Below are positions 1-37,164 of a DNA stretch of 37,164 nt, piece after piece. The DNA lies in contig NZ_FOPY01000021.1 of assembly GCF_900113605.1 (NCBI RefSeq), forward strand, positions 1 to 37,164. Reading direction: 5' to 3'. A program made the position numbers and the translations under genes. The DNA is from Modicisalibacter xianhensis (lineage in GTDB: Bacteria; Pseudomonadota; Gammaproteobacteria; Pseudomonadales; Halomonadaceae). Position 1 is the first letter of the stretch; each line of letters opens with the position of its first letter. The notes beneath the pieces were generated by a model. It was not told the DNA's origin, did no database searches, and saw only the letters and a list, made by a program, of their open reading frames with translations.

Positions 1-417
1 CGCGTGCTGAACATCGTGGACGACTTCAACCGAGAGTGTGTCGGGCAACTGGCAGAGACGTCCATTTCCGGGCGTCGCTTGGCCCGGTTCCTGGACGAGA
101 TTGCTCAGCAGCGCTCTCTACCCGCCTCGATTGTTTGCGATAACGGGCCAGAGCTGACCAGCAAGGCAATGTTCTTCCGGGCGCGCGAGCGGAAGGTGAC
201 GCTGGCCTTCATCCAGCCGGGCAAGCCGACGCAGAATGCATTCATTGAGAGCTTCAACGGCAAGTTCCGGGACGGCTGCCTCAACCAACACTGGTTCCTG
301 AGCCTGGCGGATGCACGGCACGAAATCACGCAATGGAGGACCCACTACAACCATGTCAGACCGCACAGCTCACTGGGTTATTTACCACCGGTAGCGTATG
401 CCGAGCAGTGCGCATGA
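1..417 (+). CDS. IS3-family transposase (OrfB), 3' part, cut by window start
   Basis: C-terminal part of a DDE integrase-core transposase that moves an IS3-family element, most like the IS407 group. The reading frame is open to base 1, so the N-terminus lies outside the window. The catalytic triad is visible: the first Asp in VDDFNREC, the second in CDNGPEL and the Glu in ESFNGKFRDGCLN, followed by the usual WRTHYNHVRPHSSLGY tail. About 140 residues remain of a roughly 270-residue protein. The stop is followed within 50 bases by what looks like the right inverted repeat. Whether the element is intact cannot be told here. Confidence 0.93.
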   Translation, partial: RVLNIVDDFNRECVGQLAETSISGRRLARFLDEIAQQRSLPASIVCDNGPELTSKAMFFRARERKVTLAFIQPGKPTQNAFIESFNGKFRDGCLNQHWFLSLADARHEITQWRTHYNHVRPHSSLGYLPPVAYAEQCA

Positions 418-436
418 AGCTGGGGTTTCTCACATT

Positions 437-466
437 GTGAGCGGACCTAAACCAGGGGGAAGGTCA
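437..466. repeat. Putative right inverted repeat of the IS3-family element
   Basis: The stretch ends in CCAGGGGGAAGGTCA. The terminal CA dinucleotide and the position 20-50 bases after the transposase stop fit the right end of an IS3-family element. The left repeat is outside the window, so neither the pairing nor a target duplication can be checked. Confidence 0.55.
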
Positions 467-545
467 AAACGAGCAGAATCCCGGGGAAGGCCTCCCATGC
501 TCGAGTCCCGGAGCGCCGGCCGAGTCATCGACAGGCATCTCTTCG

Positions 546-576
546 AAAACCCCAGCCAACCGGCTGGGGTTTTTTC
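546..576 (+). terminator. Orphan intrinsic terminator
   Basis: Stem 550-557 (CCCCAGCC) pairs with 562-569 (GGCTGGGG), flanked by AAAA before and a run of six T after. This is a textbook rho-independent terminator. No plus-strand gene lies between the IS end (466) and the hairpin, so the transcript it served was probably separated from it by the IS insertion. The remaining stretch 467-649 shows no gene. Confidence 0.85.
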
Positions 577-603
577 GTTTCCGGACAAGCAAACGGGCAG
601 TAC

Positions 604-623
604 CCCGGGGAGCCCTCCCCGGG
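604..623. repeat. Near-perfect hairpin CCCGGGGAG / CTCCCCGGG
   Basis: A 9-base inverted repeat with a 2-base spacer lies 26 bases past the stop of the minus-strand gene at 650-901. There is no T run on either strand. It may help to end that transcript, but it is not a classic terminator. Confidence 0.5.
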
Positions 624-649
624 AGTATGATGGCCAAGGCACTGACTAC

Positions 650-901
650 TTACTGCATGGCGAGCAGATCGAGTATCGTGTCGTCCTTGGGTGTGAAAGT
701 GTCGCTGTCATCCTGGCTCACAAGTTGCCCATGATCATACTTGACGGCACGCCCGTCCCAAGTGAAGAGTTCGATGGAACCCAGCAGGAAATCTGCTTCC
801 CCATTGGCGGGCGCAGCATCGGCATCGAACTGAACGAAGGCAACCAGCGTCGCGGCATCACCGCTGCGGCTCATGGCTGAAAATTCGAAGGCCTCGATCA
901 T
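650..901 (-). CDS. Small conserved protein of unknown function, 83 aa (paralogue of 15116-15367)
   Basis: I do not recognise this family. The start at 901 is chosen over an upstream in-frame one at 976 because a good ribosome binding site (GGAGAGGT) sits just before it, and because it gives 83 residues, exactly the length of the paralogue at 15116-15367. The two share EAxEFxAxSxxG near the N-terminus, then TLxAFxQF, ANGEA, LGxI and DGRxVxY, and a FTxxD motif near the end. The product is acidic, has no signal peptide or membrane segment, and is probably a compact cytoplasmic beta-rich domain. Two copies in one window point to a small family within this lineage. Confidence 0.75.
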   Translation of the reverse strand: MIEAFEFSAMSRSGDAATLVAFVQFDADAAPANGEADFLLGSIELFTWDGRAVKYDHGQLVSQDDSDTFTPKDDTILDLLAMQ

Positions 902-1056
902 ATCCACCTCTCCAACCTTGCTCTTGTTGTGTTTCAAGGTAGCCTCTGGGCATGACGATTCTGTGTCCAGGCTCATTAACTAAGCTAATCCCTCTCGTGC
1001 ATCTTGTCCAGCGAGGAATGGAAAGGGTTTCCATATTTAGATATTGTTCAATAAGT

Positions 1057-1084
1057 GGGCCCTGACGCATTGGCGCCAGGGCCC
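1057..1084 (-). terminator. Probable terminator of the bauA-mmsA operon
   Basis: GGGCCCTG (1057-1064) pairs perfectly with CAGGGCCC (1077-1084), 18 bases past the mmsA stop. On the minus strand the hairpin is followed by ACTTATTG, only a weak U tract, so termination may be partial. Confidence 0.55.
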
Positions 1085-1102
1085 GTCTGGCGGTTGCCGG
1101 AC

Positions 1103-2593
1103 TCAGGAAGGGAAAGAGAACTGGGCGCTCTCGCGCACGCCGGCGGAAGGCCAGCGCTGAGTAATGGTCTTGCGCCGGGTATAGAAGCGCACTGCATCCG
1201 GACCGTAAGCTGACAGGTCACCAAATAGTGAACGTTTCCAGCCACCGAAGCTGTGATAGGACACCGGCACAGGCAGTGGCACGTTGATACCGACCATGCC
1301 TACCTGGATGTTGTCACTGAAGTAACGCGCCGCCTCGCCATCACGCGTATAGATACAGGTACCATTGCCATACTCATGATCGTCGATCAGCTGCATGGCC
1401 TCGTCCATGGAGCCGACGCGGACCACCAGCAGGACCGGTCCGAAGATTTCTTCCCGATAGCAGGTCATCTCGGGAGTCACACGATCTATGAGGGTCCCGC
1501 CAACGAAAAACCCGTTCTCGGCGCCTTCCACCCTGGGTCGGCGGCCATCCACCACGATGTCGGCGCCCTGAGTCTCGGCACTGTCGATGAAGCCGACCAC
1601 CTTGTCGCGGTGCGCCCCGGTGATCAGCGGTCCAAAGTCGTTGGCTTCGTCCGAGAAGACGCCGACCTTGAGTGTCTCCATCTGTGTCTTCATTTTGTCG
1701 ACCAAGGCGTTGGCGGCCGTGTCGCCCACAGCCACCGCCACGGACAATGCCATGCAGCGTTCGCCGGAGGAGCCGAAAGCGGCGCCGGTCAGGGAATTGA
1801 CCACGTAATCCATGTCGGCGTCGGGCATCACGATGGCATGGTTCTTGGCTCCGCCCAGTGCCTGACAACGCTTGCCATTGGAACTCGCCCGGGTATAGAT
1901 AGTCTCGGCGATCGGTGTGGAGCCGACGAAGCTCACGGCCTGGACGCGAGGATCGTCGAGCAGGGTGTCCACGGCTTCCTTGTCGCCATTGACCACGTTC
2001 AGCACGCCGGGGGGCAGGCCGGCCTCCTGGGCCAGTTCGGCAATGTAGAGCGTCGAGGTCGGGTCGCGCTCGGAAGGCTTGAGCACGAAAGTATTGCCAC
2101 AGGCAATGGCCATCGGATACATCCACAGCGGGACCATGGCCGGGAAGTTGAAGGGAGTGATGCCGGCGACCACTCCCAACGGTTGGAATTCGCTCCAGGA
2201 ATCGATGCCGGGTCCGGTGTTCTTGCTGTACTCGCCCTTGAGCAGTTCCGGCACGCCGCAAGCATACTCGACGTTCTCGATACCGCGCTGCAGTTCACCC
2301 ATGGCATCGTGACATATCTTGCCGTGCTCTTGGCCGATCAGGCGGGCGATCTCCTCGGCATGCTGCTCCAGCAGGTGCTTGAAGCGATACATGATCCGGG
2401 CGCGCTTGGCTGGAGGCGTGTTACGCCAGGCCGGGTAAGCGGCTTGGGCGGCGGCGATGGCTTCCTCGACGGTGGCCTTGTCGGCCAGGCGTACCTGGCC
2501 GGCGACCTCGCCGGTGGAGGGATTGAAGATGTCCTGCGTACGGCCCTTGCCGTCGTGGCGGGTACCGTTGATCAGGTGGCCAAGGGTTGGCAT
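1103..2593 (-). CDS. mmsA: CoA-acylating methylmalonate/malonate-semialdehyde dehydrogenase
   Basis: Oxidises malonate semialdehyde (from beta-alanine) or methylmalonate semialdehyde (from valine) with NAD and CoA, giving acetyl-CoA or propionyl-CoA plus CO2. At 496 residues it has the usual family length. Visible hallmarks are PFNFPAMVPLWMYP near residue 150 (Asn149 helps hold the substrate), the catalytic Cys280 in FGSSGERCMA, and the family C-terminus SYHSFGGWKRSLFGDL...VRFYTRRK. A binding site GAGAGGTAA precedes the ATG. The gene lies 38 bases after the bauA-type transaminase, so the two form a beta-alanine degradation operon (bauA-bauC arrangement). A remnant of a different mmsA lies at 36604-36711. 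Confidence 0.95.
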   Translation of the reverse strand: MPTLGHLINGTRHDGKGRTQDIFNPSTGEVAGQVRLADKATVEEAIAAAQAAYPAWRNTPPAKRARIMYRFKHLLEQHAEEIARLIGQEHGKICHDAMGELQRGIENVEYACGVPELLKGEYSKNTGPGIDSWSEFQPLGVVAGITPFNFPAMVPLWMYPMAIACGNTFVLKPSERDPTSTLYIAELAQEAGLPPGVLNVVNGDKEAVDTLLDDPRVQAVSFVGSTPIAETIYTRASSNGKRCQALGGAKNHAIVMPDADMDYVVNSLTGAAFGSSGERCMALSVAVAVGDTAANALVDKMKTQMETLKVGVFSDEANDFGPLITGAHRDKVVGFIDSAETQGADIVVDGRRPRVEGAENGFFVGGTLIDRVTPEMTCYREEIFGPVLLVVRVGSMDEAMQLIDDHEYGNGTCIYTRDGEAARYFSDNIQVGMVGINVPLPVPVSYHSFGGWKRSLFGDLSAYGPDAVRFYTRRKTITQRWPSAGVRESAQFSFPS

Positions 2594-2631
2594 AGCTTAC
2601 CTCTCGAATGGATGTTGTGAGATTGAGGTTG

Positions 2632-3972
2632 TCAGTCGAGTTCGGCGATGGCCTCACCAATGACGTTGATCAACCGGTCGATCTCTTCGCGCTCGACGAT
2701 GAAAGGCAGGCCGAGCTGGATGGTGTCGCCGCCATAGCGGACGTAAACTCCTTTTTCCCAGCACTTCATGGCGATCTCGAACGGACGCCGGGCCGGTTCG
2801 CCGGGGTAGGGCTCGATCTGGAGTGCACCGGCAAGCCCATAATTGCGGACATCGCTGATGTAACGCGTGCCCTTGAGGCTGTGCAGTGCCTCCTCGAAGA
2901 CCGGGCTCATGTCTCGCACACGCGAGATCAAGCGATCGTTCTCGAGCACGTCCAGGGTAGCGAGCGCTGCGGCACAGGCCACCGGATGCCCCGAATAGGT
3001 GTAGCCATGGGGCAACTCCAGCATGTAGTCAGGGCCGCCCTGCGCCATGAAGGTGTGATAGATATCGCGCTGCACGATGACACCGCCCATGGGCACCGCG
3101 CCGTTGGTCAGCTGCTTGGCGACGTTCAGGATATCCGGCACCACGCCGAACTCCTCGGCGCCGGTCATCGAGCCCATGCGTCCGAAACCGGTAATGACCT
3201 CGTCGAAGATCAGTAGGATATCGTGCTGATCGCAGATCTCGCGCAGGCGCTGAAGGTACCCCTTGGGGGGCGGAAGCACCCCGGCCGAGCCGGCCAGCGG
3301 CTCGACGATCACGGCGGCAATGTTGGAGGCATCGTGCAGGGCGATCAGCTCCAGCAGGTCCTCGGCGCGCTCGACGCCGCGCTCGGGCATGCCCTTGGTG
3401 AAGGCGTTCTCCTTGAGCAGGGTGTGGGGCAGGTGATCGGCATCCACGCCTTGGCCGAACAGGGCACGGTTGGCACCGATGCCGCCCAGGCTAAAACCGC
3501 CGAAGTTGACGCCGTGATAGCCCTTGGCCCGGCCGATAAGCTTGGTCTTGGTGGGCTTGCCCTTCTTGCGCCAGTAGGCGCGGGCGATCTTGAGCGCGGT
3601 GTCGGCGCTCTCGGAGCCTGAGCCGGTGAAGAATACGTAGTCCAGCCCGGTTGGGGTCAACTCGCGAAGGCGATGCGCCAGTTCGAAGGCCTTGGGATGG
3701 CCGTACTGGAAGGCCGGAGCGTAATCCAACTGGCGCAGTTGCTGCGACACGGCTTCGGCGATTTCGGGGCGACAGTGTCCCGCGCCACAGGTCCACAGGC
3801 CTGACAGTGCATCGAAGACGCGGCGGCCATCGGCATCGGTGAAATAGCTGCCTTCGGCACCGACGATGATCCGTGGGTCGCGCTTGAACTGACGGTTGCC
3901 CGTGTAAGGCATCCAGTAGGCATCGAGTTGTTCCGGACTCAGGCCTGCCGCCTGATGCATTGACTCTGACAT
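2632..3972 (-). CDS. bauA: Beta-alanine--pyruvate transaminase (class III, PLP)
   Basis: Transfers the amino group of beta-alanine to pyruvate, giving malonate semialdehyde and alanine. The next gene, mmsA, takes the semialdehyde onward. The 446-residue length is normal for omega-amino acid:pyruvate transaminases. The PLP-binding parts are clear: TGSGSESADTALKIAR near 116-131, the Asp in LIFDEVITGFGR near 257, and the Schiff-base Lys286 in NVAKQLTNGAVPMGG. The YTYSGHP motif follows. GAGGG precedes the ATG. It is first in the minus-strand operon and divergent from a LysR gene, which is the likely activator. A related substrate such as taurine or gamma-aminobutyrate cannot be ruled out, but the mmsA partner favours beta-alanine. 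Confidence 0.92.
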   Translation of the reverse strand: MSESMHQAAGLSPEQLDAYWMPYTGNRQFKRDPRIIVGAEGSYFTDADGRRVFDALSGLWTCGAGHCRPEIAEAVSQQLRQLDYAPAFQYGHPKAFELAHRLRELTPTGLDYVFFTGSGSESADTALKIARAYWRKKGKPTKTKLIGRAKGYHGVNFGGFSLGGIGANRALFGQGVDADHLPHTLLKENAFTKGMPERGVERAEDLLELIALHDASNIAAVIVEPLAGSAGVLPPPKGYLQRLREICDQHDILLIFDEVITGFGRMGSMTGAEEFGVVPDILNVAKQLTNGAVPMGGVIVQRDIYHTFMAQGGPDYMLELPHGYTYSGHPVACAAALATLDVLENDRLISRVRDMSPVFEEALHSLKGTRYISDVRNYGLAGALQIEPYPGEPARRPFEIAMKCWEKGVYVRYGGDTIQLGLPFIVEREEIDRLINVIGEAIAELD

Positions 3973-4038
3973 GGGCCACCCTCGATTGGCTTCTCGTTGT
4001 AAGGGGTCTTTGGGCTCATGCTAGGTCGCTCTTTCGAT

Positions 4039-4086
4039 AAGTTAAATTCCGTGATGCTTAATCTCAGGTAAGCAACTACTTAACTT
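4039..4086. promoter_or_regulatory. LysR-type operator in the bauA/lysR divergent region
   Basis: Two nested dyads lie between the divergent genes. The inner one is GCTTA (4056-4060), eight bases, TAAGC (4069-4073), and contains the T-N11-A pattern typical of LysR regulators (T4058, A4070). The outer one is AAGTTAA (4039-4045) and TTAACTT (4080-4086). Their centres are two bases apart. Binding by the product of 4141-5076 is inferred from position. Confidence 0.6.
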
Positions 4087-4140
4087 TCACGTTGGTAGGC
4101 TCTAGTCTCGAACTAGGCACACACGAGGAGAGACCGGGGC

Positions 4141-5076
4141 ATGCGGCTCGGCAAGAAAACGTTATCGGGACAGCTCGGCAATGCCGATCTGCGCCTGCTC
4201 AGGATCTACCGGGCGGTGGTGGAGTGCGGGGGCTTTTCGGCGGCGGAAGTCGATCTGAACATCAGCAGGGCCGCCATCAGCATGGCCATCAGCGACTTGG
4301 AAACGCGGCTTTCCCTGCGCTTGTGCCAGCGTGGCCGAAGCGGCTTTGCGCTGACCGAAGAAGGCAAGGCCGTGTATGAATCCTCGTTGCAGCTTCTGGC
4401 CGCAGTCGAGGAATTCGGAACGCGGATCAACAGCCTGCACGAATGCCTGACGGGTGAACTCAATATCGGCATTACCGATAACCTGGTCACCATTCCACAG
4501 ATGCATATCACCCATGCCCTCAGTGCACTAAAGGAGCGCGGGCCTGATGTGCGAATCAATATCCGCATGAAACCGCCCCGCGATATCGAGCTGGACGTCA
4601 TGGACGGCCGTTTGCATACCGGGGTGGTGCCGGCCCTCGAGACGTTACCTGGGTTGCAGTACCGGTCGCTCTACGAGGAAGTGTCTCAGCTCTATTGCGC
4701 TTTCAATCACCCCCTGTTCGAGGCCGGCGAGGTGAAGAAAGATCAACTCGAGCATTGGGATGCCGTGATTCCAGCCTATGCCCAGGCACCCGAAACCCGC
4801 TTGAAGCACGAGCCGCTGAAGGCGGCCGCTTCGGCAACGGACCGCGAGGGCGTGGCCTTCCTGATCCTCTCCGGTCGCTATATTGGCTATCTGCCGACCC
4901 ACTATGCCCAGCGTTGGGTGGACGAGGGCAGGATGCGGGCCCTGAATCCACGAACCTGCCGATACGTGACCCGTTACAGCGCCATCACGCGCAAGACAGG
5001 GCCACCCAACCGAGTGCTGGAAACCTATCTGGAAGAGCTGATGGTGCTGACCGAGGGTGTTCTGGACAGGCAGTGA
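4141..5076 (+). CDS. LysR-family transcriptional regulator
   Basis: DNA-binding regulator of 311 residues, a normal LysR length. The N-terminal winged helix-turn-helix covers about residues 15-75 (LRLLRIYRAVVECGGFSAAE, then SRAAISMAISDLETRL), followed by a linker helix and a periplasmic-binding-like effector domain. The ATG is preceded by GAGGAGA. It is transcribed away from the bauA-mmsA operon with a T-N11-A dyad between them, so control of beta-alanine breakdown is the simplest reading. The hglS-like gene follows 81 bases downstream on the same strand and may be read from the same promoter. The effector is unknown. Confidence 0.92.
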   Translation: MRLGKKTLSGQLGNADLRLLRIYRAVVECGGFSAAEVDLNISRAAISMAISDLETRLSLRLCQRGRSGFALTEEGKAVYESSLQLLAAVEEFGTRINSLHECLTGELNIGITDNLVTIPQMHITHALSALKERGPDVRINIRMKPPRDIELDVMDGRLHTGVVPALETLPGLQYRSLYEEVSQLYCAFNHPLFEAGEVKKDQLEHWDAVIPAYAQAPETRLKHEPLKAAASATDREGVAFLILSGRYIGYLPTHYAQRWVDEGRMRALNPRTCRYVTRYSAITRKTGPPNRVLETYLEELMVLTEGVLDRQ

Positions 5077-5157
5077 CCACCCAAGCTATTCAGGTATCAA
5101 GCCATAAAGTGCAACCACCGCCCTTGAGCACCAACAAGAAACCCGAGGAGGCATGCC

Positions 5158-6519
5158 ATGAGTGACCCGACCCATGTGTCGTCAAACGAGATCCGTGATC
5201 GTTTTTCCAAGGCCATGTCGGCCATGTACCAGGCCGAAGTGCCCCAGTACGAGACACTGCTCGAACTGGTCGCCCAGGTGAACCGGGAAACGCTCGAACG
5301 CAACCCGGCGCTGGCCGAACGGCTGGCGAACTTCGATGAGATGAATCGCCTGGGTGTGGAGCGCCATGGCGCCATCCGGGTGGGTAGCGCCGACGAGCTG
5401 GCCATGTTGCGCCGGTTGTTCGCCGTGATGGGCATGGTGCCGGTGGGGTACTACGACCTGTCGGAAGCCGGCGTGCCCGTGCATTCCACGGCGTTTCGTC
5501 CGGTCGATGACGAGGCCTTGGCCTATAACCCCTTTCGGGTCTTTACCTCGCTGCTGCGCCTCGAACTGATCGAAAGCGATGCCCTGCGCGAACGGGCCGC
5601 AAGGATCCTCGACCATCGCGACATCTTCACTCCCGGAGTCCGAGAACTGATCGCGCGTCATGAGTCGCAGGGCGGGCTCGACGATACGGATGCCGACCGG
5701 TTCGTGAGCGAGGCCCTGGAAACGTTCCGCTGGCACAAGGACGCCACGGTGGACCTGGACACCTACGAGGCCCTGCACGCCGAGCATCGCTTGATCGCCG
5801 ATGTGGTGTGCTTTCGCGGGCCGCATATCAACCACCTGACACCGCGTACCTTGGATATCGATGAAGTCCAGCGGCGCATGCCGCAGGCTGGCATGAATCC
5901 CAAGGACGTGATCGAAGGGCCGCCGCGTCGCGATTGCCCGATCCTGTTGCGTCAGACCAGTTTCAAGGCGCTGGAAGAACCGATCCGCTTTGCGGGGGAG
6001 CGCCAGGGCACGCATACCGCCCGCTTCGGCGAGATCGAGCAGCGTGGGGTGGCGCTGACCGCGAAAGGGCGAGCGCTCTATGACCGCCTGCTCGGCGAGT
6101 CGCGTCGTCGCACGGCGGGACTGAGCAATGACGAACACCAGCGCGTCCTGGCCGAGGTCTTTGCCGATTTCCCCGATACCGAAGCGGAGCTGCGACGCCA
6201 GGAGCTGGCCTTCTTCGAGTACCGGTTGACCGAGGCCGGCCGCCAGTCAGGCAGGGTGGGCGAGACGCACCTTGAGGCATTGATCGAGCAGGGCCTCGTG
6301 GAAACCCGGCCAATCACCTATGAAGACTTTCTCCCGGTCAGCGCAGCAGGCATCTTCCAGTCGAACCTGGGTGGCGGCCAGAACGAGGCCTACGCAGGCA
6401 ATGCGAATCGCGATGCCTTCGAGGCGGCACTGCAAGGCAAGGTGCTGGATGAGCTCGAACTCTACGCTGCACGGGAAAGCGCATCCTGCCGGTCAGTGTT
6501 GCAGGCATTGCAGGGCTAG
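5158..6519 (+). CDS. hglS: 2-oxoadipate dioxygenase/decarboxylase, HglS/YdcJ (DUF1338) family
   Basis: The family is Fe(II)-dependent with a VOC-like fold. HglS turns 2-oxoadipate into D-2-hydroxyglutarate and CO2 in lysine breakdown. At 453 residues it has the usual length. Conserved parts include GVERHGAIRVG (His70, a candidate metal ligand, and Arg74), the GMVPVGYYDLS motif, and FRGPHINHLTPRTLDID near 226-240, which carries the second His. The C-terminus reads TYEDFLPVSAAGIFQSNL, typical of the family. GAGGAG precedes the ATG. The lysR gene lies directly upstream on the same strand. No other gene of 2-aminoadipate catabolism lies nearby, so the in vivo role rests on family membership. Confidence 0.87.
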   Translation: MSDPTHVSSNEIRDRFSKAMSAMYQAEVPQYETLLELVAQVNRETLERNPALAERLANFDEMNRLGVERHGAIRVGSADELAMLRRLFAVMGMVPVGYYDLSEAGVPVHSTAFRPVDDEALAYNPFRVFTSLLRLELIESDALRERAARILDHRDIFTPGVRELIARHESQGGLDDTDADRFVSEALETFRWHKDATVDLDTYEALHAEHRLIADVVCFRGPHINHLTPRTLDIDEVQRRMPQAGMNPKDVIEGPPRRDCPILLRQTSFKALEEPIRFAGERQGTHTARFGEIEQRGVALTAKGRALYDRLLGESRRRTAGLSNDEHQRVLAEVFADFPDTEAELRRQELAFFEYRLTEAGRQSGRVGETHLEALIEQGLVETRPITYEDFLPVSAAGIFQSNLGGGQNEAYAGNANRDAFEAALQGKVLDELELYAARESASCRSVLQALQG

Positions 6520-6531
6520 CCCGGCCTATTC

Positions 6532-6564
6532 TCAGGCGGTAGCGAAAGCCACGGTGCCGCCTGA
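6532..6564 (+). terminator. Possible weak terminator hairpin after the hglS-like gene
   Basis: TCAGGCGG (6532-6539) pairs with CCGCCTGA (6557-6564) across a 17-base loop, 12 bases past the stop. No T run follows, so this may be only a transcript-stabilising hairpin. Confidence 0.35.
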
Positions 6565-6638
6565 CATGCAACTCCTTGATTCGCCGTTCAGTCCCGAGGT
6601 CTGCTAGCTTGTCACGATAGTGTCCTTGAGAGGCTGTT

Positions 6639-7100
6639 ATGAAAGCTGCGGTATTACTGTTACTCGTTGGGCTCGCCGTTGCGTTGCTGGCCTGGTTTCC
6701 CGAAACGGAAGATCAGGCGCGGTCCGACATCGACAGCATGCATCGCCACGCCGCGATCACTGATGCACGAATTGCTCTGGCCAACTCACAGGCACAATGC
6801 ATGGCGCTGGCGGACGGTCAGTTCGGCAAGGAAGTGACCGAATCCTTGAATTACGTCGGTCTGAAGCCCGACTACCAGCGTGTGTTTCAGGAAGGGGGCG
6901 GGCAGGATACCAGCGAGACTCCGCCGAATACCCCGAGCGACAGCCAGCGCAAGGACTTGCGTGCGGAATTTGATTCGCTGGGACATGCCGGACTCGTATT
7001 GATCATGTGTCTTCGCCATCTGGACGATGAGGGCATCGTGCCGCTCGGAAAAAGTGTGCCTGCCGTCGCTGATCGCCTGGCACTGCAGGTCGGCTCTTGA
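6639..7100 (+). CDS. Unknown protein with N-terminal membrane anchor or signal peptide
   Basis: No family is recognised in this 153-residue protein. Residues 1-20 (MKAAVLLLLVGLAVALLAWF) form one hydrophobic stretch suited to an uncleaved anchor or signal peptide. The rest is acidic and soluble, so it is probably periplasmic. Two cysteines are present outside the hydrophobic stretch (in AQCMA and IMCLRH) and could form a disulfide. A GAGG element lies upstream of the ATG. Codon use resembles the neighbours. Confidence 0.65.
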   Translation: MKAAVLLLLVGLAVALLAWFPETEDQARSDIDSMHRHAAITDARIALANSQAQCMALADGQFGKEVTESLNYVGLKPDYQRVFQEGGGQDTSETPPNTPSDSQRKDLRAEFDSLGHAGLVLIMCLRHLDDEGIVPLGKSVPAVADRLALQVGS

Positions 7101-7210
7101 GGGGGAAGGTGCAAGGCCTGCCACGCCGGACTAAAGACTAACGCGTTACCGCTTCGCGATGTCGGTTGCAGTTCTATGCTGTAGGTAGCTTCGTCTCATC
7201 GGAGGAGACG

Positions 7211-7492
7211 ATGAACAAGCGACTTTATACGGCACTGATCGTCGCTGCGATGACGGGCTGCGCCTCCTATCATGCTCATGATGAAGCCGATTCCATCCAG
7301 TTGGCTCGACGTGCGTGCCCGACCGGTAACATGAGCTTGAGTACGACGATGTTTCCTTCCTGGGAGTATGCTTCCCTGCGAATGGCCACCCTGACCACAT
7401 CCTCGGATTTCAGTATACGTAGCGCCTCCACGCCAGCAACGAGCCCGCTGCGCTTTCGACATCGTGCCGCTCGCCTGGCCTGTGAGGAATGA
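7211..7492 (+). CDS. Putative small lipoprotein, possibly degenerate
   Basis: The start at 7211 is set by a strong binding site (GGAGGAG, 7201-7207). The product begins MNKRLYTALIVAAMTGCASY, a lipoprotein signal with a lipobox-like MTGC. After about residue 30 the sequence becomes rich in Ser, Thr and Arg and looks unlike a folded protein, so the second half may be out of its original frame. The full product is 93 residues. I do not recognise the family. The signal part is credible; the rest is doubtful. Confidence 0.5.
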   Translation: MNKRLYTALIVAAMTGCASYHAHDEADSIQLARRACPTGNMSLSTTMFPSWEYASLRMATLTTSSDFSIRSASTPATSPLRFRHRAARLACEE

Positions 7493-7711
7493 GGATGTTT
7501 CCTGCCATTCATGCAATCAGGGGCTGGATTCGCCACGAAAAACGCTGACGAGAATCATGCTGGGGCTCGCTTGCGGGGCGCCGTTGCCTGACCCAACATG
7601 CAGGCAAGCCAGCAGGCCAATGCCGCAAAAGGCAGTCCCGTTCCAGCACTATTCCAAGGATGGAGTAGGCGGCATGGTCATGCCGGCTGTAATGATACGT
7701 CCTACGACATT

Positions 7712-7740
7712 GCCCCCAGCTGAGAAGCTCGGGGCTTTTT
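7712..7740 (+). terminator. Intrinsic terminator upstream of the gntR gene
   Basis: GCCCCCAGCT (7712-7721) pairs with AGCTCGGGGC (7726-7735) with one C-C mismatch and a four-base loop, followed by TTTTT. It would end transcription from the small genes before the regulator gene. The interval 7493-7711 shows no gene. Confidence 0.75.
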
Positions 7741-7785
7741 GGCGTGTTATGTTGGTAGGGCATGCCTTCGTTGCCGGATCGTTAC

Positions 7786-8544
7786 ATGACAAGCAAACCA
7801 CACCCCGATCGCGCCAAGGATATCATTGCTTCCTTTCAGCCTACCCGAGACGAGAAGGGTCAGGAACGTCCCGCCAAGCTCAGCGACCGCGTTTATGGCG
7901 ATATCATCGAGCGCATCCTGCAGGGCGAATACGGTGAAGGCGACCGCCTGCCGTCCGAGACGAGGCTGGCCGAGATGAATCGGGTTTCCCGACCTATCGT
8001 TCGTGAAGCCCTGTCCCGGCTCAGAGAGGACGGGTTGGTTCGTTCGCAGCGAGGCGCCGGCAGCTATGTGGAATGCCGTCCGGACCGCGCCATGCTGGAT
8101 TTCGCTCCACTTGATAGCCTGGCGGACATGCAGCGCTGCTTCGAGTTCCGTGCTGCGCTGGAAGGGGAGTCGGCGCGGCTGGCGGCGCAGCATATTGGCC
8201 CTGCCTCGCTCCGGGAAATCGAGCGGGCGCTACAACGCCTTGAGGAATGCATACAGGCCGGCGAGCTTGGGGTCGATGCCGACTTCGGCTTTCATCTGGC
8301 CATCGCCAAGGCCACCAATAACCGCTTCTTCACCGACACGCTGCTGTCCCTCAAGCCGCAGATCAATTTTGGCCAGAACCTGGCCCGTAACCTGGGCTTG
8401 CGTCGACCTGGCCAGCATCTGCCGGAAGTCCAGCAGGAACATGTCGAGATCCTTCAGGCTATTCGCGAGGGCGACCCCGAACGGGCCTGCCATCAGATGC
8501 GTCAACACATCGGCAATTCGCGCCGTCGAGTATTCGAAGGATGA
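7786..8544 (+). CDS. GntR-family regulator, FadR subfamily (FCD domain)
   Basis: Repressor-type DNA-binding protein. The winged helix covers roughly residues 30-100 (LSDRVYGDIIERILQGEYGEG, then LPSETRLAEM and SRPIVREALSRLREDGLV), followed by the all-helical FCD ligand domain with metal-binding-type His residues (FHLAIAKATNN, then EHVEIL and MRQHI). The start is uncertain: an in-frame ATG at 7762 adds eight residues, and neither has a strong binding site. The gene stands 317 bases before the TTT/tartrate operon on the same strand, with CTTGTC-type half sites between, so it probably senses that substrate or a catabolite of it. Confidence 0.9.
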   Translation: MTSKPHPDRAKDIIASFQPTRDEKGQERPAKLSDRVYGDIIERILQGEYGEGDRLPSETRLAEMNRVSRPIVREALSRLREDGLVRSQRGAGSYVECRPDRAMLDFAPLDSLADMQRCFEFRAALEGESARLAAQHIGPASLREIERALQRLEECIQAGELGVDADFGFHLAIAKATNNRFFTDTLLSLKPQINFGQNLARNLGLRRPGQHLPEVQQEHVEILQAIREGDPERACHQMRQHIGNSRRRVFEG

Positions 8545-8564
8545 CGCAGGTCCATGACTACTTC

Positions 8565-8651
8565 CTGGTCTGACAAGTTTTATCCTTGAGGGGGAAATCT
8601 TGTCATTCATTTTTAACGCTATATTTCAGTAACTTATAGTTAAATCTTGTC
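8565..8651. promoter_or_regulatory. Candidate GntR operators before the TTT operon
   Basis: A near-palindrome CTGGTC-T-GACAAG (8565-8577) and two more copies of its half site within AAATCTTGTC (8596-8605, and again ending at 8651) lie in the 317-base gap before tctC. Repeated half sites suit a dimeric FadR-type regulator encoded just upstream. I see no gene in the gap 8545-8861. The promoter itself is not clear. Confidence 0.45.
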
Positions 8652-8861
8652 GTTGGTTATAGGTCTTTCTCGACTATGCCGACTAATGTCTATGCCTCTT
8701 GAGTGGACAGGTTTTACAAGTTGGCTAGCTTCAAAAGGTGAGGTACGTATCCGGGCCGTTCTGCCGGGCATGCGTATGCCGTTCGTCCGCTCTGCCTCTC
8801 GGCAACAAGAACAATCGAGCGGAAGACTTGCCAGACCACAAGAAGACCAAGGAGTACGCCA

Positions 8862-9821
8862 ATGAAATTCGCCACGACCCGCTGGGTGGGCTCGCTGTCC
8901 CTGCTGGCTGCGCTGGGCATACCCGGCATGGCCCTCGCCGAATATCCCGAACAGCCCATTACCTACACGATTCCCTTCGACCCAGGCGGTGAGTCCGATG
9001 TCACGGCGCGTTTCCAGGAGCCTCACCTGGAGGAAATCCTGGGTGTCGATGTCAACGTCAAGCATCGTCCCGGTGGGGGCGGCGCCGTGGGCTGGAGCGA
9101 ATTCCAGAGCAGCGCCGAGCCGACGGGCTACGAAATGATCGGGGTCAACATTCCGCACATCATTGCCCAGCCGATCATGCGCGAGAATGCCGGTTACGAG
9201 ACCGACGGCTGGAAGATCGTGACCTTTTTCCATACCACGCCCAATGCCTTGATCGTGCCCAAGGACAGCCCCTTCAAGACGCTCGATGATCTGGTTCAGT
9301 ACGCCAAGGAAAATCCCCAGGCGGTGACGTTGGGCGGCAGCGGGACATTCAGCGCCAACCACCTCGGCGCCCTGCGCCTGGAACGTGAAGCCGGTATTGA
9401 TGTGACCTACATCCCGTTCACCGGCACGGGTCCGCTTCCCGCGGCGGTGCAGGGTGGCCATGTCTCGGGCATCTTCAACTACTCGATGCTCGGTGTGCAG
9501 ATGCAGGACAATGCTCGCGTCCTGGCCGTGGCTTCCGAAGAGCGAGTGCCGGCCCTGCCGGACGTGCCGACTTTCAAGGAACTCGGCTATGACATCGTTG
9601 GCGGTGCCTATCGCGGGGTCGCCGTGCCCAAGGACACGCCGGACGAGATCGTCAACAAGCTGGAAGAGGCGTTCGCCAAGACTAACCAGCGCATCGCCGA
9701 AAAGCAGGAGCCGCTCGGCTTCGTCATGACCGACATCACCGACGAAGAAGTGGACAAGGTCATGCAGCAGCTCAAGTCGGCCTACCAGCCCATCCTCGAA
9801 GAAGCCAAAGCCAACCAGTAA
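8862..9821 (+). CDS. tctC: TTT-family periplasmic substrate-binding protein (TctC/Bug)
   Basis: Captures a carboxylate in the periplasm and hands it to the TctAB membrane pair. The 319-residue product starts with a signal peptide of about 26 residues ending ALA before EYPEQPI. Family marks follow: YTIPFDPGGESD near the N-terminus, HRPGGGGAVGW, and LGGSGTFSANHLGALRLE. A strong AAGGAG site precedes the ATG. It heads an operon with tctA, tctB, a TarD-like dehydratase and a TtuC-like dehydrogenase, so tartrate or a related hydroxy-dicarboxylate is the likely ligand. Ligands cannot be read from sequence in this family. Confidence 0.93.
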   Translation: MKFATTRWVGSLSLLAALGIPGMALAEYPEQPITYTIPFDPGGESDVTARFQEPHLEEILGVDVNVKHRPGGGGAVGWSEFQSSAEPTGYEMIGVNIPHIIAQPIMRENAGYETDGWKIVTFFHTTPNALIVPKDSPFKTLDDLVQYAKENPQAVTLGGSGTFSANHLGALRLEREAGIDVTYIPFTGTGPLPAAVQGGHVSGIFNYSMLGVQMQDNARVLAVASEERVPALPDVPTFKELGYDIVGGAYRGVAVPKDTPDEIVNKLEEAFAKTNQRIAEKQEPLGFVMTDITDEEVDKVMQQLKSAYQPILEEAKANQ

Positions 9822-9925
9822 CACCGCATGAGGTGCCATCCGATTCTGTAGCCTGGATGGGCTGCAGGGTCGGGTGTTGTCCGGTCACCTGACACGACCC
9901 CATCGTGCAACTGTGGAGTTGGCTC

Positions 9926-11467
9926 ATGGACATGCTACTCGAAGCCCTGCTTTCGATTCTGACCCTCGAGGGGCTGATCACGATTCTGGCAGGCGTCACG
10001 GCGGGGCTATTCATCGGCGCCTTGCCTGGACTGACGGCAACCATGGCCCTTGCGGTGCTGTTGCCGTTCACCTTCACGATGTCGCCCCTGCAGGGGCTGA
10101 TGGCGCTGGGAGCGGTCTACATGGGCGCCATCTATGGCGGCGCCTTCACCGCCATTCTGATCAACACGCCGGGGACGCCCTCATCCATCGCCACGACCTT
10201 CGATGGCTACCCCATGGCGCGCCAAGGGCGGGCCTACGAGGCACTGGCTGCCGCCACGATCGCTTCGGTCGTCGGCGGTATCATCGGTGTGGCGTTTTTG
10301 CTGCTGCTGGCGCCTCCGCTGGCGCGCCTGGCCGTGGTGTTCGGGCCGGCGGAAATGTTCTGGGTGGCGCTGCTGGGCCTGACCCTGGTGGCCAGCCTAT
10401 CCAGTGGCTCGTTGCTCAAGGGCCTGCTGGGCGGATGCATCGGCATGCTGCTCAGCACCATTGGTGTCTCGCCGATTGGCGGCGAAACCCGCTTCATCTT
10501 CGGCTTCCCAGCCCTGCAGGGCGGTATCGAGCTGATCGTGGCCCTGATCGGGCTGTTCGTGATTCCCGAGCTCATCTCGATGGCAGCCCAGGGGCGTGGC
10601 GCGCTACCCGAAAGTGGCAAGCTCAAGGGCGGTGCCGGTTCGGCCATCCTGCGCATGGGCAAGCACATCTTCAGCAAGCCCATTAATCTGATCCGCTCGT
10701 GCATCATCGGTCAGATCATTGCCATCATCCCGGGCGCCGGCGGCAACGTGACCAGCCTGGTGGCCTACAACGAGGCCCGGCGCTTCTCGAAAGACCCGGC
10801 ATCGTTCGGCAAGGGCAATGTCGACGGGGTGATTGCCTCGGAGTCGAGCAACAACGTCATGGTCGCGGGTAGCATGGTGCCGCTGCTCACTCTGGGCATT
10901 CCCGGGGCGCCACCCGATGCGATCATCCTCGGTGTGCTGCTCATGCATGGCCTGCGCCCGGGAATCGACCTGTTCACCGAAACCGGGGTGCTGACCAACG
11001 GCTTCATTCTGTCGATGGGGTTTGCGGCACTGTTCCTGCTGCCGGTCGGCCTGATGGGTGGGCGCCTGATCCATCGCATCGTGGTCAAGACGCCGTTCTA
11101 CTTCCTGCTGCCCAGCATCGCCATGGTTACCATTCTGGGGACTTATGCGCTGCGTAACAGCATGGTCGATGTGTTCATCATGCTGCTGCTGGGCACGGTG
11201 GGCTACTTTCTGCGCCTGATCGGCATCCAGGCCGCTCCCATCGTGCTGGGCATGATTCTCGGTGTCATCGCCGAGAAGGGCTACGTGCAGACCATGCTGG
11301 CGGCGGTCGTGGACCCGATTCCCTGGTTGCGGCTGGTGGCCAATCCGCTATCCATCGTCCTGGCCTGCCTGGTGGTGCTGAGTGTCGCGACGACCTTGTT
11401 GCCGGGATGGCTGGAGCGCAGCGGGCGCATGGCCAAGGCAAAACGAGACGAGGAGCAAGCGCCATGA
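9926..11467 (+). CDS. tctA: TTT-family large membrane subunit (TctA)
   Basis: Twelve-helix-class integral membrane subunit of a tripartite tricarboxylate transporter, driving uptake with a cation gradient. The ATG at 9926 has GGAG about nine bases upstream and is preferred over a GTG at 9905, giving 513 residues. The conserved N-terminal GLFIGALPGLTATMALAVLLPF, the INTPGTPSS motif, and a second repeat with IIPGAGGNVTSLVAY and LGIPGAPPDAI are all present. The stop overlaps the tctB start by four bases. The order tctC-tctA-tctB differs from the common tctC-tctB-tctA. Confidence 0.93.
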   Translation: MDMLLEALLSILTLEGLITILAGVTAGLFIGALPGLTATMALAVLLPFTFTMSPLQGLMALGAVYMGAIYGGAFTAILINTPGTPSSIATTFDGYPMARQGRAYEALAAATIASVVGGIIGVAFLLLLAPPLARLAVVFGPAEMFWVALLGLTLVASLSSGSLLKGLLGGCIGMLLSTIGVSPIGGETRFIFGFPALQGGIELIVALIGLFVIPELISMAAQGRGALPESGKLKGGAGSAILRMGKHIFSKPINLIRSCIIGQIIAIIPGAGGNVTSLVAYNEARRFSKDPASFGKGNVDGVIASESSNNVMVAGSMVPLLTLGIPGAPPDAIILGVLLMHGLRPGIDLFTETGVLTNGFILSMGFAALFLLPVGLMGGRLIHRIVVKTPFYFLLPSIAMVTILGTYALRNSMVDVFIMLLLGTVGYFLRLIGIQAAPIVLGMILGVIAEKGYVQTMLAAVVDPIPWLRLVANPLSIVLACLVVLSVATTLLPGWLERSGRMAKAKRDEEQAP

Positions 11468-11919
11468 CCCTGCGACTCAACACCGATCTTGCGGCGGGTG
11501 TGTTCGGCTTGCTGTTTGCCGCCCTGTTGTGGTTTCCCCGTGAAAGCATGGGGCGACTAAGCATCATCTTTCCTCGCGCCATCCTGGTCATCACTGTGGT
11601 GATCTCCCTAGCCCTGATCGTCAAGGCCTTCACCAAGCCGGCGGCACGCCGAGTGCATGTCGAGGGCAATCCGGTGCGCCTGGCAGTCATGATCGTGGTG
11701 CTGTTCGTCTGGTGGTATGCCATCGGCCTGCTGGGCTTTCTGCTGGCCACGGCGATCGTCTTCTTCGGCCTGACCTGGTACCTGGCTCGCGTGGAAGGGC
11801 CGGTGACGATGCGACGTCTCGCCCAGTGGGTGCCGGTCGTCGCCCTGCTGATCGGCGCATTCTATCTGGCCTTCACGCAGGTACTGAATGTCAGGCTGCC
11901 GTCCGGCATCTGGTCGTGA
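11464..11919 (+). CDS. tctB: TTT-family small membrane subunit (TctB)
   Basis: Small four-helix partner of TctA. The ATG at 11464 overlaps the tctA stop (ATGA), which implies translational coupling. The 151-residue protein shows four hydrophobic segments: near 10-26 (AAGVFGLLFAALLWF), 40-56, 73-108 (VVLFVWWYAIGLLGFLLATA, continuing) and 125-143. That is the usual topology and length. Sequence conservation in this family is low, so the call rests mostly on topology and operon position. Confidence 0.88.
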   Translation: MTLRLNTDLAAGVFGLLFAALLWFPRESMGRLSIIFPRAILVITVVISLALIVKAFTKPAARRVHVEGNPVRLAVMIVVLFVWWYAIGLLGFLLATAIVFFGLTWYLARVEGPVTMRRLAQWVPVVALLIGAFYLAFTQVLNVRLPSGIWS

Positions 11920-11961
11920 GCCTTCGAACAACCACTATCGGCCTCAAGACAAGGAGCAAGC

Positions 11962-13125
11962 ATGCGAATCACCGACATCAAGGAAGCGCGGGTCTCGATC
12001 GCGTCCGATATCGCCAATGCCTACATCTCTTTTGCCAAGATGGATGTTTCCATCCTGGCGATCTACACCGACGCCAAGGTCGATGGTCGGCAGGTCGTGG
12101 GGTACGGCTTCAACTCGAACGGGCGCTATGCCCAGAGTGGCCTGCTTCGCGAACGCTTCCTGCTCCGCCTTCAAGAGGCCGATGCCGCTTCGCTGCTGGA
12201 TGATAGCGGTCGCAACCTCGATCCGTTCAAGGTCTGGGCGACGGTAATGGCCAACGAGAAGCCGGGCGGTCACGGCGAACGCTCGGTGGCGGTGGGGGTC
12301 ATCGACATGGCGATCTGGGATATCGTGGCCAAGGTCGAGAACAAACCGCTGGCCCAGCTTCTGGCCGAGCGTTATGGCGACGGTGAGGCGGATCGTCGCG
12401 TTTCGGTCTATGCCGCCGGGGGTTATTACCACCCGGGCAAGGAAATTCGCGGTCTTCAGGAGGAGATGCGCGATTATCTGGACATGGGGTACGTGGCCAC
12501 CAAGATGAAGATCGGCGGTGTGCCGCTGGACGAGGATCTGCCGCGGGTCGAGGCGGCACTCGAGGTAGTGGGTGATCCGTCGCGTCTGGCGGTGGATGCC
12601 AACGGGCGTTTCGATTTGCAGACTGCGCTGCAGTTTGCCGATGGCCTGGCCCCCTACGGGGTGCGCTGGTACGAGGAAGCCGGCGATCCGCTCGATTATG
12701 CCCTGCAGCGCCAACTATGCGAGCACTATGCCGGCCCGACCGCCACGGGGGAAAATCTGTTCTCGCATCAGGACGTGCGTAATCTGCTGCGCCACGGCGG
12801 GATGCGTCCCGACCGCGACATCCTGCAGATGGACCCGGTGCTGTCCTACGGGCTGGTCGAATACCTGCGCATGCTCGACGAGCTGCGTATTCGTGGCTGG
12901 TCTCCGCGCCAGTGTATCCCCCATGGCGGGCACCAGTTCGCCCTGAATATCGCGGCCGGCCTCAAGCTGGGCGGTAATGAGTCCTACCCGCGCGTCTTCG
13001 CGCCCTTCGGCGGCTTCGCCGATTCCACGCCGGTCGAAGAGGGGCTCGTGGCCATTCCGGACAGGCCGGGGATCGGTTTCGAGGACAAGGCCGAACTCAT
13101 GAAAGTCTTCCACGCCCACCTTTGA
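11962..13125 (+). CDS. tarD: Enolase-superfamily dehydratase, probably D-tartrate dehydratase
   Basis: Removes water from a sugar-acid-type substrate; tartrate would give oxaloacetate. The 387-residue protein has the mandelate racemase-type layout. Active-site residues can be placed: the KxK motif Lys181/Lys183 in TKMKIGG, metal ligands Asp212 (VDANGRF), Glu238 (WYEE) and Glu264 (TGENLF), and His321 in CIPHGGHQ. As I recall them, the TarD residues of Bradyrhizobium (Lys182, Lys184, Asp213, Glu239, Glu265, His322) are offset by one. AAGGAG precedes the ATG. The adjacent TTT transporter and TtuC-like enzyme support a tartrate role. Another acid sugar dehydratase is possible but less likely. Confidence 0.83.
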   Translation: MRITDIKEARVSIASDIANAYISFAKMDVSILAIYTDAKVDGRQVVGYGFNSNGRYAQSGLLRERFLLRLQEADAASLLDDSGRNLDPFKVWATVMANEKPGGHGERSVAVGVIDMAIWDIVAKVENKPLAQLLAERYGDGEADRRVSVYAAGGYYHPGKEIRGLQEEMRDYLDMGYVATKMKIGGVPLDEDLPRVEAALEVVGDPSRLAVDANGRFDLQTALQFADGLAPYGVRWYEEAGDPLDYALQRQLCEHYAGPTATGENLFSHQDVRNLLRHGGMRPDRDILQMDPVLSYGLVEYLRMLDELRIRGWSPRQCIPHGGHQFALNIAAGLKLGGNESYPRVFAPFGGFADSTPVEEGLVAIPDRPGIGFEDKAELMKVFHAHL

Positions 13126-13155
13126 ATCGGGGCCCAACGCTAAAGGAGTTCCAGC

Positions 13156-14229
13156 ATGCGTCAGCACAAGATCGCCGTGATCCCCGGCGACGGTATCGGC
13201 ATCGAGGTCATCGAGGCAGGCAAGCAGGTGCTGCAGGCCCTGGCGGAAAAGAGCGGCGAGTTGAGCTTTGAATTCAGCGATTTCCCGTGGAGTTCCGACT
13301 ATTATCTGGAGCACGGACGTTACATTCCCGAGGGTGGGCTGGACGAGTTGGCTCGGTTTGATGCCATCTACTTCGGCTCGGTAGGTAGCCAGCAGGTGCC
13401 GGATCATGTCTCGCTCTGGGATCTGCGCCTGGCGATCTGCCAAGGCTTCGACCAGTATGCCAATGTGCGCCCGGCCCGGCTGCTGCCCGGCGTCAACAGC
13501 CGGCTGCAGGGGGCGGAGAAGATCGACTGGGTGATCATTCGCGAGAACAGCGAAGGGGAGTACTCTGGTAATGGCGGCCGGGTTCACCGCGGCCTGCCTG
13601 AAGAGATCGGCACCGAAGTCTCGATCTTCTCGCGCAAGGGTGTGGAGCGCATTCACCGCTTCGCCTTCGAGATGGCCCGAAGCCGACCGCGCAAGAAACT
13701 GACCCTGGTCACCAAGTCCAATGCCCAGCGGCACGGCATGGTGCTATGGGATGAGGTGTTCTTCGAGGTTGCCAAGGACTATCCCGAGGTCGAGACCGAC
13801 CGCGAACTGGTCGATGCGGTGACCACGCGCATGGTGCTCAAACCGGACACCCTGGATACCGTGGTGGCGACCAACCTGCACGCCGACATCATCTCGGATC
13901 TGGCCGCTGCGCTGACGGGTAGCCTGGGGATTGCTCCCACCGCCAACCTGAATCCCGAGCGAACCTTTCCTTCCATGTTCGAGCCCATCCACGGCTCGGC
14001 CTTCGATATCGCCGGGCAGGGTATTGCCAATCCCGTGGGTGCCTTCTGGACGGCCGTGATGATGCTCGAACACCTGGGTGAGGCCACGGCTGCCGAACGG
14101 CTCATGGCGGCCATCGAACGGCTGACCCGCTCAGGAATCCACTCTCAGGACCTGGGCGGCACCGCGACGACGCGTGAGCTGACCCAGGCCATCTGCGAGG
14201 ATATTCGCCAGCAGAGCGACCAGGCGTAA
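13156..14229 (+). CDS. ttuC: Tartrate dehydrogenase/decarboxylase or D-malate dehydrogenase (TtuC/DmlA family)
   Basis: NAD-dependent beta-decarboxylating dehydrogenase of the isocitrate/isopropylmalate superfamily. Members oxidise tartrate to oxaloglycolate, meso-tartrate to glycerate plus CO2, or D-malate to pyruvate plus CO2. The 357 residues are usual. Seen are IAVIPGDGIGIEV at the N-terminus, IRENSEGEYSGNGG, the basic LVTKSNAQRHGM motif, metal-binding NLHADIISDLAA, and the nucleotide-site PIHGSAFDIAGQGIANPVGAF. AAAGGAG precedes the ATG, 30 bases past the tarD-like gene. It completes the carboxylate operon. Confidence 0.9.
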   Translation: MRQHKIAVIPGDGIGIEVIEAGKQVLQALAEKSGELSFEFSDFPWSSDYYLEHGRYIPEGGLDELARFDAIYFGSVGSQQVPDHVSLWDLRLAICQGFDQYANVRPARLLPGVNSRLQGAEKIDWVIIRENSEGEYSGNGGRVHRGLPEEIGTEVSIFSRKGVERIHRFAFEMARSRPRKKLTLVTKSNAQRHGMVLWDEVFFEVAKDYPEVETDRELVDAVTTRMVLKPDTLDTVVATNLHADIISDLAAALTGSLGIAPTANLNPERTFPSMFEPIHGSAFDIAGQGIANPVGAFWTAVMMLEHLGEATAAERLMAAIERLTRSGIHSQDLGGTATTRELTQAICEDIRQQSDQA

Positions 14230-14282
14230 ATGAGGGCGGATAATGAGCGTCATGGAGGGCTAGCCATTTGAAATCTCCTGAT

Positions 14283-14299
14283 TTACGTAAAATACGTAA
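14283..14299. repeat. Palindrome TTACGTA-AAA-TACGTAA
   Basis: A perfect 7-3-7 inverted repeat lies 54 bases past the ttuC stop, with a further CGTAA shortly after. It looks like an operator, but no plus-strand gene follows within 800 bases and the nearest minus-strand transcript ends at about 14513. Its role is unknown. Confidence 0.5.
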
Positions 14300-14379
14300 T
14301 TTCGTAACCAAGCCCTAAGATATTCTATGGATGCACGGCGTACAAAGCGCGTCTGCTGCTCAAAATACCTAGCTAGAGC

Positions 14380-14410
14380 CATGAAGCCTGCCGAACAGGC
14401 AGGCTTCATG
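14380..14410. repeat. Perfect 13-bp hairpin after the tartrate operon
   Basis: CATGAAGCCTGCC (14380-14392), loop GAACA, then GGCAGGCTTCATG (14398-14410). It sits between the end of the plus-strand operon and the end of the minus-strand small RNA. There is no T run on either side. It may stop or stabilise the operon transcript. Confidence 0.55.
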
Positions 14411-14512
14411 TCGCGGTGATGCATTGATCAATGCCATGTTCAGCGCTTATCGCTCATCTTTGTCGAGAGGGATATGTCTTCGTCGGCGTCATACGCTGGA
14501 TTGTTCGAACGC

Positions 14513-14540
14513 AAAAAAATGGGCCACATCAAGTGGCCCA
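14513..14540 (-). terminator. Intrinsic terminator of the small RNA
   Basis: On the minus strand GGGCCAC (14539-14533), loop TTGAT and GTGGCCC (14527-14521) are followed by A and seven T. It is a strong factor-independent terminator, and no minus-strand reading frame leads into it. Confidence 0.93.
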
Positions 14541-14793
14541 AGGTACGCAGGGAACTGGGGTAGCCTCAATCGAGGCGGAATGCTTGTCGAGTTTCCTTAC
14601 TCGTCCGCTCCATGGCTATGCAAGCCCTCGATCCTCCTTATCGAGCCTGCCTATCCTTGGCAGGGCTTGCCGGGAGATCCGTCTCCGGGTCGATCCGTGC
14701 TAGCCAAGCACTCCTTTGGCGAGATGCTGCTCAACAACGGGGAAGTGAGCCACTCTCGCCAGTGACATCCTATCTGTAGCCAAATAAGTGCCA
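14513..14793 (-). ncRNA. CsrB/RsmZ-type CsrA-sequestering small RNA (candidate)
   Basis: About 280 bases with a good promoter, an intrinsic terminator and no minus-strand ORF. The RNA holds eleven GGA motifs. Three successive hairpins carry AAGGA in the loop: stem CGAGT/ACTCG with loop AAGGAA (14588-14603), stem CTCGAT/ATCGAG with loop AAGGAGG (14627-14645), and stem CTGCC/GGCAG with loop AAGGATA (14647-14663). The last two are enclosed by an outer helix GCAAGCC/GGCTTGC (14620-14626 with 14664-14670). A fourth (14673-14686) has CGGA in the loop. Near the 5' end, AGATAGGATGT resembles the optimal CsrA site. Such RNAs titrate CsrA/RsmA and are switched on by GacA/UvrY. The family is inferred from structure, not from alignment. 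The 5' end is estimated from the -10 box. Confidence 0.78.
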
Positions 14794-14799
14794 ACTACC

Positions 14800-14828
14800 A
14801 TTATAAGCTTTATAAAACAATATGTTAT
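14800..14828 (-). promoter_or_regulatory. Sigma-70 promoter of the small RNA
   Basis: On the minus strand a perfect TATAAT (14805-14800) is preceded, 17 bases away, by ATAACA (14828-14823; four of six match TTGACA). Transcription would start near 14793. Confidence 0.7.
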
Positions 14829-14957
14829 AAATGGCATTGGCAATAGCGAGAGGAGGGAGTGCGACAGAATGCGCCAACGAGACAGGTAATTGTGTCGGCA
14901 TTTGCCAACGCCCAGCCTGCTATTTTATGAACCATGAATGAAAACAGGCGGTTGGGG

Positions 14958-14975
14958 TGTCGCCATATGCTTACA
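14958..14975 (-). promoter_or_regulatory. Possible GacA/UvrY upstream activating site (one good half)
   Basis: Minus strand TGTAAG (14975-14970), six bases, then GCGACA (14963-14958). The consensus is TGTAAG-N6-CTTACA, so the first half is perfect and the second matches at three of six. The distance to the inferred start, about 165-180 bases, is in the range I recall for csrB/rsmZ genes. A one-mismatch IHF-like site (14990-15002) lies just upstream. Confidence 0.4.
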
Positions 14976-15115
14976 TGAGCAACATTTAATAAATATTTGA
15001 AACAAACGGATTGCCAACTTTAGAAAATGGTTAAGCCGCTCGCGGGCTCGGGGCATGGCTTGGTCGGCACGCATCGCGGCAAGTGCGAGTCAGCCTCCGC
15101 CCGCTGCATTAGGAG

Positions 15116-15367
15116 TTACAGCTTCAGCAGATTCACGACGACTTCATCATCAGTAGTGAACGTCTCGCAGCCCTCGCGACAGAAGAACTGACCGCTCAGG
15201 CAATGGTAGTCCACGGGGCGTCCGTCCATCGTCGAAAAATGGATTGGCCCGAGTCGATAGGCGGCTTCACCGTTCGCCTGAATATTCGTGTTGAATTGAA
15301 GAAAAGCGATCAGTGTGACCGATTCGCCATGCTGGCTTGTGGCAGGAAATTCGTAAGCCTCGAACAT
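15116..15367 (-). CDS. Small conserved protein of unknown function, 83 aa (paralogue of 650-901)
   Basis: Same length as the product of 650-901 and clearly homologous: MFEAYEFPATSQHG, TLIAFLQF, ANGEA, LGPIHF, DGRPVDY and FTTDDE align without large gaps. This copy has two cysteines in FFCREGCETF that the other lacks, so metal or disulfide chemistry is not a family trait. A strong GGAGGGGG precedes the ATG. No signal peptide or membrane helix is seen. It stands between the small RNA promoter region and a DUF3820 gene on the same strand. Function unknown. Confidence 0.75.
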   Translation of the reverse strand: MFEAYEFPATSQHGESVTLIAFLQFNTNIQANGEAAYRLGPIHFSTMDGRPVDYHCLSGQFFCREGCETFTTDDEVVVNLLKL

Positions 15368-15472
15368 TGCCCCCTCCGCTCACTGGCTTGTCTTGTACTT
15401 GTTTACCTACAACGTAGCACAGTGAAGGGACGGAGCATGGCTACGCCCAAGGTCGCCAGGCTGCCAGGGACT

Positions 15473-15712
15473 TCAGCGCAGGGGGTCGAGTAACCCCTTC
15501 AGCCCGTTGTGATCGATTTCGTGCATTAGCGCTAACAAGTGGCCGAGTTCACCCTCGGGAAAGCCCTCGCGTGCAAACCAGTTGAGATAAGGGCCGGGCA
15601 AGTCGGCCAACAAGCGGCCCTGATACTTGCCGAATGGCATTCTCCACTGCATCAACTTATTGAGATCGCTGGAATTCAAGGGTAACTCCCGATATTTAAC
15701 GTAGGGAATCAT
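15473..15712 (-). CDS. DUF3820 family protein
   Basis: A 79-residue protein of the DUF3820 family, sometimes described as a putative quorum-sensing-regulated virulence factor in pseudomonads. The family core is plain: MPFGKYQGRLLADLPGPYLNW, FAREGFPEGELGHLL, and the C-terminal HNGLKGLLDPLR. The start gives an N-terminal extension of 24 residues before MPFGKY, common in the family. The ribosome binding site is weak. It probably belongs to one minus-strand unit with 15116-15367, with a gap of 105 bases. The biochemical role is not known. Confidence 0.88.
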   Translation of the reverse strand: MIPYVKYRELPLNSSDLNKLMQWRMPFGKYQGRLLADLPGPYLNWFAREGFPEGELGHLLALMHEIDHNGLKGLLDPLR

Positions 15713-15969
15713 AACCTGGCTGCCATCCAGCCCACCAGGCTGAACAGAACAGTCTTATATCGAAACAGCCTTCTTGTGGCACTGTCGATAAGCAGGGTAG
15801 AGATAGCAGAGAAAAAGAAATGTCGATGGCGGTGCCATAGAGAGACATTGATGGCTAGAATGGCTAATGCCAAGTTGAGACTATTGTTTGGAAGCTTAAC
15901 CTGAAGGCGGGGCGATCATAAGCGTAGCTACGTAAGCGCGAATGAAATTGGTCAATAATGACTTTCTTG

Positions 15970-15999
15970 TTGGCTGCCTTATTGGATCTCTGTTATATT
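15970..15999 (+). promoter_or_regulatory. Candidate mvaT promoter in an AT-rich gap
   Basis: TTGGCT (15970-15975) and TATATT (15994-15999) are 18 bases apart, 41 bases before the mvaT start. The whole gap 15713-16039 is AT-rich and holds no gene. AT-rich leader DNA could let MvaT repress its own gene. Confidence 0.45.
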
Positions 16000-16039
16000 T
16001 CACGCAACTGATATGAAACTGCATCAGAAGGGTAAGTAA

Positions 16040-16420
16040 ATGTCATCGACACTGCAGAAGTATGTTGAAAAAGAGCGCCTGTTGAAGCAGCTGAGCGAAG
16101 AGCTCAAGCAGCTTGAGGGCGACCAGAACTTTCAGCGGGAGCTGGAGTTCAAGAACAAGCTCGAAGCGCTGATGAACGAGTTCGACAAGAGCGCCGCTGA
16201 CGTTATCGAACTGCTGCAGCCCGGCAAGCCGGCGGAAGCCAAAGTGTCCCAGCCTTCCAGTGGCGGTGGGCGCCGCAAGCGTAGATTGAAAATCTACAAG
16301 AATCCGAACACGGGAGAAGTGGTGGAAACCCGTGGCGGCAACCAGAAGACACTCAAGGCTTGGAAAGAAGAGCACGGCGACGAAACCGTCGAGTCCTGGC
16401 TGGTTCGCATCGAAGAATAA
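16040..16420 (+). CDS. mvaT: MvaT-type H-NS family nucleoid protein
   Basis: Xenogeneic silencer that binds AT-rich DNA. The 126-residue protein has the family layout: an N-terminal coiled-coil for oligomers (residues 1-60, LQKYVEKERLLKQLSEELKQ and on), a flexible linker with SSGGGRRKRR near 74-83, and a C-terminal DNA-binding domain (LKIYKNPNTGEVVETRGGNQ, KTLKAWKEEHG, ESWL). The R-G-G-N loop is the minor-groove contact in MvaT relatives. AGGG precedes the ATG and a terminator follows. It is a single-gene unit. Confidence 0.93.
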   Translation: MSSTLQKYVEKERLLKQLSEELKQLEGDQNFQRELEFKNKLEALMNEFDKSAADVIELLQPGKPAEAKVSQPSSGGGRRKRRLKIYKNPNTGEVVETRGGNQKTLKAWKEEHGDETVESWLVRIEE

Positions 16421-16443
16421 GCTAGGCGTCACAGAGCAAAAGT

Positions 16444-16477
16444 AGCGGCCGGTCCTGAGAGGGGCGGTCGCTTTTTT
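16444..16477 (+). terminator. Intrinsic terminator of mvaT
   Basis: AGCGGCCG (16444-16451) pairs with CGGTCGCT (16465-16472) with one G-U pair, with a small inner stem CCT/AGG, followed by TTTTTT. Confidence 0.85.
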
Positions 16478-16641
16478 ATATCCCAGGTTAATAAAGTGAC
16501 TTATTGAGAAAGCTCAAGGCTACGACGCAACGCGCATGCTAACGGACGGTGCTTGCCGAAACGGAAAAGTTGCTCTTAGTTATACGTGGCGCGCAATGGG
16601 CGCTCTGGCGTTTCGTTCTGGGCGGCCGTGGACGAAGCTAA

Positions 16642-16998
16642 TTATAATTTGTCTATAGAGTAGACATAACCGATGATCGGGTAGCCGGCTTTCTTGGCAG
16701 CTTTTTCTGCATCCAGGCGTGCCTCGAGCTTTGAAAGCTTGTCAGACTTGTATTCGAACATCTCGTCGAGCGCGATTTGTTTTCTACGCACCGCCAAGCG
16801 AACAATGTGGCCGGTCTTGAAACTGTCCGACGGCGTCACAGACTGGGCGCGTGACGGTTTGGGCCGCTCCAGTTTCTTTGCCTTGATGTTTTTCTTGCCG
16901 AATTGTTCTCTGGCCTGCTCTACCGCTTGATTTTGTCGAACGATGAAATCGTCACGCGATGAAGTGAGGGCCTCTTCGAAGTCCTTGAAATTCTCGCT
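16642..16998 (-). CDS. Unknown basic, helical protein, 118 aa
   Basis: I do not recognise the family. The ATG at 16998 is chosen over one at 17028 because AGGAG lies a few bases upstream. The protein is rich in Lys, Glu and Ala. Residues 1-45 (SENFKDFEEALTSSRDDFIV, then a Gln/Glu-rich helix) and about 75-105 (LSKLEARLDAEKAAKKAG) are probably helical, around a basic KAKKLERPKPSRAQ linker. The C-terminus ends in YPIIGYVYSIDKL. No signal peptide is seen. It is cytoplasmic, possibly nucleic-acid binding; that last point is only a guess from composition. Confidence 0.7.
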   Translation of the reverse strand, partial: SENFKDFEEALTSSRDDFIVRQNQAVEQAREQFGKKNIKAKKLERPKPSRAQSVTPSDSFKTGHIVRLAVRRKQIALDEMFEYKSDKLSKLEARLDAEKAAKKAGYPIIGYVYSIDKL

Positions 16999-17196
16999 CA
17001 TGGGGTCTCCTGCAATGGCTCGGGGCAAGCCATTCTATCAGCTATTCTGACAACGTGAACGCCATCCGGTTCGGACTTGTCCTGGTCGCGCTGTTAGTTA
17101 ATGCCATGTCATATATTAGCAATGCATGGCTGTTAGGCTTAACGAACTTGCCCGGCCGACCTTCGCATTCGCACAAGTAGGGTGAGTGGACGCTTG

Positions 17197-17219
17197 AGCC
17201 GGCCTTTTTGGCCGGCTTT
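17197..17219 (+). terminator. Orphan intrinsic terminator
   Basis: AGCCGGCC (17197-17204), loop TTTTT, GGCCGGCT (17210-17217), then TTG. The gap 16999-17317 has no recognisable gene. A TATATT element at about 17111 could start a short RNA ending here, but the -35 box is not convincing. Confidence 0.65.
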
Positions 17220-17317
17220 GTTCATTGGCTGCCCCTGCTGACTATTGACAGCGACTTCCTTTCCCTCTGTTCTGGAATGATTCGAACCATATCACCAATG
17301 TCGGTAAAGGCACGATC

Positions 17318-17755
17318 ATGTCAGACGATCACTCGCATAATTCCGGCTATATGGCCCATGACTCGTCAGGCCTGCGAGGGCGGGAGGCCCTTCATGCGCC
17401 ACGCAGTGGCATGCGCCGTAGATGGTTGCCAATCCTGCTCTTGAGTCTTGCTATGCTGTGCGCTACGGGCGCGCTGCCTCGGTGGGGACAGGCCGAGCCT
17501 GGGTATTCGTCCCTGGGCAAGGATGAAGAGGCCGCGTCGCGCCCCGGCGTTCGCCGCTACGGTCCGCAGTACGACGACCGACGCTACGGACCGGAGGCTG
17601 ATACCCGGCGCTACGGGCCTCGCACCGACACGCCGTCATGGAGGCGCGAAGAGCGCCAGAGGAATGAGCGCGAGCCGGGGACACAGCGCGTACTTCCATT
17701 GCCGCCGTCTCCCTCGGATAAGCGCTCCGACACCGGAATCGGTGCGGAGCGCTAG
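17318..17755 (+). CDS. Unknown exported protein with RRYGP repeats
   Basis: No family is recognised in this 145-residue protein. A basic cytoplasmic N-terminus precedes one hydrophobic segment near residues 36-53 (WLPILLLSLAMLCATGAL), either a signal peptide or a single anchor. The rest is low-complexity, rich in Arg, Pro, Asp and Tyr, with three copies of RRYGP within 27 residues (78-104). That part is probably disordered in the periplasm. The start is uncertain: M32 at 17411 would give a more usual signal peptide but has no binding site. A hairpin overlaps the stop codon. Confidence 0.55.
   Translation: MSDDHSHNSGYMAHDSSGLRGREALHAPRSGMRRRWLPILLLSLAMLCATGALPRWGQAEPGYSSLGKDEEAASRPGVRRYGPQYDDRRYGPEADTRRYGPRTDTPSWRREERQRNEREPGTQRVLPLPPSPSDKRSDTGIGAER
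17721..17753. repeat. Strong hairpin over the stop codon of 17318-17755
   Basis: AGCGCTCCG pairs with CGGAGCGCT and the inner CACCG with CGGTG around a GAAT loop; one A is bulged. That gives fourteen base pairs. No T run follows. It lies between converging genes and may protect or end transcripts. Confidence 0.6.
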
Positions 17756-17800
17756 CGCCTGACATCGGGCGCGTTTGGTGCGGCCTGTCGCGTCAGAAGG

Positions 17801-19246
17801 CTAGGCCGGCAAGGATGAGGCTGTGCTTGGCACCGGCCGATGCGGCTCGGCGTTCCCCAGGGACAGGCAACGATCGCAACTGTGACGGATCAGGGCCTCA
17901 TCGTGGCTGACCAGCATGACGGCACACTCCCGCTCACGGGCGAGTTCGATGAGCAACGCCATCGTCTCCTGCTGTGTGATCGGGTCGAGTCGCGAGGTAG
18001 GCTCGTCGGCAAACAGCATGACGGGGTCGAGCAGCAGGGCACGCAGCAGGGCAAAGCGTTGCAATTCGCCCCCCGAGACGTCGCTCGGATAGCGGTCTAG
18101 CAAAACGTTCGCGAGTCCCAGACGGTCCATCAGTGGAGGAATGCGCGTTGCGTCCAGGCGGTGCTGGCGTATCAAGTCCTTGAGTAATGTATCTAGTGTC
18201 CAGTGTGGCGCGAACGCGGCGGGGGGATCCTGATAGAGCTTCTGGAAACGCCGTGCGGCAACGCCCGGTGCACGCCTGACCTGGCCCCGGTCCGGCCTGC
18301 TGAGGCCCAGCAGCAAATCACCCAGGGTGCTCTTGCCGCAGCCGGAAGGGCCGCTGATACCGACGATTTCACCAGGCGCGATGGACAGGGAGATCTCACT
18401 GAACAGGGTACGCCCGCCGCGTGCCTTGGAGAGCTGTGTGGCTTCGATTACCGGCGGTGCGTCGGGGCGCGAATATTGTCGACGCGGTGCCCAGCGTGAC
18501 GGTTCTGCAGCCACCAGGCGGCGTCCGTACTCGCTGATCGGCTGCTGCAGTACCTGATCGGCAGGGCCTGCCTCGATGCAGTCGCCGTTGCGCAGGATCA
18601 TGATGCGGCCGCCCAGCTGACGGGCGACCTCGACATCGTGGGTAATGGTCAGCAGGGTGCCGCCCTCGGCCAAGGTCTGCTTGAGCATCGCCACCACATC
18701 ATCGCGGCGTGCGCTATCCAGCCCCTTGGTGGGTTCATCGGCGATGACCATCTTGCCTCCTGCGGCGCGTGCTGCGGCGAAAGCGACTCGCTGGGCCATG
18801 CCGCCCGAGAGCTCCCCCGGGAGACGGGCACCTGCCGTGTCCAGGCCGAGCGATACCAGGTCTTGTCGCGCATAACGGACGGCACGTTCGGTGTCGTGTC
18901 CGGCTGCATGGCGATAGGTCTCCTGTATCTGTCGCTCGGCGGTCATCAGCGGATCGAGAGCGTGCCACGGCTCCTGAGGCAACAATATCAGGCGCCGCCC
19001 CCAAATGGCGCGACGCCGGGGCAGCGTCAATGCCATCAAGTCTTCTCCATCGAGTGTTATCTGGCCCTGCGCAGTGAGCCCCGCTGGCAGCGTGCCCATG
19101 ATGGCCTGCGCCAGCAGGCTCTTCCCAGCCCCGGTCTCGCCCAGCAGAGTCAGGCACTGGCCGGCCTGCAATGAAAAGCTGAATGGGGCGACCAGCACTT
19201 GGTCATTGGCGCTGACGCTCAGTCGATCGACGTGCAAGGAAGTCAT
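17801..19246 (-). CDS. Nickel/peptide-type ABC transporter ATPase, two fused ATP-binding domains
   Basis: Energises the importer encoded upstream. The 481 residues hold two complete nucleotide-binding domains in tandem, whereas Opp/Dpp/Nik systems often use two separate subunits. Domain 1: Walker A GETGAGKS near residue 36, signature LSGGMAQR near 145, Walker B MVIADEP. Domain 2: Walker A GPSGCGKS near 294, signature VSGGELQR, Walker B VMLFADEPTSRLDP, and His switch SHDE. Domain 1 has THDVE. The start overlaps the permease stop by four bases. It is the last gene of the operon that starts behind two Zur boxes. Confidence 0.92.
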   Translation of the reverse strand: MTSLHVDRLSVSANDQVLVAPFSFSLQAGQCLTLLGETGAGKSLLAQAIMGTLPAGLTAQGQITLDGEDLMALTLPRRRAIWGRRLILLPQEPWHALDPLMTAERQIQETYRHAAGHDTERAVRYARQDLVSLGLDTAGARLPGELSGGMAQRVAFAAARAAGGKMVIADEPTKGLDSARRDDVVAMLKQTLAEGGTLLTITHDVEVARQLGGRIMILRNGDCIEAGPADQVLQQPISEYGRRLVAAEPSRWAPRRQYSRPDAPPVIEATQLSKARGGRTLFSEISLSIAPGEIVGISGPSGCGKSTLGDLLLGLSRPDRGQVRRAPGVAARRFQKLYQDPPAAFAPHWTLDTLLKDLIRQHRLDATRIPPLMDRLGLANVLLDRYPSDVSGGELQRFALLRALLLDPVMLFADEPTSRLDPITQQETMALLIELARERECAVMLVSHDEALIRHSCDRCLSLGNAEPHRPVPSTASSLPA

Positions 19247-20061
19247 CGGGGGTCCCTCCCGGCCAGCAGTTGAAAGCTCAGGACGAGCAGAAACACGGCA
19301 GCGATGGGTTGAAGCAGCACCCAGGGAGCCTCCTGATAGTAGGGCAGCAGCTCGGTCATCATCAGCCCCAGCTCAGCCGTTGGTGGACGCAGGCCGATGC
19401 TGACGAAGCCCAGGGCGGCCACGGCAAGGACGGCATTGGCTGCTCCGAAAGCCGCCAGGGTGAGTACGCTGGGGGCAAGTTCCGGCCATAGGTGGCGCCG
19501 GAAAAGATACACCTTGCCGAAGCCCAGCAGCCGCGATGCCTGTAGCTGAGGCGAGGTGACCAGCGAGCGGGTTGCGGCGCGAACCACGCGGAAGTACTCG
19601 ACCCATAGCACCAGAGCGATACCCACGTAGAGCGACCAGAACTGCCCCGGGGCCATGGCCGCGAGCATGAAAACCAGCAGCAGTCCAGGCATGGCTAGGA
19701 CACAGTCGGCGACCAGGCCCAGGCCTCGATCCAGCCAGTCACCGCGCCACCCGGCGGCTACGCCCAGCAAAACACCAGGGATGGCAGCGCTGAGTACGCT
19801 CAGCAGGGCCAAGCCGATGGACAGGCGAATCGCCGAGGCCAGGCGGGCCAGTTGGCTACGCCCCAGGTGATCGGTCCCCAGTGGTTCGGACAGGCTGGGC
19901 GTAGCCAGGGTGTGCAACAGGTTCTGGCGGGCCGGGTCGGCGGGAAACAGCCATGGCGTGAGCCAGGCGAACAGCAACAGCAGAACCAGCAGGACGAGTC
20001 CCATATACCGGGCATTGGGACGTCGCGCCAACCAGCGCGGCGTGAGCGTAAATGTCGTCAT
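19243..20061 (-). CDS. ABC permease, DppC/NikC type
   Basis: Second membrane subunit of the importer, 272 residues. The start is the ATG at 20061 (MTTFTLTPRWLAR). The open frame runs much further upstream, but that part is out of phase with the neighbouring permease and is a shadow. Seen are the first helix near 22-40 (LVLLVLLLLFAWLTPWLF), GTDHLGRSQLARLASAIRLS typical of DppC, and the EAA-like loop SRLLGFGKVYLFRRHLWPEL. The stop overlaps the ATPase start and the start overlaps the previous gene's stop, so the four genes are tightly coupled. Confidence 0.92.
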   Translation of the reverse strand: MTTFTLTPRWLARRPNARYMGLVLLVLLLLFAWLTPWLFPADPARQNLLHTLATPSLSEPLGTDHLGRSQLARLASAIRLSIGLALLSVLSAAIPGVLLGVAAGWRGDWLDRGLGLVADCVLAMPGLLLVFMLAAMAPGQFWSLYVGIALVLWVEYFRVVRAATRSLVTSPQLQASRLLGFGKVYLFRRHLWPELAPSVLTLAAFGAANAVLAVAALGFVSIGLRPPTAELGLMMTELLPYYQEAPWVLLQPIAAVFLLVLSFQLLAGRDPR

Positions 20062-21005
20062 GCTGGGCGCCTCCTCGGATCGATGGCGAGACAGGCCAGG
20101 TCGACCAGCGTATTGAGCGCCACGAACAGCAGTCCCATGGCCAGGGCCGTGCCCTGCACCATGGGCACATCGCGGGCTACCAGAGCGTGAACCAGGGCAT
20201 GGCCGATACCCGGCCAGGCAAATAGCGACTCGACCACCACCACACCCTCGATCAGATAGATAAGCTGTACGCCCAGGTAGGCCACGACAGGCACGCCCAC
20301 ATTGCGCAGGCCGTGTCGCCAGAAGGTGCGTTGCGGCGACAGGCCCTTGGTCATGGCGAAGGCGTAGAAGGGGGCGCTGGCCACACGGGCCATGGCGTTT
20401 CGGGAAACGCGAGCCGACACCGCAGCCAGGCCCAGGGCCAGCGACAGGGCAGGCAGCCACAGGTGCGCGGCTGTGCCGTGCCCGGCGGCAGGCAGCCAGC
20501 CCAAGGTGACCGAGAACAGCATGATCAGCAGCAGGCCGATCACGAACGGTGGCAGCGAGCGAAGGCCCGTGGCCGCCACAAGGCTGGCCTTGTCCAAGGC
20601 CTTGCCCCGGCGCAACCCAGCCAGCATGCCCAGTGGCGGCCCGATCAGCAGCGCGAGCACGACAGCCGTGAGCGCCAGATCCAGCGAGTGGCCGAGCTGA
20701 TGGCCAAGTTCCTGCCATACGGGCTCGCCACTGACCAGGGAGTGGCCCAGCTTGCCTTGCAGTAGATCGCCCAGCCAGTGGGCGTAGGCGCTCAATGGGT
20801 GGCTGTCGAGATTCAGTTCCGAGGCAACCGCCTGTGCCGCGTCGCGGTCTACGTTCTCGTAACCGTAGCGCCCGGCGGCGATGCGGTAGGCCATGTCTCC
20901 CGGCAGGGCGCGGGTCAACAGGAACGTCAGGGTGCCGACGGCCCAGGCCACCAGCCCAGCCTGCAGCAGGCGGCTCACCAGAAGCCTGACGATGGCTTGG
21001 CTCAT
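20058..21005 (-). CDS. ABC permease, DppB/NikB type
   Basis: First membrane subunit of the importer. The ATG at 21005 overlaps the stop of the binding-protein gene (ATGA) and gives 315 residues; a TTG at 21017 would add four. DppB features include the N-terminal helix with RLLQAGLVAWAVGTLTFLLTRALPGD, and the EAA loop with FAMTKGLSPQRTFWRHGLRN. The ending is EGVVVVESLFAWPGIGHALVHA, highly conserved in this family. Confidence 0.93.
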   Translation of the reverse strand: MSQAIVRLLVSRLLQAGLVAWAVGTLTFLLTRALPGDMAYRIAAGRYGYENVDRDAAQAVASELNLDSHPLSAYAHWLGDLLQGKLGHSLVSGEPVWQELGHQLGHSLDLALTAVVLALLIGPPLGMLAGLRRGKALDKASLVAATGLRSLPPFVIGLLLIMLFSVTLGWLPAAGHGTAAHLWLPALSLALGLAAVSARVSRNAMARVASAPFYAFAMTKGLSPQRTFWRHGLRNVGVPVVAYLGVQLIYLIEGVVVVESLFAWPGIGHALVHALVARDVPMVQGTALAMGLLFVALNTLVDLACLAIDPRRRPA

Positions 21006-22534
21006 GTGTCGCTCCAACGAAGGTCACTGAGGCGGTAGCTGCGTTCCAGCGGATCGATGCTGAACCCTTCCACCTGCTGGGTCACGGCGGCCGTCTGGAC
21101 ATACCAGGCGACGGGAATGACGGGCATCGCCTGGCTGAGCAGGGTAGCCGCTTCGGCAATGTGCGTCTGGCGTTGCTCGGGGGGCAGCGACGTCTGGCTC
21201 AGCGTTTCCAGCAGTTCGGTCAGCTGCGGATCGGACCAGTTCATGGCACCCCAGTCACCCCCCTGCGGGCCGAAGTCTTCTCGCAGGGTGGCCAGCGGGT
21301 CCGGAACCAGTCCGAAATTGCGGGCCATGAGTCCCAGGTCGAGAGAGCCGTCGTGATGACCGGCGGGTATCTCGCTGGCATTGCCGACATTGACGCTGAC
21401 ATCGATACCCAGCTGGCGCCACTGGTCCTGCAGGACCGTGGCAACGATCGGCAGCTCGGGGCGGTCGGCAAAGGTGGTCAGCGTCAGCGCAAAGGGTTGG
21501 CCGTCACGTTCCAGCATGCCTTGTGCGTTGCGTTGCCAGCCGAGCGCAGCCAGTGTCTCCCGTGCCGCTTCGAGATCATGGCGTTGCTCGGCCAGGCCGG
21601 GTTGGTGCCATGCCGTCAGGGCGGGCGGGAAGAGCTGATTGGCGGCGGCATCGGGAGTACGCAAGATGCCGGTGGCGATGCCTCGCCGGTCGATGGCCTG
21701 GCTAAGTGCTTGGCGGGCCTCGCGCTCGGCCAGTGCGGGGTGCGCCGCATTGACCTTGATGGCCACGGTGCGCGGGATGGGTTCGGCGAATAAGACAACG
21801 TTCGCAGTCCGCTCCAGGCGCAGACGGCTGGCCGGATCCAGGGTATAGACGATATCGGCATCACCGCTCTGGGCCATCAGGGCGCGTGTTTCGCCACGCG
21901 GGGCGGCAAGATAGCTGGCGTGCTCGATGGCGGCCGGCTCACCCCAGTAAGCGTCGAAGCGTGTCACGGCCAGGCGTTGTGGTGTCTGCAGAGACGTGAC
22001 AGCGTACGGGCCGGTGCCGATGACTTGAAGGGCCTGGCCGTCGGCGCCGAAGGAGGCCGGGGCCAGGATCTGCGTCGAACTATGGGCGAGCAGCGCCGGC
22101 AGCAGGGCGTAGGGCGAATCGAGGACGATCACGACATCGTTACCCCGTCCCTCGATGGCAGCAATGGGCACCTGGTCGAGCATGCCCGGTCGCGAGGCGG
22201 CGCGTTGCAGGGCATCGGCGGCGAGGGCGGCGGTCAGTTCGGTACCGTCGTGAAATTGCACGCCCTGACGTATCGCAAAGCGCCAGGTCAACTGGTCCTC
22301 ACTGACCTGCCAGTCCGTCGCAAGACCGGGAGATAGCCGGCCTTTGCGGTCGGTATCGGTCAGTGTCTCTGCCACCTGCATGCGCAGGAAGACATGCCCG
22401 GCCCGAGAGGGGTTGGGACTGTTGATCTCCCAAGGGGCGACGATATCCAGGCTATCGTCATGGGCCAGGGCGGGAGCCGTCAGGCCAAGGCAGGCCATGA
22501 CCGTCACTTGACGTAACCAGCGCGAATGAAACAT
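21002..22534 (-). CDS. Nickel/peptide-family ABC substrate-binding protein
   Basis: Periplasmic receptor (SBP family 5) that picks up a peptide, nickel complex or metallophore. The start at 22534 gives 510 residues and a clean signal peptide (MFHSRWLRQVTVMACLGLTA, cut after ALA). An ATG at 22564 would add ten residues and has no binding site. Family marks are LSPGLATDWQVSEDQLTWRF, GVQFHDGTELTAALAADALQ and VIGTGPYAV. Two Zur-like boxes lie just upstream, so zinc shortage probably induces the operon and the ligand may be a zinc complex, as in Cnt systems. No metallophore synthase is visible nearby. The ligand is an inference. Confidence 0.9.
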   Translation of the reverse strand: MFHSRWLRQVTVMACLGLTAPALAHDDSLDIVAPWEINSPNPSRAGHVFLRMQVAETLTDTDRKGRLSPGLATDWQVSEDQLTWRFAIRQGVQFHDGTELTAALAADALQRAASRPGMLDQVPIAAIEGRGNDVVIVLDSPYALLPALLAHSSTQILAPASFGADGQALQVIGTGPYAVTSLQTPQRLAVTRFDAYWGEPAAIEHASYLAAPRGETRALMAQSGDADIVYTLDPASRLRLERTANVVLFAEPIPRTVAIKVNAAHPALAEREARQALSQAIDRRGIATGILRTPDAAANQLFPPALTAWHQPGLAEQRHDLEAARETLAALGWQRNAQGMLERDGQPFALTLTTFADRPELPIVATVLQDQWRQLGIDVSVNVGNASEIPAGHHDGSLDLGLMARNFGLVPDPLATLREDFGPQGGDWGAMNWSDPQLTELLETLSQTSLPPEQRQTHIAEAATLLSQAMPVIPVAWYVQTAAVTQQVEGFSIDPLERSYRLSDLRWSDT

Positions 22535-22544
22535 AGCTTGTCTC

Positions 22545-22557
22545 GTTATGTGATAAC
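22545..22557. promoter_or_regulatory. Zur-box-like site 1 (GTTAT-GTG-ATAAC)
   Basis: A GTTAT-N3-ATAAC inverted repeat, flanked by C and G to give CGTTAT/ATAACG. It matches the gammaproteobacterial Zur core GTTATANTATAAC outside the central three bases. It ends 11 bases before the preferred start of the binding-protein gene, where a bound repressor would block the leader. Confidence 0.7.
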
Positions 22558-22568
22558 GTTGCATGGAA

Positions 22569-22597
22569 CGGACACATCATGAGCAATGAAGTGTCCG
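22569..22597 (-). promoter_or_regulatory. Leader hairpin between the two Zur-like boxes
   Basis: CGGACAC/GTGTCCG with an inner TCAT/ATGA and loop GAGCA (one A-A mismatch between). It would form a 5' leader hairpin in the transporter mRNA if transcription starts near the upstream box. Confidence 0.5.
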
Positions 22598-22611
22598 GAA
22601 AAATCGCGGAC

Positions 22612-22624
22612 GTTATAACATAAC
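22612..22624. promoter_or_regulatory. Zur-box-like site 2 (GTTAT-AAC-ATAAC)
   Basis: A second GTTAT-N3-ATAAC repeat with the same 5-3-5 spacing, 67 bases from site 1, in AT-rich DNA that probably holds the promoter of the minus-strand operon. Two copies in the one gap between the NicO gene and the binding-protein gene make chance unlikely. Confidence 0.72.
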
Positions 22625-22684
22625 AATAAAGCTCAGTGTAGCGCGCCGGTCCGCCCATGCTCCCTTCACCAGGCCTGCTGAGTC

Positions 22685-23731
22685 TCAGCGCAGGCTGCCC
22701 GGCAATCCCAGGCTGGTGGTTTCCGGCATGCTCAATAGCAACCCCAGGCCCAGCGCCAGAATCAGTAGGCTGCCACAGAGTGCGATGCCGTGGCCGGCCA
22801 GTGCCTGCCAGCTCGGTGTGGTACGCGCCAGTAGCCGAGTTGCCCGCTGACGAGCGACAACGGCGAACACGGCTAGACATGACGTGGTGAAGGCCGTGCC
22901 CACCGACATGGCAAGTACCGCCAGGACCCCGGCCCACCAATAGCCCAGCAGGCTTGCCACACCGAGCACCATGACGCCACCGCTGCACGGCCGTAAGCCA
23001 ATAGCCAGCAAGGCGCCCAGGCTTTCCCGCGTGTCGTGGGTCGCGTCGGGAGCGATATGGTGCTGGCCGCCGCAATGCTCGCATGCTGCGTCGCGACGCA
23101 ATGTGACAGGCGCATGTCTTGAAGAAGCGAGAGCGGCGTCATCCATGCTGGCAAAGGTCATCCCGTCCATCGTCAGGGCCGAAGCGTTGTCACTGGCTGC
23201 GGCTTGACGCGGCAGACGGTCGAGACTGCGCTTGAGCCGGGTCAGGGCGCGCCAGGTCAGCCAGGCACCGAGCCCGGCCAGAACGAGAAAGCTGGCCTGT
23301 TCGAGATATCCGGTTTGCGCCATGGCATCGCGAGTCAGCTGCCCCATCCCCCAGACCAGGATCCCGACGAGCAGGATCGCCACCAGGCCCTGCAACAGGG
23401 CAGCAGCCACGGTCAACATCAAGCCGCGGCGCAGTGCGGTGGGGTGCGACATCAGGTAGGCCGTTATCACCGCCTTGCCGTGGCCGGGGCCCAGTGCATG
23501 GAACACGCCATAGCCCAGGCTAAGCGCCATCAGGCTCAGGCTGGTTTCGACGGATGGATGACGCGAAAGCGACATCGTCGACAGCGTCAGGCCACGGTGA
23601 AGCTCGCGCTGCCAGTCATGGGTCTGGACCATGACAGTCTGTGCCAGGGCCTGGCCGGCATCGGTCATGGCCAGGAGGGCGACACCCAGCAGGGGCAGCA
23701 GGGCAATCAACAGGGCTAGGGGGCGGGACAT
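22685..23731 (-). CDS. NicO-family nickel/cobalt (RcnA-like) transporter
   Basis: Multi-helix inner membrane metal transporter. The start at 23731 gives 348 residues and a first helix RPLALLIALLPLLGVALLAM. The family metal motif HALGPGHGKAVITAYL lies near residue 76 and the second, IGLRPCSGGVMVLGV, near 243. Between them is a cytoplasmic loop with CEHCGGQHH, a likely metal-sensing patch. The gene overlaps the end of the DUF1007 gene by 16 bases; such pairs are common. Export or import and the exact metal cannot be decided. Position next to a zinc-type operator leaves zinc open as well. Confidence 0.88.
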   Translation of the reverse strand: MSRPLALLIALLPLLGVALLAMTDAGQALAQTVMVQTHDWQRELHRGLTLSTMSLSRHPSVETSLSLMALSLGYGVFHALGPGHGKAVITAYLMSHPTALRRGLMLTVAAALLQGLVAILLVGILVWGMGQLTRDAMAQTGYLEQASFLVLAGLGAWLTWRALTRLKRSLDRLPRQAAASDNASALTMDGMTFASMDDAALASSRHAPVTLRRDAACEHCGGQHHIAPDATHDTRESLGALLAIGLRPCSGGVMVLGVASLLGYWWAGVLAVLAMSVGTAFTTSCLAVFAVVARQRATRLLARTTPSWQALAGHGIALCGSLLILALGLGLLLSMPETTSLGLPGSLR

Positions 23732-24378
23732 GTCAGCTCTCCGGTTTCCGCAAAGAAGCGGCCCAGCCCGCTCGGGGCCGTGGCGTCCCGGTCGAGTGCC
23801 GCGGCATCGGCGACACGCTGCGGGTCGGGGTCCGCGGGGATGACGCGACTGGTGCAATTGGCGGGAGCGTCTTGCAGGGCGATCGGTGTATCGGTGTCCT
23901 GCTCGTAGAGAAACTCGATGTAATAGGTGTCGTCATAGACCTGCCACGCCAGTGGCGAACCGCCGAGCGCCAGCGGTTCGGCCAGCGGTAGCACGAAGCG
24001 GAACACGAGGCGCTGGTCGTCGTTCTGGCGGATGGTGTAGTCGCGCAGATCGTCCAGGGCAACGGGCTCGCCAGCATGCGTGACATGCGTGAGGTAATTC
24101 TCGCCTCGCAGGTTCTGGGCGATTTCGTCACCGAGCATGTCCAGGCGCTGTTCCATGCTCTCGTCGCCCTCGGCTCGGGAGAGCTCCTCTGTCAGGGTCA
24201 GGCTGTAGAACGGGTCCATTACCCATACCTGTTCCAGGGCGGTGACATTTGATCGATCATCGAAATGCAGGATGACCCGGTAATCCACCCAACCATGCGG
24301 ATGCGCCAGCGCAGTCAATGGCAGGCCTGCGATAGCGAAAAGCCAGGGGGCGATACGTCGGGACAGGCGAGAGGACAT
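23716..24378 (-). CDS. DUF1007 family periplasmic protein
   Basis: Partner protein of NicO-type transporters, described in databases as a periplasmic component of an uncharacterised transport system. The start at 24378 is preceded by GGAGA, giving 220 residues with a signal peptide ending near ALAHPHGW. The mature N-terminus HPHGWVDYRV is typical and would bind metal through its two His residues. Also seen are DPFYSLTLTEEL and WQVYDDTYYIEF. It overlaps the NicO gene, so both are made together. Role in metal hand-off is inferred. Confidence 0.88.
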   Translation of the reverse strand: MSSRLSRRIAPWLFAIAGLPLTALAHPHGWVDYRVILHFDDRSNVTALEQVWVMDPFYSLTLTEELSRAEGDESMEQRLDMLGDEIAQNLRGENYLTHVTHAGEPVALDDLRDYTIRQNDDQRLVFRFVLPLAEPLALGGSPLAWQVYDDTYYIEFLYEQDTDTPIALQDAPANCTSRVIPADPDPQRVADAAALDRDATAPSGLGRFFAETGELTCPAP

Positions 24379-24485
24379 GGACAGGATCTCCGGAAACGGC
24401 AATGACGCAGTACCCGAGCCGCCTCGCATCAAGCGGCCCGGGCGCGACTTACTTTACGGCTGCGCGGGGTGAAGGGCTATCCCTA

Positions 24486-25829
24486 TCAGCTTGCAGCCTG
24501 GGTGGTCGGGCGAGCCGACCAACGGCGAATGCCGGCATCGACCAAGGCCATCGCGATCATCGAGGCGCCCACCAGGGGAAAGATCACCCCCCCGATGGCA
24601 AGCAGGGCCAGCACGCCGCGCAGTTTACGTGGATCGTGCGGGGCAGGCGGTACACCGAGGCGACCGGCGGGGCGGCGCATCCACCACATGACGCCCGAGG
24701 CCACACACAGCAATACGATCCCCGCGCAGGCCGCGGCCAGGACAATCTGGTTGGCGATACCGAACTCCTGGCCCAAGTGGACATTGACTCCCCACTCCAG
24801 CGTCTGTCCCAACGGACCGTAGTCGGCATAACGCATGTCGAGCAGCGTGTCGCCCGTGTACTGGTCGAGATGCACGACCCGTTGCTGGCTGAGATCGTCG
24901 GGGTAGATCGAGCCTGTGTACACATCGCTGGCGCCACCCGGCAGGCTGACGGCATAGCCCGGTGCCAGGCCCAGTGCATCGAAGCGGGCAACGGCACCGT
25001 CGAGTCCGATCGGTGGGATATCGCTAGCCGTGGAGGCAGGCAACCGGGCCTGCTCGAGCGACCAGGGGGTGAGTTCGCGCTCGGCAAGCCTGGCATCGGA
25101 CATGGGCACGTTGACCCGCACGCCGTCGGGATAGCCGAAGTTGTTGCCGTTGGCGAGTTCATTGACCTTGCTGCCCCACACCGTCGACCAGGGCATGCCG
25201 GTCACGGCCAAAAACAGGATGAAGCCACCCACGAACACACCCAGGACCGCATGCAGGTCGCGCCAGAACAGGCGCTTCGACGGACGCGAGCGTACCGTGA
25301 CGACACCGCCACGCTGACCGCGTGGCCACCACAGATAAAGACCCGTCAGCACCAGCAGGATCGTCCAGCCAGCGACGATCTCGATGAGTAGGCTGGCGGT
25401 AGTACCGAAATAGTTGAGGCTGTGCAGGTGGCGGATCGTCCACATCACGCTGCCCCGGTAGGGCAGGATGCCGGTCACTTCACCGCTGTAGGGGTCAACG
25501 TAGACGGCACGCTTTTCGCCACCGGCGGTGCGGATATCGACCTCGGCGGCCAGGTCCGGAGCGGCGGGCGTGACGTAGCGGAATGCCTCGCCAGGCTGGG
25601 TGGCAAGTGCGGCGTCCAACTGGGCCTGGGCGGAAATGGGCTGGGCGGACTGCGCCTCCACGCGCAGTGTATCGGCGTACCACCAGTGTTCGACTTCGTC
25701 CTTGAACAGGTACAGCGCACCGGTAACGGCCAGCAGGATCAAAAAGGGAATGGCGATCAGCCCGGCATAGAAATGCCAGCGCCATACGGCGCGATAGAGA
25801 TCGTTGATGTCGCGTCGAGTACGGGACAT
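24486..25829 (-). CDS. PepSY-associated transmembrane protein
   Basis: Four-helix inner membrane protein with PepSY periplasmic domains, 447 residues, of the type found beside siderophore and metal uptake genes. Some relatives act as ferric-siderophore reductases. The N-terminus has the family RAVWRWHFYAGLIAIPFLIL, followed by HSLNYFGTTASLLIEIVAGW and LVLTGLYLWWPR, then WRDLHAVLGVFVGGFILFLA and a last pair of helices near 365-425. Conserved His residues in the helices (WHFYAG, RHLHSLNYFG, DLHAVLG) could hold haem. The gap to the preceding DUF2946 gene is 39 bases, so they are probably one unit. Confidence 0.9.
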   Translation of the reverse strand: MSRTRRDINDLYRAVWRWHFYAGLIAIPFLILLAVTGALYLFKDEVEHWWYADTLRVEAQSAQPISAQAQLDAALATQPGEAFRYVTPAAPDLAAEVDIRTAGGEKRAVYVDPYSGEVTGILPYRGSVMWTIRHLHSLNYFGTTASLLIEIVAGWTILLVLTGLYLWWPRGQRGGVVTVRSRPSKRLFWRDLHAVLGVFVGGFILFLAVTGMPWSTVWGSKVNELANGNNFGYPDGVRVNVPMSDARLAERELTPWSLEQARLPASTASDIPPIGLDGAVARFDALGLAPGYAVSLPGGASDVYTGSIYPDDLSQQRVVHLDQYTGDTLLDMRYADYGPLGQTLEWGVNVHLGQEFGIANQIVLAAACAGIVLLCVASGVMWWMRRPAGRLGVPPAPHDPRKLRGVLALLAIGGVIFPLVGASMIAMALVDAGIRRWSARPTTQAAS

Positions 25830-25868
25830 GGGTAATGTTCCTCACGGGGCATGCAGGGGTGGTTGTCG

Positions 25869-26297
25869 TCACGAGTCATGAACGACGACCGGCGGAGCCC
25901 GGGGGGGCGCGTGAGGAAAGATCGCCAGCCCGCCATGCGCTGGACGCGTGGCGGCGAGCGGCTCGCCAGCGGCAAGCAGAAACGTGTGCGCCACGGCCGG
26001 AAGCGCGCCGCTGAGCACGGGAGAGTGGTGGAACAGCGAGCAGTAGCCACACTGTTCGTGCCAGCCGAGCGTCTCCGGCAACGGAGACTGATGCGCGGGG
26101 GGCGATGACAGGGTCGGCATCGATGCGCCAGCATGCGAATGATGACCCGGCTCGCCAAACGCACTGAGTTGGCCGATGACCGGGCCGGTCACCAACAGCA
26201 GCATGGCGATCAACGCCAGATGGACGGCGTGGCGATACGCCCGGGCGTGGTGGCGCAGTGGCATGAAACACTCATGCGGCAGAAACGAACGCGACAT
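25869..26297 (-). CDS. DUF2946 family protein
   Basis: Small membrane or exported protein often found beside TonB receptors and PepSY proteins. Two starts are possible, 26297 (142 aa, with a GGGAT element upstream) and 26264 (131 aa, no binding site); the first is used here. A hydrophobic helix (HLALIAMLLLVTGPVIGQL) follows a basic His-rich N-terminus. The family motif CGYCSLFHHSP stands near the middle, with many His residues around it, suggesting metal or haem binding. It is the first gene of a minus-strand group with PepSY, DUF1007 and NicO genes. Confidence 0.75.
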   Translation of the reverse strand: MSRSFLPHECFMPLRHHARAYRHAVHLALIAMLLLVTGPVIGQLSAFGEPGHHSHAGASMPTLSSPPAHQSPLPETLGWHEQCGYCSLFHHSPVLSGALPAVAHTFLLAAGEPLAATRPAHGGLAIFPHAPPRAPPVVVHDS

Positions 26298-26473
26298 GCT
26301 ATCCCAGATGAGGCGGGGCCAATGCTTCGCCGGCCGCGTCAGTTTGACGCATTCCGTGACGCTTGCCGTGGACGGGAGTGCGGCCCGGTGTTTTCCGGAA
26401 GGTTGCAATCCCTGTCTCCATGGGCATGATAAAGTGCGATGTTTGCCCCTTTGCGTGAAATTATCGGTAGCCC

Positions 26474-26926
26474 ATGACCTCTCACTTCGATGCCAGCCGC
26501 GACTCACTGATGGCGCCCGACAGTCATGTCGAAGGGTTCCGCAAGGCACGCGATGCCCGGCGCACGGAGTTGTTCGAGGACTACGTCGAGCTGATCGACG
26601 ACCTGATCAGCGACGAAGGCGAAGCGCGCCAGGTCGATATCGCCCGACGCCTAGGCGTGACTCAGCCGACGGTGGCCAAGATGCTCAACCGTCTTGTCGA
26701 GGAGGGGCTGGTCGTCAAGCGCCCCTACCGAGGGCTGTTCCTGACAGAAACCGGGGAACGCCTGGCGGCGGCGAGCCGGCGTCGGCACATGATCGTCGAA
26801 GCCGTACTGTGCCGCATGGGCGTCAGTGCGGCTACCGCACGTATCGATGCCGAGGGTATCGAGCATCATGTCAGCAGCGAGACCTTGGCCGCCTTCGAGC
26901 AGTTCCTGAAGGAACGGGGCGCCTGA
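26474..26926 (+). CDS. mntR: Manganese-responsive regulator MntR (DtxR family)
   Basis: Manganese-sensing repressor of 150 residues, close in layout to E. coli Mnt[21 protein letters not shown], then the winged helix [21 protein letters not shown] with [12 protein letters not shown] as the wing, and the dimer and metal part [10 protein letters not shown]...[10 protein letters not shown]. The gene stands just before the manganese transporter operon, whose promoter holds a perfect match to the core of the E. coli MntR operator. The two facts support each other. It is divergent from the DUF2946 gene. Confidence 0.93.
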
Positions 26927-26956
26927 GCCACCACTATCCCGCAGCACCATGTTCGC

Positions 26957-27001
26957 TTGACTTGATCGGTCCATTTGCCTAGCTGTATAGCAAAGGCTAT
27001 A
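26957..27001 (+). promoter_or_regulatory. MntR box and promoter of the sitABCD-type operon
   Basis: TATAGC-AAAG-GCTATA (26986-27001) is a perfect 6-4-6 inverted repeat. Its core ATAGCAAAGGCTAT is the same as that of the E. coli mntH MntR box as I know it. A TTGATC (26962-26967) 18 bases before TATAGC could be the -35 box, so MntR would cover the -10 region. It lies 42 bases before the transporter start. Confidence 0.82.
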
Positions 27002-27042
27002 TAGTTTAGCCTGGGTCGACTGAATCGGAGCAGAGACAGGCT

Positions 27043-28026
27043 ATGAAGCGAGGAATCGCGATAGGCGGGCTGGCGACAACCCTGATCCTGGGTTCGGCCT
27101 CGGCGCAGGCGCAGCAGACAACGCCGCTCGATGTCGTGGTCACCATCGGCATGCTCGCCGACGTGGTCGAGCATGTCGGCGGTGAATGCGTTGATGTGAC
27201 GGCACTCATGGGGCCGGGGGTCGACCCGCACCTCTACCAGGCCGGGGCCAGGGATGTATATACCCTGCAGAAGGCCGATCTCATCCTCTACTCCGGCTAT
27301 TCGCTGGAAGGCCAACTGGGTGACGTGCTGGCGCGTTTCGGCGAGATCAAACCCACGCTCGCCGTGGCGCCGGCTTCCATCGACAAGGAAACCCTGATTA
27401 CCGTTCAGGACAGTTACGGCATCGATCCCCACCTGTGGATGGCCGTCGACCTGTGGGCACAGACCGTGCCGACCGTTGCCGACGCGCTGATCGAGCAGCG
27501 GCCGGGCTGCGAGGCGGCGATCCGGGACAATGCCGAGCACTATGCGGCCCAGCTCGAGGCACTGCACGGCTGGATCGAGGCCAGTATCGCGACGATTCCC
27601 GACACGCAGCGCATCCTGGTCACCGCGCATGACGCGTTCAACTATTACGGGCGTGCCTATGGTATCGAGGTGGCCGGTATCCAGGGCATCAGTACTGAGA
27701 CCGAAACCGGCGTGGCGGATATCCGCAACATGGTCGATGTGGTCGTCGAGCGTCAGGTACCGGCCATGTTCGTCGAGAGCACGATCAACCCCCGCACTGT
27801 CCAGGCCGTGATCGATGCCGCTCGTCAGCGGGGCCACGAGATATCGATCGGCGGGCAGCTCTATTCCGACGCCATGGACGAGGCCGGTACGGCCGGCGGG
27901 ACCTATGTCGGCATGCTCTACGCCAATACCCGGCATATCGTCGAGGCACTGGACGGCGAACTGCAGCCGCTGCCCGATGCCCTGCAGGACTGGGCTGAAC
28001 GCTGGGACATCGCCACCGACCAATGA
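27043..28026 (+). CDS. sitA: Manganese/zinc ABC transporter substrate-binding protein
   Basis: Cluster A-I (ZnuA/TroA/SitA) metal receptor of 327 residues with a signal peptide ending ASA-QAQQ near residue 22. Four likely ligands can be placed: His63 (DPHLYQ), His130 (DPHLWM), His196 (TAHDAFNYYG) and Asp276 (YSDAM), spaced like TroA (His68, His133, His199, Asp279). It lacks the long His-rich loop of ZnuA, which with the MntR box points to manganese. Glu245 in VESTIN is also conserved. It heads a four-gene operon. Confidence 0.93.
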   Translation: MKRGIAIGGLATTLILGSASAQAQQTTPLDVVVTIGMLADVVEHVGGECVDVTALMGPGVDPHLYQAGARDVYTLQKADLILYSGYSLEGQLGDVLARFGEIKPTLAVAPASIDKETLITVQDSYGIDPHLWMAVDLWAQTVPTVADALIEQRPGCEAAIRDNAEHYAAQLEALHGWIEASIATIPDTQRILVTAHDAFNYYGRAYGIEVAGIQGISTETETGVADIRNMVDVVVERQVPAMFVESTINPRTVQAVIDAARQRGHEISIGGQLYSDAMDEAGTAGGTYVGMLYANTRHIVEALDGELQPLPDALQDWAERWDIATDQ

Positions 28027-28088
28027 CCATGACGTACCTCGCCGCACCGGCAGGCGGCGCGAGGTGCCAGCAATATAGGACCGTGACC

Positions 28089-28889
28089 ATGGCTGAACTG
28101 CATGAGCCGAACTTGGCGTTGCATGTCGAGGACCTGACCGTCAGCTACCAGAGCAAGCCCGTGTTGTGGGACATCGACTTTGATGTCCCGCCCGGGGTGA
28201 TGGCGGCCATCGTCGGCCCCAACGGCGCCGGCAAGAGCACGCTGATCAAGAGCGTATTGGGCCTGGTGCCCGCCGTGGCGGGCCATGTCACGCTGTTCGG
28301 GCGGCCCTACAAGGACCAGCGGCGTCGGGTCGGCTACGTGCCGCAACGCTCCAGTGTCGACTGGGATTTCCCCACCACGGCGCTGGATGTGGTCACCATG
28401 GGTCTCTATGGCCGCCTGGGGTGGCTGCGACGGCCGGGACGGCGCGAGCGCCGGGAGGCGATGCAGGCACTGGAAAAGGTGGGCATGCAGGACTTCGCCC
28501 AGCGCCAGATCAGCCAGCTCTCCGGCGGCCAGCAGCAGCGCGTGTTCCTGGCCCGGGCGCTGGTTCAGGATGCCGACGTCTATTTTCTCGACGAGCCCAT
28601 GGCCGGGGTCGATGCCACGACCGAGAGGGCCATCGTCGATATCCTGCGCCGGCTGCGTGACGAGGGCAAGACGGTGATCGTCGTGCATCACGACCTGCAG
28701 ACCGTGCGTACCTACTTCGACTGGCTGCTGCTGCTCAACGTACGAGTCATCGCCCAGGGAGAGGTCGGCGACGTGTATACCGCAGCCAATCTGCGCAAGG
28801 CCTATGGGGGACAGATTGCCCTGCTCGAGGAAAGCGCCCTGTTGCCACCCCAGGAGCGCGACATGCCGGTGACCGAGAGACTGCCATGA
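28089..28889 (+). CDS. sitB: Manganese ABC transporter ATP-binding protein
   Basis: ATPase of the metal importer. The ATG at 28089 is preceded by AGGA and gives 266 residues. Walker A GPNGAGKST near 44, signature LSGGQQQRVFLARAL near 144, Walker B DVYFLDEPMAGVD, and the switch His in VIVVHHDL are all present. The Q-loop region YVPQRSSVDWDFPTTALDVV is typical for Mn/Zn transporters. It overlaps the next gene by four bases. Confidence 0.95.
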   Translation: MAELHEPNLALHVEDLTVSYQSKPVLWDIDFDVPPGVMAAIVGPNGAGKSTLIKSVLGLVPAVAGHVTLFGRPYKDQRRRVGYVPQRSSVDWDFPTTALDVVTMGLYGRLGWLRRPGRRERREAMQALEKVGMQDFAQRQISQLSGGQQQRVFLARALVQDADVYFLDEPMAGVDATTERAIVDILRRLRDEGKTVIVVHHDLQTVRTYFDWLLLLNVRVIAQGEVGDVYTAANLRKAYGGQIALLEESALLPPQERDMPVTERLP

Positions 28890-30031
28890 CGATACTCGAC
28901 TGGCTTCAGGACTATACCATCCAGAACGTGGTGATCGGGGCGGCCCTGCTGGGGCTGATCAGCGGTGTGCTGGGCAGCTTTGCGGTGCTGCGCAAGCAGA
29001 GCCTGCTCGGCGACACGCTGTCGCATGCCGCGCTGCCCGGGGTCTGCATCGGCTTTCTCATCGCCGGGACCCGCAATATCGGCAGCATCCTGTTCGGCGC
29101 ACTCGTGTCCGGGGCACTGGCGGCGTTGCTGATGCTGGCGCTGACCCGCAACAGCCGGCTCAAGACCGATGCCGGGCTGGGGATTACGCTGAGTACCTTC
29201 TTTGCCCTCGGCGTAGTGCTGCTGACCTACATCCAGGGCACGAACAATGCTGCGCAGGGCGGACTCGACTCCTTCCTGTTCGGTCAGGCTGCCGCCACGC
29301 TGCGCAGCGACCTGTGGATCATGGGCGGGATTACCGTCGCGGCACTGGGGCTGGTGTCGCTGTTGTGGAAGGAATTCAAGCTGGTTTCCTTCGATCCGAG
29401 CTACGCCGCATCGCTGGGCCTGCCGGTGGTCTGGCTGGAAGTGCTGCTGACGGTGATGATCGCCCTGGCCGTGGTGGTGGGGCTGCAGATGGTTGGCGTG
29501 GTGCTGATGGCGGCGATGATCATCGCGCCAGCCGTCGCGGCGCGCCAGTGGAGCCACCGGCTCGAGGGCATGGTTCTCCTGGCGGCGGCCATCGGGGTGG
29601 GCGGTGGCGTCTTCGGTGCACTGCTCAGTGCCCTGTCGCGGGGGCTGGCCACCGGGCCGTTGATCATTCTCAGCGTGTCGAGCGTGGTCATCGTCTCGCT
29701 GCTGTTCGCGCCAAGGCGCGGCTTCGTGTGGGAAATCGTGCGGCTTCGGCGCAGCCGTCGGCGCCTGCGTTATCAACAGGTGCTGACAACGCTCTACCAA
29801 CTGGCCGCTGCGCATGCCGATTCCCGCTATCGTTCCGGGCAGGGCATGATCGATACCTACCACGGTACCAGCACCCAGCGGGCCCTGCGCAAGCTGCATC
29901 GCCGCGGCTATGTGGTCCGTCACGCAGCGCCCCCCGAAGAGCCGAACACGGCAGGGCAATGGGTGCTGACACCGGCAGGCATCCATGAGGCCGAGCGCAT
30001 CCTCGATTCGCTCGGCCGGGAGGCGCTGTGA
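28886..30031 (+). CDS. sitC: Manganese ABC permease with C-terminal winged-helix-like domain
   Basis: The first ~285 residues are a standard ABC-3 metal permease (LGSFAVLRKQSLLGDTLSHA, DAGLGITLSTFFALGVVLL, LQMVGVVLMAAMIIAPAVAA). Standard members end near there. This one continues for some 95 residues into a basic cytoplasmic domain: a helix LTTLYQLAAAHADS, a second with TSTQRALRKLHRRGYVVR, and a wing-like WVLTPAGIHEAERIL. The last part resembles the wing of DtxR/MntR proteins (compare LTETGERLA in MntR nearby). It may sense or bind something at the membrane. Overlaps on both sides couple it to its partners. Confidence 0.9.
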   Translation: MTILDWLQDYTIQNVVIGAALLGLISGVLGSFAVLRKQSLLGDTLSHAALPGVCIGFLIAGTRNIGSILFGALVSGALAALLMLALTRNSRLKTDAGLGITLSTFFALGVVLLTYIQGTNNAAQGGLDSFLFGQAAATLRSDLWIMGGITVAALGLVSLLWKEFKLVSFDPSYAASLGLPVVWLEVLLTVMIALAVVVGLQMVGVVLMAAMIIAPAVAARQWSHRLEGMVLLAAAIGVGGGVFGALLSALSRGLATGPLIILSVSSVVIVSLLFAPRRGFVWEIVRLRRSRRRLRYQQVLTTLYQLAAAHADSRYRSGQGMIDTYHGTSTQRALRKLHRRGYVVRHAAPPEEPNTAGQWVLTPAGIHEAERILDSLGREAL

Positions 30032-31161
30032 TGCTGGCGCCGCTCTTCGACAACATTCCGCTGATGATCATGCTGGTCGGCATGCTGGTGGGTATCGCCT
30101 CGACACTGGTCGGCACTTTCCTGGTACTGCGCGGCTCCAGCATGCTGTCCGATGCCATCGGCCACTCCATCGTGTTCGGCATCGTCATCGTCTGGCTGCT
30201 GACGCACCAGCAGAGCGGCCCGGTGCAGATCGTGGGTGCGGCTCTGACCGGCCTGCTGACGGTGTTTCTCACCGAGTTGCTGGTCAACACGCAGCGGGTC
30301 AAGAAGGATGCCGCCATCGGCCTGGTCTTCCCGGTACTGTTCTCCATCGGCGTGCTGCTGCTCAACCTCTATGCCCGCGACGTGCACATCGACACGCATA
30401 CCGTGCTGCTGGGCGAGATCGGCTTCGTGTGGCTCGACACCGTGTCGATCGGCGGCTACCCGGTGCCGCAATCGCTGCTGTCGATGGGGGCGATGACACT
30501 GCTCAACGGCCTGTTCGTGCTGGTGTTCTTCAAGGAACTCAAGCTCGCCACCTTCGATGCGCCCTTGGCGAAGGCGCTGGGCTTCGCCCCGGGCGTGCTC
30601 TTCTATGCCCTGCTCATGCTGACCAGCGGTACCGCCGTGGCGGCGTTCGATGCCGTGGGGGCCGTGCTGTTCGTGGCGTTCGTCATCGTCCCCCCGTCGG
30701 CAGCTTACCTGCTGACCAACCGGCTGTGGCTGATGTTCGTCTACGGCATGGTGATCTCGGTGCTGTCGAGCGTCTCCGGTTATTACCTGGCGGTGGCCTG
30801 GGACGTGTCGATCGGCGGCATGATGGCCGTGATGACCGGCGTGTTCCTGCTGCTGGCCTTCCTGGCCGGGCCGCACTACGGCTTGCTTGCCCAGCTGGCG
30901 CGTCGGCGCGGACAACGCCGCCTGAACGAGAACCGGACCCTGGCAGTCCACCTGTACAATCACGAAGGCGAGCCGGAACAGGCCGTGGAGAACGTGACCC
31001 GGGCGCTGCGCGAGCACCTGCACTGGGACGCCGCCAAGGCGCGCCGTGTCGTGCAGCGTAGTCGCGAGCAGGGGCATGTCCTGCAGGAGGGAGAACTGCT
31101 GCACCTGACCCCCGCCGGGCGAGCCATTGCCCGGGAAATCCTCGAGCCGGCGAAGTTCTGA
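30028..31161 (+). CDS. sitD: Manganese ABC permease, second subunit, also with C-terminal winged-helix-like domain
   Basis: The first ~285 residues are an ABC-3 permease (GTFLVLRGSSMLSDAIGHSI, DAAIGLVFPVLFSIGVLLL, AFDAVGAVLFVAFVIVPPSA). An extra ~85-residue C-terminal domain follows: LNENRTLAVHLYNHEGEPEQ, a helix WDAAKARRVVQRSREQGHV, and LLHLTPAGRAIAREIL. The layout matches the tail of the first permease, though the sequences differ. So the two permeases carry paired winged-helix-like tails that would meet under the transporter. It starts four bases before the end of the previous gene. Confidence 0.9.
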   Translation: MMLAPLFDNIPLMIMLVGMLVGIASTLVGTFLVLRGSSMLSDAIGHSIVFGIVIVWLLTHQQSGPVQIVGAALTGLLTVFLTELLVNTQRVKKDAAIGLVFPVLFSIGVLLLNLYARDVHIDTHTVLLGEIGFVWLDTVSIGGYPVPQSLLSMGAMTLLNGLFVLVFFKELKLATFDAPLAKALGFAPGVLFYALLMLTSGTAVAAFDAVGAVLFVAFVIVPPSAAYLLTNRLWLMFVYGMVISVLSSVSGYYLAVAWDVSIGGMMAVMTGVFLLLAFLAGPHYGLLAQLARRRGQRRLNENRTLAVHLYNHEGEPEQAVENVTRALREHLHWDAAKARRVVQRSREQGHVLQEGELLHLTPAGRAIAREILEPAKF

Positions 31162-31263
31162 ACCTCGTGCCATGGGCCGAGCCAGGCATGCGCTATAGTG
31201 ATCATGCCACGTTAGGTCGGCCTGTCCGGCCATCGGGATGCACCAACTCGTCTGCGAGGAGCC

Positions 31264-32037
31264 ATGACGCACCAGGACTACCTGCATGACCTGATCGCGC
31301 AGGCCGGCGAACGCCTCACCACGCCACTGGACGACAAGGACGTGCACGAGCTGCGGCTGACCTGCAAGCGCCTGCGGGCCGCCTGGCAGTTGCAGCGGGT
31401 CGACCTGCCACGCCAGGTCGTGAAGACCCGGGAAGAGACGCCTAAAACGATTGCCAAGTCACTGGAAGGCTCGCGTGAGATGGCGGTTCGCCATGCCATG
31501 CTGGGCTGGGTGATGCCACGCGTTCCCTCGGGCTTGCGGCCGTCCCTGGCGCGTCTGCGAGCCACCATGGCGGCGCAACTCGACAAGCAGCCCATCGAGG
31601 CGGACCGACAGGCGCTACTCGAGGCCTTTCAGGGTGAAAGCCGGCAGTGGGATGACGAGCCGTTGACACGCAAGCGGGTCAGAAAAGGTCTCAAGCAGAC
31701 GCGCAGCAAGGTGCAACGCCTGGCCAGGCGCAGTGAAAAGAAACGCGACCCGACGTTGTGCCATCGCTGGCGCAAGTGGGTGAAGTACCTGACCTATCAG
31801 CAGGACATGAGTTATACCGTCGAGGGCAAGCCCGGCAAGGCGCCGCGTGATCGTCTCAAGACGTTGGCCAAACGCCTGGGTCGCCAGCACGACCTGGTGA
31901 ACCTCAACGCCTGGTTGAAGGAGGCGGGCAAGCTCGACGATGCGACGCGCCTGGCACTGGGTGCCGAACTGGATCGTCTCGCCGAGGAACAGCTCGACAA
32001 GGCGTTACGCCAAGGCAAAAAGCTTGGCTGGCTGTGA
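31264..32037 (+). CDS. CHAD-domain protein
   Basis: Helical protein of 257 residues with the CHAD (conserved histidine alpha-helical) fold, which binds polyphosphate through basic and His residues. Visible are DKDVHELRLTCKRLRAAWQL near 23-42 and CHRWRKWVKYLTYQ near 166-179. The paired KTLAKRLGRQHDLVNLNAWL follows near 199-218. There is no attached CYTH triphosphatase domain and none next to it. It starts 102 bases after the manganese operon; a TATAGT at about 31194 could be its own -10 box. Role in polyphosphate granules is a family-level expectation. Confidence 0.87.
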   Translation: MTHQDYLHDLIAQAGERLTTPLDDKDVHELRLTCKRLRAAWQLQRVDLPRQVVKTREETPKTIAKSLEGSREMAVRHAMLGWVMPRVPSGLRPSLARLRATMAAQLDKQPIEADRQALLEAFQGESRQWDDEPLTRKRVRKGLKQTRSKVQRLARRSEKKRDPTLCHRWRKWVKYLTYQQDMSYTVEGKPGKAPRDRLKTLAKRLGRQHDLVNLNAWLKEAGKLDDATRLALGAELDRLAEEQLDKALRQGKKLGWL

Positions 32038-32053
32038 TCCATGAGCTGCAAGC

Positions 32054-32076
32054 CTCACAGGGATTTTCCCCGTGAG
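32054..32076. terminator. Possible bidirectional hairpin between converging genes
   Basis: CTCACAGGG (32054-32062) pairs with CCCCGTGAG (32068-32076) with one mismatch, around ATTTT, 16 bases past the CHAD stop. No long T run follows. Confidence 0.35.
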
Positions 32077-32270
32077 CATGAGTCCCAGCGTGGCTTGCTT
32101 CGACCGATCTCGCCCAGCGCCAGCAACCAGACCAGCGGGCCCGCAACGAGGATGACCAGTAGCCCGGTTCGCGTTCGGCACATGTGCGCAATACGCCGCC
32201 GGGCATGTAGCCCGCGGGTGATGACAAAGCCAATGTGGGCCCAGACGAGAAGCATGGGCAACGCGCTCAT
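32055..32270 (-). CDS. Small membrane protein of unknown function, 71 aa
   Basis: Two hydrophobic segments are seen: near 3-18 (ALPMLLVWAHIGFVIT) and 36-52 (GLLVILVAGPLVWLLAL), joined by a strongly basic loop LHARRRIAHMCRTRT, so the loop should face the cytoplasm. GAGGG lies about ten bases before the ATG. I do not recognise the family. It could be a chance frame, but the clean two-helix pattern with a positive loop supports a gene. Confidence 0.5.
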   Translation of the reverse strand: MSALPMLLVWAHIGFVITRGLHARRRIAHMCRTRTGLLVILVAGPLVWLLALGEIGRSKPRWDSCSRGKSL

Positions 32271-32617
32271 GATGCTTCGTCCCTCTTCAATGGTGAGATA
32301 AAACGGTTGGTTCGGAGCAGCGAACCCGCTACGGCGGCAGGCTCATGCGCAACATGTTCGGATTATCGGCCGGCTTGCCTAAAAATTGATCGATTAATGG
32401 CCGTTGCAGGTCGCGTGGCTTGCCCCTCCCCGCACTCCCTTACGGCGTTCCCAGCCTACCCCTTGTGGATGTCGAATCGATGACCGTGGCGTGGTGAGTC
32501 CGGGATCGGAAAGGTAACGAAGGCCAAGCGTCATCGACTGTTCAACCCATTGTCGTTTCCTCGTCATGAAACCCCGGGAAGCTGTAGGCAATACAGCCAA
32601 CGACGTGAGGACACGGC
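32271..32617. other. Gap without a recognisable gene
   Basis: I see no credible reading frame, RNA gene or terminator in this 347-base stretch. Frames on both strands have Ser/Arg-rich, shadow-like products. It must hold the promoter of the glycosyltransferase gene at 32618, but no clear -35/-10 pair stands out. Confidence 0.5.
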
Positions 32618-33772
32618 ATGCGGATTGCCATGGTCAGCGAAACCTGGGCCCCGGACATCAACGGGGTGGCGCATACCCTGGGGCACCTCACTCGCGAGCT
32701 GATCCGGCGAGGCATCGAGGTCCAGCTGATTCGCCCGGCGCCGCAGGCACCGACTCGAGCGGAAGGCATGACCCATGAACTGCAGGTTCGCGGAATTCGC
32801 GTGCCTCGTTATACGGACGTGCAACTGGGCATGCCGTCGCGTCGTGCCATGGCCGCGCTATGGCGCGAAGCTCGGCCGGACATCATCTATGTAGCCACGG
32901 AAGGGCCATTGGGCTGGTCGGCGCTCAATCTGGCCCGGCATCTGGGTATCCCGGTAGTCAGCGGCTTTCACACCAATTTCGATCACTACGCTGGCGACTA
33001 TGGTGTGGGCTGGATGAAGAAGCCGGTGTGCAGCGTGCTGCGCCATTTTCACAATCGCACCCAGGCCACGCTGGTGCCCACCGCGCAGCGCGCCGCCGAG
33101 TTGAAGATGCTGGGTTTCAAGAATGTGGAAGTTCTCGGGCGGGGCATCGACGCCGACCACTTCGGGCCTCACCGCCGCGATGGCGAGCTGCGCCGCGCCT
33201 GGGGCGTGAGCGAACATCAACCCGTGGCCCTGCACGTCGGTCGCCTGGCCCAGGAAAAGAACCTCACCCTGCTGGCGGAAGCCTTCGATGCCATGCAGCG
33301 CAGCCAGCCCGACCTGCAGCCGGTGCTGGTCGGCGACGGCCCCCAGCGCGCTGCGCTGGAAAAGCGCCTGCCCACTGCCATCTTTACCGGTTTCGTCGAT
33401 AGCGACACCTTGGCGCGGCACTACGCCAGCGCCGACATGTTCGTGTTTCCGTCGATGTCGGAGACCTACGGCAACGTGGTCAACGAGGCGATGGCCAGCG
33501 CCTTGGGCATCGTTGCCTTCGATTACGCCGCCGCCGCCGAAATGATCGAGCACGAGCGCACCGGGCTGGTGGTGCCGTTCGGCGACGAGCGGGCCTTCAT
33601 CGACGCCGCCGTGGCGCTGTGCCAGCAGCCGGTGCGCTATGCCCAGATGGGCAATGCCGCCCGGCTACGTGTCGAAAGCCAGCGCTGGTCGCACGTTGCC
33701 GACCAGTACCTGGACATCCTGCGCCAGACTCTGGAGACGGCTCATGGTAAACCGCAGCTTTCCCGTATTTGA
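32618..33772 (+). CDS. GT4 glycosyltransferase (MgtA-like, probable lipid mannosyl- or glucosyltransferase)
   Basis: GT-B fold enzyme of 384 residues that moves a sugar from a nucleotide donor to a lipid or glycan. N-terminal domain: MRIAMVSETWAPDINGVAHT, then FHTNFDHYAGDYGVGW. Donor-binding domain: GRGIDADHFGPHRR, HVGRLAQEKNLTLLAEAF, and FVFPSMSETYGNVVNEAMAS, with the E-x7-E motif. The sequence resembles GDP-mannose-dependent alpha-mannosyltransferases and MgtA-type diacylglycerol glycosyltransferases. It overlaps the PAP2 phosphatase gene by 29 bases, which suggests a lipid substrate. GAGG precedes the ATG. Confidence 0.88.
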   Translation: MRIAMVSETWAPDINGVAHTLGHLTRELIRRGIEVQLIRPAPQAPTRAEGMTHELQVRGIRVPRYTDVQLGMPSRRAMAALWREARPDIIYVATEGPLGWSALNLARHLGIPVVSGFHTNFDHYAGDYGVGWMKKPVCSVLRHFHNRTQATLVPTAQRAAELKMLGFKNVEVLGRGIDADHFGPHRRDGELRRAWGVSEHQPVALHVGRLAQEKNLTLLAEAFDAMQRSQPDLQPVLVGDGPQRAALEKRLPTAIFTGFVDSDTLARHYASADMFVFPSMSETYGNVVNEAMASALGIVAFDYAAAAEMIEHERTGLVVPFGDERAFIDAAVALCQQPVRYAQMGNAARLRVESQRWSHVADQYLDILRQTLETAHGKPQLSRI

Positions 33773-34310
33773 ACGCCTCGACCTGGTCGAGTGGCAAGCC
33801 TGCCGCCGCCTGGCCCTGTTCTGCCACTACCGGCCGCTGCTGGCCTTGCTGCGCCTGGCCAGCCGTCTTGGCGACTGGCCGGCCTGGGTGGTGCTGATCG
33901 CTTGCCAGCCGCTGATTCACGGCCAACGGATCGGTTGGCATGTCGCCCTGCAGTTTGCGGTAACGGCCGGGGTCGGGATCGTGGTCTATCGCCTGCTCAA
34001 GACGCGACTGTGCCGCGAGCGTCCGTTCATCACCTTTACCACCATTCCCTGCACCATGCCGCCGTTGGACCGCTACAGCTTTCCCAGCGGTCACACCCTG
34101 CACGCGGTGAGTTTCGCGACCCTGACCGCCGACACCATGCCTTGGCTGATGCTTGTCATCGCGCCGTTGGCGGCGCTGATTGCCGCTTCGCGGGTGGGGT
34201 TGGGGCTGCACTACCTGAGCGACGTGGCAGCAGGCGCATTGCTCGGCCTGGTGCTGGCCATGTCCAGCCTGTGGCTGTTCCCGGTCACGCTGACTGTCGC
34301 CGCGCCGTGA
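33744..34310 (+). CDS. PAP2-family membrane phosphatase
   Basis: Lipid phosphate phosphatase of 188 residues with several helices. The ATG at 33744 has GGAG upstream and lies inside the end of the glycosyltransferase gene. All three active-site motifs are visible: KTRLCRERPF near residue 86, YSFPSGHTLHA near 112, and SRVGLGLHYLSDVAAG near 151. Likely substrates are phosphatidic acid, phosphatidylglycerol phosphate or an isoprenyl diphosphate. Coupling to a GT4 enzyme suggests it supplies diacylglycerol as acceptor, as in glycolipid making; that is an inference. It converges on the UPF0104 gene with only seven bases between. Confidence 0.9.
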   Translation: MVNRSFPVFERLDLVEWQACRRLALFCHYRPLLALLRLASRLGDWPAWVVLIACQPLIHGQRIGWHVALQFAVTAGVGIVVYRLLKTRLCRERPFITFTTIPCTMPPLDRYSFPSGHTLHAVSFATLTADTMPWLMLVIAPLAALIAASRVGLGLHYLSDVAAGALLGLVLAMSSLWLFPVTLTVAAP

Positions 34311-34317
34311 TCGCCGG

Positions 34318-35313
34318 CTAGCGGCGCCATGATAGGCGCCGGCCGAGGAACTGGCGATGGAACAGGCAGGCGAAGACAGGCGCACCGGCCAGCAGGTAGA
34401 AATGAAAGGTCACGAAGCGCCAGATCAACACCGCCACGGACGCCTGCGACAGGCCGATCAGCGGCGTCAGCATTGCCGTCGAGGTCAGCTCCGCGCCGCC
34501 CAGGCCGCCAGGCAGCATGCTGGCCTGTCCTGCCGCCATGGAGAGCATCTGGACCAGGAAGGTCCATGCCCAGGCTACATCGTGACCGAGCCCTTCGACG
34601 ACCAGATAGAGCACGCTGTAACGCAACAGCCAATGACCGCAGCACAGCACGAAGACCAACGCCAGGCGCCGCCGGGACAGGCCGAGCGTCGCCAGCAGGG
34701 CGCGGCGAAAGCGCAGCAGGCGGCGTGCCATGGCAAAGCGCAGGCGCCAGGGCAGGCGTAACCACGCGAGCCACTGGCCGCTGGTGGCAAGAAAGCGCGA
34801 GGTATGGCGCAACCACAGCCAGGCCAGTGCCAGCACGAGGCTGAGCAGGCCGATCGACACGGCGATCAATCCTTCGAGTCGCGAATCGACCAGGGCCACC
34901 GTGGCATACACGGCGACCAGCAGCAGCGCCACCAGAAAGAACACCAGGTCGGTCAACTGATCGGCGGCGAATACCGCCGTGGCACGCGGTGCCGGTATCC
35001 CGCGCCGGACCAGCAGGCCGTACAACGTCACCGGCCCGCCGCTGCCGCCGGGCGTGGCGCAGAAGGCAAACTCGGTGGCCATCACCGTCGCCAGGGCCTG
35101 GGGTGGGCTCAGGGCACGGGCGTGCTCCGCCAGCAGCAGGCGCAGCCGACAGGCGTTGATGATCCAGCACAGGCCGATCATCCCCAGCATGAGAACCAGC
35201 AGGTCGGCGGGAAAATTCCGCAGGGTGCCCAACAGTGCCGGGCCACCGACGAAGAATGGAATGGCCAGCGCCAGGCTCAGGGCCAAGGGCAGTAGCCACA
35301 ATGCATGTCGCAT
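34318..35313 (-). CDS. UPF0104 / flippase-like integral membrane protein
   Basis: Membrane protein of 331 residues related to the transmembrane half of lysylphosphatidylglycerol synthase (MprF, a lipid flippase part). About eight helices. Conserved stretches are ATEFAFCATPGGSGGPVTLY near 79-98, DQLTDLVFFLVALLL, and SMLPGGLGGAELTSTAML near 274-291. It has no soluble synthase domain. The start lies four bases after the stop of the glycosyltransferase gene on the same strand, so the pair are one unit. It may move the glycolipid across the membrane. Confidence 0.9.
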   Translation of the reverse strand: MRHALWLLPLALSLALAIPFFVGGPALLGTLRNFPADLLVLMLGMIGLCWIINACRLRLLLAEHARALSPPQALATVMATEFAFCATPGGSGGPVTLYGLLVRRGIPAPRATAVFAADQLTDLVFFLVALLLVAVYATVALVDSRLEGLIAVSIGLLSLVLALAWLWLRHTSRFLATSGQWLAWLRLPWRLRFAMARRLLRFRRALLATLGLSRRRLALVFVLCCGHWLLRYSVLYLVVEGLGHDVAWAWTFLVQMLSMAAGQASMLPGGLGGAELTSTAMLTPLIGLSQASVAVLIWRFVTFHFYLLAGAPVFACLFHRQFLGRRLSWRR

Positions 35314-35317
35314 GGCG

Positions 35318-36436
35318 TCAGCCGTGCTGCTTGACGGAAGGCGTTACGCTGTCGCCGAGCACGGTTCGGTAGTGGCCGAGCAACGTATCGACCACGGCGT
35401 GCCAATGATAGTGACGCTCGACGTGGCGGCGGGCACGTCGCCCCATGACCTGGGCATCGTTCAGGAACAGCTCCTGGATCGCCTGGGCCATGGCGTCGGG
35501 GGAGTGCGGCTCACACAAGACGCCGCACCCCAGCGGAATGTTTTCCTGCAGCGCCCCGGCGCGCACGCCCACCACCGGCAGGCCGCTGGCCATGGCTTCC
35601 AGTGCAACCAGGCCGAAGGTCTCGCGGGTGCCGGCGTGGATGAGCGCATCGGCCGTGGCGAACCAGCGCGCCACTTCGTCGCTATCGCAGTAACGATTGA
35701 AGACGGTGACATTGTCCGGCACCCGCCGAGGCATGTGCGGCCCCATGATCAGCAGGTGATAGCGACCGCCCAGGCGCTGCGCGGTGGCCAGCAACTCGGG
35801 AATGTTCTTTTCGCGCGAGTTGCGCCCGGCGAACACCAGCAGGCGGGTGTTGGCGCTCAGGCCCAGCATGTCGCGCAGCATGGGATCGCGACGCCGGGGG
35901 TGGAAGGTATCCAGGTCCACACCCAGCGGTTGCAGGTGCACATTGGGTACGCCCCATTGCCCGAGCCGCTCGGCCATCGAACGGCAGGGAGCCAGCACGC
36001 GATCGAAGCGGCCATAGAGATCGGCGACATAGCGCTCCAAGCGCCGCGCCACGCCGGTGCCGAGCCGGTCGCCCATCAGGCGTGGCAGGTCGGAGTGATA
36101 GAAGCCGACCACCGGCACGCCCAGGCGCTGTCCGGCATCCAGCGCGGACCAGGCTGTCATGTACGGGTCGCCGGCCTCGATCAGGTTCGGGTTCATGCGC
36201 ACCAAGGCCTGCGCCCAGCGTCGGCGATGCAGCGGAAAGCGATAGCCTTGGCCGAACGGCAGGTGCATCGCCGGTAGTGTATGCAAGTCGCCGAGCTGCA
36301 TGGCTTCGGCGCCGGGCACGAGCAGACTGGCCTGCACGCCGGGTAACTGGGCAAGCCGGCGATGCTTGGCCTGCAGGTAGGTCCTGACGCCACCGCTGGT
36401 CGGCGCATGAAACATGGTCACGTCGGCGATGTGCAA
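35318..36436 (-). CDS. GT4 glycosyltransferase, TTG start
   Basis: Second GT-B glycosyltransferase, 372 residues, only distantly like the one at 32618. N-terminus MHIADVTMFHAPTSGGVRTY carries the G-G-V-R-T-Y loop of GT4 enzymes. The donor domain has PLGVDLDTFHPRRR, FAGRNSREKNIPELLATA, and HAGTRETFGLVALEAMASGL with E-x7-E. The start is TTG, supported by AGGAG eight bases upstream and by the family N-terminus. A hairpin covers part of that binding site. It is first in a two-gene unit with the UPF0104 gene. Confidence 0.9.
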   Translation of the reverse strand: MHIADVTMFHAPTSGGVRTYLQAKHRRLAQLPGVQASLLVPGAEAMQLGDLHTLPAMHLPFGQGYRFPLHRRRWAQALVRMNPNLIEAGDPYMTAWSALDAGQRLGVPVVGFYHSDLPRLMGDRLGTGVARRLERYVADLYGRFDRVLAPCRSMAERLGQWGVPNVHLQPLGVDLDTFHPRRRDPMLRDMLGLSANTRLLVFAGRNSREKNIPELLATAQRLGGRYHLLIMGPHMPRRVPDNVTVFNRYCDSDEVARWFATADALIHAGTRETFGLVALEAMASGLPVVGVRAGALQENIPLGCGVLCEPHSPDAMAQAIQELFLNDAQVMGRRARRHVERHYHWHAVVDTLLGHYRTVLGDSVTPSVKQHG

Positions 36437-36446
36437 GGGCCGCTCT

Positions 36447-36472
36447 CCTGAAATGGATAGGATCCTTTCAGG
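36447..36472 (-). promoter_or_regulatory. Hairpin covering part of the ribosome binding site of the TTG-start gene
   Basis: On the minus strand CCTGAAA-GGAT pairs with ATCC-A-TTTCAGG (one bulged A, loop of three). The last AGG of the hairpin is the first half of the AGGAG binding site at 36449-36445. Translation may be throttled by this structure. The rest of 36473-36603 shows no gene. Confidence 0.5.
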
Positions 36473-36603
36473 CTAGTCGCAAAATGCGGCAGTCCGATGA
36501 CAACGTCTTCGGGTGGGCCTCGCGCTCCCGGAGCCATAGGGCTCGAGGGTGGGGCGGATTGGCCTGCTCAGCGGGCCTGCGGCTGTGCGTAGATGTCCTG
36601 GTA

Positions 36604-36711
36604 CTGCCGGTGTCGGTCGCCTTCCACAGCTTCGGCGGCTGGAGGGACTCGCTATTCGGCGATCTGCACGCCTACGGCCCCGACGCCGTGCGCTTCTACA
36701 CCCGCCGCAAG
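36604..36711 (+). pseudogene. Remnant of a second mmsA (last ~35 codons)
   Basis: Translates to LPVSVAFHSFGGWRDSLFGD, then LHAYGPDAVRFYTRRK, which matches the C-terminus of MmsA (compare [20 protein letters not shown] in the intact gene at 1103-2593). Nothing upstream in any frame resembles the remaining 450 residues. The DNA differs from the intact gene at many third positions, so it is not a recent copy of it but the tail of another mmsA family member. The final residues TITQRW are missing. It lies 139 bases from the IS element. Confidence 0.8.
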
Positions 36712-36720
36712 GCTGACTCC

Positions 36721-36752
36721 ACGCCCGCGCCTCTCATTGGCGTGGGCGTTCT
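36721..36752 (+). terminator. Old terminator of the mmsA remnant
   Basis: ACGCCCGCGCC (36721-36731) pairs with GGCGTGGGCGT (36739-36749) with one mismatched-to-wobble pair, then TCTTG. It follows the remnant at normal terminator distance and supports this being the true 3' end of a lost gene. Confidence 0.6.
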
Positions 36753-36846
36753 TGTGTGTACGTCTTTCGTGTTGATTCGCGATAGATTAAGTTAGTTTAG
36801 AGATTGCCGATACAACTTTAATGGCCAGGCGGTGGAGCGTTTGTAG

Positions 36847-37164
<318 letters not shown>

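Follow-up and report, generated by a model that had tools for sequence, protein, structure and literature searches.

RNAs that titrate CsrA are of a known kind, and such Csr antagonists are usually tied to the BarA/UvrY or GacS/GacA systems: CsrB/CsrC and RsmX/Y/Z are under UvrY/GacA control, and the GacA/UvrY box reads TGTAAG-N6-CTTACA. The Qrr RNAs of Vibrio are sigma-54-driven paralogs with an invariant core. For E. coli glmY, PMC6075780 describes control by sigma-54, QseF (GlrR), and IHF, and PMC8745638 gives TGTCN10GACA as the QseF (GlrR) consensus and reports the order glmY-qseE-qseG-qseF in Proteus mirabilis, with two IHF and three QseF sites. According to PMC7073468, the RNA-binding domain of RapZ occurs only in Enterobacteriaceae, and so do GlmY and GlmZ. 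In the Gac-Csr pathway of Halomonas anticariensis, the sRNA is listed as "Unknown" in PMC7366521.

Here, we analyzed a predicted RNA gene of Modicisalibacter xianhensis. The window is the whole stretch of 37,164 nt that was analyzed (GCF_900113605.1, contig NZ_FOPY01000021.1, forward-strand positions 1-37,164). G000 denotes the M. xianhensis genome of the window and G003 that of M. luteus, whereas L-numbers denote loci and C-numbers contigs. The gene belongs to an apparently undescribed sRNA family of salt-loving bacteria. No description of a halomonad sRNA family with this 3' module was found in the open-licence literature on halomonad sRNAs, Csr, and GlrR/GlmY, nor is one given in the available excerpts of PMC7366521, PMC12889724, PMC13101641, PMC13414033, PMC6075780, PMC8745638, and PMC7073468. 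What appears to be new is the predicted GlrR/sigma-54 wiring together with the shared module.

Features of the window RNA

An initial annotation had placed an RNA of the CsrB/RsmZ type on the minus strand of 14513-14793. In line with its description of this strand as ORF-free, no minus-strand ORF of at least 60 aa overlaps this stretch; on the plus strand it is overlapped by two ORFs, of 113 and 90 aa. The RNA and its parts were located as follows.

14513..14768, minus strand: predicted small RNA of 256 nt, its start taken from the -24/-12 element and its end from the T tail
14647..14663, minus strand: hairpin 1, CUGCC-AAGGAUA-GGCAG, with CsrA-type loop AAGGAUA (pair probability 0.93)
14627..14645, minus strand: hairpin 2, CUCGAU-AAGGAGG-AUCGAG, with CsrA-type loop AAGGAGG (pair probability 0.80-0.85)
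14588..14603, minus strand: hairpin 3, CGAGU-AAGGAA-ACUCG, with CsrA-type loop AAGGAA (pair probability 0.92-0.98)
14513..14540, minus strand: intrinsic terminator, 8 pairs followed by 7 T (stem-loop 14540-14520 plus T tail)
14508..14562, minus strand: match of the family model R1 to the 3' module, with the 17-mer TTCCCTGCGTACCTTGG at 14554-14538

The minus strand of 14513-14768 looks like a real small-RNA gene. Our count confirmed the reported eleven GGA motifs on the minus strand of 14513-14793. The accompanying estimate of four to five by chance agrees with mononucleotide shuffles of the 256-nt RNA (mean 4.9; the observed 10 are reached in 1.0%) and is too low by dinucleotide shuffles (6.5; 10 reached in 5.7%), and the raw GGA count is weak evidence. 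ANGGA occurs 7 times in the 256-nt RNA versus 1.4 in shuffles, with none of 1,000 shuffles reaching 7, and 3 hairpin loops contain it versus 0.055 in shuffles, with none of 200 reaching 3; neither number is due to chance. The fold energy of the stretch is likewise low (z = -5.0; 0/200 shuffles as low).

Folding bore out the three hairpins with AAGGA in loops of 6-7 nt (pair probabilities 0.80-0.98). The outer 7-bp helix CAAGCCC/GGGCUUG, said to enclose two of them, can be drawn but pairs with a probability of about 0.01 and can be imposed only at a cost of 6.5 kcal/mol, and we rejected it as the favored structure, in which all three AAGGA hairpins lie inside another outer helix. The terminator with seven T is present as described; its pattern alone proves little, since shuffles of the 1.2-kb region give an equal number of such sites (1 observed versus 1.0).

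The RNA is flanked by a dehydrogenase gene and a small ORF. Its upstream neighbors include a QSregVF_b family protein (15473-15712, minus strand) and an MvaT-type silencer (16040-16420, plus strand). The M. xianhensis genome has two csrA genes and a RapZ family gene.

Rfam searches with the window RNA returned no family at gathering score and, even at E up to 10, none of the CsrB/Rsm kind and none for GlmY/GlmZ; weak matches within that limit (SpF41, RyhB, suhB, and others), obtained with this RNA or the long RNA described below, lay far below gathering scores and were not adopted.

Predicted promoter and upstream boxes

The upstream region contains the following elements.

14778..14794, minus strand: sigma-54 promoter TTGGCACTTATTTGGCT, score 11/12, with GG at 14792-14791 and GC at 14780-14779
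14800..14805, minus strand: TATAAT box, at most a secondary sigma-70 start
14815..14827, minus strand: IHF-like site TAACATATTGTTT at -33 (pattern match)
14893..14910, minus strand: putative GlrR-type box 2, CGTTGGCAAATGCCGACA, at -116, 6/8 (the M. luteus copy also 6/8)
14958..14975, minus strand: putative GlrR (QseF)-type box 1, TGTAAGCATATGGCGACA, at -181 from the sigma-54 element, 7/8 to TGTC-N10-GACA

For IHF we applied a relaxed form of what we take to be the site pattern. Upstream of the window RNA, a GacA/UvrY box can be read in its left half only (TGTAAG, within box 1), the right half, GCGACA, being a misfit. The perfect TATAAT of the initial annotation is indeed found, at 14805-14800, but a promoter role for it is doubtful: sigma-70 promoter-like sites are near shuffle level (2 observed versus 0.9 +/- 1.2; the TATAAT site scores 10/12), and the box is absent from the syntenic M. 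luteus copy on contig C7. We therefore rejected it as the main promoter. In that M. luteus copy, both GlrR-type boxes are kept, as are GG and GC in the -24/-12 element (promoter score 10/12); the IHF pattern was not found in it. Just before the sigma-54 element, a perfect TATAAT occurs in 2 of the 81 family genes described below, the window RNA included, and a 5-of-6 match in 33 (a raw count without control). The window RNA may have a secondary sigma-70 start, since in E. coli a sigma-70 promoter overlaps that of glmY itself (PMC7073468).

A family of RNAs sharing a 3' module

The 3' module consists of the near-invariant UUCCCUGCGUA and a terminator. Among 14 genus genomes, the last 46 nt of the query match many places, 5 of them in the M. 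xianhensis genome. The exact 17-mer TTCCCTGCGTACCTTGG is present in 53 of 201 family genomes (0 for the reversed control), and a 20-letter module pattern found 59 stretches among 84,980 species genomes, titled Halomonas, Modicisalibacter, Litchfieldella, Salinicola, Chromohalobacter, Aidingimonas, Bisbaumannia, a Halomonadaceae MAG, and one "Gammaproteobacteria bacterium" that is apparently G133, a family genome. With a covariance model of the module, full-length matches of at least 40 bits were obtained in 17 of 24 Halomonadaceae genera (121 genomes) and in none of genera g3, g5, g11, g17, g18, g19, and g24, where the sRNA family may be absent or diverged.

A class-wide search with R1 gave matches at E <= 0.01 in 105 of 274 genomes, including G000 and G028, which are family genomes. 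Outside the family, none of the matches listed for the 274 genomes exceeded 30 bits, and these matches, mostly to the terminator alone, were not counted as modules; with 20 candidates scored per genome under strict filters, weak modules outside the family could escape this search. Viral contigs yielded 0 modules.

In the module alignment (A1; 30 of 70 copies, picked for diversity), the letters TT.CCTGCGTACCT are invariant and the following terminator stem varies. In further genera, the stretch after TTCCCTGCGTA is shortened, and the module is not always kept, as the M. luteus C7 copy differs there. It is the only sequence common to all members, ANGGA-free ones included. As the bodies otherwise have little in common, the conservation of the module points to a common partner. 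No conserved long complement was found in the 14 genus genomes (14-mers, at most 1 mismatch), the search returning mainly modules, which makes a protein partner or short seed more likely than a long complement. Complement sites other than modules were few, roughly as many as the reversed pattern gave as a control. M. xianhensis C25 and G003 C4 have one variant in common, located where an open reading frame ends (3' end), and this is the only such two-genome site. An exact site in G008 C11 lies opposite a GC-rich hairpin, is intergenic and like another module, and is absent from the listed copies.

Module copies are regularly preceded by a sigma-54 promoter. A -24/-12 element scoring at least 9/12 lies within 650 nt of 68 of the 70 distinct copies (at least 10 in 66), at distances of 87 to 499 nt; a score of 9 is attained by 16.5% of mononucleotide shuffles, the only control used here, and one of 10 by 2.5%. 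Only L027 and the L049 copy behind another ORF lack such an element. In a set of 38 rows, 29 score at least 10, and the other nine (L205, L206, L207, L208, L214, and L216-L219; R1 28-44 bits) have 9 or no element. Some module-like ends (L049:2545, L205-L208, and L214) lack a sigma-54 promoter; some of these directly follow an open frame, and such ends may belong to mRNAs that have the module at the 3' end.

For the upstream boxes, we used a set of 81 genes defined by a core with at most 1 mismatch, a sigma-54 score of at least 10, and a T run, genes identical over the 60 nt around the core being counted once; L002, L027, L028, L080, and the second L049 copy are among those left out. The high promoter rate in this set is due to selection, and the unselected figure is 68/70. 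Upstream of these genes lies a palindrome, TGTCGCC-N4-GGCGACA. TGTC-N10-GACA (at least 7/8) occurs upstream of 65 of the 81 versus a mean of 5.7 and a maximum of 11 in 20 dinucleotide-shuffled sets. A gap of 10 gives 1.3 sites per promoter, a gap of 8 gives 0.68, and other gaps give <0.4. IHF-like sites accompany 51 of the 81 genes versus 2. The window RNA, with its sigma-54 element, GlrR-type box, and 3' module, has everything by which the family is defined.

Long members at the argA-glrK locus

The commonest family member, of ~450 nt, lies between argA and the glrK-lipoprotein-glrR operon, which is the place and wiring of enterobacterial glmY. In M. xianhensis it is found on C37.

Promoter 92722, module to 92239, minus strand: long family member of C37, between argA and a histidine kinase gene

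Downstream follow the histidine kinase, a 176-aa protein with a lipoprotein-like start that matched no family, and a response regulator that passes the NCBIfam GlrR model (821 bits versus a cut-off of 763). Among the 61 genes with a promoter distance of at least 290, argA is upstream in 54 and glrK downstream on the same strand in 37. The 24 without glrK comprise 22 loci of at most 1301 nt, L026 (another class), and the query locus; the 7 without argA are L026, L200, and L215 (that other class), the query locus, and three short loci. In genus g9, tandem sigma-54 RNAs (L033 and L034) stand between argA and glrK, with distances of about 420 and 195. At E up to 10, the GlmY/GlmZ models gave no match to the long RNA.

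The long member carries three GGA hairpins in succession, two with covarying stems in 52 aligned long RNAs. Its first element has the GGA beside an inner stem, not in a terminal loop; the stem of the second loop occurs as GGGC/GCCC, GGGA/UCCC, AGGC/GCCU, and GGGU/ACCC; and the third hairpin is uninformative because it never varies. In this domain alignment, 97.7% of cells are paired versus 91.8% in shuffles, both sides change in 9 of 16 pairs versus 3.5 in shuffles, and the covariation score is reached by 0/500 shuffles; slid structures pair at most 47%. The alignment (A3) holds 52 of 56 distinct domain sequences, without L006, L017 (near-identical to L018), and the divergent L201 and L202, which have no GGA in hairpin 2. 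All 56 sequences together give 96.8% paired and 9/16 double changes (without shuffle control). Owing to a distance cut at 340, L203, L211, and L212 (1-2 ANGGA) stand outside the alignment.

Distribution of ANGGA in the family

At least three ANGGA are present in 58 of the 61 genes with a promoter distance of at least 290. Taken singly, many long RNAs do not exceed shuffles in ANGGA count, and several have no ANGGA loop in the minimum-energy fold. When 35 relatives chosen from the 81 were examined as single sequences, the ANGGA count was reached by <5% of shuffles in 10, and the minimum-energy fold showed one or more ANGGA hairpin loops in 19. Among members at the argA position, L204 (153 nt) has no ANGGA, and L211 and L212 have no ANGGA loop. 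The eight shortest members (promoter distance <140 nt), one of them in M. xianhensis (C19, L030), contain no ANGGA, so promoter plus module does not imply CsrA binding. Promoter and module are thus what defines the family, and titrating CsrA would be a trait of many of its RNAs but not of every one.

In M. xianhensis, ANGGA occurs 7 times in the window RNA, 3 times in the long RNA of C37, 4 times in the RNA on C32 (where the minimum-energy fold places none of them in a loop), and 8 times in the RNA on C27. The last one (L064, G000:C27, 4000-4262) is a CsrB-like RNA with 14 GGA and 8 ANGGA in 263 nt and its own terminator, immediately followed by a module copy. It sits on a 22-kb contig with a resolvase gene, and a sigma-54 element was not found for it; the upstream sequence TGTCGGTAATCTCTTACA fits a GlrR-type box and half a GacA box. 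A small Halomonas plasmid, pIGAnt2 (NZ_KP228014.1), carries at about 380-950 (L246) two successive GGA-rich CsrB-like stretches, each with a terminator and without the module, which partly overlap an annotated hypothetical protein.

Relatives of the window RNA body

A DNA search of the 14 genus genomes found one other place resembling the body of the window RNA, on C7 of M. luteus (76% over query positions 82-319), and no further whole-length relative among the matches listed at E up to 10. The body is thus present in 1 of 13 other genus genomes and partly decayed there. M. xianhensis and M. luteus have the same flanking genes. In this sole ortholog, the GGA is kept in 1 of 3 hairpins and the 3' module is altered, so that the stem conservation in related genomes expected by the initial annotation holds weakly. 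Another M. luteus relative (L082, G003:C32) has 4 ANGGA hairpin loops and lies on a plasmid-like 9.8-kb contig with a Rep3 initiator; it would be a sponge RNA on a mobile element. The covarying-domain model of the long RNAs scores the window RNA at only 19.5 bits; it is of another class than the long RNAs, with hairpins of its own.

The window RNA was also proposed to be the global switch that antagonizes CsrA. Given the other ANGGA RNAs in the genome (at least three, on C37, C32, and C27) and a body found in 1 of 13 other genus genomes, it is unlikely to be "the" switch.

Proposed function and alternative explanations

The window RNA resembles CsrB/CsrC and RsmX/Y/Z in its many GGA, ANGGA in hairpin loops, intrinsic terminator, and lack of a large ORF, and differs from them in having no Rfam match, a predicted sigma-54/GlrR-type control, and a module shared with ANGGA-free RNAs. 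The original assignment to the CsrB/RsmZ type therefore stands as regards the ANGGA loops, which are above chance, but not as regards its family match or its conserved promoter, which is of the sigma-54 type with GlrR-type boxes. The shared 3' module and the putative link to GlrR are additions to that first assignment. With GlmY/GlmZ the family has in common a sigma-54 promoter, TGTC-N10-GACA boxes, and IHF-like sites, and the long member, like glmY, is upstream of glrK-lipoprotein-glrR; no GlmY/GlmZ model matches, however, the long member is about 450 nt, and there are ANGGA hairpins. The window RNA, unlike its long C37 paralog, is not upstream of glrK-qseG-glrR. As with the Qrr RNAs, a halomonad genome has several paralogs that are driven by sigma-54 and share an invariant core, but core and activator are different, and the bodies are unlike each other, many with ANGGA hairpins.

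On balance, we lean with modest confidence toward the window RNA being a CsrA-titrating RNA, one of several whose genes are activated by GlrR and sigma-54. Transcription of 14768-14513 on the minus strand would be turned on by sigma-54 RNA polymerase together with the response regulator GlrR (QseF), with GlrR bound at the boxes at -181 and -116 and the DNA probably bent by IHF. The transcript, which would end in the 3' module common to the halomonad sRNA family, is predicted to expose ANGGA in at least three hairpin loops and thereby to hold CsrA off its mRNA targets, and a GlrK/GlrR signal would in this way pass through the window RNA to the Csr system. Titration of CsrA seems the best reading of the ANGGA enrichment and loops, the two csrA genes, and the covarying GGA loops in the paralogous RNA.

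It is unlikely that the window RNA instead acts mainly by base pairing through its 3' module, as one sRNA of a Qrr-like multi-copy family in which the GGA hairpins are secondary; the module alone is common to all members, and TT.CCTGCGTACCT is invariant, but no long complement is conserved in the genus (14-mers, 14 genomes) and the window RNA is strongly enriched in ANGGA. A GlmY/GlmZ-like role, with RapZ instead of CsrA as the protein decoyed, would account for a promoter, boxes, and regulator like those of glmY, for long members at the glmY place, and for the RapZ family gene. We consider it improbable in view of the missing GlmY/GlmZ match of either long or window RNA (E up to 10) and the hairpins: we know of no ANGGA hairpins in GlmY, to which they would be foreign. 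The reported restriction of the RapZ RNA-binding domain to Enterobacteriaceae (PMC7073468) also speaks against it.

That the gene is a GacA-activated sigma-70 RNA of the CsrB/RsmZ type, with fortuitous sigma-54 signals, appears more improbable still. The TATAAT box with its 10/12 promoter-like site and the TGTAAG half of box 1 fit this idea, but the GCGACA half does not, and the family and M. luteus retain the sigma-54 element and the TGTC-N10-GACA symmetry, not TATAAT. Least credible of all is a decaying or silent copy without present function: the one whole-body relative in the genus is itself changed, yet the window copy has its promoter, boxes, module, and terminator intact, along with all three AAGGA hairpins.

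Beyond the preferred reading of the window RNA as a CsrA antagonist, we propose, tentatively and as an idea that may well prove wrong, that in Halomonadaceae GlrK/GlrR-sigma-54 runs a set of unlike sRNAs with one near-invariant 3' module. The RapZ decoy at the glmY position would have been replaced by an RNA with CsrA-type hairpins, feeding envelope signaling into Csr; the module would serve as a common seed or protein handle uniting one regulon, and plasmid-like contigs would carry members of their own.

Implications

If true, an input from GlrR and sigma-54 would be a different entry into the Csr network. It would also suggest a role of GlrR outside Enterobacteriaceae, the family to which GlmY/GlmZ are said to be restricted in PMC7073468. 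The module itself offers a simple sequence handle for finding and testing this RNA family in halomonads.
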